From: an uncultured Prevotellaceae bacterium
GTDB taxonomy: Bacteria > Bacteroidota > Bacteroidia > Bacteroidales > Bacteroidaceae
NCBI GenBank assembly: GCA_900316445.1
Contig: ONCZ01000004.1
Span: 1-64,000 of the forward strand
Direction: 5' to 3'
DNA length: 64,000 bases
The translations under genes and the position numbers were made by a program. Within the stretch, counting starts at the first letter, position 1. Each line of letters opens with the position of its first letter. Positions 1-64,000 of the stretch are shown one piece after another. The notes under the pieces were generated by a model. The model searched no databases and was not told the origin of the DNA. It saw only the letters and a list, made by a program, of their open reading frames with translations.

Positions 1-308
1 TGAAGATGAACATCGGTGTGCTCATCAGCACTTACAGCTTCTCATGTGGCAATCTGCTGCCCGCACTCCTGAAAGACTACGGCATCTGCCTGCTCGGCAT
101 AAAGTCGGGAGGCGGCTCCAACGCGGTGCTCTACAGCCCCTCAGCCGATGGCTTCGCTTATCACTACTCCACGCATCGTATTCGCCTCAACAACATGAAA
201 GGCGAGAACATCGACGAAGGCATCGGGCCCGACTACCCGTTGGAAGTCGACGAATTCTTTGATATTCCAAAGATCGGCAAGCTGATAGAGGAATTCTACA
301 GCCGTTAA
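1..308 (+). CDS. S41-family peptidase, C-terminal end (cut by window start)
   Basis: The reading frame is open from the first bases of the window and ends at 308, so this is the tail of a longer gene. The visible 100 residues contain a stretch (TYSFSCGNLLPALLKDYG, then IGIKSGGGS-like) resembling the serine-containing core of C-terminal processing (S41/tail-specific) proteases, where the nucleophile Ser lies in an S-x-x-N/G context followed by a GxxSGGG loop. Here the order is SFSCGN then KSGGGS. In Prevotella such proteins are usually exported lipoproteins. The N-terminus, signal peptide and PDZ region lie outside the window. The internal ATG at position 6 is not a credible start because the homologous region continues upstream. 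The assignment rests on motif resemblance only. Confidence 0.6.
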   Translation, partial: KMNIGVLISTYSFSCGNLLPALLKDYGICLLGIKSGGGSNAVLYSPSADGFAYHYSTHRIRLNNMKGENIDEGIGPDYPLEVDEFFDIPKIGKLIEEFYSR

Positions 309-414
309 TATCGTCAAGACCTGAGAAAGTCCATCCGAATCCCAGAAAAATGAGAATTTCCAAATTTGAAACATTTATTCCCATCAGTGAAACATCCGTT
401 TCGCTGGTTTCTTG

Positions 415-422
415 TACCTTTG
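415..422 (+). promoter_or_regulatory. Bacteroidota-type -7 box
   Basis: TACCTTTG fits TAnnTTTG and lies 27 bp before the ATG at 449. It supports that ATG over the upstream in-frame ATG at 350. Confidence 0.55.
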
Positions 423-448
423 CCCCCAGAATTCTAAAATATAAGCGT

Positions 449-1000
449 ATGGATGCAAATCTCATTTTTACCGTTGCACTCGCCGCTGCCATCATTGTGG
501 TGGTGCTTGCCCTCGTGGGCATTATTATATATTATAGGTGGCAGCTTGGCGACAAGAACGCCACGCTGGGTCGCTTCATCGACGAGAACGCAGAGCTGCG
601 ACGGAAGATTCGCCGAACGGGTGCTGCTGTGGCCTTGCTCTTCTTGATGATGACAGCGACGGCACAGACTAACCACCCTATTTCATGGGTTCATTCAGAC
701 AGGTTCCCGGAGGTTCCACCCTTGAGGGCCGATTTTGATGTGACCTTGCTTACCCATTCTCAGCCGACACTGCTACTGGCATCTCCAGCAAGCGTACAGC
801 ACACGGACTCCATCAATGAACAGTCGATCATGTTCCGTCACATGGGGAAAAATGCGACATCCCACTTTCATCTGAACTCTAGACCCAGATTCCAGACAGC
901 CGGTGACCCCATGATAGGCATTCGCGACCGTATCGTCAGAAAGAGGAGAATCAATGAAGGTCATCCGCTGCCTCCCCCGACACCAGTGATGAGAAAATAA
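449..1000 (+). CDS. Small membrane-anchored hypothetical protein
   Basis: 183 residues from the ATG at 449; the frame is open back to an ATG at 350, but that codon precedes a good -7 box. Residues 4-27 form a strong membrane helix (LIFTVALAAAIIVVVLALVG), followed by a short charged, coiled-coil-like stretch (ENAELRRKIRR) and a second hydrophobic segment ending in ATAQ, which looks like a signal-peptidase site. The remaining ~110 residues are polar, Pro- and Arg-rich and without recognised motifs. I do not recognise a family. The ATAQ region could be the signal peptide of a second polypeptide, joined either by a real fusion or by a lost stop, so the two-segment arrangement is odd. Confidence 0.5.
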   Translation: MDANLIFTVALAAAIIVVVLALVGIIIYYRWQLGDKNATLGRFIDENAELRRKIRRTGAAVALLFLMMTATAQTNHPISWVHSDRFPEVPPLRADFDVTLLTHSQPTLLLASPASVQHTDSINEQSIMFRHMGKNATSHFHLNSRPRFQTAGDPMIGIRDRIVRKRRINEGHPLPPPTPVMRK

Positions 1001-1026
1001 ATAATTTATTAATATTAATAAGGTAT

Positions 1027-1989
1027 ATGATTATGAAAAAACTAATGATGATTTGTGTTGCCATGCTTTGCTGCGCAATGGCAACCGTAGTGAATGCCCA
1101 GAACACAGTGGAAGAGGCAATGAAAGAACTTGAGTCTAAGGCTAAGCTGGCCGACCAGAACCCGACAAACGGCAAGATGCAGTACGAAGCTGCGGCGGCG
1201 TGTATGTCTGACGCATTGGGTGAAAAAAGGGATTATGACCGCGCCCTGACCTACGCCAACCGTGCTTTAAAAATCGCTCAGGAGCACCCCGCGCCCCAGG
1301 ACACGCTGAAGGGACTTTCCTGCTATGCTCTCATGATGATATACATGGGAAAACAAAGTTGGGATAACGCCTTCGATTTCATGGAGATGACAGTGGATGC
1401 CTTCCAGGAAGAACTGGGGCGTTTTGACCCCGTGACCAACGGCACCAAACTGCTCTATGGCTATATGATGATGAGCGCGAATCCCTTCCGCGGATTCCCC
1501 ATGATTCAGGATGCCTTCAACAACAACGAGATGGCTCAGCAGAACAAGCGCATAGACAACATTCTTCAGGTTGGTATCGTGCAGGAATTGGCATTGGAAA
1601 TGCTTATTGCCGCACATACCAGGAAATACTACCATGGAGTGCCGAGGATATACGTGGATTGCCAGCCGTATTACATCGTTCAGACCCGCGACTGGAATAT
1701 TGAACGCCCATTAGTGGGATGGATGGTGCCGCATATGCTGCGCTCCAAGGCCGAAAACGATGCCTACGAAGGCGATCCCACCATTGTCTGCGACGAGTAT
1801 TTCAATTTCAAAGTCGTATCCGGAGAAGAGAGGGAAAAGTACGCCATGAATTTCACTTTCAAGCATTTCCTGAAGAATCCGCGCCATCTGGAGGTCGAAG
1901 ACTGCAGTGCCGGCATCATATTCCCCCAACCTGCCAACTACGACAAACTCCTTACCAAGTTCCGCGAATTCAAAAACTCAATTAAGTAA
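1027..1989 (+). CDS. Exported TPR-like hypothetical protein
   Basis: 320 residues starting MIMKKLMM; the second ATG at 1033 is equally plausible. A typical signal peptide ends VVNAQ near residue 25, predicting periplasmic or outer-membrane location. Residues ~28-110 are helical with TPR-like spacing (ALTYANRALKIAQ). The remainder is a mixed region with conserved-looking Trp, Tyr and Cys residues but no known catalytic motif. The gene starts 27 bp after the preceding stop and ends 17 bp before the C10 protease, so the three could be co-transcribed. Function unknown; a helper or substrate of the neighbouring protease would be speculation. Confidence 0.6.
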   Translation: MIMKKLMMICVAMLCCAMATVVNAQNTVEEAMKELESKAKLADQNPTNGKMQYEAAAACMSDALGEKRDYDRALTYANRALKIAQEHPAPQDTLKGLSCYALMMIYMGKQSWDNAFDFMEMTVDAFQEELGRFDPVTNGTKLLYGYMMMSANPFRGFPMIQDAFNNNEMAQQNKRIDNILQVGIVQELALEMLIAAHTRKYYHGVPRIYVDCQPYYIVQTRDWNIERPLVGWMVPHMLRSKAENDAYEGDPTIVCDEYFNFKVVSGEEREKYAMNFTFKHFLKNPRHLEVEDCSAGIIFPQPANYDKLLTKFREFKNSIK

Positions 1990-2006
1990 GAGCAGACATT
2001 ACAAAG

Positions 2007-4472
2007 ATGAAAAGACAGCTTTTTTTACTGGTGCTTGTGCTGATGACCGCAGGAGTATGGGCACAGCAGATTTCGGAAGAGCAGGCGCGCGACCGCGCCC
2101 TGAAGTATCTCACCACCAACGGTGCCGCCAAGGCCAGGGGCATGAATGTCGCTTCGGACAGGAAGGCCACCACGGCGAAAACAGATGCCAAGAGCATCTA
2201 CGCCTTCAACTTGGAGGGCGGCGGCTATGTGATTGCCTCTGGTGACAGCCGTGCGCTGCCCGTACTGGGCTACAGCGCCACCGGCACCATCGACTGGGAC
2301 AGGATGCCTGACAACATGCGGGCGTGGCTGAAGAGCTACGACCAGGCTATGGCGACGCTGGGCGACACGAAGGAGTTCACTGACGGCGAGAGCAAGTACG
2401 GACAGAAGACCCGTGCCCCACGAAAAGCCATCAAACCGCTGCTCAAGACCCACTGGGACCAGCTTGAGCCTTACTGGAACGACGTGCCTCCCTACGACGG
2501 TGCCAATCCCGGCTGGAAGGGCCTACCGACGCTAACAGGCTGTGTAGCCACCGCGATGGCGATGATCATGAACTACTACCAGTGGCCGAAGGAAGCCTGC
2601 ACGGAGATTCCCGCCTATGACATCACGACGGCCCACGAGAATGTGGAAAAGGTGTGGCATATCGACGCGCTGCCGCCGACAACCTTCGACTGGGACAACA
2701 TGCTCGACAATTACGTGACGCCAGAGGGTATCATCGGCACTCCTGAACAGCAGGAGGCCGTGGCAAAGCTGATGCGCTACTGCGGACAGGGCGTCCTGAT
2801 GGATTATTCACCACAGATTTCACTCGCCTACGATCAGGGCGTTGTGGAGGCCCTCGTCAAGTATTTCGGCTATCAGAACACGGCGCATATCAGCCACCGT
2901 GTTTGCTATAGCATTGACGGCTGGGAGGACTTAATCTACAGTGAACTGGCCAATGGCCGCCCTGTGCAGTATGGCGGATTGAGCGAGAACGGTGGACACG
3001 CCTACGTCTGCGACGGCTACGACGGCAACGGTCTCTTCCATATCAACTGGGGCTGGGGCGGCACCTCAGATGCCTACTTCTCGCTCTCAGTGCTCAACCC
3101 CTATAATAACACCAGTGCGGGAGCCAGCTCCAGCGGCATCGGCTTCAGTATCGATCAGGATGCCATCATCGGTGTGCAGCCCGACAAGGAAGGTACCAGC
3201 CCGAAAACAGTTAAGCCTGCCGCATATCTTAGATGCGAATATCCAATACAGGTTTTTGAGCCAGACACAGTTCAATTCGCGTACTTTATTCAGTCCGATA
3301 GTTATGGCAAAGAAGACATCCGCATGGACTACGCCTTTGGCATCCGCACTGACGACGGTACCCTCACCCCGCTTTACTATGGTAACCCTGCTGACAGCAT
3401 CGTTAATAATTACATGTATAACTTTTGCCCTGTCAAGATCGACTCTACATCTTTCCAGCCGGGGGAGTGGATGGCGCTCTATCCGATGTTGCGCCTCCGC
3501 AACATCCCAGATTGTGACTGGCAGATGCTGGGTTCTGAGGAATTCCGCATCATAGCAGGGCGCACGGACAACGGGCAGTTCTATCTGTTCTGGGAGATAC
3601 CGAATCTGGAGATTACCAAGGCTGAAATAACCAAGGGACCTGGCCGTATGGGCATGCGTAATGACCTGACGCTGACCATCCGCAACAAGAGTGACCGTGA
3701 GAATACACAGCCGCTCTATCTGATACCCTACTATTTCGGTAAGGTCAATCCGGCTGAAATTACGCCGGAGACACCGCGCAGCGAGGGCGAACCCATGACG
3801 ACTGGAACCTATCTGCGGGCGGGTCAGGACACGGAGGTCACCTTCTGTTTCAAGCCATTGAGCAGCGGAACGGTCGGACTGTTGCTGGTCTTGCCTAATG
3901 GAGCATGGTTAGGTGAGACTGCCATAGAGGTGAGCGACACCATTGGTTCCTACGATGACTATCTCGTCAACCAAAGCACCTATGAGCTGTTGCCCGGGCA
4001 GATCGCCTACCACGTCAGCATTGCGGATAATCCCGAGGCTACCGTCCCTCAAGGCGTACCATCCGACAGTATCTATTTATATGTCAGCATCTATGATGAA
4101 AAAGAAGAAACCGAACAAGTAGCCAGGTTGCGGCAGGAAGCCGTCGACTACCTGAAAGCCCTGCCCGAGAAGGCTGGCGACGGCAATTATAAGCTGACGA
4201 CTGATCTGACGCTCGACGTGCCCCAAAGCGGCTATTACACTGTGCTGTCGTATTTCGTAGAACCACTGAAAGAGAATGCTACGGATGACGATGTTATCTA
4301 CTGCGTCCCCCATATCGATTGGTTCTACTTCGATCTGGAGACAGGCATCGCCAGCGTCGCCCGTGAGGATAACGACAACAGCCCCTATGTCGGTCTGAAC
4401 GGCGTCGTCACGAACAGCCGCCCCCAGCGCAAGGGCATCTATATCCACAAAGGCCGCAAGGTCATTCGATGA
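2007..4472 (+). CDS. C10-family cysteine protease (streptopain/interpain-like)
   Basis: 821 residues. A signal peptide (residues 1-20, ending VWAQ) precedes a prodomain of ~130 residues typical of the SpeB/interpain family. The catalytic Cys is residue 179 in LTGCVATAMAMIMNYY. The catalytic His is residue 331 in ENGGHAYVCDGYDG, followed by FHINWGWGG, the diagnostic C10 Trp-containing block. About 400 further residues form beta-rich domains, and the protein ends NGVVTNSRPQRKGIYIHKGRK, a short tail of the GIYIxxGKK kind common in Prevotella exported proteases and possibly a type IX sorting remnant. Expected role: secreted protease for peptide nutrition or host-protein degradation. A strong hairpin terminator follows at 4550. 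Confidence 0.93.
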   Translation: MKRQLFLLVLVLMTAGVWAQQISEEQARDRALKYLTTNGAAKARGMNVASDRKATTAKTDAKSIYAFNLEGGGYVIASGDSRALPVLGYSATGTIDWDRMPDNMRAWLKSYDQAMATLGDTKEFTDGESKYGQKTRAPRKAIKPLLKTHWDQLEPYWNDVPPYDGANPGWKGLPTLTGCVATAMAMIMNYYQWPKEACTEIPAYDITTAHENVEKVWHIDALPPTTFDWDNMLDNYVTPEGIIGTPEQQEAVAKLMRYCGQGVLMDYSPQISLAYDQGVVEALVKYFGYQNTAHISHRVCYSIDGWEDLIYSELANGRPVQYGGLSENGGHAYVCDGYDGNGLFHINWGWGGTSDAYFSLSVLNPYNNTSAGASSSGIGFSIDQDAIIGVQPDKEGTSPKTVKPAAYLRCEYPIQVFEPDTVQFAYFIQSDSYGKEDIRMDYAFGIRTDDGTLTPLYYGNPADSIVNNYMYNFCPVKIDSTSFQPGEWMALYPMLRLRNIPDCDWQMLGSEEFRIIAGRTDNGQFYLFWEIPNLEITKAEITKGPGRMGMRNDLTLTIRNKSDRENTQPLYLIPYYFGKVNPAEITPETPRSEGEPMTTGTYLRAGQDTEVTFCFKPLSSGTVGLLLVLPNGAWLGETAIEVSDTIGSYDDYLVNQSTYELLPGQIAYHVSIADNPEATVPQGVPSDSIYLYVSIYDEKEETEQVARLRQEAVDYLKALPEKAGDGNYKLTTDLTLDVPQSGYYTVLSYFVEPLKENATDDDVIYCVPHIDWFYFDLETGIASVAREDNDNSPYVGLNGVVTNSRPQRKGIYIHKGRKVIR

Positions 4473-4549
4473 ACAGGTTTTCGTCAATTTGCCACCGAAT
4501 TTTAAAGCAAGAATGAGAGGCATCTTTTAGTTAAACATAGGCTTTTTCA

Positions 4550-4586
4550 GATGCCGCGGCTCGCGAGAGTCGCGGCATCATTCTTT
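4550..4586 (+). terminator. Intrinsic terminator of the C10 protease gene
   Basis: A perfect 9-bp stem (GATGCCGCG / CGCGGCATC) with a GC-rich loop containing the palindrome CTCGCGAG, followed by TTCTTTT. Confidence 0.8.
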
Positions 4587-4596
4587 TATGCAACGA

Positions 4597-4620
4597 TAAA
4601 AAAAGCCGCTCAGGGCGGCT
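4597..4620 (-). terminator. Intrinsic terminator of the porU-porV-ispF run
   Basis: On the minus strand AGCCGC, a short loop and GCGGCT are followed by seven T. It lies 3 bp beyond the stop codon of the ispF fusion and converges with the terminator at 4550. Confidence 0.75.
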
Positions 4621-4623
4621 ATT

Positions 4624-5526
4624 CTATTTCTCTATCAGGCAGACGGCGTAGGCGGAGATGCCTTCCTCGCGGCCTGTGAAGCCGAGTTTCTCGGTGGTTG
4701 TGGCCTTGATGGAGATGTCATCCTCGTCGCAGCCGCAGATCTGGGCCATACAGGCCTTCATGGCCGGGATGTGGGGATTCATCTTGGGACGCTCGGCACA
4801 GATGGTGGCATCGATGTTCACCAGATGATAGCCCTTTGTGGCAATCAGGGCGATGGTGTCGCGGAGGATGATCTTGCTATCCATGCCGTCGGTCTCGGCG
4901 GATGTATCAGGGAAATGGTAGCCGATATCACGCATATTTGCGGCTCCCAACAGGGCATCGCAGACGGCATGCAGCAGCACGTCGGCATCGCTGTGGCCCA
5001 AGAGGCCTTTACTGTGTTCGATCTTAATGCCGCCCATCCAGAGGTCGCGGCCTTCTACTAACTGATGGACATCGAAGCCAAAGCCAACTCGGAACCCACC
5101 CCCAGCCCCTCCCAAAGGGAGGGGAGACTGATTAGACTGAGCATTCAAACTGATTTCCTCCAATGTATCGGAAATTTCCTCGAGGACAGTATCGATGTCG
5201 TTAAGAACCGATTCATTGGTAAATCGCAACACAACATATCCCATCTGATTCAAATATTCCGTACGCTCCAGATCCATTTCTTGTTGTTCTTCTGCCAAAT
5301 GGTACCCACCATCAATCTCGATAATCAGACGTTCCTTAAGGCAAACAAAATCTGGAATATATCCAAATACTGGATGCTGACGACGAAAATGTACACCCAT
5401 CTTATCTCCGGATAGAAAATTCCATAGTGCAGATTCTGCCTCCGTAGGATTGCGTCTCATCTCTCGTGCCTTATCCTGTAATAATTGATAAGTAGCAGAG
5501 TCGGTAGTCTCATATTTATATTTCAT
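4624..5526 (-). CDS. ispF: DUF559 endonuclease-like domain fused to IspF (MECDP synthase)
   Basis: 300 residues in one open frame. Residues ~10-125 are a complete DUF559 domain (PD-(D/E)XK-like): FRRQHPVFGYIPDFVC, LIIEIDGGYH, then RTEYLNQMGYVVLRF. Residues ~132-147 (SPLPLGGAGGGF) are translated from a palindromic repeat at 5095-5126. From ~148 to 300 is a near full-length IspF, the enzyme forming 2-C-methyl-D-erythritol 2,4-cyclodiphosphate in the MEP isoprenoid pathway: FGFDVHQL with metal ligands Asp152 and His154, LLGHSDADVLLH, GYHFPDT and KATTTEKLGFTG. Free IspF normally starts a few residues before GxGxDVH; here no ATG, GTG or TTG is available at that point, so translation must come through DUF559. 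The gene follows porV, an arrangement I recall from other Bacteroidales with a free ispF. Confidence 0.9.
   Translation of the reverse strand: MKYKYETTDSATYQLLQDKAREMRRNPTEAESALWNFLSGDKMGVHFRRQHPVFGYIPDFVCLKERLIIEIDGGYHLAEEQQEMDLERTEYLNQMGYVVLRFTNESVLNDIDTVLEEISDTLEEISLNAQSNQSPLPLGGAGGGFRVGFGFDVHQLVEGRDLWMGGIKIEHSKGLLGHSDADVLLHAVCDALLGAANMRDIGYHFPDTSAETDGMDSKIILRDTIALIATKGYHLVNIDATICAERPKMNPHIPAMKACMAQICGCDEDDISIKATTTEKLGFTGREEGISAYAVCLIEK
5095..5126. repeat. Family A palindromic repeat, inner copy (inside the ispF fusion)
   Basis: 32 bp beginning CCCACCCCCAGCCCCTCCC and closing with GGGAGGGGAG, so CCCCTCCC pairs with GGGAGGGG. It is an inverted copy of 5561-5592 with one substitution. On the minus strand it is translated as SPLPLGGAGGG, linking the DUF559 and IspF domains. 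Confidence 0.9.
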
Positions 5527-5560
5527 ACTCTATAATTATCTATCCTCAAATGTAATCAAA

Positions 5561-5592
5561 CTCCCCTCCCTTGGGGAGGGGCTGGGGGTGGG
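5561..5592. repeat. Family A palindromic repeat, outer copy
   Basis: The reverse complement of 5095-5126 with a single difference. It ends 2 bp before the porV stop codon and 34 bp upstream of the DUF559 start, so the two copies bracket the DUF559 ORF as terminal inverted repeats spanning 5095-5592. Confidence 0.9.
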
Positions 5593-5594
5593 TC

Positions 5595-6785
5595 TTACCT
5601 GCGGAACAGATCCTTAATGCCATCCATATCGAAGGCGAGGGTGAAACGGAGGGTCTGGTCGAGCGGATTACTCTTGGCCGTGGAGATGACATAACCCACA
5701 TCAAGGGAGAATACACTCATACGGAAACCACCACCAACGGTGAAGTACTTCATATTGCCTTTCGACTCAGACTGATGGTGATAACCGGCACGGAGGGAGA
5801 ACTGGTCGTGATAGACATATTCTGCACCTAAACTCCAGGTGATCTCTTCTAGTTCCTCCTTGAAGCCGTCAGGGGCGTCGCCAAAACTCTTGAAGATACC
5901 ACTGATAGAACTCACATCGCTGTACTCACGACGCACACGGTCCTGATAGTCGCTGTTCGACTCGCCCTCCTCCTGACGAGGCACGGTGGGCACCAACAGC
6001 TTGTTGGCATCGGCAGTAATGCTGAAACGGTTATACTCATCGACAGGCACCATCAGCGAGGCACCCAGACGGAGGTTTGCCGGCAGGAACTGGCTCTCGT
6101 CGTCACCATAGAAGGAGATCTTAGAACCGATGTTAGACATATTCATACCCAAGCCCAGCTGACACTCACGACTGCCAAGCATAATGTAGTTGTTGTAGTA
6201 CAATGCCAAGTCGGCTGCGAAGGCAGAGGCGGGTTTCGAGTCCTCGCTGTAGTCATAGCGCAGGTCGCTGTGTATCCATCGGATGGCAGCAGCCAGGGAG
6301 AACTTCTCACTAAGCATCATCGAATAGGCCACGTCGAGCGCCATCTCGTAGGGCTTCACACTCATACCGTCGTCGGCAAACACCTCACCGAGGGAGAAAT
6401 AGCGCACCGATCCGGAGATGGCGGAGTAGTCGCCGATACGGTAGTAGCCTGCCACATAGGCAAGGTCGATATCGCTGACGAGCTGACGGAGCCACGGCGT
6501 GTAGTTCAGGGCGATGCCAGAACGGCTGATGCAGAAGGGGTACTTGGCGGGGTTCCAGTACTGGGAGTTCACATCCGGGTCTGTGGCCGCACCGATGTCA
6601 CCCATAGAGGCACCACGGGCATCAGGGGCGATGGTCTGCGAGATGACAGCATGCTCAACGGGATTGAACATCTGAACCTTGTCTTCGTCCTGAGCCAGCG
6701 CTACGCTAAATGATAAATGATAAATGATAAATGATAAAGCTATCACCCTCATCATCATACGTCCTTTATCTTCTTTTATCTTCAT
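5595..6785 (-). CDS. porV: Type IX secretion outer-membrane protein PorV (LptO)
   Basis: 396 residues if started at the first ATG; a start at the MMMR cluster (6758) gives a more normal signal peptide ending SVALAQ. The mature protein begins MFNPVEHAVISQTIAPDARGASMGDIGAAT followed by SQYWNPAKY, the hallmark of the PorV/PG27 branch of FadL-like beta-barrels. PorV carries T9SS cargo to the PorU sortase at the cell surface. It lies downstream of porU and upstream of ispF. Oddity: the hydrophobic core of the signal peptide is encoded by a 7-bp tandem repeat (6707-6739). Confidence 0.92.
   Translation of the reverse strand: MKIKEDKGRMMMRVIALSFIIYHLSFSVALAQDEDKVQMFNPVEHAVISQTIAPDARGASMGDIGAATDPDVNSQYWNPAKYPFCISRSGIALNYTPWLRQLVSDIDLAYVAGYYRIGDYSAISGSVRYFSLGEVFADDGMSVKPYEMALDVAYSMMLSEKFSLAAAIRWIHSDLRYDYSEDSKPASAFAADLALYYNNYIMLGSRECQLGLGMNMSNIGSKISFYGDDESQFLPANLRLGASLMVPVDEYNRFSITADANKLLVPTVPRQEEGESNSDYQDRVRREYSDVSSISGIFKSFGDAPDGFKEELEEITWSLGAEYVYHDQFSLRAGYHHQSESKGNMKYFTVGGGFRMSVFSLDVGYVISTAKSNPLDQTLRFTLAFDMDGIKDLFRR
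6707..6739. repeat. 7-bp tandem repeat (TAAATGA) inside the porV signal peptide
   Basis: Four units of TAAATGA plus a partial fifth. Read on the minus strand it gives LSFIIYHLSFS, the hydrophobic core of the PorV leader. Because 7 is not a multiple of 3, any change in copy number would shift the frame. Confidence 0.85.
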
Positions 6786-6847
6786 ATATCTTCTTTAACT
6801 TCCTTAACTTCTAACTTTCGCCATATAATAACGTTTCTGCCACCTAT

Positions 6848-9800
6848 TTATTGTTTAAGGATGACCAATTTAACGGTTTTAGAGGTGCCACCCACGGTAA
6901 ACCGGCAGAGATAGACCCCGGTGTTCAGGAAGGAACCGCCACTGAGAGAGAGGTTCCAGTTGAGCACATACGCACCATTGGTGGTCGCGCCCTTCATCTC
7001 CCGCTTGTAGAGCTGTCGGCCAGAGAGGTCGAACACTTCCATCAGCACATCCATATCCGAACCAGCCATACTCTGGGTGATGATGAACGTGGTCTGATCC
7101 CAAGCGGGATTCTTCGTACAGATGACATTCACATCGCCAGAAGAGGCATCGTCAGACACCATGAACGAGAGGCGGGAGACAGATGAGTTGTTCAGCACAT
7201 CCCAAGCCCTGAACTGCAGGGTGTGAGAGCCGTAGGAGAGTGTGGGTATGCTGAAACCGACCGTACCGCTGCGATAGTCACCAAAGTTGAAGGTGAAGTA
7301 ATCGTTGAGGTTATAGGTCTGTGATGTTTCTCCGTCGATGACGAGTTCGAGATCGTGGCCGATGCTGCTGCCAGAGGCGTTGATGCCGCTCTCATCGTAG
7401 AGCTCAGCAAAGAAATAGGGCGTGGCGTTGACCTTGTCGCCATTGCTGAACGAACGGGAGTTGAGGTAGCAGAAGATGGAGGGGCCGATGGAGTCGTTGG
7501 CGGCAATCTCGCTGTCAGTGAGATAGAAGTCATCCGTCAGACCATGGGCAGTCTCCGTCTGGTCATTATTGACAGCATAGAGCGTCATCAGACCACTGCC
7601 ATCCGTATAGCTGATATCCTTGGGTACGGCAAAGGTAAAGTGGAACACGCCCTGACTCACGCTGTCGGCTCCCTGATAGAGCGTCTTCGTGCGGTCTTTA
7701 TAGACGAAGGGGGTCTCAGCACCCTGCGAAGAGGTGTCGTTGAGCTTGCAGACGATGGTCTCCTCGGCATCACGGACGGTAGCTGTCACGACACCCTGGA
7801 AGTCTGTGGCCACTTCCTTGCCACGGACGACATGGCCCGTAACTTTGGCGATGGATCCTGCACCAAGGGTGACGGCAGAACCAGCGGGCTGGCCGTTGAT
7901 ACTGTCGACCACCACCTCTATCTGTGGACAAGCCAGCGGGAGGGCCGGATCACCCAGAAGAGTGTATTGCAGTTTGTTGGGCGAGATGTCGCGCCCTGTG
8001 GAAACAAGGTCACACTTCGCCTGACGTGCAGCCTCGCCGATGGTGTAGCCTGGGGTGAGGACGTAGTCTGTGAAGGCGAGGTTCATCGCCTCATTGTAGT
8101 TAGCATAGACAGTTCGTGTGGTTCCAAAGAAGGCCACACCCCCACCCTTCTGGCTTAGCATCACGGTCTCACCGATGTTGTCTTCCTGTCCGTCGAAGGG
8201 CATGATGTCGCAGGAGGCCGTAAGCCACAGGGGCAGATGATTGGTGGTGGAAGCCTCGAAGTCGGCGAGCTTCATCACCAGTTCATGGGAGAAGGCGTAA
8301 GGCGCACCATGACCGTTGTAATTCATAAACAGGGCACCGTCGGCCATCTGCTGCTTGATCTGACGGGTAGCCTCTGGATAGGAATAGCCTGTAGCGGAAG
8401 AGACACGCTGGTAGGCATCCCAGTAGATCTTCTTCACCTGATAGCCCGGATAGTTTTTCTCAATGAGGGTAGCCACACGGTCGGCGGTGGTCATATGGGA
8501 GTTGTTATTGCCGTCGTCACCCATCATACAGATGACATTCTGCCAAGGGCCAGCAAACTCGTTGGTGGCATAACTGAGCGTCTTGTCGACGAGCACTTTT
8601 GCCTGATCGAGGGTTCGGGCGGGATAACGTCCTACGGCCACATCGGGCTTGCCTTTATACGACGAACCGTCCTGGATTACTTCCCCATCGTCGAGGAGGC
8701 AGAAGAAATCATCGCTGACGTAACAACTGACGTGGCTGAAAGAGTTCTCGCTCTCGAAGCAGAGCAGGAAGTCGTCCGGATTATAGTCATCCCAATCGCC
8801 ACAAAGCATCCGGTTATCCCAGGCACCGTCGCCGAATAGCAGGAGATAGCGTGGCTGATCCTGGTCTGTTTCGGCACGGTCATAGAGCATCTTCATATAA
8901 CGGCGGTAGGCCGTGGCATCAGGGGTTCCGCTGGAAAACTCATTATAGAGTTCATCGGCAGGGACGATCCTGACACGCATGCCGTCGTGATCCTCATGCC
9001 AAGCCTTGATACGCTCGGCCTCTGACACCACCTGTTGGTTGGTGGGGATGATGATGATCATATCGGCAGCCTTATCGGCATGATGGTCTTGATTCATGAT
9101 GAGGTAGAGGAAGTTGGGCACTGGCAGGTCTGATGCCTGAAGGTCTGTCATCGCCTTCGGGTTATCGAGTGTCAGCGAGAGATAGTCGAGTCGCAAGTTC
9201 GCCCCGGAGGTCTGGGTAATGGTCACGGTATTCTCTCCTGCCTTCAGGTTTGTCAGGACGTAGTTGGTGACATTCTCTTCGGCCTCAGTATAACTGTCGA
9301 GGGAGACGTTTCTTGTAATGGTGCCGATGACGGAGTCGTTGACGGCAACGGTGGCAGAGATACTGCCATCGTAGGTCAGGGCCACAGACAAGGTGCCTGT
9401 TTCACCATTGGCATAGAGGGCATAACTGTAAGGATTACCAATAGAGAAGAGCGTCTTGTCGAAAAGGTTACGACCACCGTGATACCAGGCGAAATCATCG
9501 ACCTCATACAGGTCGTGATAGTCATTGGCCGTAGGATAATGGGCAGCCGTGAAGTCCTCCTGGCTGATGTAGAGAGGTTCGTCCTCACTCTCTGTCAGGA
9601 AATAATAGCCGGCATCGGAATAGGGGTTTCTGGTACGGGTGGTAGTAGCGGCAGTCTCCCAGTTTACAGGTCCGACACCATAGAACAGCCGGCGACCGTC
9701 AATCATACAGGTGGGCACTTCTTTAAGGTCGTCCGTCTCTGCGAGGTAGTCACCTGTCAGCATCTCTGGTTGCAGTGCTCCACCATAGCCATAGAGTTTC

Positions 9801-10357
9801 ACCTTCGAGGGATCAGAGAAACCTGCCTTCTTGATAAGGGCATCCGTCAGCTGATAGAAGCCCGTCTCCGGGATGCTGATCTTCGCCCATGTGCCAGACT
9901 GGAGGACAGAGTGGTCGGCATAGCGTTCCTCGGCCGTAAGAGCGGCACGGGTTCTGGCAACAGGCGTGGCAGTCACATTCAGTTTGAAGAACACCAGTTT
10001 CTGATACTTCCCGTTGCGATACACCAAAGGCACAAACGACACCTCGAGCACACCCTGCTTTCGGGCCACTTCCACAGACTGAGACACCTCCGGCCATGCC
10101 GGCAGCGGTTCGCCACAGACCTGCTGATAGCGCTTGACATCCGCAGGCGACATATCAATGAACAAAGGATACTCGATGCTGACGTGCCAGACGGAGTCGG
10201 CATAATGACTGCCCAACTGCTTCTGATACGTATAGACAGGCAACAAAGAGTCTATCCTGACCTGCTGTGCCGTCAGGCTCACGTACTCCTGTGCCTCTGT
10301 ACAAACACAAAGGAACAGAAGAACGCATCCTATCATCATTCTCCAGACGTTTCTCAC
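6848..10357 (-). CDS. porU: Type IX secretion C-terminal signal peptidase/sortase PorU
   Basis: 1169 residues, a usual PorU length. A signal peptide ends CTEAQ. After an N-terminal beta domain comes a gingipain-like C25 domain, with GDGAWDN, the catalytic His683 in NYNGHGAP and Cys716 in TASCDIMPFD. The C-terminal ~80 residues (NPAWDQTTF..., VFDLSGRQLY..., NTGVYLCRF, TVKLVILKQ) form a T9SS-type CTD that PorU keeps. PorU cleaves the CTD of cargo and attaches anionic lipopolysaccharide at the cell surface. porV follows after 62 bp; they form one operon with the ispF fusion. Candidate cargo in this window are the C10, S8 and M6 proteases. Confidence 0.94.
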   Translation of the reverse strand: MRNVWRMMIGCVLLFLCVCTEAQEYVSLTAQQVRIDSLLPVYTYQKQLGSHYADSVWHVSIEYPLFIDMSPADVKRYQQVCGEPLPAWPEVSQSVEVARKQGVLEVSFVPLVYRNGKYQKLVFFKLNVTATPVARTRAALTAEERYADHSVLQSGTWAKISIPETGFYQLTDALIKKAGFSDPSKVKLYGYGGALQPEMLTGDYLAETDDLKEVPTCMIDGRRLFYGVGPVNWETAATTTRTRNPYSDAGYYFLTESEDEPLYISQEDFTAAHYPTANDYHDLYEVDDFAWYHGGRNLFDKTLFSIGNPYSYALYANGETGTLSVALTYDGSISATVAVNDSVIGTITRNVSLDSYTEAEENVTNYVLTNLKAGENTVTITQTSGANLRLDYLSLTLDNPKAMTDLQASDLPVPNFLYLIMNQDHHADKAADMIIIIPTNQQVVSEAERIKAWHEDHDGMRVRIVPADELYNEFSSGTPDATAYRRYMKMLYDRAETDQDQPRYLLLFGDGAWDNRMLCGDWDDYNPDDFLLCFESENSFSHVSCYVSDDFFCLLDDGEVIQDGSSYKGKPDVAVGRYPARTLDQAKVLVDKTLSYATNEFAGPWQNVICMMGDDGNNNSHMTTADRVATLIEKNYPGYQVKKIYWDAYQRVSSATGYSYPEATRQIKQQMADGALFMNYNGHGAPYAFSHELVMKLADFEASTTNHLPLWLTASCDIMPFDGQEDNIGETVMLSQKGGGVAFFGTTRTVYANYNEAMNLAFTDYVLTPGYTIGEAARQAKCDLVSTGRDISPNKLQYTLLGDPALPLACPQIEVVVDSINGQPAGSAVTLGAGSIAKVTGHVVRGKEVATDFQGVVTATVRDAEETIVCKLNDTSSQGAETPFVYKDRTKTLYQGADSVSQGVFHFTFAVPKDISYTDGSGLMTLYAVNNDQTETAHGLTDDFYLTDSEIAANDSIGPSIFCYLNSRSFSNGDKVNATPYFFAELYDESGINASGSSIGHDLELVIDGETSQTYNLNDYFTFNFGDYRSGTVGFSIPTLSYGSHTLQFRAWDVLNNSSVSRLSFMVSDDASSGDVNVICTKNPAWDQTTFIITQSMAGSDMDVLMEVFDLSGRQLYKREMKGATTNGAYVLNWNLSLSGGSFLNTGVYLCRFTVGGTSKTVKLVILKQ

Positions 10358-10413
10358 GTTCTGCTGAAATCTTTAGGATAATAACGTTCTTCTGTTCCTT
10401 TTATTGTGTGGCG

Positions 10414-11805
10414 TTAGCCTCTTGCTTCGATTTTCTTGTTGATATCGTCGATTACCTCGTCAGTCAACTCATACTTCGAGATGATGAACATGGCGAGAGC
10501 GAGCAGGATGGCGGGGATGACGCAGACCAGCCAGAGGATACCTTCCTCAGCAACAGGCGTCTGGTCGATCTCTGCGCTGTTATAGCCTACGAATGCCAGA
10601 ACGGCGGGACCTACAATACTACCGAAGGTCATACCGGCCTTGAAGAACAGACCTGTCAAAGCATTCACGATACCAGAGATACGACGGCCAGTGGTGTACT
10701 CACCATAGGAGATGACCTCAGGAACCAATGCCCACATATAACCCGTAGCGACGATGACGCCCGTAGACTTGATGAACTGTGCCACGTAAATCATCATCAT
10801 GCTGGGGCTCTCCATCTTGGAGATGAAATAGAGCATTCCCATACCGATGATGGCGGCAGTCAGGAAGAGATAGAACATATTCTTCTTTCCCACCATGCGC
10901 TTGAACCAAGGCACCAGCGGCATGAAAATGAATGCAGGCAGTGAACCCAGGGCCATGAATATCGACAGTTCCTGAGCCGAACCGTGCAGGTTGCTGTTCA
11001 TGAAATAGGCTCCTGCGGCATTACCGACAGACATCATGGCGAAAGCGGTGATGAAGAAGAAAGCGAGAACGCGCAAGGGACGGTTACGAAGGAACTCCAT
11101 CCACAGGTCGCTGACCTTTACGTCTTCCGTAGCCTTCTCATCCATCACGACACGCTCCTTACACTGTGTGAAGCAGAAGAAGAGCAGGCAGAAGCCTACG
11201 ATGGCGTAGATAGTCATCGTGGTGAACCATGCCGAAGGATCCTTCGGAAGGCTGTCAGACGGAGCACCTGCAATCAGGGCGATGAACAGGGGCAGACCCG
11301 AATTCACTGCCAGACCACCGAGGTTAGCCATAAACATACGCACTGAGGTGAGAATGGTGATCTCGTCGGTGTCGCGTGTCAGCGAAGAGTTCAAGGCGCC
11401 GTAAGGCACATTGATAAACGTATAGAGCAACTGCATGGAGATATACGTCACATAGGCATATATCAGCGACGGTGCGAAACCGTTGTAGAAACACAGGATG
11501 GCGAATCCTGAAAGGGGAATACCTACGTAAAGCAGATATGAGCGGTATTTTCCGTAACGTGGGTTGCTCTTGTCGATGAGTGCACCCACGATGGGGTCCC
11601 AGATGACGTTTGCCACATTACCCACCAGGAACATCACGGCCACTGCCGAAGGCGTAAGTCCGTAGATGTCGGTGTAGAAGAATAGCAGATAAGTACAAAT
11701 GACCTGAAAGATCAGGTTCTGTGCCAGGTCACCGGAACCGAAGCCGATGCGCTGTACCCAGTTGAGCTTGTAGAAGCCCTTTGATTCGTTTGTTGTTGTT
11801 GACAT
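10414..11805 (-). CDS. GPH-family glycoside/pentoside/hexuronide:cation symporter
   Basis: 463 residues, about 12 membrane helices. The N-terminus WVQRIGFGSGDLAQNLIFQ and the loop DPIVGALIDKSNPRYGKYRSY are signatures of the GPH (MelB/XynP) branch of the major facilitator superfamily. It should import an oligosaccharide or pentoside with a cation. It lies 26 bp downstream of the SGNH esterase gene on the same strand, probably one operon, and opposite a second GPH symporter with a GH43 enzyme. The substrate cannot be read from sequence; xylo- or arabino-oligosaccharides fit the neighbours. Confidence 0.88.
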   Translation of the reverse strand: MSTTTNESKGFYKLNWVQRIGFGSGDLAQNLIFQVICTYLLFFYTDIYGLTPSAVAVMFLVGNVANVIWDPIVGALIDKSNPRYGKYRSYLLYVGIPLSGFAILCFYNGFAPSLIYAYVTYISMQLLYTFINVPYGALNSSLTRDTDEITILTSVRMFMANLGGLAVNSGLPLFIALIAGAPSDSLPKDPSAWFTTMTIYAIVGFCLLFFCFTQCKERVVMDEKATEDVKVSDLWMEFLRNRPLRVLAFFFITAFAMMSVGNAAGAYFMNSNLHGSAQELSIFMALGSLPAFIFMPLVPWFKRMVGKKNMFYLFLTAAIIGMGMLYFISKMESPSMMMIYVAQFIKSTGVIVATGYMWALVPEVISYGEYTTGRRISGIVNALTGLFFKAGMTFGSIVGPAVLAFVGYNSAEIDQTPVAEEGILWLVCVIPAILLALAMFIISKYELTDEVIDDINKKIEARG

Positions 11806-11831
11806 AATTTGATTTACTATTTTATGATTTA

Positions 11832-13793
11832 CTATTTACGATTTAATACCAATTCGAAAGAACTCATAGGCAGACCGCTCAATGAACGGACATTAGCCTT
11901 GAGGGGATTGTCCTTCCAGGCATAACGCACTTTCTGAGGAGAGAGGTCAGAGGCCAGAGGTGAGAGGATCGTGATGCAGTTGCCATCAGCAGTAGCCTCA
12001 GCATTCACGAATTTCCCGTCTTCACCGGCAATCTCGAACTCATAAAGCGTTCCAGCCAGAACAGGCTGATCAATAGCGAGGACGACTTTACCGTCTTGTA
12101 CCTCAGAAGAGATGATTTCGGGTGCTAGGCTCACCTTCTTATCATTGAAGACCAGACGGTCAAAGCAGAGACCGACACGCTCTGCCACTTCTTTTTTGCG
12201 CAAGGGATGGATATCGACAGTTTCACCCAAGTCATTAATAACGGCAAGTTCAGCATAGGGATCGGCCTTGGCTGCGGTACGCTGGGCCTCACGAAGCTGT
12301 GCCCATCCACTGTGTACAGGCTCAGCCTGATAAGTAATGGGCCTCGGCATACCTGTCTGTTGGCGACCGTCGTAGTTGGCGAGCTGCACGATGACGAACG
12401 GCATCTGCTGGTCCTGCCAACGGTCACGCCAACATCCCATTAACTTCTTCAGATAGTCGGCATAAGGAGCAGGGTTACCAGTGTTCGACTCGCCCTGATA
12501 CCACACCACACCGTTGAGGGCATAGGGTGCCAGAGGATGGAGTACGGCATTATAAAGGGTGGTGGGCAGATTCTGCAACGACACGTCACCACTGGGACAC
12601 GACGGCATCTCAACACCAATATGCATCTTCCAGGTGTCTGCAAGTGGGATAACATCTTTAGGCATAGGGTTCTGCGAGAGACGGTCATCGCCAAAGCAGA
12701 GCATATAAGGCTTCTCCGGAATAAAGTGTACAGCCCCGTATTTATTGATAAACCGCACGCTGATCACGTTGTCGCCTTCCCGCAACAGTCCCTCCGGAAT
12801 ATCATAACGCCGTGGGGGATACTGATAGTAAGTGTGGCCGATCTCCTGACCATTGAGATAAGTGACATCCTGGTCGAAGAGCGTACCCAGCAACAGACGG
12901 GCAGCCTTACGCGCGTGTTCCTTATTTATATTTATATGCTGACGGAGCCATACGGTACCCGTACCCCGCCAAGTCCAGTCATTCTGATTGATGGTCTGCC
13001 AGTTGGTATCGTCATAGTCAGGACGGATATAGTCCTGTGTGGCATCAGCCTCATTGAGCAAAGCATCCCACTGCTTATTTGCCTCTGCATTGGCTTTCAT
13101 CTGTGCCTTCACGTATTCATCGTTCTGATAGAATGCCGTCCGCTTCACCAGCATAGGATAGTCGCGCTGGAGGGAATCTGCAGAGATCCACGCCTCGATG
13201 GGGGTGCCACCCCAACTGTTGACGATAATGCCCTGAGGAACTTTTGTCTTCTCAAACATCCGCTTGCCAAGGAAATAACCTGCAGCTGAGAACAGCCAAG
13301 CGTTCTGCTTTGTCACAGGTTTCCAGTTAATGGATGTGGGCAGAATATCATCCTTCACGCCGTGGGTGCTCGTGTTGTTCTGTACACGGAACAGACGAAT
13401 CTGGGGATTCTCGTAAGTATCAATCTCCTGGGTATACTGAGGATAGACGCGCTCGATGGTCACATCGATGTTCGACTGTCCGGACAACAGCCACACGTCA
13501 CCGATAAGAACATCTGTAAACTGTAAATTGTTGACCGTCAACTCATAGGGACCTCCTGCCTTCATCTTCGGCAAGTCCACCCGCCAACGGCCCTGTTCAT
13601 CAGCCGCAGTCGTATATTGCTTCTTATTGAAGGTGACGGTCACCGTCTCACCAGCGTCAGCCTTTCCCCAAATGGGGATGGTTTTGCCACGCTGGAGTAC
13701 CATACCCGACTGAAAAAGCTGGGGTAATGACACCTTTGCCTCCGCCAATGACACACACAGCAGTGCTGTCAGGAAAAAAAGAAATTTCTTCAT
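11832..13793 (-). CDS. SGNH-type esterase (sialate O-acetylesterase family)
   Basis: 653 residues from MKKFLFFL at 13793; the longer frame to 13856 runs through the promoter at 13814 and is rejected. A signal peptide ends SLAEA, then KVSLPQLFQSGMVLQRG, the typical start of the family. The nucleophile block is LLSGQSNIDV; VVWYQGESNTGNP carries the second SGNH block; the C-terminal acid/His region is near NDLGETVDIHP. The insert with NINKEHARKAARLLLG and DQDVTYLNGQEIG is a galactose-binding-like (jelly roll) domain. Likely role: periplasmic removal of acetyl groups from acetylated glycans before uptake by the adjacent GPH symporter; acetylxylan is at least as likely a substrate as sialic acid. 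Confidence 0.88.
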   Translation of the reverse strand: MKKFLFFLTALLCVSLAEAKVSLPQLFQSGMVLQRGKTIPIWGKADAGETVTVTFNKKQYTTAADEQGRWRVDLPKMKAGGPYELTVNNLQFTDVLIGDVWLLSGQSNIDVTIERVYPQYTQEIDTYENPQIRLFRVQNNTSTHGVKDDILPTSINWKPVTKQNAWLFSAAGYFLGKRMFEKTKVPQGIIVNSWGGTPIEAWISADSLQRDYPMLVKRTAFYQNDEYVKAQMKANAEANKQWDALLNEADATQDYIRPDYDDTNWQTINQNDWTWRGTGTVWLRQHININKEHARKAARLLLGTLFDQDVTYLNGQEIGHTYYQYPPRRYDIPEGLLREGDNVISVRFINKYGAVHFIPEKPYMLCFGDDRLSQNPMPKDVIPLADTWKMHIGVEMPSCPSGDVSLQNLPTTLYNAVLHPLAPYALNGVVWYQGESNTGNPAPYADYLKKLMGCWRDRWQDQQMPFVIVQLANYDGRQQTGMPRPITYQAEPVHSGWAQLREAQRTAAKADPYAELAVINDLGETVDIHPLRKKEVAERVGLCFDRLVFNDKKVSLAPEIISSEVQDGKVVLAIDQPVLAGTLYEFEIAGEDGKFVNAEATADGNCITILSPLASDLSPQKVRYAWKDNPLKANVRSLSGLPMSSFELVLNRK

Positions 13794-13813
13794 CAGATTG
13801 CAATTTGATGTTG

Positions 13814-13821
13814 CAAATATA
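13814..13821 (-). promoter_or_regulatory. -7 box for the esterase gene
   Basis: TATATTTG on the minus strand, 21 bp before the ATG at 13793. It lies inside the longer open frame and so decides the start. Confidence 0.6.
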
Positions 13822-13927
13822 CTAAAAAAGTTCGATGAAATCATCAAAAACTTCATTTTTCTTACCTAATGAAACAAATTCAAAAGTGTCTGTAACATAT
13901 CGTAATGTCCGTTGGCGTTTTTTTGCT

Positions 13928-13935
13928 TAACTTTG
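13928..13935 (+). promoter_or_regulatory. -7 box for the GPH/GH43 operon
   Basis: TAACTTTG, 40 bp before the symporter ATG at 13976. With 13814-13821 it makes a divergent promoter region that probably shares regulation of the two sugar operons. Confidence 0.6.
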
Positions 13936-13975
13936 CAAACAAAATCAGACGATATTCAAAATAGAAAGCAAGACG

Positions 13976-15433
13976 ATGAAGGATTATGCTTCACAAAAAG
14001 TTTCACTCGGAGAGAAATTCGGCTACTCTTTAGGAGACGCTGCCGCCAATCTGGTGTTCCAGATGATGATGATCTTCCAGTTGAAGTTCTATACGGACGT
14101 ATTCGGACTGGATGGTGCAGTGGCAGGCAGCATCCTGATGATCGGAAGTCTCTCTGCCATCATCGTAGATCCTACAGTGGGACTACTCATCGACCGCACG
14201 AGAAGCCGCTGGGGTAAGTTCCGACCTTGGGTATTGTGGACGATCATACCGTTCTGTCTGTTCTATGTCCTTGCTTTCTATAACCCCGGCATCCAGCAGA
14301 AGTCGATGGTAGCCACCTATGCCACCATCTCCTACATACTGATGATGACAGCCTACTCCTTCAACAACATCCCCTACGCCACGTTAGGTGGTGTGATGAC
14401 CAGTGACATCAAGGAACGTACGAGCATCACGACCATCCGTTTCATCGCCGTCACCATCGCCCAGTTCGTCGTACAAGGACTCACCCTCCCACTCGTCGAT
14501 ACCTTCGGACAGGGGAATAAGCAACACGGATGGGTATGCACCATTGGCCTCTTCGCCTGCATCGCCATCATACTGTTTGTCATTACCTTTATGGTGACTA
14601 AGGAGCGCATCCAGCCTCCTCCCACGCAGGAAACCAATATCAAAGAAGATATCAAGGACACCGTCTCTGATGTATCATGGAACTCCATGGCCCTGCTTAC
14701 CTTCGCCATCTTTATTACACTGGCGATGTGGGGATCTGCTATGAACTTCTATTTCCAGTACAATATCGACCAAAAGTCACTGCAAGACTTCCTGAACCTC
14801 TTCGGACTGAATATCGAACAGAAGGAGGCCTACTCCATCGGTTTCTCCTTATTTAATATGAGTACCGCGATTGTGCAGTTCTTAGGAGTGGTATGCCTCT
14901 CCAGATATCTGGCCAACAAATACGGCAAGAAAAAGGTGTTCATCGTGTGTCTCTCGCTAACCGCCTTCTTCACCGCCCTCTTCTATATCCCCTCGCCGAC
15001 GGATGTCAGTCTGTTGTTCGTGCTGAACATCCTAAAGTCGCTGGCCTATGCCCCGACGGTTCCTTTGCTGTGGGCGATGATTGCCGATGTGGCTGACCAT
15101 ATCGAGTATCAGAACTACCGTCGTGCTACGGGCTTCTGCTTCTCGGGTATTACCCTTGCCCTGAAGTTAGGACTGGGATTGGGAGGTGCTATCGCTGGTG
15201 TGATTATCAGTATGTTCGGCTATGTCTCTGGCGGTGAGGCCGTTCAGAATGAGACGGCGATGGAGGGCATCCGCATCGTGTCGAGCATCGTGCCTGCCAT
15301 CCTCTTCGGTGTCGGCGTGATTGCCCTTTACTTCTACCCCATCAGCAAGGAGTATAATGAGAGTATGCAGGCCGAACTGGCAGGGCGCCGCCGTTTGATC
15401 GCGAAACAAAAGGACGAGAATTTATTAGACTAA
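13976..15433 (+). CDS. GPH-family sugar:cation symporter (second copy)
   Basis: 485 residues, about 12 membrane helices. SLGEKFGYSLGDAAANLVFQ at the N-terminus and DPTVGLLIDRTRSRWGKFRPW are GPH signatures, and ADVADHIEYQNYRRATGF near the C-terminus is also typical. A longer cytoplasmic loop with a QSLQDFLNLFG-like insert separates the middle helices. The GH43 gene follows after 27 bp, so imported oligosaccharide is probably hydrolysed in the cytoplasm, since that GH43 lacks a signal peptide. Divergence in sequence from the other GPH symporter suggests a different substrate rather than a recent duplication. Confidence 0.88.
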   Translation: MKDYASQKVSLGEKFGYSLGDAAANLVFQMMMIFQLKFYTDVFGLDGAVAGSILMIGSLSAIIVDPTVGLLIDRTRSRWGKFRPWVLWTIIPFCLFYVLAFYNPGIQQKSMVATYATISYILMMTAYSFNNIPYATLGGVMTSDIKERTSITTIRFIAVTIAQFVVQGLTLPLVDTFGQGNKQHGWVCTIGLFACIAIILFVITFMVTKERIQPPPTQETNIKEDIKDTVSDVSWNSMALLTFAIFITLAMWGSAMNFYFQYNIDQKSLQDFLNLFGLNIEQKEAYSIGFSLFNMSTAIVQFLGVVCLSRYLANKYGKKKVFIVCLSLTAFFTALFYIPSPTDVSLLFVLNILKSLAYAPTVPLLWAMIADVADHIEYQNYRRATGFCFSGITLALKLGLGLGGAIAGVIISMFGYVSGGEAVQNETAMEGIRIVSSIVPAILFGVGVIALYFYPISKEYNESMQAELAGRRRLIAKQKDENLLD

Positions 15434-15460
15434 TATTAACTACAAAAAGAAAAAAAGATT

Positions 15461-16462
15461 ATGAAGCCACGTTATCTTTATCCCAGTGACTATTATGCAG
15501 ATCCTTCTGCCAATGTGTTTAACGGAAAACTCTTCGTCTATCCTTCCCACGACTGGGAGGCTGGTGCTGCCTTCGACGATGACGGCGGACACTTCCAGAT
15601 GAAGGACTACCACGTGATCTCTATGGAGGACGTGGAGAACGGTGAAGTGACAGACTACGGCAAGATCCTCGACGTAGAGCAGGTGGCCTGGGCCGAGAAG
15701 CAGATGTGGGACAACGATGTCGTCGAGAAGGACGGCAAGTATTTCCTCATCTTCTCTGCCAAGGACTACAACGGTGTGTTCCACCTCGGTGTGGCCGTTG
15801 CCGACAAGCCCGAGGGTCCGTTCATTCCTCAGGAGCAGCCTATGCGCGGCTCTTATTCCATCGACCCTTGCGTGTTCAAGGATGACGACGGACAGATTTA
15901 TTGCTACTTCGGTGGTCTCTGGGGCGGACAGCTCCAGTGGTACAAGTCGCCCAAGCAGCTCTTGAAGGAAGGCGTCGACCTCGGTCCTGCCGCTGACAAG
16001 AAGACACAGCTCTTCGCTCCTGCCGACGTGCCTGCCCTGCCCAGCAGCGTAGTGCGTCTGAGCGACGATGTGATGCAGTTTGCAGAGGCTCCACGCGATG
16101 TGATCGTCATCGACAAGGACGGACAGCCCCTGAAGGCTGGTGATCCTCATCGTTTCTTTGAGGCTTCGTGGATGCACAAATACAATGGCAAGTACTATTT
16201 CAGCTATTCTACTGGTGACAGCCACTTCCTCTGCCATGCCATCGGCGACAACCCCTACGGCCCGTTCACCTATCAGGGTGTACTCCTCGATCCCGTTGTG
16301 GGCTGGACTACCCACCACAGCATCGTCCAGTACAAGGGCGAGTGGTTCCTGTTCTATCACGACTGCGTTCCCTCCAATGACATCACGCATCTGCGCTCAT
16401 TGAAGGTGCAGCGTCTGTTCTACAATGAGGACGGAACCATCAAGAAGGTTATCAACGAATAA
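15461..16462 (+). CDS. Glycoside hydrolase family 43 (xylosidase/arabinofuranosidase type)
   Basis: 333 residues, one five-bladed propeller domain, no signal peptide, hence cytoplasmic. GH43 landmarks: an N-terminal Asp in SDYYADPSANVFNGKLFVYPSHD (general base), the second Asp in RGSYSIDPCVFKDDDGQIYCYFGG (pKa modulator) and the catalytic Glu in RFFEASWMHKYNGKYYFSYST. It should release xylose or arabinose from short oligosaccharides. The second gene of an operon with a GPH symporter; a long hairpin terminator follows. Confidence 0.9.
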   Translation: MKPRYLYPSDYYADPSANVFNGKLFVYPSHDWEAGAAFDDDGGHFQMKDYHVISMEDVENGEVTDYGKILDVEQVAWAEKQMWDNDVVEKDGKYFLIFSAKDYNGVFHLGVAVADKPEGPFIPQEQPMRGSYSIDPCVFKDDDGQIYCYFGGLWGGQLQWYKSPKQLLKEGVDLGPAADKKTQLFAPADVPALPSSVVRLSDDVMQFAEAPRDVIVIDKDGQPLKAGDPHRFFEASWMHKYNGKYYFSYSTGDSHFLCHAIGDNPYGPFTYQGVLLDPVVGWTTHHSIVQYKGEWFLFYHDCVPSNDITHLRSLKVQRLFYNEDGTIKKVINE

Positions 16463-16486
16463 ACTTTATCCAACTATTACATTGCT

Positions 16487-16538
16487 CACCGCGACGAGCT
16501 GCTGGTTATGCCAGCGACTGTCGCGGTGCTTTTTTATT
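16487..16538 (+). terminator. Intrinsic terminator of the GPH/GH43 operon
   Basis: CACCGCGAC pairs perfectly with GTCGCGGTG, with an inner GCTGG/CCAGC stem, followed by CTTTTTTATT. The T-tract overlaps the last codons of the convergent M16 gene. Confidence 0.85.
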
Positions 16539-17820
16539 GGATAATCAGGGTGGTGAGGTTATCGGCAGGGAAAAGTTCTCCAGCCACTTGTTGTATATCC
16601 TCTGCCGTAACGGCGTCGATCTTTCTGAAGAGTTTATCGAGGTCGCGCTCATACCCGTGGTGAAGGAAGTTCCTGCCGAAGTCGAGGGCAAACTGCTCAC
16701 GATTGTCACAAGCGATGGCAATTTGTCCTTTCAGTTGTCGTTTGGCAGCCATCAACTGCGAGGCAGAGAGCGGACGAAGCATCACACGATCCAATTCCTT
16801 TCTTACAAGTCGCAGGCAACGGTTGATGTCGTGATGGTCACAACCGAAATAGACACTCCAGACGCCTGTATCAGAATAGGCAGCCATCGAACTCTCCACC
16901 GTATAGACCAGTCCGTGCCGCTCTCGCAGCGAGAGGTTCAGACGGGCATTCATACCTGGACCACCTATTATATTATTTAATAGGTATAGTGTCATACGCT
17001 TCGGATCGTCATAACGATAGGCCTGGGTGCCGAGCATCACGTGGGCTTGGTGAGTGCCGCGATTGAGAGTGATTGTTTTTCGAGGAAGGAGGAAAGAGGA
17101 AGGAGGAAGGAGATTACCTTGGAGGGTGTTTTCCCCTCCTGAGTAGGAGGGGTTAGGGGTGGTCTGATCCGCCTCATCACTATTCTCATTCCTCATTCCT
17201 CCTTCCTCCTTCCTCGAATTACTCACCAGTCGCTTAAAATCCACATCCCCATACACAAAGAACACCGCATTCTCAGGACGGTAATGACGTCTGACGAAGC
17301 GGAGGGCATCGGCTGTCTTAAAAGAGCGAACCCTGTCAGACGTACCGAGGATATTATGTCCAAGGGGATGTCCCTGGAAAAGGATATTCTCAAACTCGTC
17401 GTAGACCAACTCGGCAGGCGAATCATTATAACTCTCGATTTCATCGCAAATCACCTCCACCTCCTTATCGATTTCCTGCTGTGGATACTGACTGTGGAAG
17501 ACGATATCAGTCAGGAGTCCCACGGCCTTGGCAAAATGCTCTTTGGTTACAGCAGCATAGAACACGGTGTCCTCCTTGTTGGTAAAGGCATTCAACTCAC
17601 CGCCCACTCGCTCCAGGTCATTGATTACCTGCAAGGCACTGCGCTGCTCCGTGCCCTTAAAGGTCATATGTTCACAGAAATGCGCCAGTCCTTCCTCCCC
17701 AGGCTGTTCATCACGGGAGCCTACAGCCAAGTCATAGCCGCACCACACCACCTGCGATGCCGACGGCAGATGGATGATTCGCAGCCCATTATCAAGTGTA
17801 TATGTATTATATTTCGTCAT
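16534..17820 (-). CDS. M16-family metallopeptidase with repeat insertion
   Basis: 428 residues from MTKYNTY at 17820; the ATG at 17832 lies inside the -7 box. The zinc motif HFCEH (residues 47-51, HxxEH) follows AVGSRDEQPGEEGLA, and the downstream Glu lies in ICDEIESYNDSPAE. The length matches a single-unit bacterial M16B enzyme, which usually processes peptides in the cytoplasm or periplasm; no signal peptide is seen. Between FVYGDVDFKRLVSN and KTITLNRG lies a ~45-residue Ser/Pro/Glu-rich insert translated from nested repeats at 17081-17217. It falls between the two structural halves, where a loop may tolerate it. Confidence 0.9.
   Translation of the reverse strand: MTKYNTYTLDNGLRIIHLPSASQVVWCGYDLAVGSRDEQPGEEGLAHFCEHMTFKGTEQRSALQVINDLERVGGELNAFTNKEDTVFYAAVTKEHFAKAVGLLTDIVFHSQYPQQEIDKEVEVICDEIESYNDSPAELVYDEFENILFQGHPLGHNILGTSDRVRSFKTADALRFVRRHYRPENAVFFVYGDVDFKRLVSNSRKEEGGMRNENSDEADQTTPNPSYSGGENTLQGNLLPPSSFLLPRKTITLNRGTHQAHVMLGTQAYRYDDPKRMTLYLLNNIIGGPGMNARLNLSLRERHGLVYTVESSMAAYSDTGVWSVYFGCDHHDINRCLRLVRKELDRVMLRPLSASQLMAAKRQLKGQIAIACDNREQFALDFGRNFLHHGYERDLDKLFRKIDAVTAEDIQQVAGELFPADNLTTLIIQ
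17081..17217. repeat. Nested repeat insertion inside the M16 gene
   Basis: The outer arms GAGGAAGGAGGAAAGAGG (from 17082) and CCTCCTTCCTCCTTCCTCG (ending about 17216) are inverted copies. Between them, at 17131-17170, sits a family A element with palindrome CCCCTCCTGAGTAGGAGGGG and tail TTAGGGGTGGTCTGATCC. The whole is translated in frame, including DQTTPNPSYSGGE from the inner element and LLPPSSFLLPRK from one arm. Confidence 0.85.
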
Positions 17821-17829
17821 TTTCGGATG

Positions 17830-17837
17830 CAAAATTA
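17830..17837 (-). promoter_or_regulatory. -7 box for the M16 gene
   Basis: TAATTTTG on the minus strand, 9 bp before the ATG at 17820, which would leave almost no 5' leader. Confidence 0.45.
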
Positions 17838-17879
17838 CAAAAATAATGAATAAAACTCTTCACTTTTCACTTCTTTTTG

Positions 17880-17887
17880 TACCTTTG
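17880..17887 (+). promoter_or_regulatory. -7 box for the PfkB kinase gene
   Basis: TACCTTTG, 21 bp before the ATG at 17909; it rules out the longer frame starting at 17774. Confidence 0.6.
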
Positions 17888-17908
17888 CATCCACAAAACA
17901 AAAACAAA

Positions 17909-18871
17909 ATGCGAAAAGTAATAGGAATAGGCGAGACCATTCTCGACATCATCTTCAAAAACGATGAGCCCATCGGGGCCGTACCTGGCGGTTCGGTATT
18001 CAATGGCATCATCTCTTTAGGACGGGCTGGCGTCGGCGCTGCCTTCATCAGTGAGACAGGCAATGACCGCGTCGGCAGGCGTATCATCAGTTTCTTAGAG
18101 GAGAATCACGTCGATGCCAGCAGCATCAATGTTTATCCGGAGTCCAAGTCACCCATATCGCTGGCGTTCCTCAACGAGCAGAACGATGCAGAGTATATCT
18201 TCTATAAGGATCATCCCCACGACCGTCTGGACTTCGTTCTTCCTGAGATACAGCCTGACGACATTGTGATGTTCGGCTCTTACTATGCCGTCAATCCTGT
18301 GATTCGTCAGCAGGTGCAGGGTTTTCTGGAGTATGCTCGCGAAAAGGGGGCCATCCTCTATTACGACGTGAATTTCCGCGCCTCCCATCAGAACGAGGTG
18401 GTGAAGCTGAACGCAACTATCCTGGAGAACCTGGAATATGCCGACATCGTCAGAGGCAGTCAGGAGGACTTCGAGGTGATGTTCAACAAGCACGATGCCG
18501 AGACGGTCTACAAGGCTCAGATTGACTTCTATTGCAAGAACTTCATCTATACGCAGGGCAGCAATCCGATAGAAGTGCGAGGCGCTGGAAAGTTTGCCCG
18601 CCAGTATCCCGTCAAGCCAATGGAAACCGTCAGCACCATCGGGGCTGGCGACAACTTCAACGCCGGCTTTGTCTATGGACTCATTAAGAACGACATCACC
18701 CGTGAGATGCTGGAGGCGGGACTCGCCCCAGAGCAGTGGGATGCGATTATCGGTGAGGCCAGCGCATTTTCTGCCAATGTCTGCGGCAGTATCCACAACA
18801 GCATCGACTTAGAGTTCGCCGCTCAGAAGCAACAGGAATTGGAGGTTGCACTAAGTAGCGTCGAAGGTTGA
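17909..18871 (+). CDS. PfkB-family carbohydrate kinase (fructokinase/ribokinase type)
   Basis: 320 residues from MRKVIGIGETILDIIF. PfkB signatures: the substrate-binding N-terminus with GGSVFNGIISLGRAG and ISETGNDRVG (motif 1), and the ATP/catalytic motif 2 in VSTIGAGDNFNAGFVYG, where the GAGD Asp is the catalytic base. It should phosphorylate a sugar such as fructose or a related hexose in the cytoplasm; the exact sugar is uncertain. It stands alone with its own promoter and is followed by two 22-bp repeat arrays. Confidence 0.88.
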   Translation: MRKVIGIGETILDIIFKNDEPIGAVPGGSVFNGIISLGRAGVGAAFISETGNDRVGRRIISFLEENHVDASSINVYPESKSPISLAFLNEQNDAEYIFYKDHPHDRLDFVLPEIQPDDIVMFGSYYAVNPVIRQQVQGFLEYAREKGAILYYDVNFRASHQNEVVKLNATILENLEYADIVRGSQEDFEVMFNKHDAETVYKAQIDFYCKNFIYTQGSNPIEVRGAGKFARQYPVKPMETVSTIGAGDNFNAGFVYGLIKNDITREMLEAGLAPEQWDAIIGEASAFSANVCGSIHNSIDLEFAAQKQQELEVALSSVEG

Positions 18872-18887
18872 GACTTATAAATTCGGT

Positions 18888-18966
18888 GTCGACCCTTGGG
18901 TCGACATATGCAGGCCCCGGGCTCGATATATGTCGAGCCCGGGGTCGGTATATGTCGGGCGGCAGC
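18888..18966. repeat. GC-rich 22-bp tandem array with strong hairpins
   Basis: Three units of exactly 22 bp start at 18901, 18923 and 18945, each opening TCG(A/G)(C/T)ATATG and closing with a CCCGGG-like block. Units 1-2 form a perfect 12-bp stem, CCCCGGGCTCGA at 18915 pairing with TCGAGCCCGGGG ending at 18944. Upstream, GTCGACCC/GGGTCGAC (18888-18905) is another near-continuous palindrome. It may double as a terminator of the kinase gene, although no T-tract follows. Confidence 0.8.
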
Positions 18967-18976
18967 TCGGTACGAG

Positions 18977-19042
18977 TTTAGACGGCAGTTTCTCCTACTT
19001 TAAACGGCACTCCCTCCCAGTTTAGACGGTGGTTTCTCCTTG
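18977..19042. repeat. Second 22-bp tandem array
   Basis: Three 22-bp units start at 18977, 18999 and 19021, each opening TTTA(G/A)ACGG and continuing to a CTCCT/CTCCC block. They lie 10 bp beyond the previous array and share no sequence with it. Confidence 0.85.
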
Positions 19043-19053
19043 TTTCAAGGCTT

Positions 19054-19590
19054 CTAAATTTCTGCCATCAGAGTTGACAATTCCTCGATGGAATCGGCTG
19101 TTTTGATGTAATCCCGCCAATTTCCGCGAACCATCCCTTTGGCTTGCAGGTCATCAAGCAAAGCCATCAACGAATCCCAAAAGCCCTTCATATTATAAAG
19201 GATGACGGTTTTCTGATGATAGCCGATGGTGGCAGACGCTACTACCGTAAAGATTTCATCGATTGTGCCTATGCCACCAGGCAGGGCAATGAACACATCG
19301 CTCTGTTCCATCATCAGCTGTTTACGGTCACTCAGGTTATCGCAGGGGATCTCAATCTCCACATAATTACTCGTTCTTCCCGACTTCTCGACAATCATCG
19401 GAATGATGCCGATGGTCCTTCCGCCAGCCTCCTTCGCAGCCTTGCCGAGTGATTCCATCAGTCCCTGGTTCACACCTCCATACACAAGGGCATACCCATT
19501 ACTGGCTGCCCACCTTCCCAACTCCTCCGTCATCGCGAAGAAATCCGGATCAATCTGCTGATTCGCAGAACAGAATACACATATCTTCAT
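19054..19590 (-). CDS. LOG-family (TIGR00730) Rossmann-fold protein
   Basis: 178 residues from MKICVFCSANQQIDP; the upstream ATG at 19602 lies within the -7 box. Family motifs are GGVNQGLMESLGKAAKEAGG and the nucleotide-monophosphate-binding PGGIGTIDEIF (PGGxGTxxE). Family members cleave nucleoside 5'-monophosphates to base and ribose 5-phosphate (LOG cytokinin activation; also annotated as lysine decarboxylase by old error). Cytoplasmic. Divergent from the flavodoxin lipoprotein gene. Confidence 0.9.
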   Translation of the reverse strand: MKICVFCSANQQIDPDFFAMTEELGRWAASNGYALVYGGVNQGLMESLGKAAKEAGGRTIGIIPMIVEKSGRTSNYVEIEIPCDNLSDRKQLMMEQSDVFIALPGGIGTIDEIFTVVASATIGYHQKTVILYNMKGFWDSLMALLDDLQAKGMVRGNWRDYIKTADSIEELSTLMAEI

Positions 19591-19599
19591 AATTGCTTG

Positions 19600-19607
19600 C
19601 AAAGTTA
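19600..19607 (-). promoter_or_regulatory. -7 box for the LOG-family gene
   Basis: TAACTTTG on the minus strand, 10 bp before the ATG at 19590. Confidence 0.55.
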
Positions 19608-19619
19608 ATAAATAATTCG

Positions 19620-19627
19620 TATCTTTG
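19620..19627 (+). promoter_or_regulatory. -7 box for the flavodoxin gene
   Basis: TATCTTTG, 49 bp before the ATG at 19677; its divergent partner lies 12 bp away. Confidence 0.6.
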
Positions 19628-19676
19628 CAAACGAAATGAGGAAATACTCAGAATAAACCCTATAAAACAGTAACTT

Positions 19677-20519
19677 ATGAAGAAATTATTATTATCAATG
19701 GCAATGATCACCGCTATCACGGCAAGCTGCACCAACCGTCAGGCACAGAACACGAACAGTCAGGCTGAGAACACTAACCGCCAGCTGGTGCTTTACTATT
19801 CAGAGACAGGCTCGACGAAGGCAGTCGCAGAGGAGTTACAGAAACAACTCGGTGCCGACATCGAGGCTATCGAGTGCGTCAATCCCTATTCGGGCAACTT
19901 CCAGGAGACCATCCAGCGCTCTGGACAGGAAAGGGAGAAGGGTGAGACACCCGCCCTGAAAGAGCTCAAATCTAACATTGCTGACTATGATGTCATCTTC
20001 CTCGGCTATCCCATCTGGTTCGGTACTTATGCGATGCCCATCGCAACACTCGTCAAGGAGCAGGATTTCGCAGGCAAGACCATCGTACCCTTCTGCACCT
20101 TCGGCAGTGGCGGATTGAACACCTCGACGGATGCCCTCACGAAGGCTCTTCCCAAGGCTACCATCAAAAAGGGCTATGGTGTACGTACGGCCAGAGTGGC
20201 AGCCGCAGAAAAGGAACTCGACCGTTTCCTGAAGGAGAACGGCTATAAGGAGGGAGAGGTCACTCCGCTGCCAGACTACTCCGAGCAACAGCCTGTGACA
20301 GAGGAAGATAAAGCCATCTTCGACGCTGCTTGTTCATCTTACCAATTCCCCCTCGGCACACCTGAGACCGTTGGCAAGCGCACCACAGGCGAGAGCAACG
20401 ACTACAAGTTCATCGTGAAGGGTAAAGGTATGAACGGTGAGGAGAGCACTTCTACCATCTTCGTCACCGTGGGTAAGGCAGAGGGTGCCAAGCCGGAGTT
20501 CACAGAGGTCGTCCGCTAA
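19677..20519 (+). CDS. Flavodoxin-domain lipoprotein
   Basis: 280 residues. The leader ends ITASC, a lipobox, so the protein is predicted to be membrane-anchored outside the cytoplasm, which is unusual for a flavodoxin. The FMN phosphate loop is YYSETGSTKAVAEEL; FLGYPIWFGTYAMP and FCTFGSGGLNTS are the isoalloxazine-flanking loops of the long-chain flavodoxin-like group. A C-terminal region of ~80 residues (residues ~200-280) is additional. Possible role: FMN-dependent electron transfer or quinone reduction in the periplasm; substrate unknown. Confidence 0.82.
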   Translation: MKKLLLSMAMITAITASCTNRQAQNTNSQAENTNRQLVLYYSETGSTKAVAEELQKQLGADIEAIECVNPYSGNFQETIQRSGQEREKGETPALKELKSNIADYDVIFLGYPIWFGTYAMPIATLVKEQDFAGKTIVPFCTFGSGGLNTSTDALTKALPKATIKKGYGVRTARVAAAEKELDRFLKENGYKEGEVTPLPDYSEQQPVTEEDKAIFDAACSSYQFPLGTPETVGKRTTGESNDYKFIVKGKGMNGEESTSTIFVTVGKAEGAKPEFTEVVR

Positions 20520-20520
20520 A

Positions 20521-20548
20521 GGTAAAAAAGTAAAAAGGTAAAAAAGTG
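20521..20548. repeat. A-rich GGTAAAAAAG repeat overlapping the helicase start
   Basis: GGTAAAAAAG, TAAAAA, GGTAAAAAAG occur in tandem directly before and into the GTG start at 20546. Related T-rich copies lie at 52577-52608 and 56830-56872 upstream of other genes. Confidence 0.6.
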
Positions 20549-22435
20549 AGGACATTTGAGGAATTAGGCGTTAATGCGGCTATCCGCAAGGCTATCGAGG
20601 AATTGGGTTTTGTGCAGCCGATGCCTGTGCAGGAGGAGGTGATTCCCTTCCTGATCTCACCAGAAGGCAGGGATGTGATAGCCCTCGCCCAGACGGGAAC
20701 GGGCAAGACGGCAGCTTTCGGCATCCCTCTCTTGCAGCGCATCGACACCAGTCGCAGGGAGACGCAGGCCCTGGTGCTCTCGCCAACCCGTGAGCTCTGT
20801 CTGCAGATTACTGATGACATCCGCGACTTCGCCAAATACATGGACGGCGTACATGTGGAAGCCGTCTACGGCGGAGCGGCCATCGAGGCACAGATGCGTG
20901 CCTTGAAGAAGGGCGTGGAGATTATCGTCGCCACCCCTGGTCGTCTGATAGACCTGATGCATCGTGGTAAAGTGAGTCTCGACGAGGTGCACAACATCGT
21001 GCTCGACGAGGCTGACGAGATGCTGAACATGGGTTTCTCCGACAGTATCAACGAAATATTCGAGTCACTGCCAGAGGAACACGACACGCTGATGTTCTCG
21101 GCCACGATGAGCCGTGAGGTGGAGCGCGTCGCCAAACAGTATCTGCACGACTACAAGGAGATTGTCGTCGGCAGTCGCAACGAGGGTGCGGAGAACGTGA
21201 ACCACATCTATTATATGGTGAACGCCAAGGACAAGTATCTCGCCCTGAAGCGCATCGTGGACTACTATCCCCGTATCTTCGCCATCATCTTCTGCCGTAC
21301 GAAGATCGAAACACAGGAAATTGCAGACAAACTGATCAAAGACGGCTATAACGCCGAGTCGCTGCATGGTGATCTCTCTCAGCAACAGCGCGACCTGACG
21401 ATGCAGAAGTTCCGTAATCATCTGACACAATTGCTGGTGGCGACGGATGTGGCAGCACGCGGTCTGGACGTGGACGATCTGACACACGTCATCAACTTCG
21501 GACTGCCCGATGATATCGAGAACTACACCCACCGTTCAGGCCGTACGGGTCGTGCCGGCAAGAAAGGCACCTCGATCTCCATCATCCACAGTCGCGAAAA
21601 ACATAAGATCCGTAACATCGAGAAGGAGATCGGCAAGGAGTTCGTGAAGGCGGAGATTCCTTCGGCAGAGGAAATCTGCAAGAAACAGCTTTATAAGGTG
21701 ATGGACCAGATCGTGAAGACGGACGTCGACGATGAGGAGATTGCTCCCTTCATGCAGGACATCAACCGTTACTTCGAGTATATCGACAAGGATGAACTCA
21801 TCAAGAAGATCGTCTCCTTGGAGTTTGGCAAGTTCCTCGCCTATTATGCCGATGCCCCGGAAATCGAACCGGTTCTTCCGGAAAAATCCGGCAAATCCGG
21901 ATCTTCCGGATTCCAATCCGACAAGCAGAAACTGCAGAACAAAGCTCAAAAGGGTTATCGGCGGCTGTTCATCAATCTCGGCAAGCGCGACGGATTCTAT
22001 CCTGGGGAACTGATGCAGACGCTGAACCGCTTCGTGGGCGGTCGTCAGGAGGTAGGTCATATCGACCTGCTCGACACCATCTCCTACTTCGAGGTGCCTG
22101 AGAAGGATGCCAAGAAGGTGATGATCCAGCTGACGGGTATCCGCTATAAAGGTCGTACTGTTCGTTGTAACGATGCAGACGAAGGCGGCAAGAATCCAAG
22201 GGAAACGGCAGTCCCCTCAACACGTGAGAAGCGCAGCAGACGCGACAGTCAGCCCAAGCGTCAGAAGGAGGAGATGCCGAAACGTCAGAAGAAAGATGAC
22301 TGGCGCAGTCTGATGCGCTCGACTGAAGGTCGCTTGCAAGGCAAGAACAAAGTCCCTCGTGACCTGAAAGGACCCGAACCTGATTTCTCCGAAGAAGGCT
22401 GGGCGATGCGCAAGCCCCGGAAAAAGAAGAAATAA
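20546..22435 (+). CDS. DEAD-box ATP-dependent RNA helicase (DeaD/CsdA-like)
   Basis: 629 residues with a GTG start inside an A-rich repeat; no ATG lies near the expected MxTFEELG start. Core motifs in order: AQTGTGKT (I), PTRELCLQ (Ia), TPGR (Ib), DEAD (II), SAT (III), ARGLDV and HRSGRTGRAGK (VI). After the RecA domains a DbpA-like RNA-binding domain is visible (RLFINLGKRDGFYPGELMQ... GRTVRCNDAD), then a basic Lys/Arg-rich tail. It should unwind structured RNA in ribosome assembly or cold adaptation. The linker before the RNA-binding domain (KSGKSGSSGFQ) is translated from a 9-bp TCCGG array. Confidence 0.93.
   Translation: MRTFEELGVNAAIRKAIEELGFVQPMPVQEEVIPFLISPEGRDVIALAQTGTGKTAAFGIPLLQRIDTSRRETQALVLSPTRELCLQITDDIRDFAKYMDGVHVEAVYGGAAIEAQMRALKKGVEIIVATPGRLIDLMHRGKVSLDEVHNIVLDEADEMLNMGFSDSINEIFESLPEEHDTLMFSATMSREVERVAKQYLHDYKEIVVGSRNEGAENVNHIYYMVNAKDKYLALKRIVDYYPRIFAIIFCRTKIETQEIADKLIKDGYNAESLHGDLSQQQRDLTMQKFRNHLTQLLVATDVAARGLDVDDLTHVINFGLPDDIENYTHRSGRTGRAGKKGTSISIIHSREKHKIRNIEKEIGKEFVKAEIPSAEEICKKQLYKVMDQIVKTDVDDEEIAPFMQDINRYFEYIDKDELIKKIVSLEFGKFLAYYADAPEIEPVLPEKSGKSGSSGFQSDKQKLQNKAQKGYRRLFINLGKRDGFYPGELMQTLNRFVGGRQEVGHIDLLDTISYFEVPEKDAKKVMIQLTGIRYKGRTVRCNDADEGGKNPRETAVPSTREKRSRRDSQPKRQKEEMPKRQKKDDWRSLMRSTEGRLQGKNKVPRDLKGPEPDFSEEGWAMRKPRKKKK
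21868..21912. repeat. 9-bp TCCGGNNNN array inside the helicase gene
   Basis: Five units with exact 9-bp period starting at 21868 (ACCGGTTCT, TCCGGAAAA, TCCGGCAAA, TCCGGATCT, TCCGGATTC). It encodes a Ser/Gly/Pro-rich linker between the helicase core and the RNA-binding domain. Confidence 0.85.
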
Positions 22436-22440
22436 AATTC

Positions 22441-22478
22441 AGCCTCACACTGATAACCGAGTGTGAGGCTGCTTTTAT
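22441..22478 (+). terminator. Intrinsic terminator of the helicase gene
   Basis: AGCCTCACACT pairs with AGTGTGAGGCT (11 bp), followed by GCTTTTATT. An A/T-rich flank on the other side means it may also serve the convergent barrel-protein gene. Confidence 0.85.
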
Positions 22479-22495
22479 TATAGAAGAACTAAACT

Positions 22496-23089
22496 TTAGA
22501 AATTGTAGTAAACACCGAATGAGCAGTTGTTTGCAAACTCAAGTCCAAAACTGGTGCCACTCTTGCCACCACCCTTCGGACTGAAGTTCTCGAAACCTAA
22601 GAATCCAAGGTGAGCCACGAAGCTGATCTCATCGCAAAGTTTAACAGCCAAACCCGGACGAACGCCCAAGGAGAAATATGTTCCATTATCTTTGACACTG
22701 CCAAAAGTAATACCTCCGTCAAAAAATAGGTTCACCGAGTCCCACTCAATAGCAGTATATCTGGCGTATGGTGAAATAGTGAATGTCTCCACCTTTGAAA
22801 AACCAGCCTGGGTAGCCAAATTGTTTACGCCATCGGTTACGTTGTCATTACCAGTGCCAATATTCATACCGGAGAATGGCATTCCCTTCTGATAGCCTAA
22901 GACTGCACCGATAGCCCACTTGTCATTCAGGTTATAACCGAACTCAGGCAAGATCTTAAAGACAAACTCTGAGTCCTCGCCACCAACGGGCTTCACACTA
23001 CCGAATCCTACGGATCCTCCAACATAGAACTGTGCACTTGCATTCAAGCTTGCGAACAACACGACTGCTAACAATAAAATCTTTTTCAT
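22496..23089 (-). CDS. Outer-membrane beta-barrel protein (porin-like)
   Basis: 197 residues. The signal peptide ends LNASAQ and the mature chain starts FYVGGSVGFGSVKPVGG, with alternating hydrophobic strands, Gly-rich turns and a C-terminal aromatic residue (YYNF) typical of eight-stranded barrels of the OmpW/outer-membrane beta-barrel domain type. ILPEFGYNLNDKWAIGAVLGY is a characteristic strand pair. Function is probably structural or small-molecule passage. Monocistronic between a promoter at 23152 and a shared terminator. Confidence 0.82.
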   Translation of the reverse strand: MKKILLLAVVLFASLNASAQFYVGGSVGFGSVKPVGGEDSEFVFKILPEFGYNLNDKWAIGAVLGYQKGMPFSGMNIGTGNDNVTDGVNNLATQAGFSKVETFTISPYARYTAIEWDSVNLFFDGGITFGSVKDNGTYFSLGVRPGLAVKLCDEISFVAHLGFLGFENFSPKGGGKSGTSFGLEFANNCSFGVYYNF

Positions 23090-23151
23090 AAGCGTTTTGT
23101 TTTAAAGAGTTAATAATATAGGATTAGTTATTCTTTATCGATATAACACTG

Positions 23152-23159
23152 CAAAGATA
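23152..23159 (-). promoter_or_regulatory. -7 box for the barrel-protein gene
   Basis: TATCTTTG on the minus strand, with a leader of about 55 nt before the ATG at 23089. Confidence 0.6.
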
Positions 23160-23213
23160 AGACAAATTATTGAAAGTACCAAACTTTTTGAGCATAAATT
23201 CAGGAATGAGTCG

Positions 23214-25343
23214 TTATTTGGCATTAATCTCTTTGAGCAGACGGTCTGCATTGCCCCATTTCTCCATCATATAGAGCACATAGCGAATATCGACACCGAT
23301 GCAACGGGCCAGCTGGGAGTCGAAGAAGATATCTGACGACAGCGAGTCCCAGTTGCCGTCGAAGGCGAGACCGATGAGTTCGCCTTTGCCGTTGAACATC
23401 GGCGAACCGCTGTTACCGCCCGTGATGTCATTGTTCGACAGGAAGCAGAGGTGCAATTTGCCTGTGGTCTTGTCGGTGTACTTGCCGAAGTCACTCACAG
23501 ACAGCAATTCCTTCATAATGGGTTCTGCCTCGTAGTCGATGACGCCCTGTTCTCCGCGATTCATTTTCTCCACGATGCTGCTGGCCTCAGTATAGTAGCC
23601 CGAGGGTTTGCCGTCGAGTAGATACTCACCCACCTGTCCATAGCTCAGTCGCATAGTGAAGTTGGCATCGCTGTAGTTGGGCATATCCTCCTCCATACGC
23701 AGCTTGGCAGCACAGAGATAACGCTCCAAAACATCGATGCTGTCGTACGTAGCTTCCAAGTCAGCACGGATGTCGGCCTGTACAGAGATCAGACTCTCAC
23801 CATAGACCACACCCGGATCACGATGATAACTCTTCTTGTTCACGTAGATCTTCTTGTCGTGAGTCATCAACTTCGACTTCTTGTATATCCGGTCCACAAA
23901 CTTCTGATAGTCACCACCATAGTCGTGATCGATGACGTTGAAGAAATCAGGCTGGTATTTAATCTCCACTTTCTCACGATAATGCTTCAGCAGGGCGGCG
24001 AGAATCTCGCGGTCTGTGTCGTAGTCCCACTCGTCGGTGTTATTCTTGAACTCGATATAATATGACTTGGGCTTACCCTCCTTGCCGTTGATGATGGCCC
24101 CGTTCTGCACACGGAGGGCACGACGGGTCATCTCGTCGGTATTGCGACGGCCGAAGGTCTCATTATAGAATGTCAGGGCACGACGGGCCTGGAAACGCTT
24201 CTGATAGAGCTGCTCCAACTTGGCAAAGTCGAGTTGCCCCTTCAGATAGCCCGTAGAATCCTGCCACTGGCGGATCTTCTGCTCATAGGCTGCCTTCTGA
24301 CGAATCAGGCCGATGCTGTCGATACATTTATTCATACCAATACTGTTCTTCCAGTAGTTCGAACTCGAGGCATATTTCGAATCGTACTTGATGCGCACAG
24401 CCTCATCAGCCCGCATGTGCCGGATCATAATGTTCTGCTTCACCTCACGGGTCTGGTACATTGGCTCGTTCATCGCATTCCGACGCTCCTGGATACCATA
24501 GCTCGACAGATAACGGCTCGTACTGCCGGGATAGCCGACGGTCATCGAGAACGATCCGGGTACATAACCTTGTAACGATACTTGCGCCCATTTCTTCGGT
24601 TTCATCGGCACATTATCCTTCGAATACTTCGCAGGCCCGCCCGTCTTGGGATCGACATACACACGGAACACGCTGAAGTCACAGGTCTGACGAGGCCACA
24701 TCCAGTTGTCCGTCTCACCACCAAACTTACCCATCGACTTGGGCAGGGCGAACACCAGTCGTACGTCCTCGTAGTCGCGGTAGGTGGTCAGGTAGTATTT
24801 GTTGCCCTCATAGAAGGGTTTGATCTCAACACGCAGGGTGGAGTCCTGTTTCACAATATCCTTCAACATCACATTCTCGAGCGAGTCGAGGAAGCTATAT
24901 CGGTCGTCGTTGTTCATCTGCTGGATGCCCAGGGAGTCAAGCATAGCGGTGATGTCCTTCTGTTCCACCATAAACGAGACGAAGAGGTCCTTGTTAGGCA
25001 GTTCTTCCTCAAAGGAGTTCGACACAAAGCCGTTGAGCATATAGTCGTGCTCCACCGTCGAGTGCGAACGGATGGCCTCGAAGCCACAGTGGTGATTGGT
25101 AAACACGAGACCGTCGGGACTCACAACCACACCCGAGCAGTAACCGCCGAAGTTCACGACGCAGTTCTTGATGGCATCGTCACCCTCATACAGCGCACCG
25201 TATGGCAGTTCGTAGTTCTCCTGCTTCATCGTCTCATAGACGGCATTCGGCAGGTTATACAGTGTCCACATTCCCTCGTCGGCCTTCATTCCATTCGGCA
25301 GGAGGCTTATAAACAATAGGATTAAATACAGTTCTTTTCTCAT
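23214..25343 (-). CDS. S46-family dipeptidyl-peptidase (DPP7/DPP11 type)
   Basis: 709 residues with a leader ending GMKADEGMW, where DEGMW is the conserved mature N-terminus of S46 enzymes. Catalytic landmarks: VFTNHHCGF (His) and GGNSGSPMF with nucleophile Ser645, followed by FDGNWDS. These enzymes remove dipeptides from oligopeptides in the periplasm and support amino-acid fermentation. Whether the specificity is hydrophobic (DPP7) or acidic (DPP11) depends on one S1-pocket residue (Gly or Arg near 673 in the reference enzymes) that I cannot align confidently by eye. Confidence 0.92.
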   Translation of the reverse strand: MRKELYLILLFISLLPNGMKADEGMWTLYNLPNAVYETMKQENYELPYGALYEGDDAIKNCVVNFGGYCSGVVVSPDGLVFTNHHCGFEAIRSHSTVEHDYMLNGFVSNSFEEELPNKDLFVSFMVEQKDITAMLDSLGIQQMNNDDRYSFLDSLENVMLKDIVKQDSTLRVEIKPFYEGNKYYLTTYRDYEDVRLVFALPKSMGKFGGETDNWMWPRQTCDFSVFRVYVDPKTGGPAKYSKDNVPMKPKKWAQVSLQGYVPGSFSMTVGYPGSTSRYLSSYGIQERRNAMNEPMYQTREVKQNIMIRHMRADEAVRIKYDSKYASSSNYWKNSIGMNKCIDSIGLIRQKAAYEQKIRQWQDSTGYLKGQLDFAKLEQLYQKRFQARRALTFYNETFGRRNTDEMTRRALRVQNGAIINGKEGKPKSYYIEFKNNTDEWDYDTDREILAALLKHYREKVEIKYQPDFFNVIDHDYGGDYQKFVDRIYKKSKLMTHDKKIYVNKKSYHRDPGVVYGESLISVQADIRADLEATYDSIDVLERYLCAAKLRMEEDMPNYSDANFTMRLSYGQVGEYLLDGKPSGYYTEASSIVEKMNRGEQGVIDYEAEPIMKELLSVSDFGKYTDKTTGKLHLCFLSNNDITGGNSGSPMFNGKGELIGLAFDGNWDSLSSDIFFDSQLARCIGVDIRYVLYMMEKWGNADRLLKEINAK

Positions 25344-25382
25344 TGCTATTCTAATTAATGTCGTTATTTTTTGCTTCTTTCC

Positions 25383-25445
25383 TCCGGATCTTCCGGAATA
25401 TCCGGGATCTCCGGGGCTTCCGGATAATCCAGATAATCCGGCTCA
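25383..25445. repeat. 9-bp TCCGGNNNN array (7 units)
   Basis: Seven units with exact 9-bp period from 25383 (TCCGGATCT, TCCGGAATA, TCCGGGATC, ... TCCGGCTCA). The last unit contains the TGA stop (minus strand) of the four-helix-bundle gene. Confidence 0.9.
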
Positions 25446-26126
25446 ACCGCCCTCACCCCAAAGTGCCTTCAGGCGCTTTACCTCCTTACGAAGACTTTCT
25501 ATCTCTTGCGCCTGCCTGGCAATGATTTCCTTTTGTGATTCTCTCTGTTCAAGCCGGGCCGCTGTCATACGCTCCTTGATACCGCCTTCTGTAGTGAATT
25601 CACGGTCTTTCTTCTCAATATATTTCGTCAGAGCGGAATCTATCTGATGGCAGAGACAGATACCCATATTAGCCAGTTCCTCGTCATTCATCTTAGGCAG
25701 CAATGCCTGATAATCCTCGTACTTACTGTGGTTCTTGCAGAACTGATGCAGCGGTTCAAAACGAGGATTCTTACCAAACCACTCTCCAATACCCTTGCGT
25801 TTCAGATAGTCTTGAAAGTCTTCTAAGAGTTCCAGATTACTACCGCGGGAAATGCCTAAAAGCCTGATTTCAACTTCCGTAGAGGTTTGACCGTCACTAC
25901 TTCCCTCTGCGATATTCTGTTTGACGCTCCGAGCACTCTGTACCATTTGATCCACTGTACGATCACCGTATTTGGGCAAGTATTTCTGACAGAACACCTG
26001 CGTCAGTTGGTAGAGTACATCGCTGCGTTGGTAAAAGCGCAGGTTGGTATAGACCACAGCCTTTCGCAAGACGCTGGTTGTACCATCGGGATAATGATTA
26101 ACATGAGGTATCTTCTTATCAGGCAT
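25443..26126 (-). CDS. Four-helix-bundle suffix-domain protein (23S IVS-protein relative)
   Basis: 227 residues, mainly helical. VYTNLRFYQRSDVLYQLTQVF, then TVDQMVQSARSVKQNIAEGSS and the following LLGISRGSNLELLEDFQDYL, match the four-helix-bundle family related to proteins encoded in 23S rRNA intervening sequences (S23 homologues). A charged coiled-coil tail (residues ~175-225) carries the suffix region. The role is unknown; members are often scattered and mobile. Its start overlaps the end of the flippase gene by 8 bp, and its stop codon lies in a TCCGG array. Confidence 0.75.
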   Translation of the reverse strand: MPDKKIPHVNHYPDGTTSVLRKAVVYTNLRFYQRSDVLYQLTQVFCQKYLPKYGDRTVDQMVQSARSVKQNIAEGSSDGQTSTEVEIRLLGISRGSNLELLEDFQDYLKRKGIGEWFGKNPRFEPLHQFCKNHSKYEDYQALLPKMNDEELANMGICLCHQIDSALTKYIEKKDREFTTEGGIKERMTAARLEQRESQKEIIARQAQEIESLRKEVKRLKALWGEGG

Positions 26127-27546
26127 ATTTCTTGATTTTGATTAAATCTTTCTTGATGATCATACCAACAAACAACACAATAAATCCTGTATTACATACT
26201 ATCGAAAGCCACATCGGCAGATGCTCACGAAGCAACATCATCACGACGAAGGCGACAACAGCAAAAATGGTATAATATGCTATTTCTTTCAGTGGATAGT
26301 TGAGGGGATAGTATTTCTGTCCTACGATATAGGATGTCACCATTGCCACACCGTAGCCTGCCACACCTCCCCAAGCACAGGCCATGAAGCCGTATTTCGG
26401 CACAAACAGGAAATTCACTGCCAGCAGCACCACGCAGCCGATGCCGGAGAACCACGCACCCCAGATGGTCTTATCGATGAGCTTATACCAGAATGACAGG
26501 TTGAAATAGATACCCATCATGATCTCTGCCGCCATAACGACTGGCACAACCTTCAGCCCCACCCAATAGTCAGGATTTCTGACGATATATTTCAGGATGT
26601 CAATATATCCCACCACCATCAGGAAAGCCAACAACGTAAAAATGATGAAGTATTTCATCGCCTGCTCGTACATTTCACGCTGTCCCTTGTCCTTGACACC
26701 AGAGAACACGATCGGTTCATAGGCGAAGCGGAAGGCTTGCGTGATCATCGCCATAATCATCGCAATCTTCGAACAGGCACCATAGATACCAAGCTGTTCC
26801 AGCATATCGCCATCCTTGTAGATATAGGGGAAGAGCATCTTATCAGCCGTCTGGTTCAGAATGCCCGCTATGCCGAGGACCAGTATTGGCCATGAGTAAC
26901 TGAGCATCGAGCGCAGCAACTGCCTGTCGAACACCCAGCGGAAGCCGGTATATTCTGTTATCAGACACAGGGCGAGCATCACCGTACAAACCAGGTTGAT
27001 ATAGAAGGCATAGCCCACATCCTTACCATCCATCCACGCAAAGTAGATGACATTCAGAAGAATACTCACCACGATGTTCAGCAGTTTCAGTGCCGCAAAC
27101 TTAATCGCTTTCTTCTCCTGTCGCAGATGGGCGAAGGGGATACACAGGAAGGCATCGATGGCCACTGTCAGCGCCATCACCCAGACATACTCGGGATGAT
27201 CACCATAGCCCATCACCTGACTGATTGGAGTAATAAAGATGAGCACCAGTGCTGCAAAGAGGGCTGATATGGAACCAACGCTGATGAGTGTCGTGGAATA
27301 GACTACCTCCGAGTCCGTATGTGACTTATTGGTAAATCGGAAGTAAGTGGTCTCCATGCCGAAGGTCAGGATCACCAGTATCAGGGCCACATAAGCATAC
27401 ATATTTGTGATGACACCATAGCCACCAGATGCCGCAGAGAGCTGGGCAGTGTACAACGGCACGAGCAGATAATTCAGAAATCTGCCTACAATACTGCTCA
27501 GGCCATAGATGGCCGTATCCTTTGCGATAGTCTTTAATTTACCCAT
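26119..27546 (-). CDS. Polysaccharide flippase (MOP/Wzx-like)
   Basis: 475 residues from MGKLKTIAKDTAIYGLSSIVGRF at 27546. The frame is open to 27609, but the extra residues (SSGNPGNPGKTG) are only a translated TCCGG array. About 14 membrane helices; LLVPLYTAQLSAASGGYGVITNMYAY is typical of the oligosaccharide-flippase family. It should move lipid-linked glycans across the inner membrane. No glycosyltransferases are adjacent, so it is an orphan flippase. The stop overlaps the start of the four-helix-bundle gene, suggesting translational coupling. Confidence 0.88.
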   Translation of the reverse strand: MGKLKTIAKDTAIYGLSSIVGRFLNYLLVPLYTAQLSAASGGYGVITNMYAYVALILVILTFGMETTYFRFTNKSHTDSEVVYSTTLISVGSISALFAALVLIFITPISQVMGYGDHPEYVWVMALTVAIDAFLCIPFAHLRQEKKAIKFAALKLLNIVVSILLNVIYFAWMDGKDVGYAFYINLVCTVMLALCLITEYTGFRWVFDRQLLRSMLSYSWPILVLGIAGILNQTADKMLFPYIYKDGDMLEQLGIYGACSKIAMIMAMITQAFRFAYEPIVFSGVKDKGQREMYEQAMKYFIIFTLLAFLMVVGYIDILKYIVRNPDYWVGLKVVPVVMAAEIMMGIYFNLSFWYKLIDKTIWGAWFSGIGCVVLLAVNFLFVPKYGFMACAWGGVAGYGVAMVTSYIVGQKYYPLNYPLKEIAYYTIFAVVAFVVMMLLREHLPMWLSIVCNTGFIVLFVGMIIKKDLIKIKKYA

Positions 27547-27561
27547 ATTCTTTATAATTAT

Positions 27562-27597
27562 TCCGGTTTTTCCGGGATTTCCGGGATTACCCGAAGA
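27562..27597. repeat. 9-bp TCCGGNNNN array (3-4 units)
   Basis: TCCGGTTTT, TCCGGGATT, TCCGGGATT and a degenerate ACCCGAAGA, between the flippase start and the SpmA/SpmB-like stop (TAA on the minus strand at 27587-27589, inside the array). Confidence 0.8.
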
Positions 27598-28876
27598 ACA
27601 TATACGCAATAGCTATTGCCGCGATGATACCGGCGAGGTCTGCCAAGAGACCGCAGGCGACGGCATGACGGGTCTTTCGGATGCCCACGCTGCCGAAATA
27701 GACGGCAAGGATATAGAACGTCGTATCCGTCGAGCCCTGGAAGATACAACTCAGACGCCCGATGAACGAGTCTGCTCCATACGTTGTCATCGCATCGACC
27801 ATCATACCCCTAGCCCCACTGCCACTCAGCGGTTTCATCAGTGCCGTCGGCAGAGCACCCACGAAGTCACTATTCCCACCGCAGGCCTCTACCGTCCAGC
27901 CAATGCCGTTGATAAGCATGTCCATCGCCCCTGAAGCCCTGAACACACCGATAGCTACGAGTATCGCCACCAGATAGGGGATGATGCGGACGGCCGTCGT
28001 AAAGCCCTCCTTCGCTCCCTCGATGAAGGCGTCATAGACATTCACCTTCTTCCGCATACCAGCCAGGATAAAGGCGATGATGATCAGCATCAGCAGGATG
28101 TTTGCCGTCGAGGTGCTCACCTTGTTCATCAGCACCGAGTCAAGCTGTCCGAAGCCCCAGATGATGGCAGCCACCACCACTGCGGCACCACCCAACGTCA
28201 GGAGGATGGTTCGGTTCAGGAGGTTGATCTTCTGATAGAGGCTGGTAATGATGATGCCCGCTAAGGTTGAGAAGAACGTCGCCAGTAAGATGGGAATAAA
28301 CACATCCGTCGGCTGTACGGCACCCATCTGGGCCCGATATACTAATATAGAAATAGGTATAAGCGTCAGGCCGCTGGTGTTCAGCACGAGGAACATGATC
28401 ATCGGGTTCGAAGCCGTCACCTTCAGTTCCTCAGCCTCTTGCTCAGACACCTTGTTTTCATTCTTTAATTTCTCAATTTTTTCATTTTTCACCTCATCCA
28501 GCTGTTCCATCGCCTTCAGACCTAAGGGCGTAGCTGCATTGTCGAGCCCCAGCATGTTTGCAGCGATATTCATAAAGATGCTGCCCGTCACGGGGTGACC
28601 CGCCGGAATATCCGGGAATATCCGGACGAATACCGGTTTGAGCATCCGGGCCAGCACATTCACCACCCCACCCTTTTCGCCGATCTTCATGATGCCCAGC
28701 CAGAGCGACAACACACCTGTCAGACCCAACGAGATCTCAAACGCGGTCTTCGACGACGAGAACGTCGAATCCATCATCGCCGGGAACACATCATAGTCTC
28801 CCAGGAACACCAACTTCACCACCGCAATGACGAATGCGACAATGAAAAACGCTATCCAAATATAATTCAATACCAT
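27587..28876 (-). CDS. Nucleoside-recognition (Gate) membrane protein, SpmA-SpmB fusion
   Basis: 429 residues, about 10 helices in two homologous halves. The N-terminal half (LGLTGVLSLWLGIMKIGEKGG, then NIAANMLGLDNAATPLGLKAM) corresponds to SpmA; the C-terminal half (TTAVRIIPYLVAILVAIGVFRASG, LPTALMKPLSGSGARGM) to SpmB, with Gate-domain motifs as in nucleoside transporters. Despite the sporulation name, non-sporulating Bacteroidota carry it; the transported compound is unknown. Between the halves, EKIEKLKNENKVSEQ is translated from a TTTTTCATTT-like T-rich repeat (about 28469-28500), probably a tolerated linker expansion. Confidence 0.87.
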   Translation of the reverse strand: MVLNYIWIAFFIVAFVIAVVKLVFLGDYDVFPAMMDSTFSSSKTAFEISLGLTGVLSLWLGIMKIGEKGGVVNVLARMLKPVFVRIFPDIPAGHPVTGSIFMNIAANMLGLDNAATPLGLKAMEQLDEVKNEKIEKLKNENKVSEQEAEELKVTASNPMIMFLVLNTSGLTLIPISILVYRAQMGAVQPTDVFIPILLATFFSTLAGIIITSLYQKINLLNRTILLTLGGAAVVVAAIIWGFGQLDSVLMNKVSTSTANILLMLIIIAFILAGMRKKVNVYDAFIEGAKEGFTTAVRIIPYLVAILVAIGVFRASGAMDMLINGIGWTVEACGGNSDFVGALPTALMKPLSGSGARGMMVDAMTTYGADSFIGRLSCIFQGSTDTTFYILAVYFGSVGIRKTRHAVACGLLADLAGIIAAIAIAYMFFG

Positions 28877-28884
28877 ACTGACTG

Positions 28885-28892
28885 CAAAGGTA
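28885..28892 (-). promoter_or_regulatory. -7 box for the SpmA/SpmB-like gene
   Basis: TACCTTTG on the minus strand, 8 bp before the ATG at 28876; near-leaderless if correct. Confidence 0.45.
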
Positions 28893-28978
28893 GTGCAAAA
28901 TTTCGAGTTAGCGAAAAGAAAGCGAATATATTTGCTTTCTTGAGCGTGAGAAATTTATCTAAATCGAGCAAGATGCTC

Positions 28979-29008
28979 AAAAAAGGGCACCTGCCTCAAC
29001 AGATGCCC
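28979..29008 (-). terminator. Intrinsic terminator of the 894-residue lipoprotein gene
   Basis: On the minus strand GGGCATCTG, a 6-nt loop and CAGGTGCCC are followed by six T. Confidence 0.85.
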
Positions 29009-29051
29009 CCTTCGGATTAGTATTTAAGTACTTTGATGAAAAGAAATTCTT

Positions 29052-31736
29052 CTATTCATTTGGAAGCTCTTTGCCCCTATACTGATACCAGGCTTTATTG
29101 CCATCCCAGTCATCACCGAGCTTGCCAATAACGTATTGCTGGAACAACTTCGTACCGTCCTTAGCGCGGAACTTCTTGTCGATATCCGTACGTTCATCGC
29201 ACCACTCGTAGTCAAGACCTACTGCCACCATACTGGCCACCTTACCCTGGTCTGCCTTCAGTTGGATATTCTCACCCTTCTTCGTCACATAGACGGGAAT
29301 GTTCTTACATGCTGCACGATTAGAGTATGTACCAGAAATCGTTAACCATACCGGTTCAGCGGTCTTGCCTTCCTTCCAGTTCGTATTGATCAGCGGATAA
29401 GAATTGGGGAAGCCGAGCAGGTTATGCACCTCATGGGCAGCATCCACCGAACCTATGTACAAAGGCAGTTCACCACCAGCAGCCAGCAGATGAATCTTCG
29501 TCGCACCATCTATCCAATACACGTCGAACACCACATCGTTGAAGTCAAAGTCGCTGTTCTCACCGACTGTCAGATCCTCAGCAATGATACGACATACGAA
29601 GCCCTCAGGATCATTGGGAACCTCAATAATCACAGGAGGCTGCTCTACTTCAGGCTCTGCACCCGTGACGGCAAAGATGACATCATTGAAGTCAAGGTCT
29701 GTCCAGTCCTCAAAACCAATAAGACTCACTTTGACCTTTTTGCCATCCTCGTCCGTTAACTCTGTATTGAACACGGCGGCATGGGGTGTCGTAGAAGGAC
29801 TGACGGACCACCCAAGTCCACTGGTATGGATGGCTGTATTATAATTACCGTCGCCATAGAATTCCGGATGGTTGTCAATCGTCTTCGTACCACCAGTAGA
29901 ACTGCTTTTGGTCAGGAACTCACAGCCATAGAATCCAAGTTTAGAGCCTTCTGCATAGACAGCATAAACATGATTAGCCTCAACATCAAAATCGTAGGTT
30001 CCATAAATTGATTCTGAGGAATTGTTGGTTTCGCTTAATAATTCATTTCCACTTGTGTTGTACCAACCCCATTCACCCAAGTCTATGACTTTCAGGGTCT
30101 TATAATTACCAGTATTATTCCCACTTAATTTGACTGCCGCCCTAATAACGCCATTCTGCTTTGGCCTGATAAAGTAGGTAGTAGCATCAGCACCGAAACC
30201 TCCATTATTTCCATTACCTTCCGTAAGATATGGGAAGTTTTCAATGGGATGATTTCCTGTGGCCTGATTAAAGTAAATAGGATTAGTAGCCTTACCTAAT
30301 TTAAGATAGACCTTGTTATAAGTACTATAGGCGTTTTGATAAATTGTCCCACAATTATCAGGCCCCCAACCTCCTGGTACCGCATTACTCTCAAGTATTT
30401 GACTTTGGCCGTCATTAAGTAATGCATAACCGTAAAAACACAGTTGTTCATTTTCTGCATAGACAGCGTACACCTTACCTGGGCTTACTTTAATTTTGCA
30501 AACCCCCGTAGTATTATTTGAGGGCTTTTCTGCGGGGGTTACTACCTTGTTATCTGTGCTATCCCAATCATCACCTACTTCATATACTTTTAGGTTATTT
30601 ACATCATTTACGCGAACAACTACCCACAAATATCCACTCTCAACGGCCTTTAAGTAATAACAAGTACTGCCAGCATTTAATGAGCCATTCACGCCATTAC
30701 CTTTGTAATAACTATTAAATCGATTCCCCCAAATGTTGAAATAATTGTCTTCCTCAGTTTCTGTCCTATCAAATTGCGGACTGAGAGTCGAATTTCCAAA
30801 CTTGACTCTTACCTTTCCGTCAATGACATCTTTTTCCGTTCCACTAAGGATGGTCTCTCCTGCTTCAAGAGCATACCTGCCCACTAAATTCAGGTTTGTA
30901 GCACCCGGCTCGTAGACATCCACCGGAGTACTGGGGTGCAAATAATCGACATTTGACACTATGAAGCTAATCACCATGTTAGGAGGGAAATTATAAGACA
31001 CATTCCCATTCTCATCTTCATAAACGAGGCTGTAAGTGTTTTCGTTCAGGGCATAGATATTATCCTTACACACATTCGGATCAGCCATATAACCAATGGA
31101 ATACTTCTTCAACTTCTTCACGTCAGGGTTGGTGCCTTTCTGATAATAATAATAATAGATCGGGTCACCAGAGCTCGACTGGTGATAAACAGGCGTCAAC
31201 GTGACAGGACCGCGTTCCTTAGTGACAACCGAATAACCTAATTCATTGGCTTTCCCCCTGTTGTCCTTACCCTCAGGAATCAAACCTGGGTTTATTTCAG
31301 TTCCATCTCCTACGATCTTATTTACAATAGCAGCCTTCAGCTTACTGGAAATGTTTGAGGCATCGACGGTGCCGTTCACCTGATAGACCTCGTCTTCCCA
31401 TCCCGAAGCAGCCCAAAAGGAATAAGAACCTGCATCTAAACCTGCTGCTGAGGCAGCATTAGCCCCCATAGTCATCGTGGCATTAAACGAGTAGCCAATC
31501 CTTGAAACAGAAGGCTGACCCACGACAGCACGGGTACCTGCTGAGGCCGAGCCGAAGCCCCACGTCTGGTTAGCGGCGGGCTGGCCGAAACGGGTGATAA
31601 ACGCGTTCTCATAATTCTGAACGATGTTGAACTCAGCCGTGTTCTGTCCACCGCTGAGGTCTGCATCCTTGGTGCAGCCAGCGAACAACCCTCCAAGGGC
31701 TACGGCTGCCATTACGGTCATCAAATACTTCTTCAT
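29052..31736 (-). CDS. Large LruC/DUF4842-type surface lipoprotein
   Basis: 894 residues. The lipobox LFAGCTKD puts lipid on Cys21. Residues ~40-65 carry FITRFGQPAANQTWGFG, a motif shared with two neighbours. Two related beta-domains follow (one with YLWVVVRVNDVNNLKVYEVGD ... VYAVYAENEQLCFYGY, another with GVIRAAVKLSGN ... VYAVYAEGSKLGFYGCEF). The C-terminal ~250 residues hold two acidic repeats, DWTDLDFNDVIFAV and NSDFDFNDVVFDV, the LruC-type Asp-rich motif that may bind calcium. Probably a surface-exposed binding protein. Own promoter and terminator; one of five such genes in 14 kb. Confidence 0.82.
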   Translation of the reverse strand: MKKYLMTVMAAVALGGLFAGCTKDADLSGGQNTAEFNIVQNYENAFITRFGQPAANQTWGFGSASAGTRAVVGQPSVSRIGYSFNATMTMGANAASAAGLDAGSYSFWAASGWEDEVYQVNGTVDASNISSKLKAAIVNKIVGDGTEINPGLIPEGKDNRGKANELGYSVVTKERGPVTLTPVYHQSSSGDPIYYYYYQKGTNPDVKKLKKYSIGYMADPNVCKDNIYALNENTYSLVYEDENGNVSYNFPPNMVISFIVSNVDYLHPSTPVDVYEPGATNLNLVGRYALEAGETILSGTEKDVIDGKVRVKFGNSTLSPQFDRTETEEDNYFNIWGNRFNSYYKGNGVNGSLNAGSTCYYLKAVESGYLWVVVRVNDVNNLKVYEVGDDWDSTDNKVVTPAEKPSNNTTGVCKIKVSPGKVYAVYAENEQLCFYGYALLNDGQSQILESNAVPGGWGPDNCGTIYQNAYSTYNKVYLKLGKATNPIYFNQATGNHPIENFPYLTEGNGNNGGFGADATTYFIRPKQNGVIRAAVKLSGNNTGNYKTLKVIDLGEWGWYNTSGNELLSETNNSSESIYGTYDFDVEANHVYAVYAEGSKLGFYGCEFLTKSSSTGGTKTIDNHPEFYGDGNYNTAIHTSGLGWSVSPSTTPHAAVFNTELTDEDGKKVKVSLIGFEDWTDLDFNDVIFAVTGAEPEVEQPPVIIEVPNDPEGFVCRIIAEDLTVGENSDFDFNDVVFDVYWIDGATKIHLLAAGGELPLYIGSVDAAHEVHNLLGFPNSYPLINTNWKEGKTAEPVWLTISGTYSNRAACKNIPVYVTKKGENIQLKADQGKVASMVAVGLDYEWCDERTDIDKKFRAKDGTKLFQQYVIGKLGDDWDGNKAWYQYRGKELPNE

Positions 31737-31793
31737 ACTAATCTTTCAATAAGCTTATTCTGTAATACATTGCAATATTTGTGCAAAAATACG

Positions 31794-31801
31794 AATAATT
31801 T
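31794..31801 (-). promoter_or_regulatory. -7 box for the 894-residue lipoprotein gene
   Basis: TATTTTTG on the minus strand, about 57 bp before the ATG at 31736. Confidence 0.45.
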
Positions 31802-31866
31802 CTATACCAACCAACAAAAGCCCCAAATATTTAACAGAAATTTACCAAAAGACACAAAAAAGGCCA

Positions 31867-31899
31867 GCACACAAGGTTGTGGACCACAAAATTGTGTAC
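31867..31899. repeat. 33-bp palindrome downstream of the ATPase gene
   Basis: Arms GCACACAAGGTTGTGG and CCACAAAATTGTGTAC around a central A; 13 of 16 positions pair. It is a second copy of the palindrome at 33113-33145, and both are followed by a GAGGCGCCTGCTCACGCA segment (31928 and 33179). Direct repeats of ~80 bp therefore flank the ATPase gene. Confidence 0.85.
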
Positions 31900-31938
31900 C
31901 GGCATCAAAAAGGCTTAAAATCTTAAAGAGGCGCCTGC

Positions 31939-33063
31939 TCACGCAAAAGCCCCCATAAACCACATACGAAATACCGGGTCCTCTATAAAGACACCATCTT
32001 TGCCTATATCAATCAACTCCCGGTCACGTAAGGCATTCATAATACGCGACACGTTGGATTTGCTTCCCAGATTGTAGGATTCAAGTACGGCCTTGCTCCC
32101 AAAGTCAGAGTGGACACCATTGCATACCGCACGGATGAAATTCAACTGATAGGAAGTCAACCCCTTCAACTGTTCCTCAAAGAGTCCCGAGCATTGAGCC
32201 ATGAGAGCCTCCACACCGTTTCTGAAATCCTGCTCCGTGGTCTCTGAGTCTGTCTCGGCTAACACATTCCAAGCCAACTGCTGCACGTATGAAGAGAAGT
32301 TTTCCACCGTATCACATATTCTTTTTGCCAACGCCTCAGAGATATGCTTGCCTTGACATTCAAAGCGGGAACGGATAAACGACACCCATTCATCTGTGGG
32401 AATCTTATCCAGATACATCATTTCACCGAACTGGTAGAAGGGCATCTTACGGTTCTGAAACAGATTGGTCATCAGATGCTTTTTGCTGCCGAAGAGGCAA
32501 TACGACACATTTTGCTGATGCTGCCATACGCCACGAAGCCGCTTCTGGACGGTCACCGAGTCAGAAAACTCTCCAATCTGCTGGAACTCGTCGATACAAA
32601 CCACAAGATGGAGGCCCTGCTCCTGTGCTATCAACTCAGGTAACTGGAGAATCTCCTCAGGCTGATAGTTCTGCGGCGTGATGCCCAGCGAAAGAGATAT
32701 ATCAGACAAAGGCTCCGGCGAGAAGGATATCTTTGGCGTAAGCCTAATCAGGAAACGCTTAATGTTCTCGATGATCTGCTCACTTTTCGTCGCAGTCTCT
32801 TTCATTAGGACTGAGGCGAAGCGGTTGTAGAAGTCGTACTCGCTGCGGCAGTCATAGATGTCCATATACACGATTTTGATTTCAGGATTAGCAATCTCCG
32901 CCTTCACCTTTTTCACAATTGAACTCTTACCCATCCGGCGAGGTGAAACGAGAATGACATTGATACCATTCTCGAAGTTCATTTTCAGTCTTTTGGTTTC
33001 CTCTACTCTGTCTGTAAAGTTCACGCCTTCCACAGATTTGCCAAACACAAACGCTTTCTCCAT
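31939..33063 (-). CDS. AAA ATP-binding protein (archaeal-type ATPase family, COG1672-like)
   Basis: 374 residues from MEKAFVFGKSVEG at 33063; the longer frame reads through the promoter and palindrome. Walker A is LVSPRRMGKSSIVKK (the first Gly of the motif is replaced) and Walker B is HLVVCIDEFQQI. A helical lid follows, then a C-terminal winged-helix-like region (FGSKAVLESYNLGSKSNVSRIMNALRDRELI) that probably binds DNA. Family role unknown; such genes occur in many scattered copies in Bacteroidales. Its stop codon TGA falls inside the direct repeat at its 3' side, and near-identical palindromes lie on both sides, suggesting a mobile or repeat-associated unit. Confidence 0.82.
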   Translation of the reverse strand: MEKAFVFGKSVEGVNFTDRVEETKRLKMNFENGINVILVSPRRMGKSSIVKKVKAEIANPEIKIVYMDIYDCRSEYDFYNRFASVLMKETATKSEQIIENIKRFLIRLTPKISFSPEPLSDISLSLGITPQNYQPEEILQLPELIAQEQGLHLVVCIDEFQQIGEFSDSVTVQKRLRGVWQHQQNVSYCLFGSKKHLMTNLFQNRKMPFYQFGEMMYLDKIPTDEWVSFIRSRFECQGKHISEALAKRICDTVENFSSYVQQLAWNVLAETDSETTEQDFRNGVEALMAQCSGLFEEQLKGLTSYQLNFIRAVCNGVHSDFGSKAVLESYNLGSKSNVSRIMNALRDRELIDIGKDGVFIEDPVFRMWFMGAFA

Positions 33064-33089
33064 CGCAATAACTATTAGCAATTCGGGTG

Positions 33090-33097
33090 CAAATATA
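33090..33097 (-). promoter_or_regulatory. -7 box for the ATPase gene
   Basis: TATATTTG on the minus strand, 26 bp before the ATG at 33063. It lies 15 bp from the palindrome at 33113, which overlaps the -33 region. Confidence 0.6.
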
Positions 33098-33112
33098 CAA
33101 CAAAAAATCGAA

Positions 33113-33145
33113 GTACACAAGTTTGTGGACCACAAATTTGTGTAC
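33113..33145. repeat. 33-bp palindrome upstream of the ATPase gene
   Basis: GTACACAAGTTTGTGG, a central A, then CCACAAATTTGTGTAC; 15 of 16 positions pair. Its position just upstream of the -7 box could make it an operator, but a second copy on the other side of the gene fits a mobile-element end better. Confidence 0.88.
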
Positions 33146-33178
33146 CAAAGCAAAAAGCCTGTCACAGAGACAGATAAA

Positions 33179-33203
33179 GAGGCGCCTGCTCACGCAGACG
33201 CCC
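33179..33203 (-). terminator. Hairpin terminator of the 439-residue lipoprotein gene
   Basis: GGCG-CTGC pairs with GCAG-CGCC with single-base bulges around TCAC. On the minus strand the following tract is only weakly T-rich. Confidence 0.55.
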
Positions 33204-33246
33204 CCTCCAAAGATAATTTAGTTTTTTTAAGTATTTGATGTATATC

Positions 33247-34566
33247 TTAATTATTATACCATTTTACACTCTTATCGAGAACCCAATCTGCAAACATCGG
33301 ATATACCTTCTGGATAGGATCTCTTTCAGAACACCATGAATATGTATTTGGAACAGCTATTTTCTCTGGAGCTTTTCCTGTTTCCACTGCCAAGGTAACC
33401 GAGTTGTTGACAACAACCGGAATTGACTTAGCAGCATCACCACCTGAAATATTATAGTCAGCAATGCCTAAATCAATTTTAAAATCAACAGCAGGGCGTG
33501 ATGTTGTATTCTTTCGTGTATTTACCATCACATTCGTATCAACTCCAAACAAAGCATGGACTTCTCTCCCAGCAATCGTTAAAGGAAGGGTGCCGCCTGC
33601 AGCTTGCAACCTGATGTATGCACGCAATCTATTTTGATTCAACGAACCATCCCATTCATTTGCAATCTTCACATCAAACACAACATCATTATAATCGAAG
33701 TCTGAATCTTCATCCTTACCCAAGTCTTCTGCAATGATACGAGTTGCACCATTCATATTAAACTTAGCTGGAGAGATTTTCACAATCCAATCATTGAAAA
33801 TCCAGTCACGATTGACATCCATATTTGCATTTGCATCTTGACCTATTGGATGATAACCAACGATGTCAAAACCAACATAATATGCTCCATCAATTTGAAG
33901 AATGATATAATCATAATAATAGTTACTTGAAGAAGTGTTGTGATAAGCAAACTGATTGTCGACATCACCTGTACCCATATCTACCATAAGGGTAGTACCA
34001 ATATACTTCTGATGTGTTTCATCATCAGTATACTCAGTATTATTATTAGCATTATTGAAATTATTAACATGCTCATATTCACTTGTGTTGTAATTCCAAG
34101 CCATTAACTGATTCATAACTTCACTGGGAAAAACTTTAGCTCCCGTACCATCCACTGAGGGCTGCGTACCCTGATGAACCTGTTGAACCCAATAATTATT
34201 CCAAGGAAGGTTCTCTGTATGCTGGGCATTCTCACGAACCTTTGAGAACTCTGCCAGAACTTTCGTCTTTTCTGCATCAGTCACGTTGACAGGACGTTCC
34301 CAACTTTGATACCACAGGTTTCCATTAACGTTGTGAGCTCTTGTAGATACATGCTGAGTGTAATCATAAACTTGAATAGCATCAAAACCCCAATCTTGAT
34401 CAGCAGCAGGCTGACCAAATGTATTAATAAACGTAGTCTGGAAATCAGCTTTCTTGAATTCCTCTTTTGCATTGGGATTGTAAACGTCATCCCCACTCTT
34501 TGAACAGCTTGTGAATGCAGCGCAAAGTGCGATGGCTGCAACACCTGTCATCAAATACTTTCTCAT
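33247..34566 (-). CDS. LruC/DUF4842-type surface lipoprotein
   Basis: 439 residues; lipobox AFTSCSKS at Cys21. FINTFGQPAADQDWGFDAIQ repeats the N-terminal motif of the neighbouring lipoproteins. RIIAEDLGKDEDSDFDYND, then VVFDVKIANEW, is a full LruC-type acidic block, followed by LQAAGGTLPLTIAGREVHALFGVD, also present almost verbatim in the 811-residue neighbour. The middle is Asn/Tyr-rich. Likely an outer-membrane, surface-exposed lipoprotein; the ligand is unknown. It diverges from the truncated Rpn gene. Codon and base use appear more A/T-rich than the flanking lipoproteins, which could indicate a different origin. Confidence 0.82.
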   Translation of the reverse strand: MRKYLMTGVAAIALCAAFTSCSKSGDDVYNPNAKEEFKKADFQTTFINTFGQPAADQDWGFDAIQVYDYTQHVSTRAHNVNGNLWYQSWERPVNVTDAEKTKVLAEFSKVRENAQHTENLPWNNYWVQQVHQGTQPSVDGTGAKVFPSEVMNQLMAWNYNTSEYEHVNNFNNANNNTEYTDDETHQKYIGTTLMVDMGTGDVDNQFAYHNTSSSNYYYDYIILQIDGAYYVGFDIVGYHPIGQDANANMDVNRDWIFNDWIVKISPAKFNMNGATRIIAEDLGKDEDSDFDYNDVVFDVKIANEWDGSLNQNRLRAYIRLQAAGGTLPLTIAGREVHALFGVDTNVMVNTRKNTTSRPAVDFKIDLGIADYNISGGDAAKSIPVVVNNSVTLAVETGKAPEKIAVPNTYSWCSERDPIQKVYPMFADWVLDKSVKWYNN

Positions 34567-34642
34567 AATTCTAAAATTTTAATGTTGTTAATACTATTTG
34601 GTTTAAATATAAAAAATCTCGCTTCATCATAAATTGCGGTTG

Positions 34643-34650
34643 CAAAGTTA
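34643..34650 (-). promoter_or_regulatory. -7 box for the 439-residue lipoprotein gene
   Basis: TAACTTTG on the minus strand, about 76 bp before the ATG at 34566. Confidence 0.5.
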
Positions 34651-34810
34651 CATTATTTATTTATATCATGCAAGCATTTGCATGTTAAAAAACCATAACG
34701 ATAGCGTAATCATTCGAAACTTGTTACATTTCGTATAGGAAAAAGATACATTTAATAAAACATGTAGAGAAAGATTTCGAGCTTTTCTTGTTTGTTTCAG
34801 ATATTATTCG

Positions 34811-34818
34811 TATCTTTG
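34811..34818 (+). promoter_or_regulatory. Promoter of the truncated Rpn gene
   Basis: TATCTTTG with TTG at 34788-34790, 20 bp upstream, matching Bacteroidota -33/-7 spacing. It is nearly the same as the promoter at 61291. Confidence 0.65.
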
Positions 34819-34845
34819 CAGCGTTAATTCAAAAATCAAATCACT

Positions 34846-35187
34846 ATGGTACACAAGTTAAACAAAACCAAGAAAGAATCAGCGACAATGGACAGCAACG
34901 TCAAGTATCTCAACCCCAAGGCCGACCTCACCTTCAAACTGGTGTTCGGCGAGCATCCCGACTTGGTGATGAGTCTGTTGAATGCTTTGTTGCCGTTAGC
35001 AGATGACGAACAGATCACCCACGTTGAATACATCACGCCTGAGATGGTACCCGAGAACCCCGCCAAAAAGAACAGCGTGGTTGATGTGCGCTGTTTCGAC
35101 CAGATGGGCCGCCACGCTTTCGTGTCCTTAGTGTCCTTAGTGGTTTATTTTTCGGGCGAGAAACTACGGCATTTTCTGCCAGAATAA
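34846..35187 (+). pseudogene. Truncated Rpn-family nuclease
   Basis: 113 residues. NVKYLNPKADLTFKLVFGEHPDLVMSLLNALLPL is the Rpn/PD-(D/E)XK transposase-like N-terminus. The frame reaches the first catalytic Asp region (NSVVDVRCFDQMGRH), then switches at 35107-35135 into family C repeat sequence (translated AFVSLVSLV), so the second catalytic acid and the rest of the ~300-residue protein are missing. A 29-bp segment at the junction is identical to the 3' end of the complete copy at 36384-36412. The intact promoter suggests recent loss. Probably non-functional as a nuclease. Confidence 0.8.
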
Positions 35188-35190
35188 TCC

Positions 35191-35302
35191 GTTCTTTCCT
35201 GGAGAATAATGCCTACTTTCTGGTAGTATAAGAAAAGTTTCATTTTCTCATTACACTCGTTATATTGGAACTAAAGTTCCAAATCTTTCCGACGAAATGT
35301 TA
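35191..35302. repeat. Long direct repeat, copy 1 (downstream of truncated Rpn)
   Basis: 35191-35227 and 35231-35302 recur at 36414-36450 and 36541-36612 with only a few substitutions; in copy 2 the two parts are separated by 90 bp of other sequence. The shared segments include the inverted repeat GGAACT..AGTTCC and GACGAAATGT. Confidence 0.88.
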
Positions 35303-35372
35303 GGCAATGCAGATTATCCCATCATTTTCCAATTTTTCCGTCGAAAAGTTTGGTGGTTCGGAAAATAGTTTG

Positions 35373-35380
35373 TACCTTTG
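35373..35380 (+). promoter_or_regulatory. Promoter of the complete Rpn gene
   Basis: TACCTTTG with TTTG at 35349-35352, 20 bp upstream; the leader to the ATG at 35464 is about 78 nt. Confidence 0.65.
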
Positions 35381-35463
35381 CAGCGTTCAACTTATTGTAT
35401 AACGCTTAAATTTTACTACGCATAAGCACAAATGAGAAGAATTCCAAGAAAGGAGAAAACAAA

Positions 35464-36408
35464 ATGAGTGGCCGCTACATCAACCCCTACACCGACTTCG
35501 GCTTCAAGTACCTCTTCGGTACGGAGCCCAACAAGGACATCACCCTCGAACTGGTGAATGCCCTGCTGCAGGGCAAGGAGGTCATCAAGTCGCTCACGCT
35601 GCTGCCTACGGAGCAGTTGGGTGACACCAAGGATGACCGCCGCTCAGTATTCGACATCTACTGTGAGAATGAGCAGGGCGACAAGATCATCATCGAGATG
35701 CAGAAGGCAGACCAGCAGTGGTTTAAAGACCGCTCGGTTTATTACTCGTCGTTCCCCATCCGTCAGCAAGGAGAAAAGCGATGGAACAGCGAGAGCCATC
35801 AAGCTTGCTTGGATGACCGAGTCGTGACAGAGTTAGACGAAGTCAAGGGCCAGTGGCGCTTTGGCCTGAAGGCCGTCTATACCATCGGCATCCTCGACTT
35901 TGTGTTCGACGAGGACAAGGATGACCAGGAATACTATCACCATGTAGTGAAGCTGATGGACGTTGAGAAAAAGACTGTCTTCTATGATAAACTCACCTAC
36001 ATCTACTTAGAGATGCCCAAGTTCCAGAAGACGGAGGACGAACTGGTTACGATGACCGACAAGTGGCTCTATGCCTTGAAACACCTGCCAGATCTTCTCG
36101 AACGTCCCAAGGCCTTGCAGGACCGTATCTTCAAGAAATTCTTTGATGTGGCCGAAATTGCAGCCCTGTCGAAGGAAGAATATGCGAAATACTGGGAGAG
36201 CGAGAAGGTTTACTACGACAACGACGGTGCCATCCGCACCGCTGAGGCGAAAGGACTTGCAAAAGGCCGGGCTGAGGGTGAAGCAAAACGAGCTAAGGAA
36301 CGTTTGGCCAATGCCAAGGCTCTGTTAGACAATGGCGTTCCGCTTGAAGTGATTGTCAAGAGCCTCCACCTTACAGACGATGAGGCCGCCACGCTTTCGT
36401 GTCCTTAG
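35464..36408 (+). CDS. Rpn-family PD-(D/E)XK nuclease / transposase-like protein
   Basis: 314 residues. INPYTDFGFKYLFGTEPNKDI is the family N-terminus; the PD-(D/E)XK core is seen in RRSVFDIYCENEQGDKIIIEMQ, with Asp and the E-x-Q pair. FKDRSVYYSSFPIRQQG and KAVYTIGILDFVFDE are conserved, but between them lies a ~25-residue insert (RWNSESHQACLDDRVVTELDE) absent in the usual family pattern and probably a translated repeat. The C-terminal KGRAEGEAKRAKERLANAKALLDNG is the typical coiled tail. Rpn proteins are DNA nucleases that promote RecA-independent recombination. The stop codon is supplied by a family C repeat (CCTTAGTG). Confidence 0.87.
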   Translation: MSGRYINPYTDFGFKYLFGTEPNKDITLELVNALLQGKEVIKSLTLLPTEQLGDTKDDRRSVFDIYCENEQGDKIIIEMQKADQQWFKDRSVYYSSFPIRQQGEKRWNSESHQACLDDRVVTELDEVKGQWRFGLKAVYTIGILDFVFDEDKDDQEYYHHVVKLMDVEKKTVFYDKLTYIYLEMPKFQKTEDELVTMTDKWLYALKHLPDLLERPKALQDRIFKKFFDVAEIAALSKEEYAKYWESEKVYYDNDGAIRTAEAKGLAKGRAEGEAKRAKERLANAKALLDNGVPLEVIVKSLHLTDDEAATLSCP

Positions 36409-36413
36409 TGTCT

Positions 36414-36612
36414 GTTCTTTCTTGGAGAATAATGCCTACTTTCTGGTAGTGTTTGTTCTTATTAGTGTAACGAGTGTAACGAGATTTTAAACCTTTTCTA
36501 TATAGAAATACATTTGGGTCGAGGTAAATCAATTTCTATTAGAAAAGTTTCATTTTCTCATTACACTCGTTACATTGGAACTAAAGTTCCAAATCTTTCC
36601 GACGAAATGTAA
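36414..36612. repeat. Long direct repeat, copy 2 (downstream of complete Rpn)
   Basis: Same segments as 35191-35302, split by 90 bp (36451-36540) that include GTGTAACGAGTGTAACGAG. Together they show a duplication of the Rpn 3' flank. Confidence 0.85.
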
Positions 36613-36834
36613 GCGTATCCGTCTTCCATCTTGCACGGGAGGTCTATGGGAGGTCTATGGGAGGTGTTGTACCAAGACCTCCCGTCTAGAAATGCCTTTA
36701 TATAAAGCCATTTCCAACTATTTAGGGAGGTGTTGACATTTTTTTCTCTGACTGTCATATTTTTCGTGTCCTTGGTGTCCTTAGTAAGCCATTTCTGTAT
36801 CTTTATACATTTCGTTTCCTTAGTGAACTATCTT
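36613..36834. other. Gene-free stretch with an 11-bp repeat and family C remnants
   Basis: Three 11-bp units GGGAGGTCTAT, GGGAGGTCTAT, GGGAGGTGTTG (36637-36669), then GACCTCCCG pairing back to them, and GGGAGGTGTTG once more near 36724. Family C-like CGTGTCCTTGGTGTCCTTAG occurs at about 36769. No plausible gene seen. Confidence 0.7.
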
Positions 36835-36900
36835 GGACTTTCCTTAGGGTAAACCCGGACTTTCGTTAGGGGAAACTCCCACTTTCCTGCCTGTAAACCA
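36835..36900. repeat. 22-bp tandem array
   Basis: Units at 36835, 36857 and 36879, each (G/C)(G/C)ACTTTC..., with a TTAGGG-like middle in the first two and a run of A near the end. Exact 22-bp period, degenerate sequence. Confidence 0.85.
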
Positions 36901-37006
36901 CCAGTCCCATGTCTCCTTTCCATTTCCGCATATATATACATCTTCCCTCATCCATCATCTCTCTTTCCACTTTCCTCTAAATAAAACACCCATTCCGCTG
37001 AGTAAC

Positions 37007-37094
37007 AAGCCTTCATGTTTGGATTATTAAGCCTTCTAAATGCCAACATGAAACCTTCTCAATGCCATTCAGAAGCCTTCGTGCTCCCCATTGT
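37007..37094. repeat. 22-bp tandem array (4 units)
   Basis: Units at 37007, 37029, 37051 and 37073, all beginning AA(G/A)CCTTC and then diverging; exact 22-bp period. It ends 6 bp before the terminator of the 811-residue lipoprotein gene. Confidence 0.88.
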
Positions 37095-37099
37095 TCTAT

Positions 37100-37129
37100 A
37101 AAAAAGAGGCGGCTACTCACGCAGCCGCC
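37100..37129 (-). terminator. Intrinsic terminator of the 811-residue lipoprotein gene
   Basis: GGCGGCT pairs with AGCCGCC around ACTCACGC; on the minus strand six T follow. The loop resembles that of the hairpin at 33179. Confidence 0.85.
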
Positions 37130-37168
37130 CCAGATTATGCAATAATTTGTATTTGATTAAGTGATTGC

Positions 37169-39604
37169 CTACTGGAAGAGCGTTCGGCCTATTCTAGTCA
37201 GCTTGAAGTTGCGGCCCTGGACCTGTATCATCTGCTGACCATCCTTTTTGCTGGCACTCAGCTTCTTGGCATTGTCCTCGTCAAGCTTCACCTCTATCAC
37301 GCCACTGGTCTTCATGGTCTTGTTACCATCCTTGTCAACATCGTAGTTGCGGATAGGCGTATCGATGAAGTACGGCTTACTGTCGTCAGCAAAGACCACC
37401 GTGATATAGGAGTCGTCTGTCAGATCCTCCACATAGAAGGTGATAAAATCACCTGGATAATATGTGTCGTAATCCAACTTAATTCTTTTCAGGGCCCAGG
37501 TGGTGTATGATTCAGATCCCGTCCAGAGCTCGTCCTGAGAGACCCCTGGATAGATGATGCGCGTGATGACAATCGGCGGGGTTGCGGCACCCTGGTGCGT
37601 CACGTTATTATAACGATAGTAGCTGGCACGCTCAAGCTCGCCCTGATCAGACGGGCCTTCCCACCACTTGACAGACTTGTCACCCACATAACTGTAGAAA
37701 TCAGGATATGCCAGTGAGAGCGGCTTACGCTCAACAGTCCACTTGGTGGTATGGTTGGGCACAAACAGCTTGGCAGGTGCGCCACCTAACTCATCTTCGA
37801 GGAAATTAATGTCTTTATTTGTACCATTATTATACTGAACGACGATGGGAATGTCACTGGCAAGAATCGGGTCTGTGTCAGCCTTTAAGGGGTTCAGTTG
37901 CGAAGTAGTGAATTCTCCAATATACACAGGGGGGTACTCAACGACGTAAGATCCAAATGCTGTGGAATTGTCATCACGGGTGTTGACCATCGTGGTGATG
38001 CCTACGTCGAATGCGTTATGCACCTCCACTCCTGCCACTGTGAGCGGCAGTGTACCACCGGCAGCCTGCAGGGTAATCTCTGCAGAATAGGTGCCATCTT
38101 CCTTTGTAGAGTACCACTCCCTAGGAAGTTCCTCTTCTGTTCCGTCAGACCAGACCCTGGTAAAATAGACCCATCCTTCCTCAAAATTTTTGTAAACATC
38201 TACATCGAAAACGACATCGTTGAAATCAAGGTCTTCACGAGCAGATACACTAAGGTCTTCAGCGAAGATTCGGCCACACTGCTCATCGAGGGGTATCCTG
38301 GTCCTCTCAAGCTCGGGCCTACGTACAATTCGCGAAGTGAGTTCCTTTGGATTAGCCTCCACGATACAAACGATCCAGTCAGAGTAGTATCCGTCGGCAC
38401 AGCCGACCTTCACCCATAAATTACCCTCAGACTGGTTACCATTCACATAACGCTGCCAAACAGGATAAGCACCAGATGTTCCAGCAGGCACAACCGTCAC
38501 GGAAGCCTGATTGTCGTAAGCGTTGGTAGAGATATAGGGAATACCATCCTCATTCTTACGAGGACCGTCGTGATGTTCAAATATATCCTCTTGTGTTTCT
38601 TCATCCTTACCAACCCATTCATCCCATCCGTTGGGATCCTGGAAGATGTCGCTGGCATCAACCCTTGCCTCGTAGTCGAAACCTACAAAGCCACGGCCTG
38701 ACACAGAGGAACCCAAATCCATGCCGGGATGTTGCGAGGCGAATGTAGTAGCCCATGAATCAATCGTCGATCCGCTGATAATCACATATTGGTCATTATG
38801 CTGGATGCTACCCTGACTTTCATGCCAGCCGAAACAAGCGGTACTGGAACCAACCATGAGCATGATTTCATCTTGATGGTAAACGACATGGTTGTAGTTT
38901 TCAGCTTCCCAGTCGCCGATGCCCAGCGCTGCAGCAGATGCCTCGTCTAAGGGGTAACCTGCCTGATAGGTACGACCGTCCCAGACAGTATAGTTTGTTG
39001 AGCATTGAGCATTATTGTAGTTGTTGATGTGATCATTTGAATAGCCAGCAGTCAGCTTGTCCATGTGGTTACTGCCAATCTCCAGCTGTCCACCAAAGAG
39101 GTAAGCTTCCTTACTGTAGCCTCTGTATCCGTCCTCATCCCTCCACAGAGGACTACCACCGCCTTTATAGACATCCTGCACGAAGAAATTCGTATAAGAG
39201 ACAGGATCGTTACTTGGATATTGGTTGTACTGGAAATACAAACGCACACGCAGCTTCTGGCCAGTCGTCAACGGATCAGGCACATTGGTATAATAGCGAC
39301 CCCACATATTACCTCTGGCATCATGGCCACGGGTGCGGACCCTGTTATCCGAGCGAGTTGATTCTGTAACCACAGAGTCTTTGTATATTACTTCAGTGGT
39401 ACTCAGGTCTGCGAGCGTAGTAATCGTAGAGAAACCCCAGTTATGGTCTGGAGCAGGCTCACCAAACACTTCTTTGAAGACTTTCTCGAAAGTCTCCGCT
39501 TTTTGCTGAGAAACGGGCACGTAATCAGCTTCCTTATCAGAGCAACTGAATAAGAATGCTCCTGTGAACAGAGCCAATGTACCCTTAATCAAATACTTCT
39601 TCAT
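37169..39604 (-). CDS. LruC/DUF4842-type surface lipoprotein, long form
   Basis: 811 residues; lipobox AFLFSCSDK at Cys21. VFKEVFGEPAPDHNWGFSTI is the shared N-terminal motif. A middle region contains VGFDYEARVDASDIFQDPNGWDEW; then CGRIFAEDLSVSAREDLDFND and VVFDVDVYKNFEEG form the LruC acidic block, followed by LQAAGGTLPLTVAGVEVHNAFDVG, near-identical to the 439-residue neighbour. A further ~150-residue C-terminal beta-domain (FITFYVEDLTDDSYITVVFADD ... MIQVQGRNFKLTRIG) is unique here. Predicted surface lipoprotein with possible metal-dependent folding. It diverges from the gene at 39794. Confidence 0.82.
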   Translation of the reverse strand: MKKYLIKGTLALFTGAFLFSCSDKEADYVPVSQQKAETFEKVFKEVFGEPAPDHNWGFSTITTLADLSTTEVIYKDSVVTESTRSDNRVRTRGHDARGNMWGRYYTNVPDPLTTGQKLRVRLYFQYNQYPSNDPVSYTNFFVQDVYKGGGSPLWRDEDGYRGYSKEAYLFGGQLEIGSNHMDKLTAGYSNDHINNYNNAQCSTNYTVWDGRTYQAGYPLDEASAAALGIGDWEAENYNHVVYHQDEIMLMVGSSTACFGWHESQGSIQHNDQYVIISGSTIDSWATTFASQHPGMDLGSSVSGRGFVGFDYEARVDASDIFQDPNGWDEWVGKDEETQEDIFEHHDGPRKNEDGIPYISTNAYDNQASVTVVPAGTSGAYPVWQRYVNGNQSEGNLWVKVGCADGYYSDWIVCIVEANPKELTSRIVRRPELERTRIPLDEQCGRIFAEDLSVSAREDLDFNDVVFDVDVYKNFEEGWVYFTRVWSDGTEEELPREWYSTKEDGTYSAEITLQAAGGTLPLTVAGVEVHNAFDVGITTMVNTRDDNSTAFGSYVVEYPPVYIGEFTTSQLNPLKADTDPILASDIPIVVQYNNGTNKDINFLEDELGGAPAKLFVPNHTTKWTVERKPLSLAYPDFYSYVGDKSVKWWEGPSDQGELERASYYRYNNVTHQGAATPPIVITRIIYPGVSQDELWTGSESYTTWALKRIKLDYDTYYPGDFITFYVEDLTDDSYITVVFADDSKPYFIDTPIRNYDVDKDGNKTMKTSGVIEVKLDEDNAKKLSASKKDGQQMIQVQGRNFKLTRIGRTLFQ

Positions 39605-39659
39605 TGCAATAATACACTTAATAGACGTTACGTAACTTTAAACTAAATCGATTTGGGTG

Positions 39660-39667
39660 CAAAATTA
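39660..39667 (-). promoter_or_regulatory. -7 box for the 811-residue lipoprotein gene
   Basis: TAATTTTG on the minus strand, about 55 bp before the ATG at 39604. Confidence 0.5.
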
Positions 39668-39753
39668 ATCAAAATATCGATAACTTGTATCACTTTTTCT
39701 GTTAAATACTGTAAAAGGTGCGCAAATTTGTTGCTTGTATGCAATAATTTTTG

Positions 39754-39761
39754 TAATTTTG
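39754..39761 (+). promoter_or_regulatory. Promoter of the 445-residue lipoprotein gene
   Basis: TAATTTTG with TTG at 39731-39733, 20 bp upstream. A clear Shine-Dalgarno-like AAGGAGAA at 39782 precedes the ATG at 39794, uncommon in this window. Confidence 0.65.
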
Positions 39762-39793
39762 CCCACATATTTAATATAATTAAGGAGAAAGTT

Positions 39794-41131
39794 ATGAAAC
39801 ATCTTAGATGGATAATTCCCGTGATAGTGGCTGTCATCCTGGTAGTGAACAGCGCTTGCAGCCCTAACCATGAACTGTTTGATGCGGAGGCCACACAGGC
39901 CATCAGCGACAGTCTGTCGCCCGTTGACTCCATAGACCACAATCACACCTGGGTTCTGACAGACACCAGAAGCATCACGGTGAAGGCCAATGCCGACGTG
40001 AATGCCCGGTGGCTGAAGATCCTGACCGCCGACCCTCGTAAGGATCAGAATGCCGAAGTGGCCACACAGGTGATGATTTCCGACGGCGAATCGGCCTTCT
40101 TGAGCTTCTGCTATCCCAAGACTCTTACCACACTCTATGCCGCACTCGTCGATGACGAGGGGCGCATGACTGTGACGGAATTTACCCCCAGTGACAATCA
40201 TGTGGATTTCTCAGAGCCCCTTTATACCAAGCAGCTCATGACATACATCCCTCAGCCTCTGACACTCGTCTATTGCTATGAGGAAGAGATGCCCGACTAT
40301 ACGAACCTGAACTTCGACTATAACGACTGCGTTCTGGGTATTTCCTACGAGCGGACTGGCGAACGGGAAATGCGCTTCCATGTGACTTTGAGAGCCGTAG
40401 GTACAGACCGCCCCATGAGCGCCGCCCTCCATCTGAAGAATTTCAAGTATGATGAGATCGATACCATCTACACCGAGGGAGGTGCTTCGTTCAACGTGAA
40501 CAGCAAGGGAGAGGAAATTCCCGAACAAGTCATCTCGCCCAACCTGCTCAGAACCAAGGAACTGCTGCTGAAGAGCCAAAGCCAGGATAAGGAGGAAGAC
40601 AAGGAGGCAGTGATCAACCTGTTTTGTGATGCCCACTGGGCTACGGGCGACCTTCTGCCGCCGAATGATCAATGGATGATCGATCACTGGTACTATAACG
40701 TGAGCAAGACCAGCAGCTCGGACATGACATACCGCACGATAGTGCCCAAAGAGGTGACCTATGTCGTGAAGTTCAAGGAATCAATGGGATTGGAGTATCT
40801 GAACTTCGACCTGATCGATCCGTTTATCATCAAGGAGTATCTGGGCGGTACATTCGAGGTACACCAGTTTGCCTACCGCAACGACTGGGTGCTTAAGAAT
40901 TATAAGATTGCAGAGGAAATCGTAAAACTGCCTTGGGCACTGATTATCCCTTACAAAAAGTTCCGCCACCCGTTGGATGGCGTAAACATCGGATTCAAGA
41001 AGAAAGGAACACAAGGCTTTGGCGCCTACAGTAGCGTGACAGGTCACACCTTCGGAGAATGGTCCATGAACCAATACCTCGCTAATGACTGGTACCTGAA
41101 CGAATACGCTACAGAGAACCAAGTTTATTAA
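39794..41131 (+). CDS. LruC/DUF4842-like lipoprotein
   Basis: 445 residues from the ATG with a good ribosome-binding site; the frame is open to 39653 but that part overlaps the promoter. Lipobox VVNSACSPNHE. An early DSIDHNHTWVLTDTRSITVKA segment matches the (D/N)xxW plus beta-strand start seen in the neighbours. MPDYTNLNFDYNDCVLGISYER is a shortened LruC acidic motif. The C-terminus contains HPLDGVNIGFKKKGTQGFGAY, a region found in Prevotella lipoproteins of this class. It converges with the 743-residue gene, separated by a perfect inverted repeat. Confidence 0.78.
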   Translation: MKHLRWIIPVIVAVILVVNSACSPNHELFDAEATQAISDSLSPVDSIDHNHTWVLTDTRSITVKANADVNARWLKILTADPRKDQNAEVATQVMISDGESAFLSFCYPKTLTTLYAALVDDEGRMTVTEFTPSDNHVDFSEPLYTKQLMTYIPQPLTLVYCYEEEMPDYTNLNFDYNDCVLGISYERTGEREMRFHVTLRAVGTDRPMSAALHLKNFKYDEIDTIYTEGGASFNVNSKGEEIPEQVISPNLLRTKELLLKSQSQDKEEDKEAVINLFCDAHWATGDLLPPNDQWMIDHWYYNVSKTSSSDMTYRTIVPKEVTYVVKFKESMGLEYLNFDLIDPFIIKEYLGGTFEVHQFAYRNDWVLKNYKIAEEIVKLPWALIIPYKKFRHPLDGVNIGFKKKGTQGFGAYSSVTGHTFGEWSMNQYLANDWYLNEYATENQVY

Positions 41132-41153
41132 AAAGACCACAAGTTTAAAATAG

Positions 41154-41235
41154 ACCACGAATTACACGAATTTCACGAATTCAAAATACCCAAAAGATAC
41201 TTGTAATAATTCGTGAAATTCGTGTAATTCGTGGT
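41154..41235. repeat. Family D inverted repeat (perfect 28-bp arms)
   Basis: ACCACGAATTACACGAATTT (from 41154) extends to a 28-bp arm ending at 41181 that pairs without mismatch with 41208-41235; the loop is 26 nt. It lies between two convergent genes and would act on both transcripts. Related copies are at 55060-55147 and 57140-57176. Confidence 0.9.
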
Positions 41236-41236
41236 T

Positions 41237-43468
41237 TTATTCATCATCTGAGGTCCAGGTGATGACTTTGCCGTCGACGGCATTCTCGGCGGCATACCAG
41301 TTGATCGCGGTATGCATGTTCGAGGCCCACGTGCTGAACTGAGGATAAGCTACTCCGATATTGACGCCATCCTTTGCCCAGAACCAACGACAATCCGAAC
41401 TACCATTGATGATGAAGTAGAGCGGTGTTTCACCCGTTTCTTGAAGCTTGATGTTGCCGTTAGAATCTTCTGTGCGCAATGAGAAGGGCAGTTGGTCGAT
41501 ACGTGCATTGCCGTCTGAGAAGCTGATCTGGCCCAATCTGGAGAACACGCGGTTGATGGTCGACACATTGGCAGTCTTATCTGAAGCAACACCGATGAGA
41601 CTATGCACCTCTTCACCAAAGTCCTGTCCATTATAGACGACGTTGGTCTTCATCGTGTTGCCGACACACATCACCAGAATATTAGAGACATAGTTGCCAT
41701 CACCATTATCTACAGGAACACCCACACGTAAGACCACATCGTTATAGTCGTAATCCTTCACCGAACTCTGCATGGTCTCGAAGGCGTAGAACAACGCATT
41801 GGGCTCCGGCACCGACGAAGAACCCTTCGGCAGATAGGTGGTGGTAAACGAGGCGGAAGTACTGTAAGTACAGGTCTGACGGGTATCGTCGCCACAGGCA
41901 TTGGCACTGATGTCATCGTTCCAAACGAGGGCATCCTTATTACCCACCAGCGTCCAGCGGTAGTTGTTCTCGTTGATGAGCCGTCCCCCGCAGGCATTGA
42001 GCCAATAATAGAACAGGCGGTTGTTGTCGGTAATCAGCTCGAAGTCATAATCGACAGGGAACGTATCCGGCAGTATCAACTCCACATGGTCGAGCAGATA
42101 GGTGCCAGCCTGGCCTTCGGTGGTGACGCAGCCATTGCAGTTATCGACCTTCAGCAGAGCGTTGGCAGTGAAGTTATTGCCCACAGGTCCCCAGACACCG
42201 AAATTGTCGATGGTGATGTCAGTGGCCTCAATGGCTGCGGCGTTACCCATATAGACGATCTTGTTGCCTTCAGCACTGCCGTTAAGCACCAGCGAGGGAC
42301 ATTGTAAGTAGCTATAGTCGTCAAGACGACTGCTCTCCGAGAGAGTCACTTCATGGTTGACCAGCATGGAAGAGGCATTCCGCAATGAGAGGTTATCGCC
42401 ACTGATCTGGTCCAGCCAGGCTCCTCCACGATTAATCAATACACCTTGTCCACCAGCTGTATTGGCTTCACAAGCCACAGAAGTAGGCGAATCTGTTTCC
42501 ACACCGAGGATGCCGCTATTATAGAGACCACAGCCATTCAAACGAATTTCCTTGGCGGATATAATACCCGCATTATAATTATAGGTGTCGCTGCCTGTAT
42601 TATACTCCAGCGTACCGTCACCAGTTATCTTTCCACCGGGGAGGACATAGATCTGTCCCGTCGTGCCACTGGCGGAAGGCTTGGCACTGAGTGTCATTCC
42701 CTCTGGAATAATCACGTTACCACCACTGCCGACAACGATGACATTACCATTAGACACGCGCTGGTTGAAACTGAGTGTCCAGGTGCCAGTCACATAGACC
42801 GACATATTTCCACGGATGCCGAGTGAAGGCAGATAGCCCGTATAGTCGTCGCTGATACTGAGGCGAAGACGATCGTTGCCTTCCGGTTCCGCATCCATCG
42901 ATGACACCTCGACAAAGGGGCCAGTGATATAGTCGCTCACGTCGGGCAACTGCATGATGGGCACACTCCAACGGTCATCCAATCCGCCCGTAGGCTGCAC
43001 AGGAGTTATCCGCTCCTCCAACTGTTTGCCGCTAAAGACCACCTCGCTGCCAGAAGCCTTCGCCGGGAATGCCTTGCAGACAGCATGTCCGTCGCTGTCG
43101 AAGCAGGCAGCATAGAGCAGAGCATCATGGGCAGGACGGCACACCGTGATGGTCTTCGACTCGCCGGAGTTCAGACGGACCATTCCCAGATGGGTGGCTG
43201 AAGCATCATACAAAGCCGGCGTGGGGAGAATATACACACGGTATTCCATCGAATTGCCATAATCGACAGATATCTTGACAGACAAACCCGTAGAGGTGCT
43301 CCAGTCCTGAAGTGAATCTACCTGCTTGCCACCCATGACGAGGGCGATAAAATTTTCCTTGAATTCCTGTTCCGGGGTTGATCCGGATTCCTTTGTACAC
43401 CCTACTGCCGTTAAACAAAGCGCAACAGCAGCTGTCAAAACCTTAATCCAGCTCTTTTTCTTCATCAT
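41237..43468 (-). CDS. LruC-type lipoprotein with beta-helix-like repeats
   Basis: 743 residues; lipobox TAVGCTKESG. FIALVMGGKQVDSLQDWSTST matches the N-terminal Trp motif of the group. Residues ~230-450 form short imperfect repeats (YVTGTWTLSFNQRVSNGNVIVV, GGNVIIPEGMTL, IYVLPGGKITGDGTLEY, LNGCGLYNSGIL, MLVNHEVTLSESSRL), suggesting a right-handed beta-helix. The C-terminus carries SVKDYDYNDVVLRVGVP, the LruC acidic motif, then GEEVHSLIGVAS. Possibly an adhesin or glycan-binding surface protein. It lies 26 bp after tRNA-Met on the same strand with no promoter of its own visible, so co-transcription is likely. Confidence 0.8.
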   Translation of the reverse strand: MMKKKSWIKVLTAAVALCLTAVGCTKESGSTPEQEFKENFIALVMGGKQVDSLQDWSTSTGLSVKISVDYGNSMEYRVYILPTPALYDASATHLGMVRLNSGESKTITVCRPAHDALLYAACFDSDGHAVCKAFPAKASGSEVVFSGKQLEERITPVQPTGGLDDRWSVPIMQLPDVSDYITGPFVEVSSMDAEPEGNDRLRLSISDDYTGYLPSLGIRGNMSVYVTGTWTLSFNQRVSNGNVIVVGSGGNVIIPEGMTLSAKPSASGTTGQIYVLPGGKITGDGTLEYNTGSDTYNYNAGIISAKEIRLNGCGLYNSGILGVETDSPTSVACEANTAGGQGVLINRGGAWLDQISGDNLSLRNASSMLVNHEVTLSESSRLDDYSYLQCPSLVLNGSAEGNKIVYMGNAAAIEATDITIDNFGVWGPVGNNFTANALLKVDNCNGCVTTEGQAGTYLLDHVELILPDTFPVDYDFELITDNNRLFYYWLNACGGRLINENNYRWTLVGNKDALVWNDDISANACGDDTRQTCTYSTSASFTTTYLPKGSSSVPEPNALFYAFETMQSSVKDYDYNDVVLRVGVPVDNGDGNYVSNILVMCVGNTMKTNVVYNGQDFGEEVHSLIGVASDKTANVSTINRVFSRLGQISFSDGNARIDQLPFSLRTEDSNGNIKLQETGETPLYFIINGSSDCRWFWAKDGVNIGVAYPQFSTWASNMHTAINWYAAENAVDGKVITWTSDDE

Positions 43469-43493
43469 AATGCGGATGGTTGAATTAGCGTTG

Positions 43494-43567
43494 TGGACCA
43501 GCCAGGGCTTGAACCTGGGACCTCCAGATTATGAGTCTGTTGCTCTAACCAACTGAGCTACAAGTCC
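43494..43567 (-). tRNA. tRNA-Met (CAT anticodon)
   Basis: 74 nt on the minus strand. Acceptor 5' GGACTTG with 3' CTGGTCC, D-arm GCTC/GAGC, anticodon loop CTCATAA (anticodon CAT), T-arm CCAGG TTCAAGC CCTGG. The 3' CCA is not encoded. CAT also serves initiator Met and lysidine-modified Ile2; the non-GGG anticodon stem argues against initiator. Confidence 0.93.
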
Positions 43568-43580
43568 GCGTTTTGCGATG

Positions 43581-43588
43581 CAAAGGTA
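43581..43588 (-). promoter_or_regulatory. -7 box for tRNA-Met
   Basis: TACCTTTG on the minus strand, 14 bp before the mature 5' end of the tRNA. Transcription could run on into the lipoprotein gene ending at 41237. Confidence 0.6.
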
Positions 43589-43651
43589 TAGGAAAATCTT
43601 TAATTATCCAAATTTTTAAGGCGAAAACACACAAAATAAGTGGAAAATAAG

Positions 43652-43659
43652 TACCTTTG
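43652..43659 (+). promoter_or_regulatory. -7 box for ribF
   Basis: TACCTTTG, 7 bp before the ATG at 43667; it implies a very short or absent leader. Confidence 0.5.
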
Positions 43660-43666
43660 CACCCCA

Positions 43667-44656
43667 ATGGAGATAATTCGCAACATAGAAAAGACGAGAA
43701 TGGTGGTAAAATGCGCTGCCACCATCGGTGTGTTTGATGGTGTCCATGCTGGGCATCGGCAGGTGATCAAACATCTGGTTGCTACCGCCAGATTCCCTCA
43801 TCTGGCATCGATGGTCATCACTTTTGACCGCCAGCCCCGCCAACTGTTCGATCCTGAGTTCCGCCCTCAGTTGCTGACGACGCAAGAGGAAAAAGAACGG
43901 GAAATTGAGCGGTTGGGTGTTGATTTCTTAGTGGTGTTGCCTTTCACCAAAGAGATGGCGCAACTCTCTGCCCGTGACTTTATGGCGCAGATTCTGAAGG
44001 AGAAGCTGAACGTGAAAAGTCTCCAGATAGGCTATGACAACCGTTTCGGACGTGACAGAACTGAGGGTTTCGATGATTATGTGCGCTATGGTCAGGAACT
44101 GGGCATCAATGTGTATCAAGGCATCAAGTTGTCGTTTCAGGATTATGATTTTGCCGTCTGCTCGTCAAACATCCGCAGTCTGCTTGCTGATGACGGTGAC
44201 ATAGAAACGGCTACTGTCATGTTAGAGCATCCTTACCAGCTCTCCGGCAAGGTCATGCCGGGCGAGCATATCGGCCACCAGCTGGGATTCCCCACTGCCA
44301 ACCTACAGCCTGACGATCCCTTCAAACTGATTCCCGCCAGTGGTGTGTATGCAGTGTGGGCACAAGTCGCGGATCAGACCACCCCTAGCAGAAGATTGCT
44401 CCATGAAGACGCAATCGCCTACTCAGGAGGGGAAGCGTTGCCGGCGATGATGAACATCGGCACACGGCCTACGTTCGACGGCAGGAACCGTACGCTGGAG
44501 GTGAACATCTTCGACTTCGACGGCGACCTTTATGGACAGACGGTGATCATCACGTTTGTAGCAAGGCTACGTGAAGAACGGAAGTTCGAATCTCCCGAGG
44601 CATTGATGGCCCAACTCAAAGAAGATCAAGAACAAGCAAAAACTATACTCTTATGA
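43667..44656 (+). CDS. ribF: Bifunctional riboflavin kinase / FMN adenylyltransferase RibF
   Basis: 329 residues from MEIIRNIEKTR; an ATG at 43700 is the alternative if the promoter leaves no leader. The N-terminal FAD synthetase domain has TIGVFDGVHAGHRQVI (nucleotidyltransferase GxFDGxHxGH) and IGYDNRFGRDRTEG. The C-terminal flavokinase domain has GKVMPGEHIGHQLGFPTANL and MMNIGTRPTFDG followed by LEVNIFDFDGDLYG, all required for FMN and FAD synthesis. Between strands of the kinase domain lies an extra DQTTPSRRLLHEDAIAYSGG, translated from a family A repeat at 44371-44434. The stop overlaps the next start (ATGA). Confidence 0.94.
   Translation: MEIIRNIEKTRMVVKCAATIGVFDGVHAGHRQVIKHLVATARFPHLASMVITFDRQPRQLFDPEFRPQLLTTQEEKEREIERLGVDFLVVLPFTKEMAQLSARDFMAQILKEKLNVKSLQIGYDNRFGRDRTEGFDDYVRYGQELGINVYQGIKLSFQDYDFAVCSSNIRSLLADDGDIETATVMLEHPYQLSGKVMPGEHIGHQLGFPTANLQPDDPFKLIPASGVYAVWAQVADQTTPSRRLLHEDAIAYSGGEALPAMMNIGTRPTFDGRNRTLEVNIFDFDGDLYGQTVIITFVARLREERKFESPEALMAQLKEDQEQAKTILL
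44371..44434. repeat. Family A repeat variant inside ribF
   Basis: Starts GATCAGACCACCCCTAG and ends CCTACTCAGGAGGGGAA like the copies in the M16 and S8 genes, but the left CCCCT arm is replaced by a 28-bp segment containing GATTGC and GCAATC, a small inverted repeat. Same orientation and reading frame relative to the host gene as the other two copies. Confidence 0.8.
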
Positions 44657-45411
44657 AAAATGCTATTATTTATACGTTTGTGTTTCTCGCCATTCAGGTG
44701 ATGGCCGGCTTTATTGTTGACGGCATCTGGCGCTGGGCGTTTGGGAAAGGTGCCATGGAAGATGCCACAGGTATCATCGTTACGACGATGGTGTTTACCG
44801 TGATATCCGTAGCCGTGTTCCTGTTGGCGAAATGGTGCGAGGTGTCGAGACACTGGATCCGGAAGCGTCCTTGGGTGATGCTGTTCTGGTGCGCCGTCGC
44901 TGCCATCGGTGCCATCATTCCCTCCGTCTGGATTCAGGAGCACATGCCTGAACTGCCCAATATCGCCGAAGATACATTCGACATCATCTTGAGAGACCGC
45001 TGGGGGTATGTGGCCGTAGGACTGTTGGCACCATTTGCCGAAGAATTGGTATTTCGCGGAGCCATTCTGAAGTCACTTCTGCAATGGTGTAGCAAACCCT
45101 GGGCAGCCATTGCCATCTCGGCGCTGCTCTTTGCCGCTGCCCACATGAACCCGGCCCAACTGCCGCACGCCTTCGTAATAGGTCTTTTGTTAGGCTGGCT
45201 GTACTATCGCACGGACAGCATCATACCAGGAATGGTGTATCACTGGGTGAACAACTCGGTGGCCTACGTAATGTATAACCTCTATCCCAACGCCGACCTC
45301 AAGCTGACTGATCTTTTCGGTTCAGAGAGAATGTCGCTGATGGCTGTGGGATTTTCGCTCTGCATCTTCCTGCCTGCGTTGTTCCAGCTGAGTTTGAGGC
45401 TGAAGAAATGA
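44653..45411 (+). CDS. CPBP-family intramembrane metalloprotease
   Basis: 252 residues, about 7-8 membrane helices. The EExxxR motif is in FAEELVFRGAIL, and the downstream His residues lie in AAAHMNPAQLPHAFVIGLLLGWLYY and VYHWVNNSVAY, the three-motif pattern of the CAAX-processing/Abi family. Its start overlaps the ribF stop by 4 bp, so the two are translationally coupled. Substrate unknown; roles reported for the family include peptide processing and bacteriocin immunity. Confidence 0.9.
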   Translation: MKNAIIYTFVFLAIQVMAGFIVDGIWRWAFGKGAMEDATGIIVTTMVFTVISVAVFLLAKWCEVSRHWIRKRPWVMLFWCAVAAIGAIIPSVWIQEHMPELPNIAEDTFDIILRDRWGYVAVGLLAPFAEELVFRGAILKSLLQWCSKPWAAIAISALLFAAAHMNPAQLPHAFVIGLLLGWLYYRTDSIIPGMVYHWVNNSVAYVMYNLYPNADLKLTDLFGSERMSLMAVGFSLCIFLPALFQLSLRLKK

Positions 45412-45421
45412 GCCTGAGAAA

Positions 45422-45484
45422 CCGGATTCCCCGGAAGTTCCGGAGGAGCCGGAGGTTCTGGAGGAGCCGGAACATCCGATAAAA
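45422..45484. repeat. 9-bp TCCGGNNNN array (7 units)
   Basis: ACCGGATTC, CCCGGAAGT, TCCGGAGGA, GCCGGAGGT, TCTGGAGGA, GCCGGAACA, TCCGATAAA in exact 9-bp steps, beginning 10 bp after the CPBP stop. The rest of the gap to 45600 holds GGGCTGCGACC/GGTGCAGCCC, a hairpin that may terminate the ribF operon. Confidence 0.85.
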
Positions 45485-45599
45485 AGCGAAGTGGGCTGCG
45501 ACCTCTCGGTGCAGCCCATAACTTCATTTAGTACTTAATAAATTTGAGAGAATCGAAACTTCACAGTTTCATTATAAATATAGAAAGCATAGAAAAAAA

Positions 45600-46085
45600 T
45601 TATTCCAAATAGGTAGTCTTCTCCTTGGCCGGAACCTGAGGCACCTGGATGGTGTCGCTGACGTTCTCCGCCTGTATCGTGGTCAACACGTTAACCGTAT
45701 CTGCCAGTTCCTGTTGTGCCTTCACATATGCACCCTTCGGATCTTCCCAAATATCCCACGGCGCCTGGGCAGCGTTACCCAGCGTCAGGATGATGGCCAC
45801 GATGGCGGCGGCCTTGAACAGAGGCATCAGACGATTCCTCAGCGAGACGGTCTTAGCCACAGGGGCTTCGCCGATCTGCTCGAGGATACGGGCATCGAAG
45901 TCTTCGCCCAGCGGTTCCTCTTTCTGCATTTCGCAGACGAAGAGTGCCTGGTATTTCCGAATCTCCTCCGGAACCTCCGGCATATCAGGCTGGCTGAAGA
46001 ACGTACGAAGGATCGACTCCTCCTGAAGGGTGGTCTCACCCTCCCAGTAACGCTCTAATAGCTGTTCGATGTACTTATAGTCCAT
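45600..46085 (-). CDS. Putative anti-sigma factor
   Basis: 161 residues. The N-terminal ~70 residues are soluble and acidic (MDYKYIEQLLERYWEGETTLQEE), resembling anti-sigma N-domains that bind region 2/4 of an ECF factor; a single membrane helix follows at ~88-108 (LFKAAAIVAIILTLGNAA), then a periplasmic tail. The start overlaps the ECF gene end by 11 bp, and sigma and regulator in one operon are the usual arrangement. No FecR domain and no zinc-binding HxxxCxxC is present. FSQPDMPEVPEE is encoded by two or three TCCGG-like 9-bp units (45967-45993). Confidence 0.65.
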   Translation of the reverse strand: MDYKYIEQLLERYWEGETTLQEESILRTFFSQPDMPEVPEEIRKYQALFVCEMQKEEPLGEDFDARILEQIGEAPVAKTVSLRNRLMPLFKAAAIVAIILTLGNAAQAPWDIWEDPKGAYVKAQQELADTVNVLTTIQAENVSDTIQVPQVPAKEKTTYLE

Positions 46086-46590
46086 AATTCTCTGCCTTTA
46101 TAAATTGTTGCTTGATCAGCTGTCGTGCCCTGAAGATATTGATTTTCACCTGTTCCTCTGTGACACTCAGGATCTTCGCTATTTCCTTATAACTCTTGCC
46201 CTCGAACTCCCGGAGCTGCATGCAACTGCGTTGTTTCTCGGGTAAGTTGTCGATGAGCTGCCTGACAAGTGCGATGCGATCGCGCTGCATGGCCTGCTCT
46301 TCGGGATTGGATGAATAACTGTGGTCGGCTGCGTCGTTCCCCTCTTCCAGACTTGGATTCTGGTTTTCCGCTTTCCTCGTCTTGTCAACAGCGATATTCC
46401 GGCAGATGGTGAGACAGAAGGCTTCGATGGAGTCTAACTCCTCCCAATGGTCTCGCCTGTTCCAGACCTTGATCATCGTCTCCTGAACCACGTCCTCCGC
46501 CTCCGCCGGATTGAGAGTGATGCGGAGTGCGAGCCGGTAAAGCTCATTTTTCAGCGGAAGGATATCGTTCCGGAAACTGATCTTTTTCAT
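46075..46590 (-). CDS. ECF-type RNA polymerase sigma factor
   Basis: 171 residues. Region 2 is seen in LYRLALRITLNPAEAEDVVQETMIKVWNRRD (the DxVQExxxKxW core), region 4 in IALVRQLIDNLPEKQRSCMQLREFEGKSYKEIAKILSVTEEQVKINIFRARQ, a helix-turn-helix for the -35 element. No SusC/D or FecR partner lies nearby; the adjacent small membrane protein is the likely anti-sigma. Target genes cannot be inferred. Confidence 0.93.
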   Translation of the reverse strand: MKKISFRNDILPLKNELYRLALRITLNPAEAEDVVQETMIKVWNRRDHWEELDSIEAFCLTICRNIAVDKTRKAENQNPSLEEGNDAADHSYSSNPEEQAMQRDRIALVRQLIDNLPEKQRSCMQLREFEGKSYKEIAKILSVTEEQVKINIFRARQLIKQQFIKAENYGL

Positions 46591-46649
46591 CCTCTCTAAT
46601 TTAAATGACGATTGGGAAACGGAAAAGTTACAAAGATTGGATTATTTTT

Positions 46650-46746
46650 TTCACTAAGGACACGAAGGACACAAAATCTATACGATTCCATTCGAAACTG
46701 AATCATTCTGCTTATCTCTTTTCGTGTCCTTAGTGTCCTTAGTGAA
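46650..46746. repeat. Family C inverted pair, short-spacer form
   Basis: TTCACTAAGGACACGAAGG (46650-46676 in full) pairs with the arm ending TGTCCTTAGTGAA at 46746; the spacer is 42 bp. It abuts the stop codon of argB. Confidence 0.88.
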
Positions 46747-47559
46747 TTACTTAATCGTCGTGCCGGACTGTCCGTCGAGAGCGGTGGCAAGCGTGATGAT
46801 GACACGGGAGACACCGGCATCGATGGCGGCGAGGGCATTCTCTATCTTCGGTAACATACCACCGCTGATGGTACCGTCGGCTTTATATTTAATAAAGTCC
46901 GCGCGCGTAATAGAAGGAATGACAGAGTCGTCATCGTCAGGATTGCGGAGCACACCTTTCTTCTCAAAACTGAAGATCAGCGTCACATCATAGTACGGAG
47001 CAAGTGCTTTAGCAGTCTCACTGGCAATGGTGTCGGCATTGGTGTTGAGGATATTTCCCTGCCCGTCGTGAGTCAGAGGAGCCATCACCGGGGTAACCCC
47101 TTCCTCGATGAGCCGGCTGAGCATATTGCCGTCAGCGCGATCAACGTCGCCCACGAAACCAAAGTCGATGGGAGCGGATGTTCCAGGATTGCCGGATGAT
47201 CCGGAGTTTACAGGGACGGGGGGACGCTTATGGCTACGGATGACATCCATATCGGCACCCGTCAGTCCCAGGGAATTCACACCGTTGGCCTGAAGACGAG
47301 CCACGAGGTTCTTGTTCACCAGTCCGCCATAGACCATCGTCACCACACTGAGCATGTCGGCATCGGTGATACGACGGCCACCCACCATCTTCGACTCGAT
47401 GCCGAGGGTTTCTGCCACCTTTGTGGCCTTTCGTCCGCCACCATGCACCAGAACTTTTCGGCCTTCAATGGCGCTGAAGTCCTTCAGCAGCTGTGAGAGC
47501 TGGACCTCATCTTCCACAACAGCCCCACCCACTTTCACTATAGTCAATTTCTCTTTCAT
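46747..47559 (-). CDS. argB: Acetylglutamate kinase ArgB with repeat-encoded insert
   Basis: 270 residues from MKEKLTIVKVGG. Phosphorylates N-acetylglutamate in arginine synthesis. Family motifs: VKVGGAVVED, VLVHGGGRKAT, NVNSLGL-like SLGLTGADMDVI, NTNADTIASETAKAL, and GGMLPKIENALAAIDAGVSRV. Between SHKRPPV and IDFGFVGDVD lies NSGSSGNPGTSAP, translated from a TCCGG array (47173-47217), in the surface region just before the conserved GxVGDV strand. The gene follows speA (107 bp) and aroK-topA, perhaps all one transcription unit broken by a family C pair. Confidence 0.93.
   Translation of the reverse strand: MKEKLTIVKVGGAVVEDEVQLSQLLKDFSAIEGRKVLVHGGGRKATKVAETLGIESKMVGGRRITDADMLSVVTMVYGGLVNKNLVARLQANGVNSLGLTGADMDVIRSHKRPPVPVNSGSSGNPGTSAPIDFGFVGDVDRADGNMLSRLIEEGVTPVMAPLTHDGQGNILNTNADTIASETAKALAPYYDVTLIFSFEKKGVLRNPDDDDSVIPSITRADFIKYKADGTISGGMLPKIENALAAIDAGVSRVIITLATALDGQSGTTIK
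47173..47217. repeat. 9-bp TCCGGNNNN array inside argB
   Basis: AGCGGATGT, TCCAGGATT, GCCGGATGA, TCCGGAGTT and a degenerate fifth unit, in frame, encoding a Gly/Ser/Pro insert. Confidence 0.75.
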
Positions 47560-47571
47560 GATCAACAATTA

Positions 47572-47650
47572 TTCACTAAGGACACTAAGGACACGAAATA
47601 TAAATCCAAATGATCTTCCATTTTTTTGTGTCCTTCGTGTCCTTAGTGGA
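47572..47650. repeat. Family C inverted pair, short-spacer form
   Basis: TTCACTAAGGACACTAAGG (47572-47598 in full) pairs with the arm TGTCCTTCGTGTCCTTAGTG ending near 47650; spacer about 25 bp. It fills the argB-speA gap almost completely. Confidence 0.88.
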
Positions 47651-47653
47651 TTA

Positions 47654-49546
47654 TTATTCTAAATAGGTGTATCCGTAGAGGCCGGAGCGGTAGTTCGACA
47701 GGAACTCCTTGCCCTCTTCGAGTGAGATCTTGCCCTGCTTCACACTCTTGGCCACCCAGACCTCCAGCTGACGGACGAGTTTCTTGGGATTATACTGCAC
47801 GTATTCGAGCACTTCCTCCACCGTCTCACCGTCGATGATCTGGTCGATATGATAGGTGCCGTCTTTCTCAGAGATATGTACGGCGTTCGTATCCCCAAAG
47901 AGGTTGTGCATATCACCGAGAATCTCCTGATAAGCACCCACGAGGAACACACCCAGATAATAGGGCTCGTTCTTCTTCAGCGGATGTACGGGCAGCGAGT
48001 GGGTGTTATGCAGATTAGTTGTAAAATTGGCAATCTTTCCGTCCGAGTCGCAGGTAATATCCTGGATGGTGGCGTTGCGTGTGGGACGCTCGTCCAGTCG
48101 CTGGATAGGCATAATCGGGAAGACCTGGTCGATGGCCCACGAGTCGCTGAGACTCTGGAAGAGCGAGAAGTTACAGAAATACTTGTCTGCCAACAATTTG
48201 TCGATCTTCATCAATTCCTCCGGGATATGCTTCAGGCTCTTAGCGAGGGCGTGGATCTCGTGACACACACTCCAATACATCGCCTCCACCTCAGCACGTG
48301 TCTTCAGGTCGACGATACCGTGCGAGAACAAGTCAAGCACCTCCTCCCGGATCTGTTCGGCATCGTGCCAGTCCTCCAGCACGTTACGGGGAGAAAGGTT
48401 ATCCCAGATCTCATAGAGATCCTTCACCAACTGGTGGGAGTTCTCATCGGGCTCAAACTCCTCCGGCATCTCAGGCAGTGAAGCCGTCTCCAGCACGTCA
48501 ATAACGAGCACGGAGTGATGAGCTGCCAGCGAACGGCCGCTCTCGGTGATGATATTCGGGTGCGGCAGATCGTTCTTGTTCGCTGCATCGACGAAGGTGT
48601 AGATACAGTCGTTGACATATTCCTGGATGGAGTAGTTGACTGACGATTCACTCGATGGGGAACGGGTACCGTCATAATCGACGCCCAAGCCACCGCCGCA
48701 ATCGACAAAGTCAACATTATATCCCATCTTATGCAGTTGGATATAGAACTGCGAGGCCTCACGGAGGGCGGTCTGGATACGACGGATCTTCGTGATCTGC
48801 GATCCTATATGGAAATGAATCAGTCTGAGACAGTCGCGCATATCTTTCTTATCCAGCAACTCCAGTGCTTCCAACAGTTCTGCACTCGTCAGACCAAACT
48901 TCGAGGCATCGCCGCCGCTCTCCTCCCATTTGCCGGAGCCAGAGGAAGCGAGTTTAATGCGGATACCGATATTCGGACGGATATTCATCTTCTTAGCCTC
49001 ACGGGCGATGATCTCCAGTTCATTCATCTTCTCCACGACGATGAAGATCTGCTTGCCCATCTTCTGGGCCAACAGTGCCAACTCGATATAGCTCTGGTCC
49101 TTATAGCCGTTGCAGACGATGATCGAGTCACTCTGACACTGCATGGCGATGACAGCATGCAACTCAGGCTTCGAACCGGCCTCCAGTCCGAGATTGAACT
49201 TCCGCCCATGAGAGATAATCTCCTCGACAACGGGCTGCATCTGGTTCACCTTGATGGGATAGACCACATAGTTCTCGCCTTTGTAGTCGTATTCCTCCGA
49301 GGCTTTCTTGAAACAGCTCCACGTCTTCTCAATCCGGTTGTCAAGGATATCGGGGAAACGGAGCAGCACAGGCGGCGTGACATCACGCAGCGCCAGTTCG
49401 TCCATCACCTCACGCAGATCGATCTGCGTACCGTTTTTGCAGGGTGTGACATAGACGTCGCCCTTCTCGTTGATGCCGAAATAGGAGGTGCCCCAACCGT
49501 TGATGTTGTAGAGCTCCTTCGAGTCATCGATGGTCCATTTCTTCAT
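47654..49546 (-). CDS. speA: Biosynthetic arginine decarboxylase SpeA
   Basis: 630 residues, the usual size of the PLP-dependent biosynthetic form. The PLP-binding Lys is in NYVVYPIKVNQMQPVVEEI; GLEAGSKPELHAVIAM, RLIHFHIGSQI and FVDCGGGLGVDYDGT are further fold-type III landmarks. The C-terminal region includes the substrate-binding VGAYQEILGDMHNLFGDTN. It converts arginine to agmatine, the first step to putrescine. Its start overlaps aroK's stop by 4 bp. Confidence 0.95.
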   Translation of the reverse strand: MKKWTIDDSKELYNINGWGTSYFGINEKGDVYVTPCKNGTQIDLREVMDELALRDVTPPVLLRFPDILDNRIEKTWSCFKKASEEYDYKGENYVVYPIKVNQMQPVVEEIISHGRKFNLGLEAGSKPELHAVIAMQCQSDSIIVCNGYKDQSYIELALLAQKMGKQIFIVVEKMNELEIIAREAKKMNIRPNIGIRIKLASSGSGKWEESGGDASKFGLTSAELLEALELLDKKDMRDCLRLIHFHIGSQITKIRRIQTALREASQFYIQLHKMGYNVDFVDCGGGLGVDYDGTRSPSSESSVNYSIQEYVNDCIYTFVDAANKNDLPHPNIITESGRSLAAHHSVLVIDVLETASLPEMPEEFEPDENSHQLVKDLYEIWDNLSPRNVLEDWHDAEQIREEVLDLFSHGIVDLKTRAEVEAMYWSVCHEIHALAKSLKHIPEELMKIDKLLADKYFCNFSLFQSLSDSWAIDQVFPIMPIQRLDERPTRNATIQDITCDSDGKIANFTTNLHNTHSLPVHPLKKNEPYYLGVFLVGAYQEILGDMHNLFGDTNAVHISEKDGTYHIDQIIDGETVEEVLEYVQYNPKKLVRQLEVWVAKSVKQGKISLEEGKEFLSNYRSGLYGYTYLE

Positions 49547-50070
49547 AAGCCTAATAGTTCTTTTATTTTCTCGACACTGATTTTGATCTTATCATAGTTG
49601 TCCATGAGGCTGACATCGAGCGTGTAGTGGGCCTTCGTATAGAAGGGTTCACGCTTCTCCAGCTGTTCCTTGATAAACTTCAACAACTCCTCTTTGCTCT
49701 TGCCCTTCAATAGCGGGCGCTCCACCTTGGCCATCAACAGATGCTTGTACAGCACCTCGGGCTCGGCCTTCAGATAGACCACCTGTCCCTGTTGGTTCAG
49801 ATAGTCCATATTGTCGAAGAAGCAGGGTGTGCCGCCACCGCAGCTGATGATGACATCCTCGAATTCCGCCACCTCATGGAGCATGTTATACTCGATTTGG
49901 CGGAACCCTTCCTCTCCACGCTCGGCGAAAATCTCCGATACGGTCTTCCGCATCCGGCTCTCGATATACCAGTCGAGATCGTAGAAGATGATGCCTAACT
50001 CCTTCGAGAGTGCCTTGCCGATGGTAGTCTTGCCGGCACCCATATAGCCTATGAGGATAATCCTGGTCAT
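49543..50070 (-). CDS. aroK: Shikimate kinase AroK
   Basis: 175 residues from MTRIILIGYMGAGKTTIGKAL; the longer frame to 50091 overlaps topA. P-loop GYMGAGKTT, the shikimate-binding FYDLDWYIESR, RGEEGFRQIE and CGGGTPCF, and the lid region with VERPLLKG are all present. Phosphorylates shikimate in aromatic amino-acid synthesis. Four-base overlaps at both ends (topA stop/aroK start, aroK stop/speA start) show a tightly coupled operon. Confidence 0.95.
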   Translation of the reverse strand: MTRIILIGYMGAGKTTIGKALSKELGIIFYDLDWYIESRMRKTVSEIFAERGEEGFRQIEYNMLHEVAEFEDVIISCGGGTPCFFDNMDYLNQQGQVVYLKAEPEVLYKHLLMAKVERPLLKGKSKEELLKFIKEQLEKREPFYTKAHYTLDVSLMDNYDKIKISVEKIKELLGL

Positions 50071-52379
50071 TTGTTGATGATCTTCATACAATCCTCAAGC
50101 GTCAGTTCGGCAGCCTTCTCGTGCATGTTCTTCGGCAGACGGTAGTTCTTGCCGTCGTAGGCGAGGTAAGGACCGTAACGGCCATCCAGCACTTCCAGTT
50201 TCGGATCCTCGGGGAATGTCTTCAGATGCTTGCGCTTCTCCTCCTGCTGTTTCTCCTGGATGAGTTCGATGGCCTCATCGAGTGTGATGGACATGGGATC
50301 AACGCCTTTGGGAACCGACGTATATTTGCGGTCGAAAAGGATATAAGGACCGAAACGACCAGCGCCGATGGTGACGGGCTTGCACTGATAGTCACCGATC
50401 TCACGGGGCAGCTTGAACAGTTCCAGCGCCTCTTCGAGGGTGATGGTCTCAATGCTCTTATCCTTCGGCATCTGGGCAAACGTCGGTTTCTCATTATCAT
50501 CAGCTGTACCGATCTGTACAACCGGTCCGAAACGACCGATTTTCACGAAGACGGGCTTACCACTCTTGGGATCCTTACCCAGCACACGCTCACCGGCCTT
50601 ATGCCGGTCACGGCTGTTGATGGTACGCTCCACCGTCGGTTCAAACTCCTTATAGAACGAACGCATCATGTCCGTCCAGCGCTCGTCGCCCTCGGCAATC
50701 CTATCGAAATCCTGCTCCACCTTGGCAGTGAAGTTGTAATCCATAATCTCTGTAAAGTTCTTCATCAGAAAGTCATTGACCACAATACCGATATCGGTAG
50801 GTATCAACTTACCTTTCTCCGAACCAACCACCTCCTTACGGGTCTTCTGGTTGATTTGCTTGCCCTTCAACTGATAGACAGCATACGGACGATCCTCACC
50901 TTTCTTGTCGCCCTTCTGCACATACTCTCGCTGCTGGATGGTGCTGATGGTGGGCGCATAAGTTGACGGACGGCCGATACCCAATTCCTCCAACTTATGC
51001 ACCAGACTGGCTTCAGTATAGCGCTGGGGACCGGCGATGAAACGCTCGATGGCGTTGATCTCACGGCGTGTGAGTTCCTGACCTTCGTTCATCGGAGGAA
51101 GGATATGGCCAAACTCATCCTGCTGATCTTCGTCATCGATAGACTCACGATACACCTTGATGAAACCGTCGAACTTCACGACCTCACCCTGGGCGATGAA
51201 CTCCTCCTGACTCCTGACTCCTGTCTCCTGATTCTTGATGGCAATCGTCACCGTCGTCTTCTCAATCTCTGCGTCAGCCATCTGACTGGCAACCGTACGT
51301 TTCCAGATCAGTTCGTACAGACGCTTCTCCTGGCCAGAACCCTCAATCTCCAAACGGTCCATATAGGTGGGGCGGATGGCCTCGTGAGCCTCCTGAGCAC
51401 CCTTCGAGTTGGTGTGGTACTCACGCGTCTTGCTGTATTCCTTGCCATAAAGACGTGTTATCTCCTCCTTGCTGGCACCTAAACAGAGTTTCGAGAGGTT
51501 CACCGAGTCTGTACGCATATAGGTGATCAGTCCACTCTCATACAGGTGCTGGGCGATCATCATTGTCTGGCTGACAGTAAGGCCGAGCTTACGGGCTGCC
51601 TCCTGTTGCAGGGTTGAAGTCGTGAAAGGAGGCGCAGGTGTACGCTTGACGGGCTTCTTGACGATGCTCTCAACCGTATAATCAGAGGTCTTGCACTGCT
51701 CAAGAAATGCCATCACCTCTTCTTCCGTCTTGAAACGGCTGCCCAACTGTGCCTTTACCTCCGTAGCAGAGCCGTCGGGATTGGTGATGGCGAAGATACC
51801 GTTCACGACATAATAAATCTCACTCTTGAAATTCAGGATCTCACGCTCACGCTCCACGATAAGTCTGACAGCCACACTCTGCACACGTCCGGCAGAGAGG
51901 GCCGGCTTCACCTTACGCCACAGCACGGGTGAGACCTTGAAACCGACGATACGGTCCAGCACGCGACGGGCCTGCTGGGCGTTCACCAGGTTCATATTCA
52001 GATGACGGGGATGTTCGATAGCGTCGAGGATGGCAGGCTTAGTGATCTCATGGAACACAATACGGTTCGTCTTCTTGCTGTCCAGACCTAACACCTCACA
52101 CAGATGCCAGGAGATGGCTTCTCCCTCACGGTCTTCATCAGATGCCAGCCAAACCTTCTCGGCCTTACGGGCTTTTTCGCGAAGGTCTGCCACCAGCTTT
52201 TCCTTCTCTTCGGGAATTTCATATTCCGGTTCGAGCGTCTTCTCATCGACACTCAACTCTTTCTTCTTCAAGTCGCGGATGTGGCCATAGCTCGACATCA
52301 CCTTGAAGTCCGTTCCGAGGAACTTCTCAATCGTCTTCGCCTTAGCCGGAGACTCCACGATCACTAAATTCTTTTGCAT
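50067..52379 (-). CDS. topA: DNA topoisomerase I TopA
   Basis: 770 residues. TOPRIM domain: KNLVIVESPAKAKTIEKFLG and WLASDEDREGEAISWHL; the active-site Tyr lies in GLITYMRTDSVNLS. The C-terminus carries several basic repeats (GRFGPVVQIG, GRFGPYILFDRKYTS, GRYGPYLAYDGKNYRLP) typical of Bacteroidota TopA in place of zinc fingers. It relaxes negative supercoils. Residues encoded by 51204-51233 (NQETGVRSQEEF) come from a GGAGTCAGGAGTCAGGAG repeat inserted in frame. Transcription probably begins at 52512, giving a ~125-nt leader with a family C hairpin. Confidence 0.96.
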   Translation of the reverse strand: MQKNLVIVESPAKAKTIEKFLGTDFKVMSSYGHIRDLKKKELSVDEKTLEPEYEIPEEKEKLVADLREKARKAEKVWLASDEDREGEAISWHLCEVLGLDSKKTNRIVFHEITKPAILDAIEHPRHLNMNLVNAQQARRVLDRIVGFKVSPVLWRKVKPALSAGRVQSVAVRLIVEREREILNFKSEIYYVVNGIFAITNPDGSATEVKAQLGSRFKTEEEVMAFLEQCKTSDYTVESIVKKPVKRTPAPPFTTSTLQQEAARKLGLTVSQTMMIAQHLYESGLITYMRTDSVNLSKLCLGASKEEITRLYGKEYSKTREYHTNSKGAQEAHEAIRPTYMDRLEIEGSGQEKRLYELIWKRTVASQMADAEIEKTTVTIAIKNQETGVRSQEEFIAQGEVVKFDGFIKVYRESIDDEDQQDEFGHILPPMNEGQELTRREINAIERFIAGPQRYTEASLVHKLEELGIGRPSTYAPTISTIQQREYVQKGDKKGEDRPYAVYQLKGKQINQKTRKEVVGSEKGKLIPTDIGIVVNDFLMKNFTEIMDYNFTAKVEQDFDRIAEGDERWTDMMRSFYKEFEPTVERTINSRDRHKAGERVLGKDPKSGKPVFVKIGRFGPVVQIGTADDNEKPTFAQMPKDKSIETITLEEALELFKLPREIGDYQCKPVTIGAGRFGPYILFDRKYTSVPKGVDPMSITLDEAIELIQEKQQEEKRKHLKTFPEDPKLEVLDGRYGPYLAYDGKNYRLPKNMHEKAAELTLEDCMKIINK
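51204..51233. repeat. GACTCCT tandem repeat inside topA
   Basis: CTCCTGACTCCTGACTCCTG followed by TCTCCTGATTC. The same element occurs in the S8 protease gene at 59232-59274, again translated as GVRSQE on the coding strand. Confidence 0.75.
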
Positions 52380-52410
52380 ATCTTATTACTTTTTTACCTT
52401 GATCATCCTC

Positions 52411-52488
52411 TTTCACTAAGGACACAAAGGACACTAAATTATCTTTTCTGCATCCTTCTTTTTTCGTGTCCTTAGTGTCCTTTGTGGA
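52411..52488. repeat. Family C inverted pair in the topA leader
   Basis: TTTCACTAAGGACACAAAGG (52411-52439 in full) pairs with the arm CGTGTCCTTAGTGTCCTTTG ending near 52488; spacer about 20 bp. It is downstream of the topA promoter and would fold in the 5' leader of the mRNA. Confidence 0.88.
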
Positions 52489-52511
52489 TCCTTATGAACT
52501 GTTTCGGGCTG

Positions 52512-52519
52512 CAAAAGTA
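52512..52519 (-). promoter_or_regulatory. -7 box for the topA operon
   Basis: TACTTTTG on the minus strand, about 132 bp before the topA ATG. Confidence 0.5.
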
Positions 52520-52577
52520 AGCAAAAAACGCTATCACACCTTATATATATAGAGGATTTTTAGTTTTATTAACTAAT

Positions 52578-53126
52578 TCACCTTTTTACCTTTTCACTTT
52601 TCACATTCAAAAACCGGTGTACGGCCTCCCGGATAGAACGCAGTCCGAAGCGCTCTACATACACCTGCCGAAGGGGCAGCCAAGTAAGTTCGGCGGCATC
52701 GTCAGCCGCCTTCACCTCAGCATCCTCAGCCACATGACAGAGAAAGAAGAAATCGAGCGTATGGATGTCCATTCCCGAATAGTGATAGACATTGGGGATG
52801 GAGAACATGTACTTCACATCGTCGGCGCTGATCACCAGACCGGTCTCTTCCTGTATCTCCCTCACCATACCCTGTTCGGCATTCTCGTTATTGTCCACAA
52901 AACCGCCAGGCAGGTCGAGCGTGCCTTTGGCAGGCTCCTTACCGCGACGGGCCACCAACAGCTCACCCTTCCCGTTGATAATAAAGGCTGCCGTCGAGGC
53001 ACGCGGGTTCTGATAATACGTAAAACCGCAGTTGGCACAGTGCCTGCTCAGGGCGTTATGGATCTTAAAATCGTTACTGCCACACTTCGGACAATACCGG
53101 AAGATTTCTAATGGATGACCTTTCAT
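52578..53126 (-). CDS. Nudix hydrolase with N-terminal zinc ribbon
   Basis: 182 residues. A four-Cys zinc ribbon (YCPKCGSNDF, HCANCGFTYYQNP) precedes the Nudix box GGFVDNNENAEQGMVREIQEETGL, which fits GX5EX7REUXEEXGU. The arrangement resembles NADH pyrophosphatase (NudC-like), although the enzyme is shorter, and the substrate may instead be another nucleoside diphosphate. Cytoplasmic. T-rich CACCTTTTTACC repeats at 52577-52608 overlap its 3' end. Confidence 0.9.
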   Translation of the reverse strand: MKGHPLEIFRYCPKCGSNDFKIHNALSRHCANCGFTYYQNPRASTAAFIINGKGELLVARRGKEPAKGTLDLPGGFVDNNENAEQGMVREIQEETGLVISADDVKYMFSIPNVYHYSGMDIHTLDFFFLCHVAEDAEVKAADDAAELTWLPLRQVYVERFGLRSIREAVHRFLNVKSEKVKR

Positions 53127-53139
53127 ATTGATTATTTTT

Positions 53140-53577
53140 TCACTAAGGACACGAAGGACACAAAATTATAGTTTGATTCGCTTGATTTTGATAGCTGGCT
53201 CTCCAAAGTTGTAGAGAAGAGCATAGCTGAGATTAGCCACTTTTAAATAGTTCAAGACTTGTCCGGTATTGGCAGCAACCAGATTGTCTAATGCCTTTAA
53301 TTCAACAATAATACTATCATAACAAAGGAAATCAACGAAGAAATCATGTTGTAATGCCACACCTTTATAGTTAATAAGCAAGTGCTTTTCTCTTTCGAAA
53401 GGAATACCCCGGAGTTTGAATTTGACAGCCAAGGCATCTCCATAGACTTTTTCATGAAAGCCATGTCCCAAAATCTTATGCACTTCAATTGCAGCTCCAT
53501 TAATGGCATAAATATAGTTCTCAATTTCCGAATTCGTATGCATCTTTTTTGTGTCCTTCGTGTCCTTTGTGGATAAC
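53140..53577. mobile_element. GxxExxY cassette bracketed by family C inverted repeats
   Basis: The left arm CACTAAGGACACGAAGGACA (53141-53165) and right arm GTGTCCTTCGTGTCCTTTGT (53550-53575) are inverted copies. They abut the ORF within a base at the stop and two bases at the start. The same arms with only 20-42 bp between them are at 46650, 47572 and 52411. This fits an autonomous copy among short non-autonomous ones. No target-site duplication is evident by eye. Confidence 0.6.
53166..53543 (-). CDS. GxxExxY-family nuclease-like protein
   Basis: 125 residues, the normal length. YAINGAAIEVHKILGHGFHEKVYGDAL contains the namesake motif (G-x-x-E-x-x-Y, here GFHEKVY), then FEREKHLLINYKGVALQHDFFVDFLCYDSIIVELKALD, which has the D...ExK arrangement of PD-(D/E)XK nucleases, and NYLKVANLSYALLYNFGEPAIKIKRIKL at the end. 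Function unproven; the fold suggests a nuclease. The ORF fills the space between two inverted family C repeats almost exactly. It has no visible promoter and may be transcribed from upstream. Confidence 0.88.
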   Translation of the reverse strand: MHTNSEIENYIYAINGAAIEVHKILGHGFHEKVYGDALAVKFKLRGIPFEREKHLLINYKGVALQHDFFVDFLCYDSIIVELKALDNLVAANTGQVLNYLKVANLSYALLYNFGEPAIKIKRIKL

Positions 53578-53580
53578 TAA

Positions 53581-55032
53581 TCACCAACTATCAGTTCGGA
53601 AGGGGAACAATGGCAGATTACCGCCGTTCTTCACATTGCCGATCTGGAAGTTCTTGAAACAATAGCGCACGGCGACGGGCTGCTTCACTTCAGGAGCCGT
53701 CACAATGATCGCCTCATCCCAATAGCCACCGCCAGGCTGCCAAAAGTGCCGGGCTGTAGCAGGATGGAACACACGGTCCTCACCAGCCACCTCGAAACCC
53801 TCCATCTGCTCGAAGGGCGCATCACACCAGTAGTTGTCCTGCAGATGAACGAACACCGTGTCACCCTTGATGGTCATATCCTTATACGACGAACTCTTAT
53901 ACTGCACCGTCTCAAAACCATAGTCGCGGTTCAGAGCCGTAAAGGCCAAGCGCTCACCCACTTGCTGTTTCTGCGTCGGATGGATCTGCGTGGTCTCGTA
54001 AGGATAGACGAGGTCGTTGATGCACACAAGCGAACTGTTGGGAATGATCTGTGCAGCCTTCCACTGCTGTTCACGCAGGAGGGCTCCGCTGATGGCATTA
54101 TCGTTATCATCATATCTGTAAGGTGCGATCTGCACGAAATAGAAGGGGATCTCACCCAGGCCGAACTGCGAGCGCCACTGGTCTACCAACAGCTTCATCC
54201 GTTCAGAATACTGATCGCCGGGATCACCCACGTTCGAACAGCCCTGATAATAGAGGATACCTTTCACCGTGAAGTTCAGGATGGGGTTGAACGTGCCGTT
54301 GCCCCAGAGCAGCGAACGGTGATAATCCCACTGAGCCCACTTCTTGCAGATCTCCACCGAGTCGGTGGGATCACTGGTATATTTCTCCAGATTCTCTTTC
54401 GTCAACCAGCTCTCTACGCGCGTACCTCCTTTATTAGCTTCGATAATACCAACAGGGATGTCGAGCGTACGGCTCAGCAGGCGGGCAAAGAAATAGCCTG
54501 TAGCCGAGAACTCACCGACGGTCTTCGGCGAACATTGGCGCCACTCGCACTGGGCATCATCCTGCGGCGTGGCCCTCATGATGCTGGGAATCTTCACGCT
54601 GCGGACACCTTTCGACTGGGCGGCATCCAGCACATGGTGGTTGTAGCCTTCCACCGGACACATGCCGAAACCCTTTACAGGCATCTCCATGTTCGACTGT
54701 CCGGCACAGACCCACACCTCACCGCTGACGACATTGTTGATTGTCACCGCCTCACCATCGGCGAACGTGATGCTCAGCGGGTCGTAACTGGCTTGCGGTG
54801 TCCTGACCTTCACCAGCCATTTCCCGTCCTTACCAGCCTTGGCCGTCACCTTCTGGTCGCTCCACGAGGTGGTGACCGTCACCGTCTTACCAGGCTTGGC
54901 CCAACCCCACAGGCGGGCGTCTGTCTGCTGTTGTAATACCATGTTGTCACCAATGAGATGGGGCAACCTGACCTTGGCCTGTGCGCTCATCGTCAGCGCC
55001 ACAAACACCATCATCGACAAAATCTTCTTCAT
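53581..55032 (-). CDS. SGNH-type esterase (sialate O-acetylesterase family), second copy
   Basis: 483 residues from MKKILSMMVF at 55032; the extra N-terminus to 55074 has no leader character. A signal peptide ends MSAQA, then KVRLPHLIGDNMVLQQQ. The nucleophile block is VCAGQSNMEMPVKG; GILYYQGCSNVGDPGDQ is the second block (Cys replaces Glu in the usual GESN); the catalytic His region is TTQIHPTQKQQVGERL. The jelly-roll insert of the first copy is absent. It probably deacetylates a glycan in the periplasm, perhaps a different substrate, since it lacks an adjacent transporter. The stop abuts the GxxExxY cassette. Confidence 0.87.
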   Translation of the reverse strand: MKKILSMMVFVALTMSAQAKVRLPHLIGDNMVLQQQTDARLWGWAKPGKTVTVTTSWSDQKVTAKAGKDGKWLVKVRTPQASYDPLSITFADGEAVTINNVVSGEVWVCAGQSNMEMPVKGFGMCPVEGYNHHVLDAAQSKGVRSVKIPSIMRATPQDDAQCEWRQCSPKTVGEFSATGYFFARLLSRTLDIPVGIIEANKGGTRVESWLTKENLEKYTSDPTDSVEICKKWAQWDYHRSLLWGNGTFNPILNFTVKGILYYQGCSNVGDPGDQYSERMKLLVDQWRSQFGLGEIPFYFVQIAPYRYDDNDNAISGALLREQQWKAAQIIPNSSLVCINDLVYPYETTQIHPTQKQQVGERLAFTALNRDYGFETVQYKSSSYKDMTIKGDTVFVHLQDNYWCDAPFEQMEGFEVAGEDRVFHPATARHFWQPGGGYWDEAIIVTAPEVKQPVAVRYCFKNFQIGNVKNGGNLPLFPFRTDSW

Positions 55033-55059
55033 ATACAATACTTCAATTTTAGTTTTTAA

Positions 55060-55147
55060 GACCACTAATTTCACGAATTACACGAATTTTAAGCTGCGCA
55101 CAGAAACTCTTTATTATGAATTAGTGAAATTAGTGAAATTAGTGGTC
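55060..55147. repeat. Family D inverted repeat
   Basis: GACCACTAATTTCACGAATT (55060-55088 in full) faces AATTAGTGAAATTAGTGAAA (55119-55147), pairing with a few mismatches around a 30-nt loop. It occupies the gap between the ABC exporter and the SGNH esterase. Confidence 0.85.
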
Positions 55148-55171
55148 GTTTTAATAACATAACTGTATTCT

Positions 55172-56833
55172 TTAACTTCTCAATTTTATCACCTGATCAC
55201 ATAACTCGCAGACTACCGGCCGGTGGGTGATGAAGATCATCGTCTTCCCGGGATACATGGCGAAGAGCCTGCGGTATAGTTCGCGCTCCGTCGCTTCGTC
55301 GAGCGAGGCACTGATTTCATCCAAAAGCAGGATACCGCCTGGTCGCAACAGACCTCGGGCGATAGCAATACGCTGGGCCTGACCCTCACTGAGTCCACTG
55401 CCTCGTTCGCCACACTCGGTATCAAGACCGTCCGGCAGATCCAGCACAAAGTCGGCCATCGCCGTATGGAGTACGTCATCAAGTTCTTCGTCGGTGGCAT
55501 CAGGTCTGGCCAGCAACAGATTATATCTGATAGTGCCGCTCATGAGGGTGTTACCCTGCGGCACGAAGACAAAGTTCGAGCGTGTCTGTTCGCTGATGGT
55601 CTGCTGCCCTTGGCTGTCATAGACGGCCATCGTTCCCTTGTTGGGTTTCGTCAGCGCCAGCAGGAGCCTGAACAGTGTGGTCTTTCCAGCTCCGGTATGT
55701 CCCATCAGGGCCGTCTTACTGCCTGGCTTAAAATCGAAAGAGAAATGTGTCAATATCTCCCGATCCCCATCCGCATACTTGAAACTGACATCCTCCACCT
55801 TCACGCCGAGCGGATGCAAAGATCCGGAAGTTCTGGATGTCTCGGATGATCCGGGAAATTCTGAGAATCCTGTCTCTTCCACTTCCACCTGTTCCAGCTC
55901 CGTCAGACGGTCGATGCTGGCAGAGGCCTGGATAAACTGCGGTACCATGTTCAGCATCTGCAGGATAGGGTTCTGTATCTGGCTGACGAGCTGCAGGAAC
56001 GAGGTCATCACACCAAAGGTAATCGCACCGTTACGGAGTTGCATGGCTCCCCAGATGAAAGCCATGATATACCCCAGACTGAAGCTGGAACCTATCAATA
56101 GACGGGAAATAACCGTGAATCTTGCCCGGCGGCTGATCTTGCCGCGCAGGTCCTGCTGCATGTCGTCCAGACGGTTGGTAATCCAGTCGCCACTCTCTAA
56201 GGAGCGGAGCACGGCATTATGCTCCATCGTCTCCTGCACCAGCATCTGGATCACGCTCTCCTGTTTGCGGATGTCGAGCGTCATCATTCTCATCTTGCGC
56301 CCGATCAGCTTTCCCACAATCAGGAACATCGGTGTCAGCAGCAGCAGTGCCCATGCCAGCCGGGTATCCATCGACTGCATTAGCAGGAAGGCTCCCACCA
56401 ACTGTATCAGCGTGACGGTCATATCCGGGAAGAGCGATGTCGTCGCATCGCTCACCACGTCGATATCTTTCTCCAAGCGTGAGGTCACGTCGCCGGAGTG
56501 CATCTCCTTTTGGTCAAACATCTGACGGCGGAACAGATGGCTGAAAATACGCAGACGGATGCTCGTCGTCTGCTTGGCCCTATCCCTGACACCAACGAAA
56601 TAATAGGACTGCCGGCAGATGATGCCACCAATGACCACCGCCACCAGTGCGACAATCATTAGGATGATGTCCTCAGTCGTCCCCTGACGGATGGTCACAT
56701 CGATGAAGCGCTTGCAGAGCCACACCATCAGCAGACCGAGCGACACTCGCCCGATACCAGCTGCAATACGGAACAGCATATCCACACGGATGCCCTTCGT
56801 ATTGCGCAAGAGCCAAATGACGTACTCCTTCAC
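55172..56833 (-). CDS. ABC exporter (fused membrane and ATPase domains)
   Basis: 553 residues: six membrane helices (residues ~1-310) then an ATPase domain with Walker A GHTGAGKTT, signature LSEGQAQR, Walker B GILLLDE and the H-loop FITHRP. The length and order fit a homodimeric type IV ABC exporter. The linker between halves contains ETGFSEFPGSSETSRTSGS, translated from a TCCGG array (55823-55867). The upstream gene on the same strand is a PqqD-like protein and then an S8 protease, so export of a processed peptide is possible. No substrate is established. Confidence 0.9.
   Translation of the reverse strand: MKEYVIWLLRNTKGIRVDMLFRIAAGIGRVSLGLLMVWLCKRFIDVTIRQGTTEDIILMIVALVAVVIGGIICRQSYYFVGVRDRAKQTTSIRLRIFSHLFRRQMFDQKEMHSGDVTSRLEKDIDVVSDATTSLFPDMTVTLIQLVGAFLLMQSMDTRLAWALLLLTPMFLIVGKLIGRKMRMMTLDIRKQESVIQMLVQETMEHNAVLRSLESGDWITNRLDDMQQDLRGKISRRARFTVISRLLIGSSFSLGYIMAFIWGAMQLRNGAITFGVMTSFLQLVSQIQNPILQMLNMVPQFIQASASIDRLTELEQVEVEETGFSEFPGSSETSRTSGSLHPLGVKVEDVSFKYADGDREILTHFSFDFKPGSKTALMGHTGAGKTTLFRLLLALTKPNKGTMAVYDSQGQQTISEQTRSNFVFVPQGNTLMSGTIRYNLLLARPDATDEELDDVLHTAMADFVLDLPDGLDTECGERGSGLSEGQAQRIAIARGLLRPGGILLLDEISASLDEATERELYRRLFAMYPGKTMIFITHRPVVCELCDQVIKLRS
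55823..55867. repeat. 9-bp TCCGGNNNN array inside the ABC exporter gene
   Basis: TCCGGAAGT, TCTGGATGT, CTCGGATGA, TCCGGGAAA, TTCTGAGAA, in frame, coding for the Ser/Gly-rich linker between the membrane and ATPase domains. Confidence 0.78.
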
Positions 56834-56867
56834 TCTTTCACCTTTTCACTATCTCACTTTTCACTTC

Positions 56868-57137
56868 TTACTCTATCAGTCCCAGCTCTTTCCATTCGTC
56901 GAGGATGCGGGTGACATCCGTAAGGGCCTTTGAAGGCTCCACGTTATATACCTGACAAATGGCCTCAGCCAGCTGTTCAGCCGTAAAGTCACCCAACTCC
57001 GTACATTTCTCCCAAAGCCATGTTGCCGTATCGTTCATGCTGACCATCTTACCGAAGTCAACCACTTTAAGACCTTCTGCAACAATCACTTTCTCGCCGC
57101 AAATCTCACGCAGCACAAAACCTTCTTTCTGTTTCAT
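56868..57137 (-). CDS. PqqD-family peptide-chaperone-like protein
   Basis: 89 residues matching the PqqD winged-helix fold: GFVLREICGEKVIVAEG, NDTATWLWEKCTELGDFTAEQLAEAI and VTRILDEWKELGLIE. In RiPP systems such proteins present a precursor peptide to a radical SAM enzyme. Here there is no radical SAM gene or obvious precursor; the neighbours are an ABC exporter (34 bp downstream) and an S8 protease (39 bp upstream). A stand-alone PqqD protein with exporter is known from Bacteroidetes, role unclear. Confidence 0.85.
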   Translation of the reverse strand: MKQKEGFVLREICGEKVIVAEGLKVVDFGKMVSMNDTATWLWEKCTELGDFTAEQLAEAICQVYNVEPSKALTDVTRILDEWKELGLIE

Positions 57138-57139
57138 AT

Positions 57140-57176
57140 TTTAAAAACAACTAATTACACTAATTTCACGAATGAT
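57140..57176. repeat. Family D single arm
   Basis: CAACTAATTACACTAATTTC followed by ACGAATG, between the S8 stop and the PqqD start; no pairing arm nearby. Confidence 0.7.
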
Positions 57177-59384
57177 TTAAAATCTGACCAATTCAGAGCC
57201 CTGCAGCCTCCTGTCAGCACTCTCCACCTGAACCACATAAACACCGGAAAGGACGGAGGGAAGCGCCACAAAGGTAATTGTTTCCCCTCCTGAGTAGGAG
57301 GGGCTAGGGGTGGTCTGATCCACCACACACCTCCCTGAAAGGTTATATACCCTGACGCGAACAGGCCCCGTGACCATTCGGTCAAACACCAGCCTCAGCC
57401 CTCCTTCCACAGGAAACACCTGTACACCTTTCGGATGATGCAGGCTGATATCCTCAATGCCCGACAGCGAGAGTACCTCCAATAGTCCGCGATAGACGTC
57501 AATCTCACCATATCCATAGACATCATTCGGATAGTCATACTTCTCTTCCGGATGCCGGCAGCTACGTTGCATCACCTCTCTGACCTCCTGAGGCGTCAGG
57601 TCTGGTTTGGCCTGTAGCCAGAGGGCTATGGCACCCGCCACTACAGGTGTCGACATCGACGTACCCGTTTGCACACCCCAAGGATAGCGCTCTCCTTGGT
57701 AATCCGAATACGCCACCACCTCCTTCTCCGGATGGAAAAGCGAACTGTAGGAGGCCACCACATTCGTACCAGGCGCAACCACATCGGGCTTCATCAAGTC
57801 GTTCATCGCCGGACCTGTCGAAGAGTAATAACCTATCTTACCCGTCTCCGTCTCCTTACTGCCATTAACCACCTCACCTTGTGCATTCCGGATGCTAAGC
57901 CGATGGGTCGTGGCACCAACGCAGAGAACGCCAGGGAAACAACCCGGCGCAAAGACATTCCGCCCTTTGACAGCATCCCTCCAGCGGTCGTCGGCATCAT
58001 GATCCTGAAAGGCATTGGAAGAACTGCCATAGACCTCTATCTTCCCCTGACCTTGCACCACCACGGCCAATGGCGGCAACAGGTTCAAGGTGGTGTCCGC
58101 TTCCAAGAGCAGTTGCCAGATATCATGGTCGGCGAAGCGTGAACTGTCGCGATAGGCCACAACGGTCAGCGAATCCTCGCCATACGCTATCTTCCTCCTA
58201 ATAATCGTATCTATCGGCACTTCGGCTGTCTCAAAGGCAATCGTATCGCTGGGCATCCCTCGTTTCTCGTTCCCATACCCATAAACAACGAGCCGCGTCT
58301 CTCCCTCGCTTTTGATCCGATAGAGCGCGCCCTTCTTAAAGCACCTGACGAAACTCCCGGCCTCCGCCTGGTCTTCCTTCTTCTCGAAATAGGTCATCTC
58401 CACGCCCTCATTGCCGGCAGAAGCCACAATGATACGGCCAGGACCCGTCAACTGTTCGAGGGTAACGGCATAGAGGCTGTCTTCGTCGTCAAGATAGGGA
58501 GGATACCCTTCGCTGAACGACACCACACAAGGCTTTCCCTGCGCTTCGGCATAGTCGAAACAGTATTTGAACCCCAGGGCATCGGTAGCTGTGGTATATT
58601 TATAGCGATCAGCGGAATCCACATATTCAACATTGGCACTAATAGCATTACCCACCACGCAGAGGTCACTGCCCCAGGCGATGCCACGATACGGCGTGTC
58701 ATATCCACTGCCGGCAGCAATGCCCATGGTATGCGTGCCATGCGTCTTAGTGGGGGCATCGGTAGAGTGCATGATAGCACTGATGGCTTCAGCGCCTACA
58801 TAGTCCCGCCCTACAGGCAGCGTACTGCCTATCGTGTCACGCGACAACTGATCCCAGAAAGCTCTGATCCGCGATTGTCCTGTTGTATTGTCAAGAAAAT
58901 TGGGATGTGTCAAATCAAAGCCAATGTCCACCACGCCGACCACAACGCCTTCGCCGGTATATGCCTGATGAGATGGCGATGACTCATAGACAGGCAATGC
59001 CTGAACGACAGCGGCTGTAGTATCGACGCACAGACTGGTGGACTGGTTGGCTTCAATTCGGGTGACTGCCGGCTCCTTAGCCAGCGCACCCAATTCTGCC
59101 AGTGGGATCGTGGCGATGCAGATATCGTCCCATTGTGCCCGTTTCTGGCAGTTATGTTTTTTGAACACGTCATCAGCCTCTTCAGGACTGATGCAGACGA
59201 AGGCTGTCATACTCCTCCCCTCAAAGTATCCTACTGACTCCTGACTCCTGACTCCTTCTCTCCTTACTCCTTCTTCCGCTGCCTGACGCACCAGCCGCGA
59301 CATCTTCCGGTAATCGGCCTGCTGTGCAACACTCGTAAGTGCCACCCACACAGCTATCAGCAACCATACCTGCCTCCTCATCAT
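57177..59384 (-). CDS. S8 subtilisin-like protease with type IX sorting domain
   Basis: 735 residues from ATGATGAGG at 59384; the frame opens three codons earlier with TTG. The signal peptide ends SVAQQ. Catalytic residues: Asp153 (VVGVVDIGFD), His215 (KTHGTHTMG) and Ser576 (QTGTSMSTPVVAG). The C-terminal ~85 residues (VQVFPVEGGLRL, VRVYNLSGRCVV, LSGVYVVQVES) form a T9SS type A sorting domain, so PorU/PorV likely secrete it. Two repeats are translated in frame: a GACTCCT element near the N-terminus (GVRREGVRSQES) and a family A element inside the sorting domain (DQTTPSPSYSGGE). Confidence 0.92.
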   Translation of the reverse strand: MMRRQVWLLIAVWVALTSVAQQADYRKMSRLVRQAAEEGVRREGVRSQESVGYFEGRSMTAFVCISPEEADDVFKKHNCQKRAQWDDICIATIPLAELGALAKEPAVTRIEANQSTSLCVDTTAAVVQALPVYESSPSHQAYTGEGVVVGVVDIGFDLTHPNFLDNTTGQSRIRAFWDQLSRDTIGSTLPVGRDYVGAEAISAIMHSTDAPTKTHGTHTMGIAAGSGYDTPYRGIAWGSDLCVVGNAISANVEYVDSADRYKYTTATDALGFKYCFDYAEAQGKPCVVSFSEGYPPYLDDEDSLYAVTLEQLTGPGRIIVASAGNEGVEMTYFEKKEDQAEAGSFVRCFKKGALYRIKSEGETRLVVYGYGNEKRGMPSDTIAFETAEVPIDTIIRRKIAYGEDSLTVVAYRDSSRFADHDIWQLLLEADTTLNLLPPLAVVVQGQGKIEVYGSSSNAFQDHDADDRWRDAVKGRNVFAPGCFPGVLCVGATTHRLSIRNAQGEVVNGSKETETGKIGYYSSTGPAMNDLMKPDVVAPGTNVVASYSSLFHPEKEVVAYSDYQGERYPWGVQTGTSMSTPVVAGAIALWLQAKPDLTPQEVREVMQRSCRHPEEKYDYPNDVYGYGEIDVYRGLLEVLSLSGIEDISLHHPKGVQVFPVEGGLRLVFDRMVTGPVRVRVYNLSGRCVVDQTTPSPSYSGGETITFVALPSVLSGVYVVQVESADRRLQGSELVRF
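57282..57321. repeat. Family A repeat inside the S8 sorting domain
   Basis: CCCCTCCTGAGTAGGAGGGG with tail CTAGGGGTGGTCTGATCC, nearly the same as the copy in the M16 gene. It lies in the loop between two strands of the C-terminal sorting domain. Confidence 0.9.
59232..59274. repeat. GACTCCT tandem repeat inside the S8 gene
   Basis: CTACTGACTCCTGACTCCTG then ACTCCTTCTCTCCTTACTCC; related to 51204-51233 in topA. Confidence 0.75.
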
Positions 59385-59397
59385 GTCAAGCAATTAT

Positions 59398-59422
59398 TCG
59401 TGTCCTTTGTGTCCTTAGTGGA
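59398..59422. repeat. Family C single arm supplying the M6 stop codon
   Basis: CGTGTCCTTTGTGTCCTTAG (from 59399) followed by TGGAC; on the minus strand GTC CAC TAA gives the last residues and stop of the M6 protein. Confidence 0.8.
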
Positions 59423-60938
59423 CAATCTTTTTCTTTCCATTAATAATAAAAACACCTCTGAACAGTGGCGTAAAAGCCTGCCCGAAATCTCTCAGCTTTT
59501 GTCCGGAGAGAGTGTAGACACCCGTCGCCCGAGGCTCAGCCTTGAGATGAAAAATACCACTGCCAGAGGTGTGAAAGTTAAATGACACCGTACCGTCTTC
59601 ATGCCGGCTAATATCGGTGATGCTGTTTTCGTCAAAGAGTGTGACCTGATCCAAGCTGGTCCCGTCCTGCACCCAGGGATAGGGTGCCGTGCTCAGGATC
59701 CTGCTGTTCAGTCGCCGCTTGATATCGAGGTAGGGGTTCTTAACCTCGCTCGTGATGATCTCGTTATACCAATCTGTAAAGTTCCTCCCGTCGGCAGTCA
59801 CCAGACTGTAGTTAGGCCTGCCCTTCACATTGTTCACGACGTTGGATCGCCAGGTGGAGCCGCTGAAGATCACATGATACACCACCAGCCCTTTGCCAGG
59901 CAGACCGTAGTCCCAACCGTTCCACTGTCGGTTCTCCAACAGGAAGAACTCATCGTCGGTACGCGGAATCAGATAGACCTCGCCGCCCTCGGCGATGGTC
60001 TTGGCGTCAGTGATCATCGTATCGGCAGTCAGCACCGTCGGTGTGAGCCAGCCCATGATCATCTTCTCCAGTGGCGAATAGTTCGGCGGACACCAGCCGT
60101 AGTTCGTTCCTGTGCCGCCATCCATCAGGTCCCATTCGTCCACGACAGACAATTCATCAACGCTTCCAGAAGTCGGATAGATATCCGGCAGTCCGAGACA
60201 GTGGGAGAACTCATGACAGATGATACCGATGCCACAGGAAGTATTGCCCACCCACAACTCGCCGCTGGCGGTATAGCGGGAGATGGTATGACCGTCCTTC
60301 GTGCTGATGGAAGAGAAGCTGCCCGTGGTGGGCCAGACGTAGCCTTCATCCTTAATGGTCGATTGGTTGCCGCAATAGCCGGCATAGACATAGACCACCT
60401 GCTCCACATGGCCGTCGCCGTTCCAGTCATAGACGGAATAGTCGATCTCCGGATGCTCCTCCATCAGCATCTTCGTGGCCTCACGGAAAGCCGAGTGGCC
60501 CTCGTTTCTGCTCGACGAGCCCGTCTTCACCTTACTTTTGGTCTTATAGGGTCCATAGATGTCGAATGCCAGATTCAGCTGACCGTTCGACTGGTCGTGG
60601 AAGTAGTCTGCCACGCAGCCTACCCCGTCTCTCTGGGTATAGCCTGGGGTATTGAAGATATCATGATAGGTCGCCTGTGGATCCTCAAAACTGAAGTCGC
60701 AGTCGGCGAAAGACACCAGCACCACCAGCTGGCGGTATGTACTGCCTGCATCCCAGCCACGGTCACCGTAGGCGATGTCTGAAAGGCCGCCACGCGTCTG
60801 TCCGCCACGGGTAAACGCCTGTGGTGTCCAGTTCACCAGACAACCCACGCGCTCACCGTCGTCAGCCATCGCCAGCTCACTCATCGCCAGCAGCATGACG
60901 GCTGCTATCATACACCTTTTTAATAATAATATCTTCAT
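59415..60938 (-). CDS. M6-family (immune inhibitor A-like) metalloprotease
   Basis: 507 residues from MKILLLKRC at 60938; an ATG at 60911 would also leave a full signal peptide ending ELAMA. The zinc motif HEFSHCLGLPD begins at His242 (HExxHxxGxxD). LVVLVSFADCDFSFEDP and SVYDWNGDGHVEQVVYVYAGY are conserved M6 blocks. The end (GVYTLSGQKLRD ... RGVFIINGKKK) is a short GVYTLSGQK-type tail frequent in Prevotella exported proteins, perhaps a sorting or surface-retention signal. Likely a secreted protease like the C10 and S8 enzymes. A family C repeat forms its stop codon. Confidence 0.9.
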   Translation of the reverse strand: MKILLLKRCMIAAVMLLAMSELAMADDGERVGCLVNWTPQAFTRGGQTRGGLSDIAYGDRGWDAGSTYRQLVVLVSFADCDFSFEDPQATYHDIFNTPGYTQRDGVGCVADYFHDQSNGQLNLAFDIYGPYKTKSKVKTGSSSRNEGHSAFREATKMLMEEHPEIDYSVYDWNGDGHVEQVVYVYAGYCGNQSTIKDEGYVWPTTGSFSSISTKDGHTISRYTASGELWVGNTSCGIGIICHEFSHCLGLPDIYPTSGSVDELSVVDEWDLMDGGTGTNYGWCPPNYSPLEKMIMGWLTPTVLTADTMITDAKTIAEGGEVYLIPRTDDEFFLLENRQWNGWDYGLPGKGLVVYHVIFSGSTWRSNVVNNVKGRPNYSLVTADGRNFTDWYNEIITSEVKNPYLDIKRRLNSRILSTAPYPWVQDGTSLDQVTLFDENSITDISRHEDGTVSFNFHTSGSGIFHLKAEPRATGVYTLSGQKLRDFGQAFTPLFRGVFIINGKKKIVH

Positions 60939-60946
60939 TTCCGCCG

Positions 60947-60954
60947 CAAAAGTA
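60947..60954 (-). promoter_or_regulatory. -7 box for the M6 gene
   Basis: TACTTTTG on the minus strand, 8 bp before the ATG at 60938; it suggests a near-leaderless start or use of the ATG at 60911. Confidence 0.5.
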
Positions 60955-61008
60955 CACATTTTACGGCTTACCACCAAACTTTTAACCTAAAAAATGAATA
61001 AACACCAT

Positions 61009-61112
61009 CCACTAAGGACACAAAGGACACAAAATCTTTTGTCCTTCGTGGAGGGTTTTTCTAAAATCTTTAGGGTTTCCCCCTATCCGATTTAGGGAAA
61101 ATCCTTTGCCCC
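61009..61112. repeat. Family C pair and a two-unit 22-bp repeat
   Basis: CCACTAAGGACACAAAGGAC (from 61009) faces TTTTGTCCTTCGTGGA (61037-61052). Then TTTAGGGTTTCCCCCTATCC and TTTAGGGAAAATCCTTTGCC start 22 bp apart at 61069 and 61091. Confidence 0.7.
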
Positions 61113-61141
61113 AGTCACAAAATAACCCGACCTTTGCAACG

Positions 61142-61214
61142 TGAACTGAAATCAACCCGAGTGTTTATCTCTCTAGTAACGGGAGCCGCCCACCGCGACG
61201 GTCTCCCTTTTTTG
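61142..61214 (+). ncRNA. Candidate small RNA (~70 nt)
   Basis: GACCTTTG (61129-61136) with TTTG at 61105-61108, 20 bp upstream, is a near-consensus promoter (first base G for T). About 70 nt downstream, GGGAG-CCG pairs with CGG-CTCCC with one bulge (61181-61207), followed by TTTTTTG. No ORF lies between, so a short terminated transcript is predicted. No known family recognised; it could also be a remnant of repeat activity. Confidence 0.4.
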
Positions 61215-61290
61215 TTCTCTTTCTTCTATCTTTTTACAGCTCTTTACAATAATTTCTCTCGTTTTTCTTGCAAATTTCATTTTTATATAC

Positions 61291-61298
61291 TATCTTTG
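61291..61298 (+). promoter_or_regulatory. Promoter of the PIN toxin locus
   Basis: TATCTTTG with TTG at 61268-61270, exactly 20 bp upstream; leader of ~17 nt to the ATG at 61322. Confidence 0.7.
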
Positions 61299-61321
61299 CA
61301 GCGTTAAGTCATTGATAGCAT

Positions 61322-61537
61322 ATGGAACCAACTGTATTTACACCGACGCAGATGCATCTGCTCAGAATGTTTCAGTACATGAAGACAGAAGAGGATCTCC
61401 TCGAAATGAAGGAGGTTCTTAGTCGTTATTATGCTTCGAAGATGGACGAGCGCCTTGATGAACTCTGGGACAAAGGCATTCTTAACCAAGAGCGTCTCGA
61501 CGAAATCAATAGGATGGATCTTCACCAGATGAAGTAA
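61322..61537 (+). CDS. Putative antitoxin of the PIN locus
   Basis: 71 residues: FTPTQMHLLRMFQYMKTEEDLLEMKEVLSRYY, then DERLDELWDKGILNQERLDEI. Small, helical and charged, 3 bp upstream of a PIN-domain gene, as usual for toxin-antitoxin pairs. The C-terminal LDELWDKGIxNxxxLxxI block recurs in the short ORF at 61965 downstream of the toxin. I know no named antitoxin family for it; the N-terminal half probably binds DNA or dimerises. Confidence 0.75.
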   Translation: MEPTVFTPTQMHLLRMFQYMKTEEDLLEMKEVLSRYYASKMDERLDELWDKGILNQERLDEINRMDLHQMK

Positions 61538-61540
61538 CCC

Positions 61541-61945
61541 ATGCGAATCGTTCTCGATACAAACTGTCTGATACAGAGCATTCCCAGGAAGAGTCCCTAC
61601 CGCAAAGTGTGGGATTCCATTCTTTCTGGGAAGAATATCTTGTGCGTTTCCAACGAGATTATCGAAGAATACGCAGAGATTCTTGAAAGGCTTACAGACC
61701 AACGGACTGCCAACATTGTTATCCGCGCCATAGTCGAGAACCCTCATGTGGAGTTTGTCTCGCCCTGCTACAGGTTCAATCTCATACAGAATGATCCTGA
61801 TGACAATAAGTTTGTTGACTGCGCTATAACGGCGAGTGCAAGATTTATCGTCACCAACGATACAGACTACAATGTCCTTCTCCGAACTCCGTTCCCTCAT
61901 GTGGATGTGATTAAACTTCATGAGTTTGCTAATTCCTTTGTATAA
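61541..61945 (+). CDS. PIN-domain ribonuclease toxin (COG1569-like)
   Basis: 134 residues, the standard PIN length. Acidic active-site residues: Asp6 in RIVLDTNCLI, a Glu in SNEIIEEYAEIL, and Asp residues in NDPDDNKFVDCAI and VTNDTDYN. VapC-like toxins cleave RNA. It lies 3 bp after the putative antitoxin and shares its promoter. A full toxin-antitoxin activity is inferred from context. Confidence 0.88.
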   Translation: MRIVLDTNCLIQSIPRKSPYRKVWDSILSGKNILCVSNEIIEEYAEILERLTDQRTANIVIRAIVENPHVEFVSPCYRFNLIQNDPDDNKFVDCAITASARFIVTNDTDYNVLLRTPFPHVDVIKLHEFANSFV

Positions 61946-61964
61946 TTACAAAATAGCATGAATT

Positions 61965-62132
61965 ATGAGTGAGAACGGATATACCTTTTCGCCTGCCACC
62001 TCTGAGTTTTTTGCTCAGCGTGCCGATGAGGCCATGGAACAGCTTTGGGCTGATGGCATATGGAACGAGCAGAAACTTCGCGATCTGGAGAATGCCCATT
62101 ATCGTACACCATACGAAAAGCATATCACATAA
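61965..62132 (+). CDS. Short antitoxin-like ORF downstream of the PIN toxin
   Basis: 55 residues, MSENGYTFSPATSEFFAQRADEA..., then MEQLWADGIWNEQKLRDLENAH and RTPYEKHIT. It aligns with the last ~35 residues of the antitoxin at 61322 (EFFAxxxDExxExLWxxGIxNxxxLxxL versus RYYASKMDERLDELWDKGI...). It starts 20 bp after the toxin stop on the same strand. It may be a second antitoxin, a truncated duplicate, or the C-terminal part of a former longer antitoxin. Confidence 0.65.
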   Translation: MSENGYTFSPATSEFFAQRADEAMEQLWADGIWNEQKLRDLENAHYRTPYEKHIT

Positions 62133-62171
62133 TTTTAGAAACCTCCTTTGAAACTCATTTAGTGCCGTTAT

Positions 62172-62265
62172 CTCACGAAGGGTCAGACCCCTTGTGAGTA
62201 GAAAAACGCTGTCGGCGGACCTCGCGGCGGGCCGACAGCTACACACTAAAAATTTTACTTTTTAG
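62172..62265. other. Run of three hairpins
   Basis: CTCACGAAGGG/CCCTTGTGAG (62173-62197, one bulge), GCTGTCGGC/GCCGACAGC (62208-62239, 9 bp perfect) and ACTAAAAA/TTTTTAGT (62245-62266). The last could terminate the PIN locus. No coding sequence seen here. Confidence 0.7.
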
Positions 62266-62324
62266 TTCACATAAAATAACTTTAAATTAACATTTTGACC
62301 GACTCTCACGAGTGGGTTTTTCAC

Positions 62325-62405
62325 TTCCCCTCCTAAGTTCTTGCGTCCCTTTGGTAGCAAGCGGCAAAGCCGAGCGAGGAGGGGTTAGGGGTGGTCTGAA
62401 CCGCC
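62325..62405. repeat. Family A repeat with expanded loop
   Basis: CCCCTCCT and AGGAGGGG arms as in the other copies, but with 42 bp between them (containing GGCAAAGCC), then TTAGGGGTGGTCTGAACC. It ends 5 bp before the stop of the GNAT gene. Confidence 0.85.
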
Positions 62406-62410
62406 ACATA

Positions 62411-63040
62411 TCACTTCTTCAGAACCTTCCTTGCAATCCTCCCCATGAAGTTATCCCCCCCATCCGAATGCTTCAAGACATGATTCACAATCCATGATCC
62501 CGCGAAAGACATTCGGGCGGTAAGAGGTCCGAGCGTCGGCCCCCAGAGGACGGAAGACGCTAACTGCTTACGGAACACATAATTCGTAAAATTATTGTTC
62601 GGCACACGATAATACCCTACGATCCGATACCCATTCTTCAGATGCCACCGCACACTCCACTCTGCCGTCGTAGATGTGCTGCCCGTCAGATACCGATACC
62701 CCTTCTGCCGAATGAACTCCGCCTCATACTCCAGCATCCGCGTGGCAATGCCCTCATGCCGTGCAGACTCAGCCACAGCCAGCCGGAATCCATAGCACCA
62801 GCGCTGCTTACGGTGCGGCCTGAAGCTATGCATCCCCAAAAGCTCCCCAGTCTCAGCATCCAGCGCCACAAACATCGGCGCATGGTGAATCTTTTCCTGA
62901 AACTCCTCAAACGTCAGATGCATCCACGGAGCCTCCATTCCCTGCTCAGCCCACATCCTGTGCGACTCTTTATCCAGCACATATAGCGCCTCGTCCGTCA
63001 CATTTGTCTCCTTTCGTTTCTTTATATCAATCCTTCTCAT
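62411..63040 (-). CDS. GNAT-family N-acetyltransferase
   Basis: 209 residues. The acetyl-CoA-binding region is FRLAVAESARHEGIATRMLEYEAEFIRQKGY (R/Q-x-x-G-x-G/A with GIATR), preceded by FVALDAETGELLGMHSF and followed by VRWHLKNGYRIVGYYRVPNNNF. The C-terminal ~50 residues extend beyond a minimal GNAT fold. Substrate unknown. Transcribed away from a repeat-rich gap at 63041-63523. Confidence 0.82.
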   Translation of the reverse strand: MRRIDIKKRKETNVTDEALYVLDKESHRMWAEQGMEAPWMHLTFEEFQEKIHHAPMFVALDAETGELLGMHSFRPHRKQRWCYGFRLAVAESARHEGIATRMLEYEAEFIRQKGYRYLTGSTSTTAEWSVRWHLKNGYRIVGYYRVPNNNFTNYVFRKQLASSVLWGPTLGPLTARMSFAGSWIVNHVLKHSDGGDNFMGRIARKVLKK

Positions 63041-63107
63041 CGTTTCTCTCTGTCTAAATATCGCTCCAAATGCCTATGTGCAGGGACTTTAGATAGCCTT
63101 TCAAGTC

Positions 63108-63173
63108 ATTCGCCTATACTCAAATAATCATTCGCCTATACTCAAATAATCGTTTGCCTATAGCCAAAAGTCA
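63108..63173. repeat. 22-bp tandem array
   Basis: ATTCGCCTATACTCAAATAA (unit of 22 bp) twice exactly at 63108 and 63130, then a diverged unit GTTTGCCTATAGCCAAAAGT at 63152. A weak zeroth unit may precede at 63086. Confidence 0.9.
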
Positions 63174-63416
63174 CGCATCATTTATCAGGGGCGGCACACT
63201 TACGGCATAGTTACGGCACAGTTTTATCAAACACTGCCGCCCAATATTCCACTGATATACAGCTATTTATCTCTAATACCGGCACGGGCGGCATAGTTTT
63301 CTTTAATTTCTATATATAACTCTTCCATCATTTATCTTACATCTCACATCTTCACTTCTTCCATCTTCCTCTTCCTTAAATTATCTCTTCTTTTTAGAGA
63401 CCTCCTTGGAAACTCC
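63174..63416. other. Gene-free stretch
   Basis: Contains TTACGGCATAG/TTACGGCACAG partial repeats near 63200 and two GCCGCCC/GGGCGGC segments (near 63235 and 63285) that could pair over ~50 nt. No ORF, tRNA or clear promoter seen. Confidence 0.5.
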
Positions 63417-63504
63417 GAGAAAGCAGGGATGAAAGTCAGACTTTCCAAGGATGAATCTCAGACTTTCCAAGGATGAATCTCAGACTTTCCTGGGATGTTT
63501 CTCG
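63417..63504. repeat. 22-bp tandem array (4 units)
   Basis: Units start at 63417, 63439, 63461 and 63483; the middle two are identical (GACTTTCCAAGGATGAATCT plus CA) and the outer ones diverge. GACTTTCC is shared with the array at 36835. Confidence 0.9.
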
Positions 63505-63523
63505 GAGAGCGTAAGATCGATGT

Positions 63524-63988
63524 TCATTCCGTGTTATGAGTACTCTTGTCGCAGATATCATTCATCATCTTTTTTATCTTTATAATCGTTTGGATATTCT
63601 CCTTAAGGGACACATAAAACACCTCATACGGAGTCATAATATTGCTCTCCCGGAATTTCAGTTGACCATCATGCTTTTTAATCTCCTGTGATATCATTTC
63701 CGTTAAACGTTTCTTATCTGAAACTCCAATCTTATTGTAAAAACTAATTAACGCATCCTTAAACATAAACTCCCGATGATTAGCAATAAAACTATATACT
63801 TCTCCTTCCAAATCAGGCCAATAGTCCAAGTCGGCATTTGAAGCAAAATATCTTAACTCATCAAACATCCCCTCTTGATTCCTGAAATGTGCAAAAAGCA
63901 CGGGCTCATCATAATCATTCGACATCAGCAAGCTCTTGGAATAAAGGTCATACATATCGTGAAACTCAAATTTGAAGTTATACTCCAT
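63524..63988 (-). CDS. Hypothetical protein
   Basis: 154 residues, acidic to neutral, mostly helical: FKFEFHDMYDLYSKSLLMSNDYDEPVLFAHFRN, then ELRYFASNADLDYWPDLEGEVYSFIANHREFMF, and a Lys-rich C-terminus. No signal peptide, membrane segment or recognised catalytic motif. The base composition is more A/T-rich than most neighbours, a possible sign of acquired origin. Not recognised; its upstream region lies outside the window. Confidence 0.6.
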   Translation of the reverse strand: MEYNFKFEFHDMYDLYSKSLLMSNDYDEPVLFAHFRNQEGMFDELRYFASNADLDYWPDLEGEVYSFIANHREFMFKDALISFYNKIGVSDKKRLTEMISQEIKKHDGQLKFRESNIMTPYEVFYVSLKENIQTIIKIKKMMNDICDKSTHNTE

Positions 63989-64000
63989 AATATTAGGAGG

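Follow-up and report, generated by a model that had tools for sequence, protein, structure and literature searches.

How does a bacterium start the translation of IspF when its ispF gene has no ATG of its own and is read in frame from a nuclease-like domain? The question arises from a stretch of 64,000 nucleotides of an uncultured Prevotellaceae bacterium (the window), whose source genome we call G000. On its minus strand, a porV-like gene (5595-6785, a name taken from a preliminary description of this DNA) is followed by an open reading frame of 300 amino acids without internal stops (4624-5526, stop codon at 4624-4626), at the place where free relatives have an ATG-initiated ispF.

A DUF559-IspF fusion bracketed by palindromes

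Pfam scans identify two domains in this frame. DUF559 (PF04480), a Vsr/EDxHD-like nuclease domain, spans residues 17-122 of the fusion (5161-5478, minus strand; profile positions 4-108 of 109, E-value 1.2e-34), and YgbB/IspF (PF02542) spans residues 145-299 (4630-5094, minus strand; the full profile, 1-155 of 155, E-value 2.9e-69). Between them lies a palindromic repeat of 41 nt (5094-5134, minus strand), translated as the inter-domain linker SPLPLGGAGGG. Its inverted partner, also of 41 nt (5553-5593, plus strand), adjoins the porV stop codon, and the two are 93% complementary. With up to 3 mismatches, the pattern of this repeat is matched twice in the window and never in 100 shuffles. The unbroken frame running from DUF559 through a translated palindromic repeat into IspF, as first described, is thus confirmed.

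Both domains seem to be preserved. The DVH, HSDAD, and TTTE motifs of IspF, which we take to be its metal and substrate residues, are invariant across 29 aligned fusions, and the fused protein would be a working IspF. The preliminary description had pointed to a second intact ispF as the finding that would make the fusion dispensable. We found no such copy in G000, nor in the isolate Prevotella pectinovora P4-76, which also carries an ispF fusion. Since the assembly of G000 (4.04 Mb, 137 contigs) is 93% complete, another copy might lie in the missing part. IspH was found in G000, in G053, and in P. pectinovora, as expected for the MEP pathway.

In DUF559, residues D59, E70, D72, and H76, presumably the catalytic ones, are invariant in the fusions, and judging from these positions the nuclease does not look dead; it may cleave DNA. 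Profile searches against the PDB matched 3hrl (E-value 3e-26) and 3r3p, titled mobile intron protein (E-value 5.5e-6), which we assume to be I-Bth0305I. I-Bth0305I is the example of the EDxHD family given in PMC3943268. A Caulobacter DUF559 protein, VsrA, triggers the SOS response and has been proposed to be a mismatch repair enzyme (PMC12907096). A role in anti-phage defence was considered, but the PADLOC matches were only weak (best E-value 0.001). In the open-licence literature, we found no paper tying DUF559 to palindromes or mobility.

Filled and empty porV-ispF junctions

Relatives in which porV and ispF lack the insertion, a comparison suggested at the outset, do exist. In these free relatives, porV is followed by a spacer, whose length is often between 0 and a few tens of nt but greater in some of them, then by an ATG and IspF. 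In all 20 fused genomes of the genus, no more than ~15 nt separate the porV stop from the left palindrome, the right palindrome extends up to the first conserved codons of IspF, and the start ATG is gone. The filled and empty junctions thus support the earlier proposal that a repeat-bracketed DUF559 unit was inserted between porV and ispF and took over the start. As both the original spacer and the ATG are missing, this was not a clean insertion. Ten filled/empty pairs inspected by eye showed no recognisable target-site duplication, the spacer being replaced.

In six genomes (L153, L157, L159, L160, L161, and L167), IspF starts with a short ATG-led stretch followed by a translated palindrome, without DUF559, which suggests that palindromes alone are able to take over the start. 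We also observed a second translated palindrome within IspF, before GLLGHSDAD, in at least 7 of 28 fused loci (L196, L197, L201, L202, L204, L206, and L207). Elsewhere in G000, an S4-domain gene and a D-Ala-D-Ala ligase gene open with a translated palindrome (L179 and L190), so ispF would not be the sole gene with a captured start.

The motif TAnnTTTG is a Bacteroides-type promoter. Within 60 nt upstream of DUF559 it was found in 1 of 20 loci, with 0.4 expected, and we reject the presence of such a promoter inside the element.

Candidate start codons before IspF

The IspF part of the window fusion begins with FRVGFGFDVHQL. It had been described as having no ATG, GTG, or TTG at its start; this holds for ATG, but in-frame TTG codons lie 7, 18, and 23 codons ahead of the F of IspF. 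The nearest one (5113-5115, minus strand) is inside the right repeat, at the loop of a predicted hairpin; the RNA fold of the junction as a whole is nothing unusual (z 0.25). Hence, the related claim that IspF is translated only as a fusion is likely, but the TTG in the repeat could start a free IspF.

After removal of identical copies, 29 distinct fusions were available for a count of start codons. Within 30 codons before the GxGxDVH motif of IspF, an ATG is present in only 2 of them and absent in 27, and 9 have no ATG, GTG, or TTG at all. When the interval is restricted to 12 codons, 17 have at least one of these three codons and 12 have none. For comparison, 54 of the 63 free ispF loci have an ATG at most 12 codons before the motif; of the 9 that do not, 6 are the ispF with a translated palindrome mentioned above. 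Among the matches listed, the 20 fused genomes of the genus all lack an ATG in the 30 codons preceding the motif.

Distribution of the fusion

We searched 398 genomes of the genus with an alignment of 17 fusions and found the full porV-DUF559-ispF fusion in 20 of them among the matches listed (E-value at most 1.4e-147, no stops). The next match (E-value 5e-103) covers IspF only. These counts rule out a private oddity of one genome. They agree with a first survey of 59 relatives of the same genus, where ispF lay in a frame longer than 300 codons in 4 other genomes, all four being porV-DUF559-ispF fusions. The hosts of fused ispF are some gut and rumen Prevotella, and they are scattered over the host tree, resulting in a patchy distribution. 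Two genomes, G155 and G354, have two IspF matches each among the matches listed.

A scan with the DUF559 part alone, using one genome per species in 84,980 species, returned 182 relatives; ispF fusions account for 28 of the best 80 of these 182. Carriers include cultured bacteria, namely P. pectinovora P4-76 (ispF), Segatella baroniae and S. maculosa (both gmk-like), and Parafilimonas terrae (LeuRS).

DUF559 in other host proteins

According to Pfam scans, the in-frame partners of DUF559 include guanylate kinase, a SpoU methylase, and an ArgB-like amino acid kinase. Inspection by eye added further proteins, which we take to be ABC-F, helicase, MazG, GNAT, and RNase H proteins. In a DegT aminotransferase, a GH31 enzyme, and chorismate synthase, DUF559 lies inside one Pfam domain that resumes afterwards, and in a CCA-type enzyme it sits between domains. 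In the leucyl-tRNA synthetase (LeuRS) of Parafilimonas, it falls, relative to the Thermus enzyme 1h3n, between positions 477 and 487, and the sequence on either side of it aligns to 1h3n. In-frame copies occur in Chitinophagaceae and other Bacteroidetes at two sites of LeuRS (L248, L257, L266, L267, and L270) and in chorismate synthase (L251, L253, and L269).

These loci were selected for long frames or close DUF559 kinship: of 40 loci, 38 were picked for long open frames from DUF559 matches and 2 (G138 and G353) from IspF matches. Hence, they prove that such insertions exist, not how frequent they are. Our impression is that several insertions lie beside conserved motifs (the gmk P-loop, SFHATK of DegT, VEFVGAR of the CCA enzyme, the IspF start), which would suit the targets of homing. 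We reject an intein, as Pfam scans of the window fusion and of 9 further ones list no Hint or intein domain.

Element ends and repeat populations

We then asked how general the bracketing by inverted repeats is among the DUF559 copies. With identical copies removed, 61 of 70 distinct copies have flank-to-flank inverted repeats with a score of at least 14 (median 26.5), leaving 9 without matched ends. At the same threshold, the controls gave 147 of 1050 for swapped partners, 0 of 350 for shuffles, and 0 of 46 for the flanks of free ispF. The letters of the ends vary among copies yet mostly agree within one copy. In a second set, taken from the best 80 of the 182 relatives, 66 of 78 copies have matched ends; the two sets have some genomes in common.

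The repeat of the window is present in 22 copies in G000, which make up the DUF559 unit, eight inverted doublets (99-157 nt), and four singles, whereas the same pattern read backwards gives 0. Five of the eight doublets have a length divisible by three. These five are read in frame, in a pseudouridine synthase, in an Mfd-type protein, in an AMP-binding enzyme, and across the junctions of CarA with CarB and of CobB with CobQ; the remaining three of the eight are at gene boundaries. Relatives carry other letters, or less, in the loops and linkers that hold these doublets, which indicates that the sites are tolerant. CarA-CarB (L182, contig C114 of G000) and CobB-CobQ (L180, contig C111) are single frames joined via a palindromic doublet. 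In relatives, CarAB is sometimes joined with another linker and sometimes encoded by separate genes.

G000 has a second DUF559 gene (contig C51) with a different end repeat, found in 80 copies in the genome, 59 of them exact, and 0 for the backwards pattern. Each of the two DUF559 genes thus matches the letters of its own repeat population. Among 29 sampled copies of the second repeat, 14 are in frames open for at least 40 amino acids on both sides, a count of frames that leaves homology aside. Two copies of the second repeat lie in the window itself (17133-17153 and 57284-57304), in frame (DQTTPxPSYSGGE) within minus-strand frames of 441 and 738 codons.

To compare genomes with and without DUF559, we picked 44 genomes by DUF559 status before searching them with a pattern modelled on the window palindrome. 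The positive set had a completeness of at least 90% and a DUF559 match below 1e-25; the weak carriers G007, G012, G017, and G020 were omitted, and G000 was searched but not counted. Such palindromes are present in 20 of 22 genomes with DUF559 and in 4 of 22 without it, among the matches listed (Fisher p 2e-6, kinship being ignored). G053 has at least 135 palindrome matches, and its single DUF559 gene among the matches listed is the ispF fusion.

Trees and exchange between species

In a quick tree of IspF and PorV (72 of 83 rows kept, duplicates and loci without PorV dropped), fused and free loci alternate, with 13 changes and close filled/empty pairs such as G059/G264. The trees of DUF559 itself were built from 124 columns, with identical copies removed. 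The first one (73 rows) groups the copies by insertion site, with 10 changes against 31.5 in shuffled data (0 of 200 as low). In this tree, the ispF copies are near one clade (2 changes), those of trmH and argB are nested within their group, and the two CCA copies, inserted at different positions, stay apart. With 125 rows, a wider but poorly resolved tree has 23 changes against 56.4 shuffled, and 14 against 31.4 once the catch-all of free copies is taken out (0 of 200 as low in both cases). Clustering by site is seen for ispF (28 rows, 5 changes) and gmk (15 rows, 7 changes), with helicase and ABC-F one each. It is partial for one LeuRS site (2/3) and absent for AroC (3/3 changes), the other LeuRS site (2/2), and CCA (2/2, at different positions). 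Since AroC and one LeuRS site have no site lineage, part of the pattern may reflect hot spots or mere tolerance.

The DUF559 alignment of 20 fusions rejects the host topology (p-AU 0.0028). Judged by sequence identity, the clearest exchange of the element between species is that of G370 and G357, with 97% identity in DUF559, 85% in IspF, and 81% in PorV. Along the locus, identity is 0.92-1.00 in the element, 0.88-0.92 in the first ~120 nt of ispF, and 0.90-0.91 at the end of porV, and lower beyond. Across all fused pairs, DUF559 is more alike than PorV in 33 of 190, or in 14 of 171 when the faulty PorV row of L034 (dN above 2) is left out. The synonymous sites of DUF559 are saturated, and 1 of 190 pairs was usable for dN/dS (0.054).

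A proposed mobile nuclease element read through as part of host proteins

We lean towards explaining the locus by a Vsr/EDxHD-like mobile nuclease element that enters coding sequences and is tolerated by read-through rather than splicing. The unit at 5094-5593 would be such an element of ~0.5 kb, made of one DUF559 gene between two inverted palindromes able to form hairpins. It would have entered the porV-ispF junction, replaced the start codon of ispF, and supplied its own ATG, and IspF would be made as a C-terminal domain behind the Pro/Gly/Ser-rich linker encoded by the right palindrome, with no internal initiation expected in the window fusion. The ispF and gmk copies may represent site-specific lineages spreading between species in the manner of homing endonucleases, and the palindromes might also spread alone, as short doublets and singles, like REPINs, with DUF559 as their putative mover. 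As the unit would not be spliced, insertions would persist where read-through leaves the host protein working, and being welded to a vital gene would make the loss of the element costly. A broader proposal, which we regard as possible if somewhat doubtful, is that these units form a class of mobile elements living inside proteins across Bacteroidota, without introns or inteins. Such elements would combine a homing-type DUF559 with linker-encoding palindromic ends, occupy the starts and loops of vital enzymes, move coding palindromes, and be secured by capturing the start codon of an essential gene.

Other explanations have to be weighed against this element. Something else may move palindromes into tolerant spots, DUF559 being a repair nuclease of the Vsr type that became enclosed by a pair of them. 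The proposed mismatch repair role of Caulobacter VsrA (PMC12907096) fits this idea, as do the palindromes of the 4 genomes in 22 that have no DUF559 among the matches listed, the lack of a single DUF559 lineage at AroC and at one LeuRS site, and the location of doublets in loops that are variable anyway. However, it does not account well for the match of two DUF559 genes of G000 with different repeat populations, for palindromes tracking DUF559 across 44 genomes, or for the clustering of ispF and gmk copies by site, and we consider it rather unlikely. A little less plausible in our view is that translation also begins at a TTG or GTG within the right palindrome or close to it, in which case free IspF is made and the fusion is a by-product. 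This is in line with the three TTG codons of the window, at 7, 18, and 23 codons before IspF, and with the 17 of 29 fusions having an ATG, GTG, or TTG within 12 codons of the IspF motif. Yet, 12 of 29 lack any candidate at this distance and 9 lack one within 30 codons, an ATG occurs in 2 only, and the nearest TTG of the window sits at the loop of a predicted hairpin (in a fold that is ordinary as a whole, z 0.25).

It seems improbable that a single ancient fusion was passed on vertically, without any mobility, and lost on many occasions. The ispF copies of DUF559 do lie near one clade (2 changes in the 73-row tree), and changes on a tree cannot separate gain from loss. But every loss would need to bring back an ATG, the DUF559 alignment rejects the host topology, the copies at trmH and argB fall within the group of ispF copies, and the element of G370 and G357 is far more alike than its flanks. 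Most carriers are metagenome-assembled, which could raise the suspicion of an assembly or binning artefact; given that the cultured strains P. pectinovora P4-76, S. baroniae, S. maculosa, and P. terrae carry such fusions, we give it hardly any credit.

Relation to known systems

RAYTs are transposases of the Y1/HUH type. The elements described here resemble REPIN-RAYT systems by their many-copy inverted palindromic doublets and by a likely mover gene flanked by the same palindromes (PMC3116915), but the flanked gene is a DUF559 nuclease, not a RAYT. Furthermore, REPs are extragenic, with 14 of 1067 16-mers overlapping genes (PMC3116915), whereas the palindromes studied here are partly coding (14 of 29 sampled in open frames) and the DUF559 gene is fused to host genes. 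The palindromic elements of Rickettsia are also found in frame in protein genes (PMC10969869), as ours are in housekeeping genes. The passage of PMC10969869 on them names no mover, while the palindromes of our Bacteroidota hosts bracket a nuclease gene. If confirmed, the element would supply a candidate mover for coding palindromes.

The likeness to EDxHD homing endonucleases lies in the match to 3r3p (E-value 5.5e-6, at the level of profiles), the patchy presence, the site-wise lineages at ispF and gmk (though not at AroC, one LeuRS site, and CCA), and the vital host genes. Introns and inteins give homing endonucleases access to conserved genes through self-splicing (PMC3943268), whereas the nuclease described here stays within the host protein. 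In other words, host proteins seem to tolerate a homing-related nuclease in their finished form, whereas introns and inteins splice theirs out (PMC3943268). Vital enzymes (IspF, guanylate kinase, leucyl-tRNA synthetase, chorismate synthase) would then illustrate how selfish DNA gives rise to new domain fusions, and the existence of a cultured carrier, P. pectinovora P4-76, makes this directly testable. A DUF559 fusion with an unrelated enzyme partner, the DUF559-SPOUT protein bll5746 of Bradyrhizobium, has been termed surprising (PMC1829167). It differs in that its DUF559 is C-terminal and alphaproteobacterial, and the passage of PMC1829167 on it mentions neither repeats nor mobility. Finally, the DUF559 units share with TIR transposons (IS) the presence of terminal inverted repeats.
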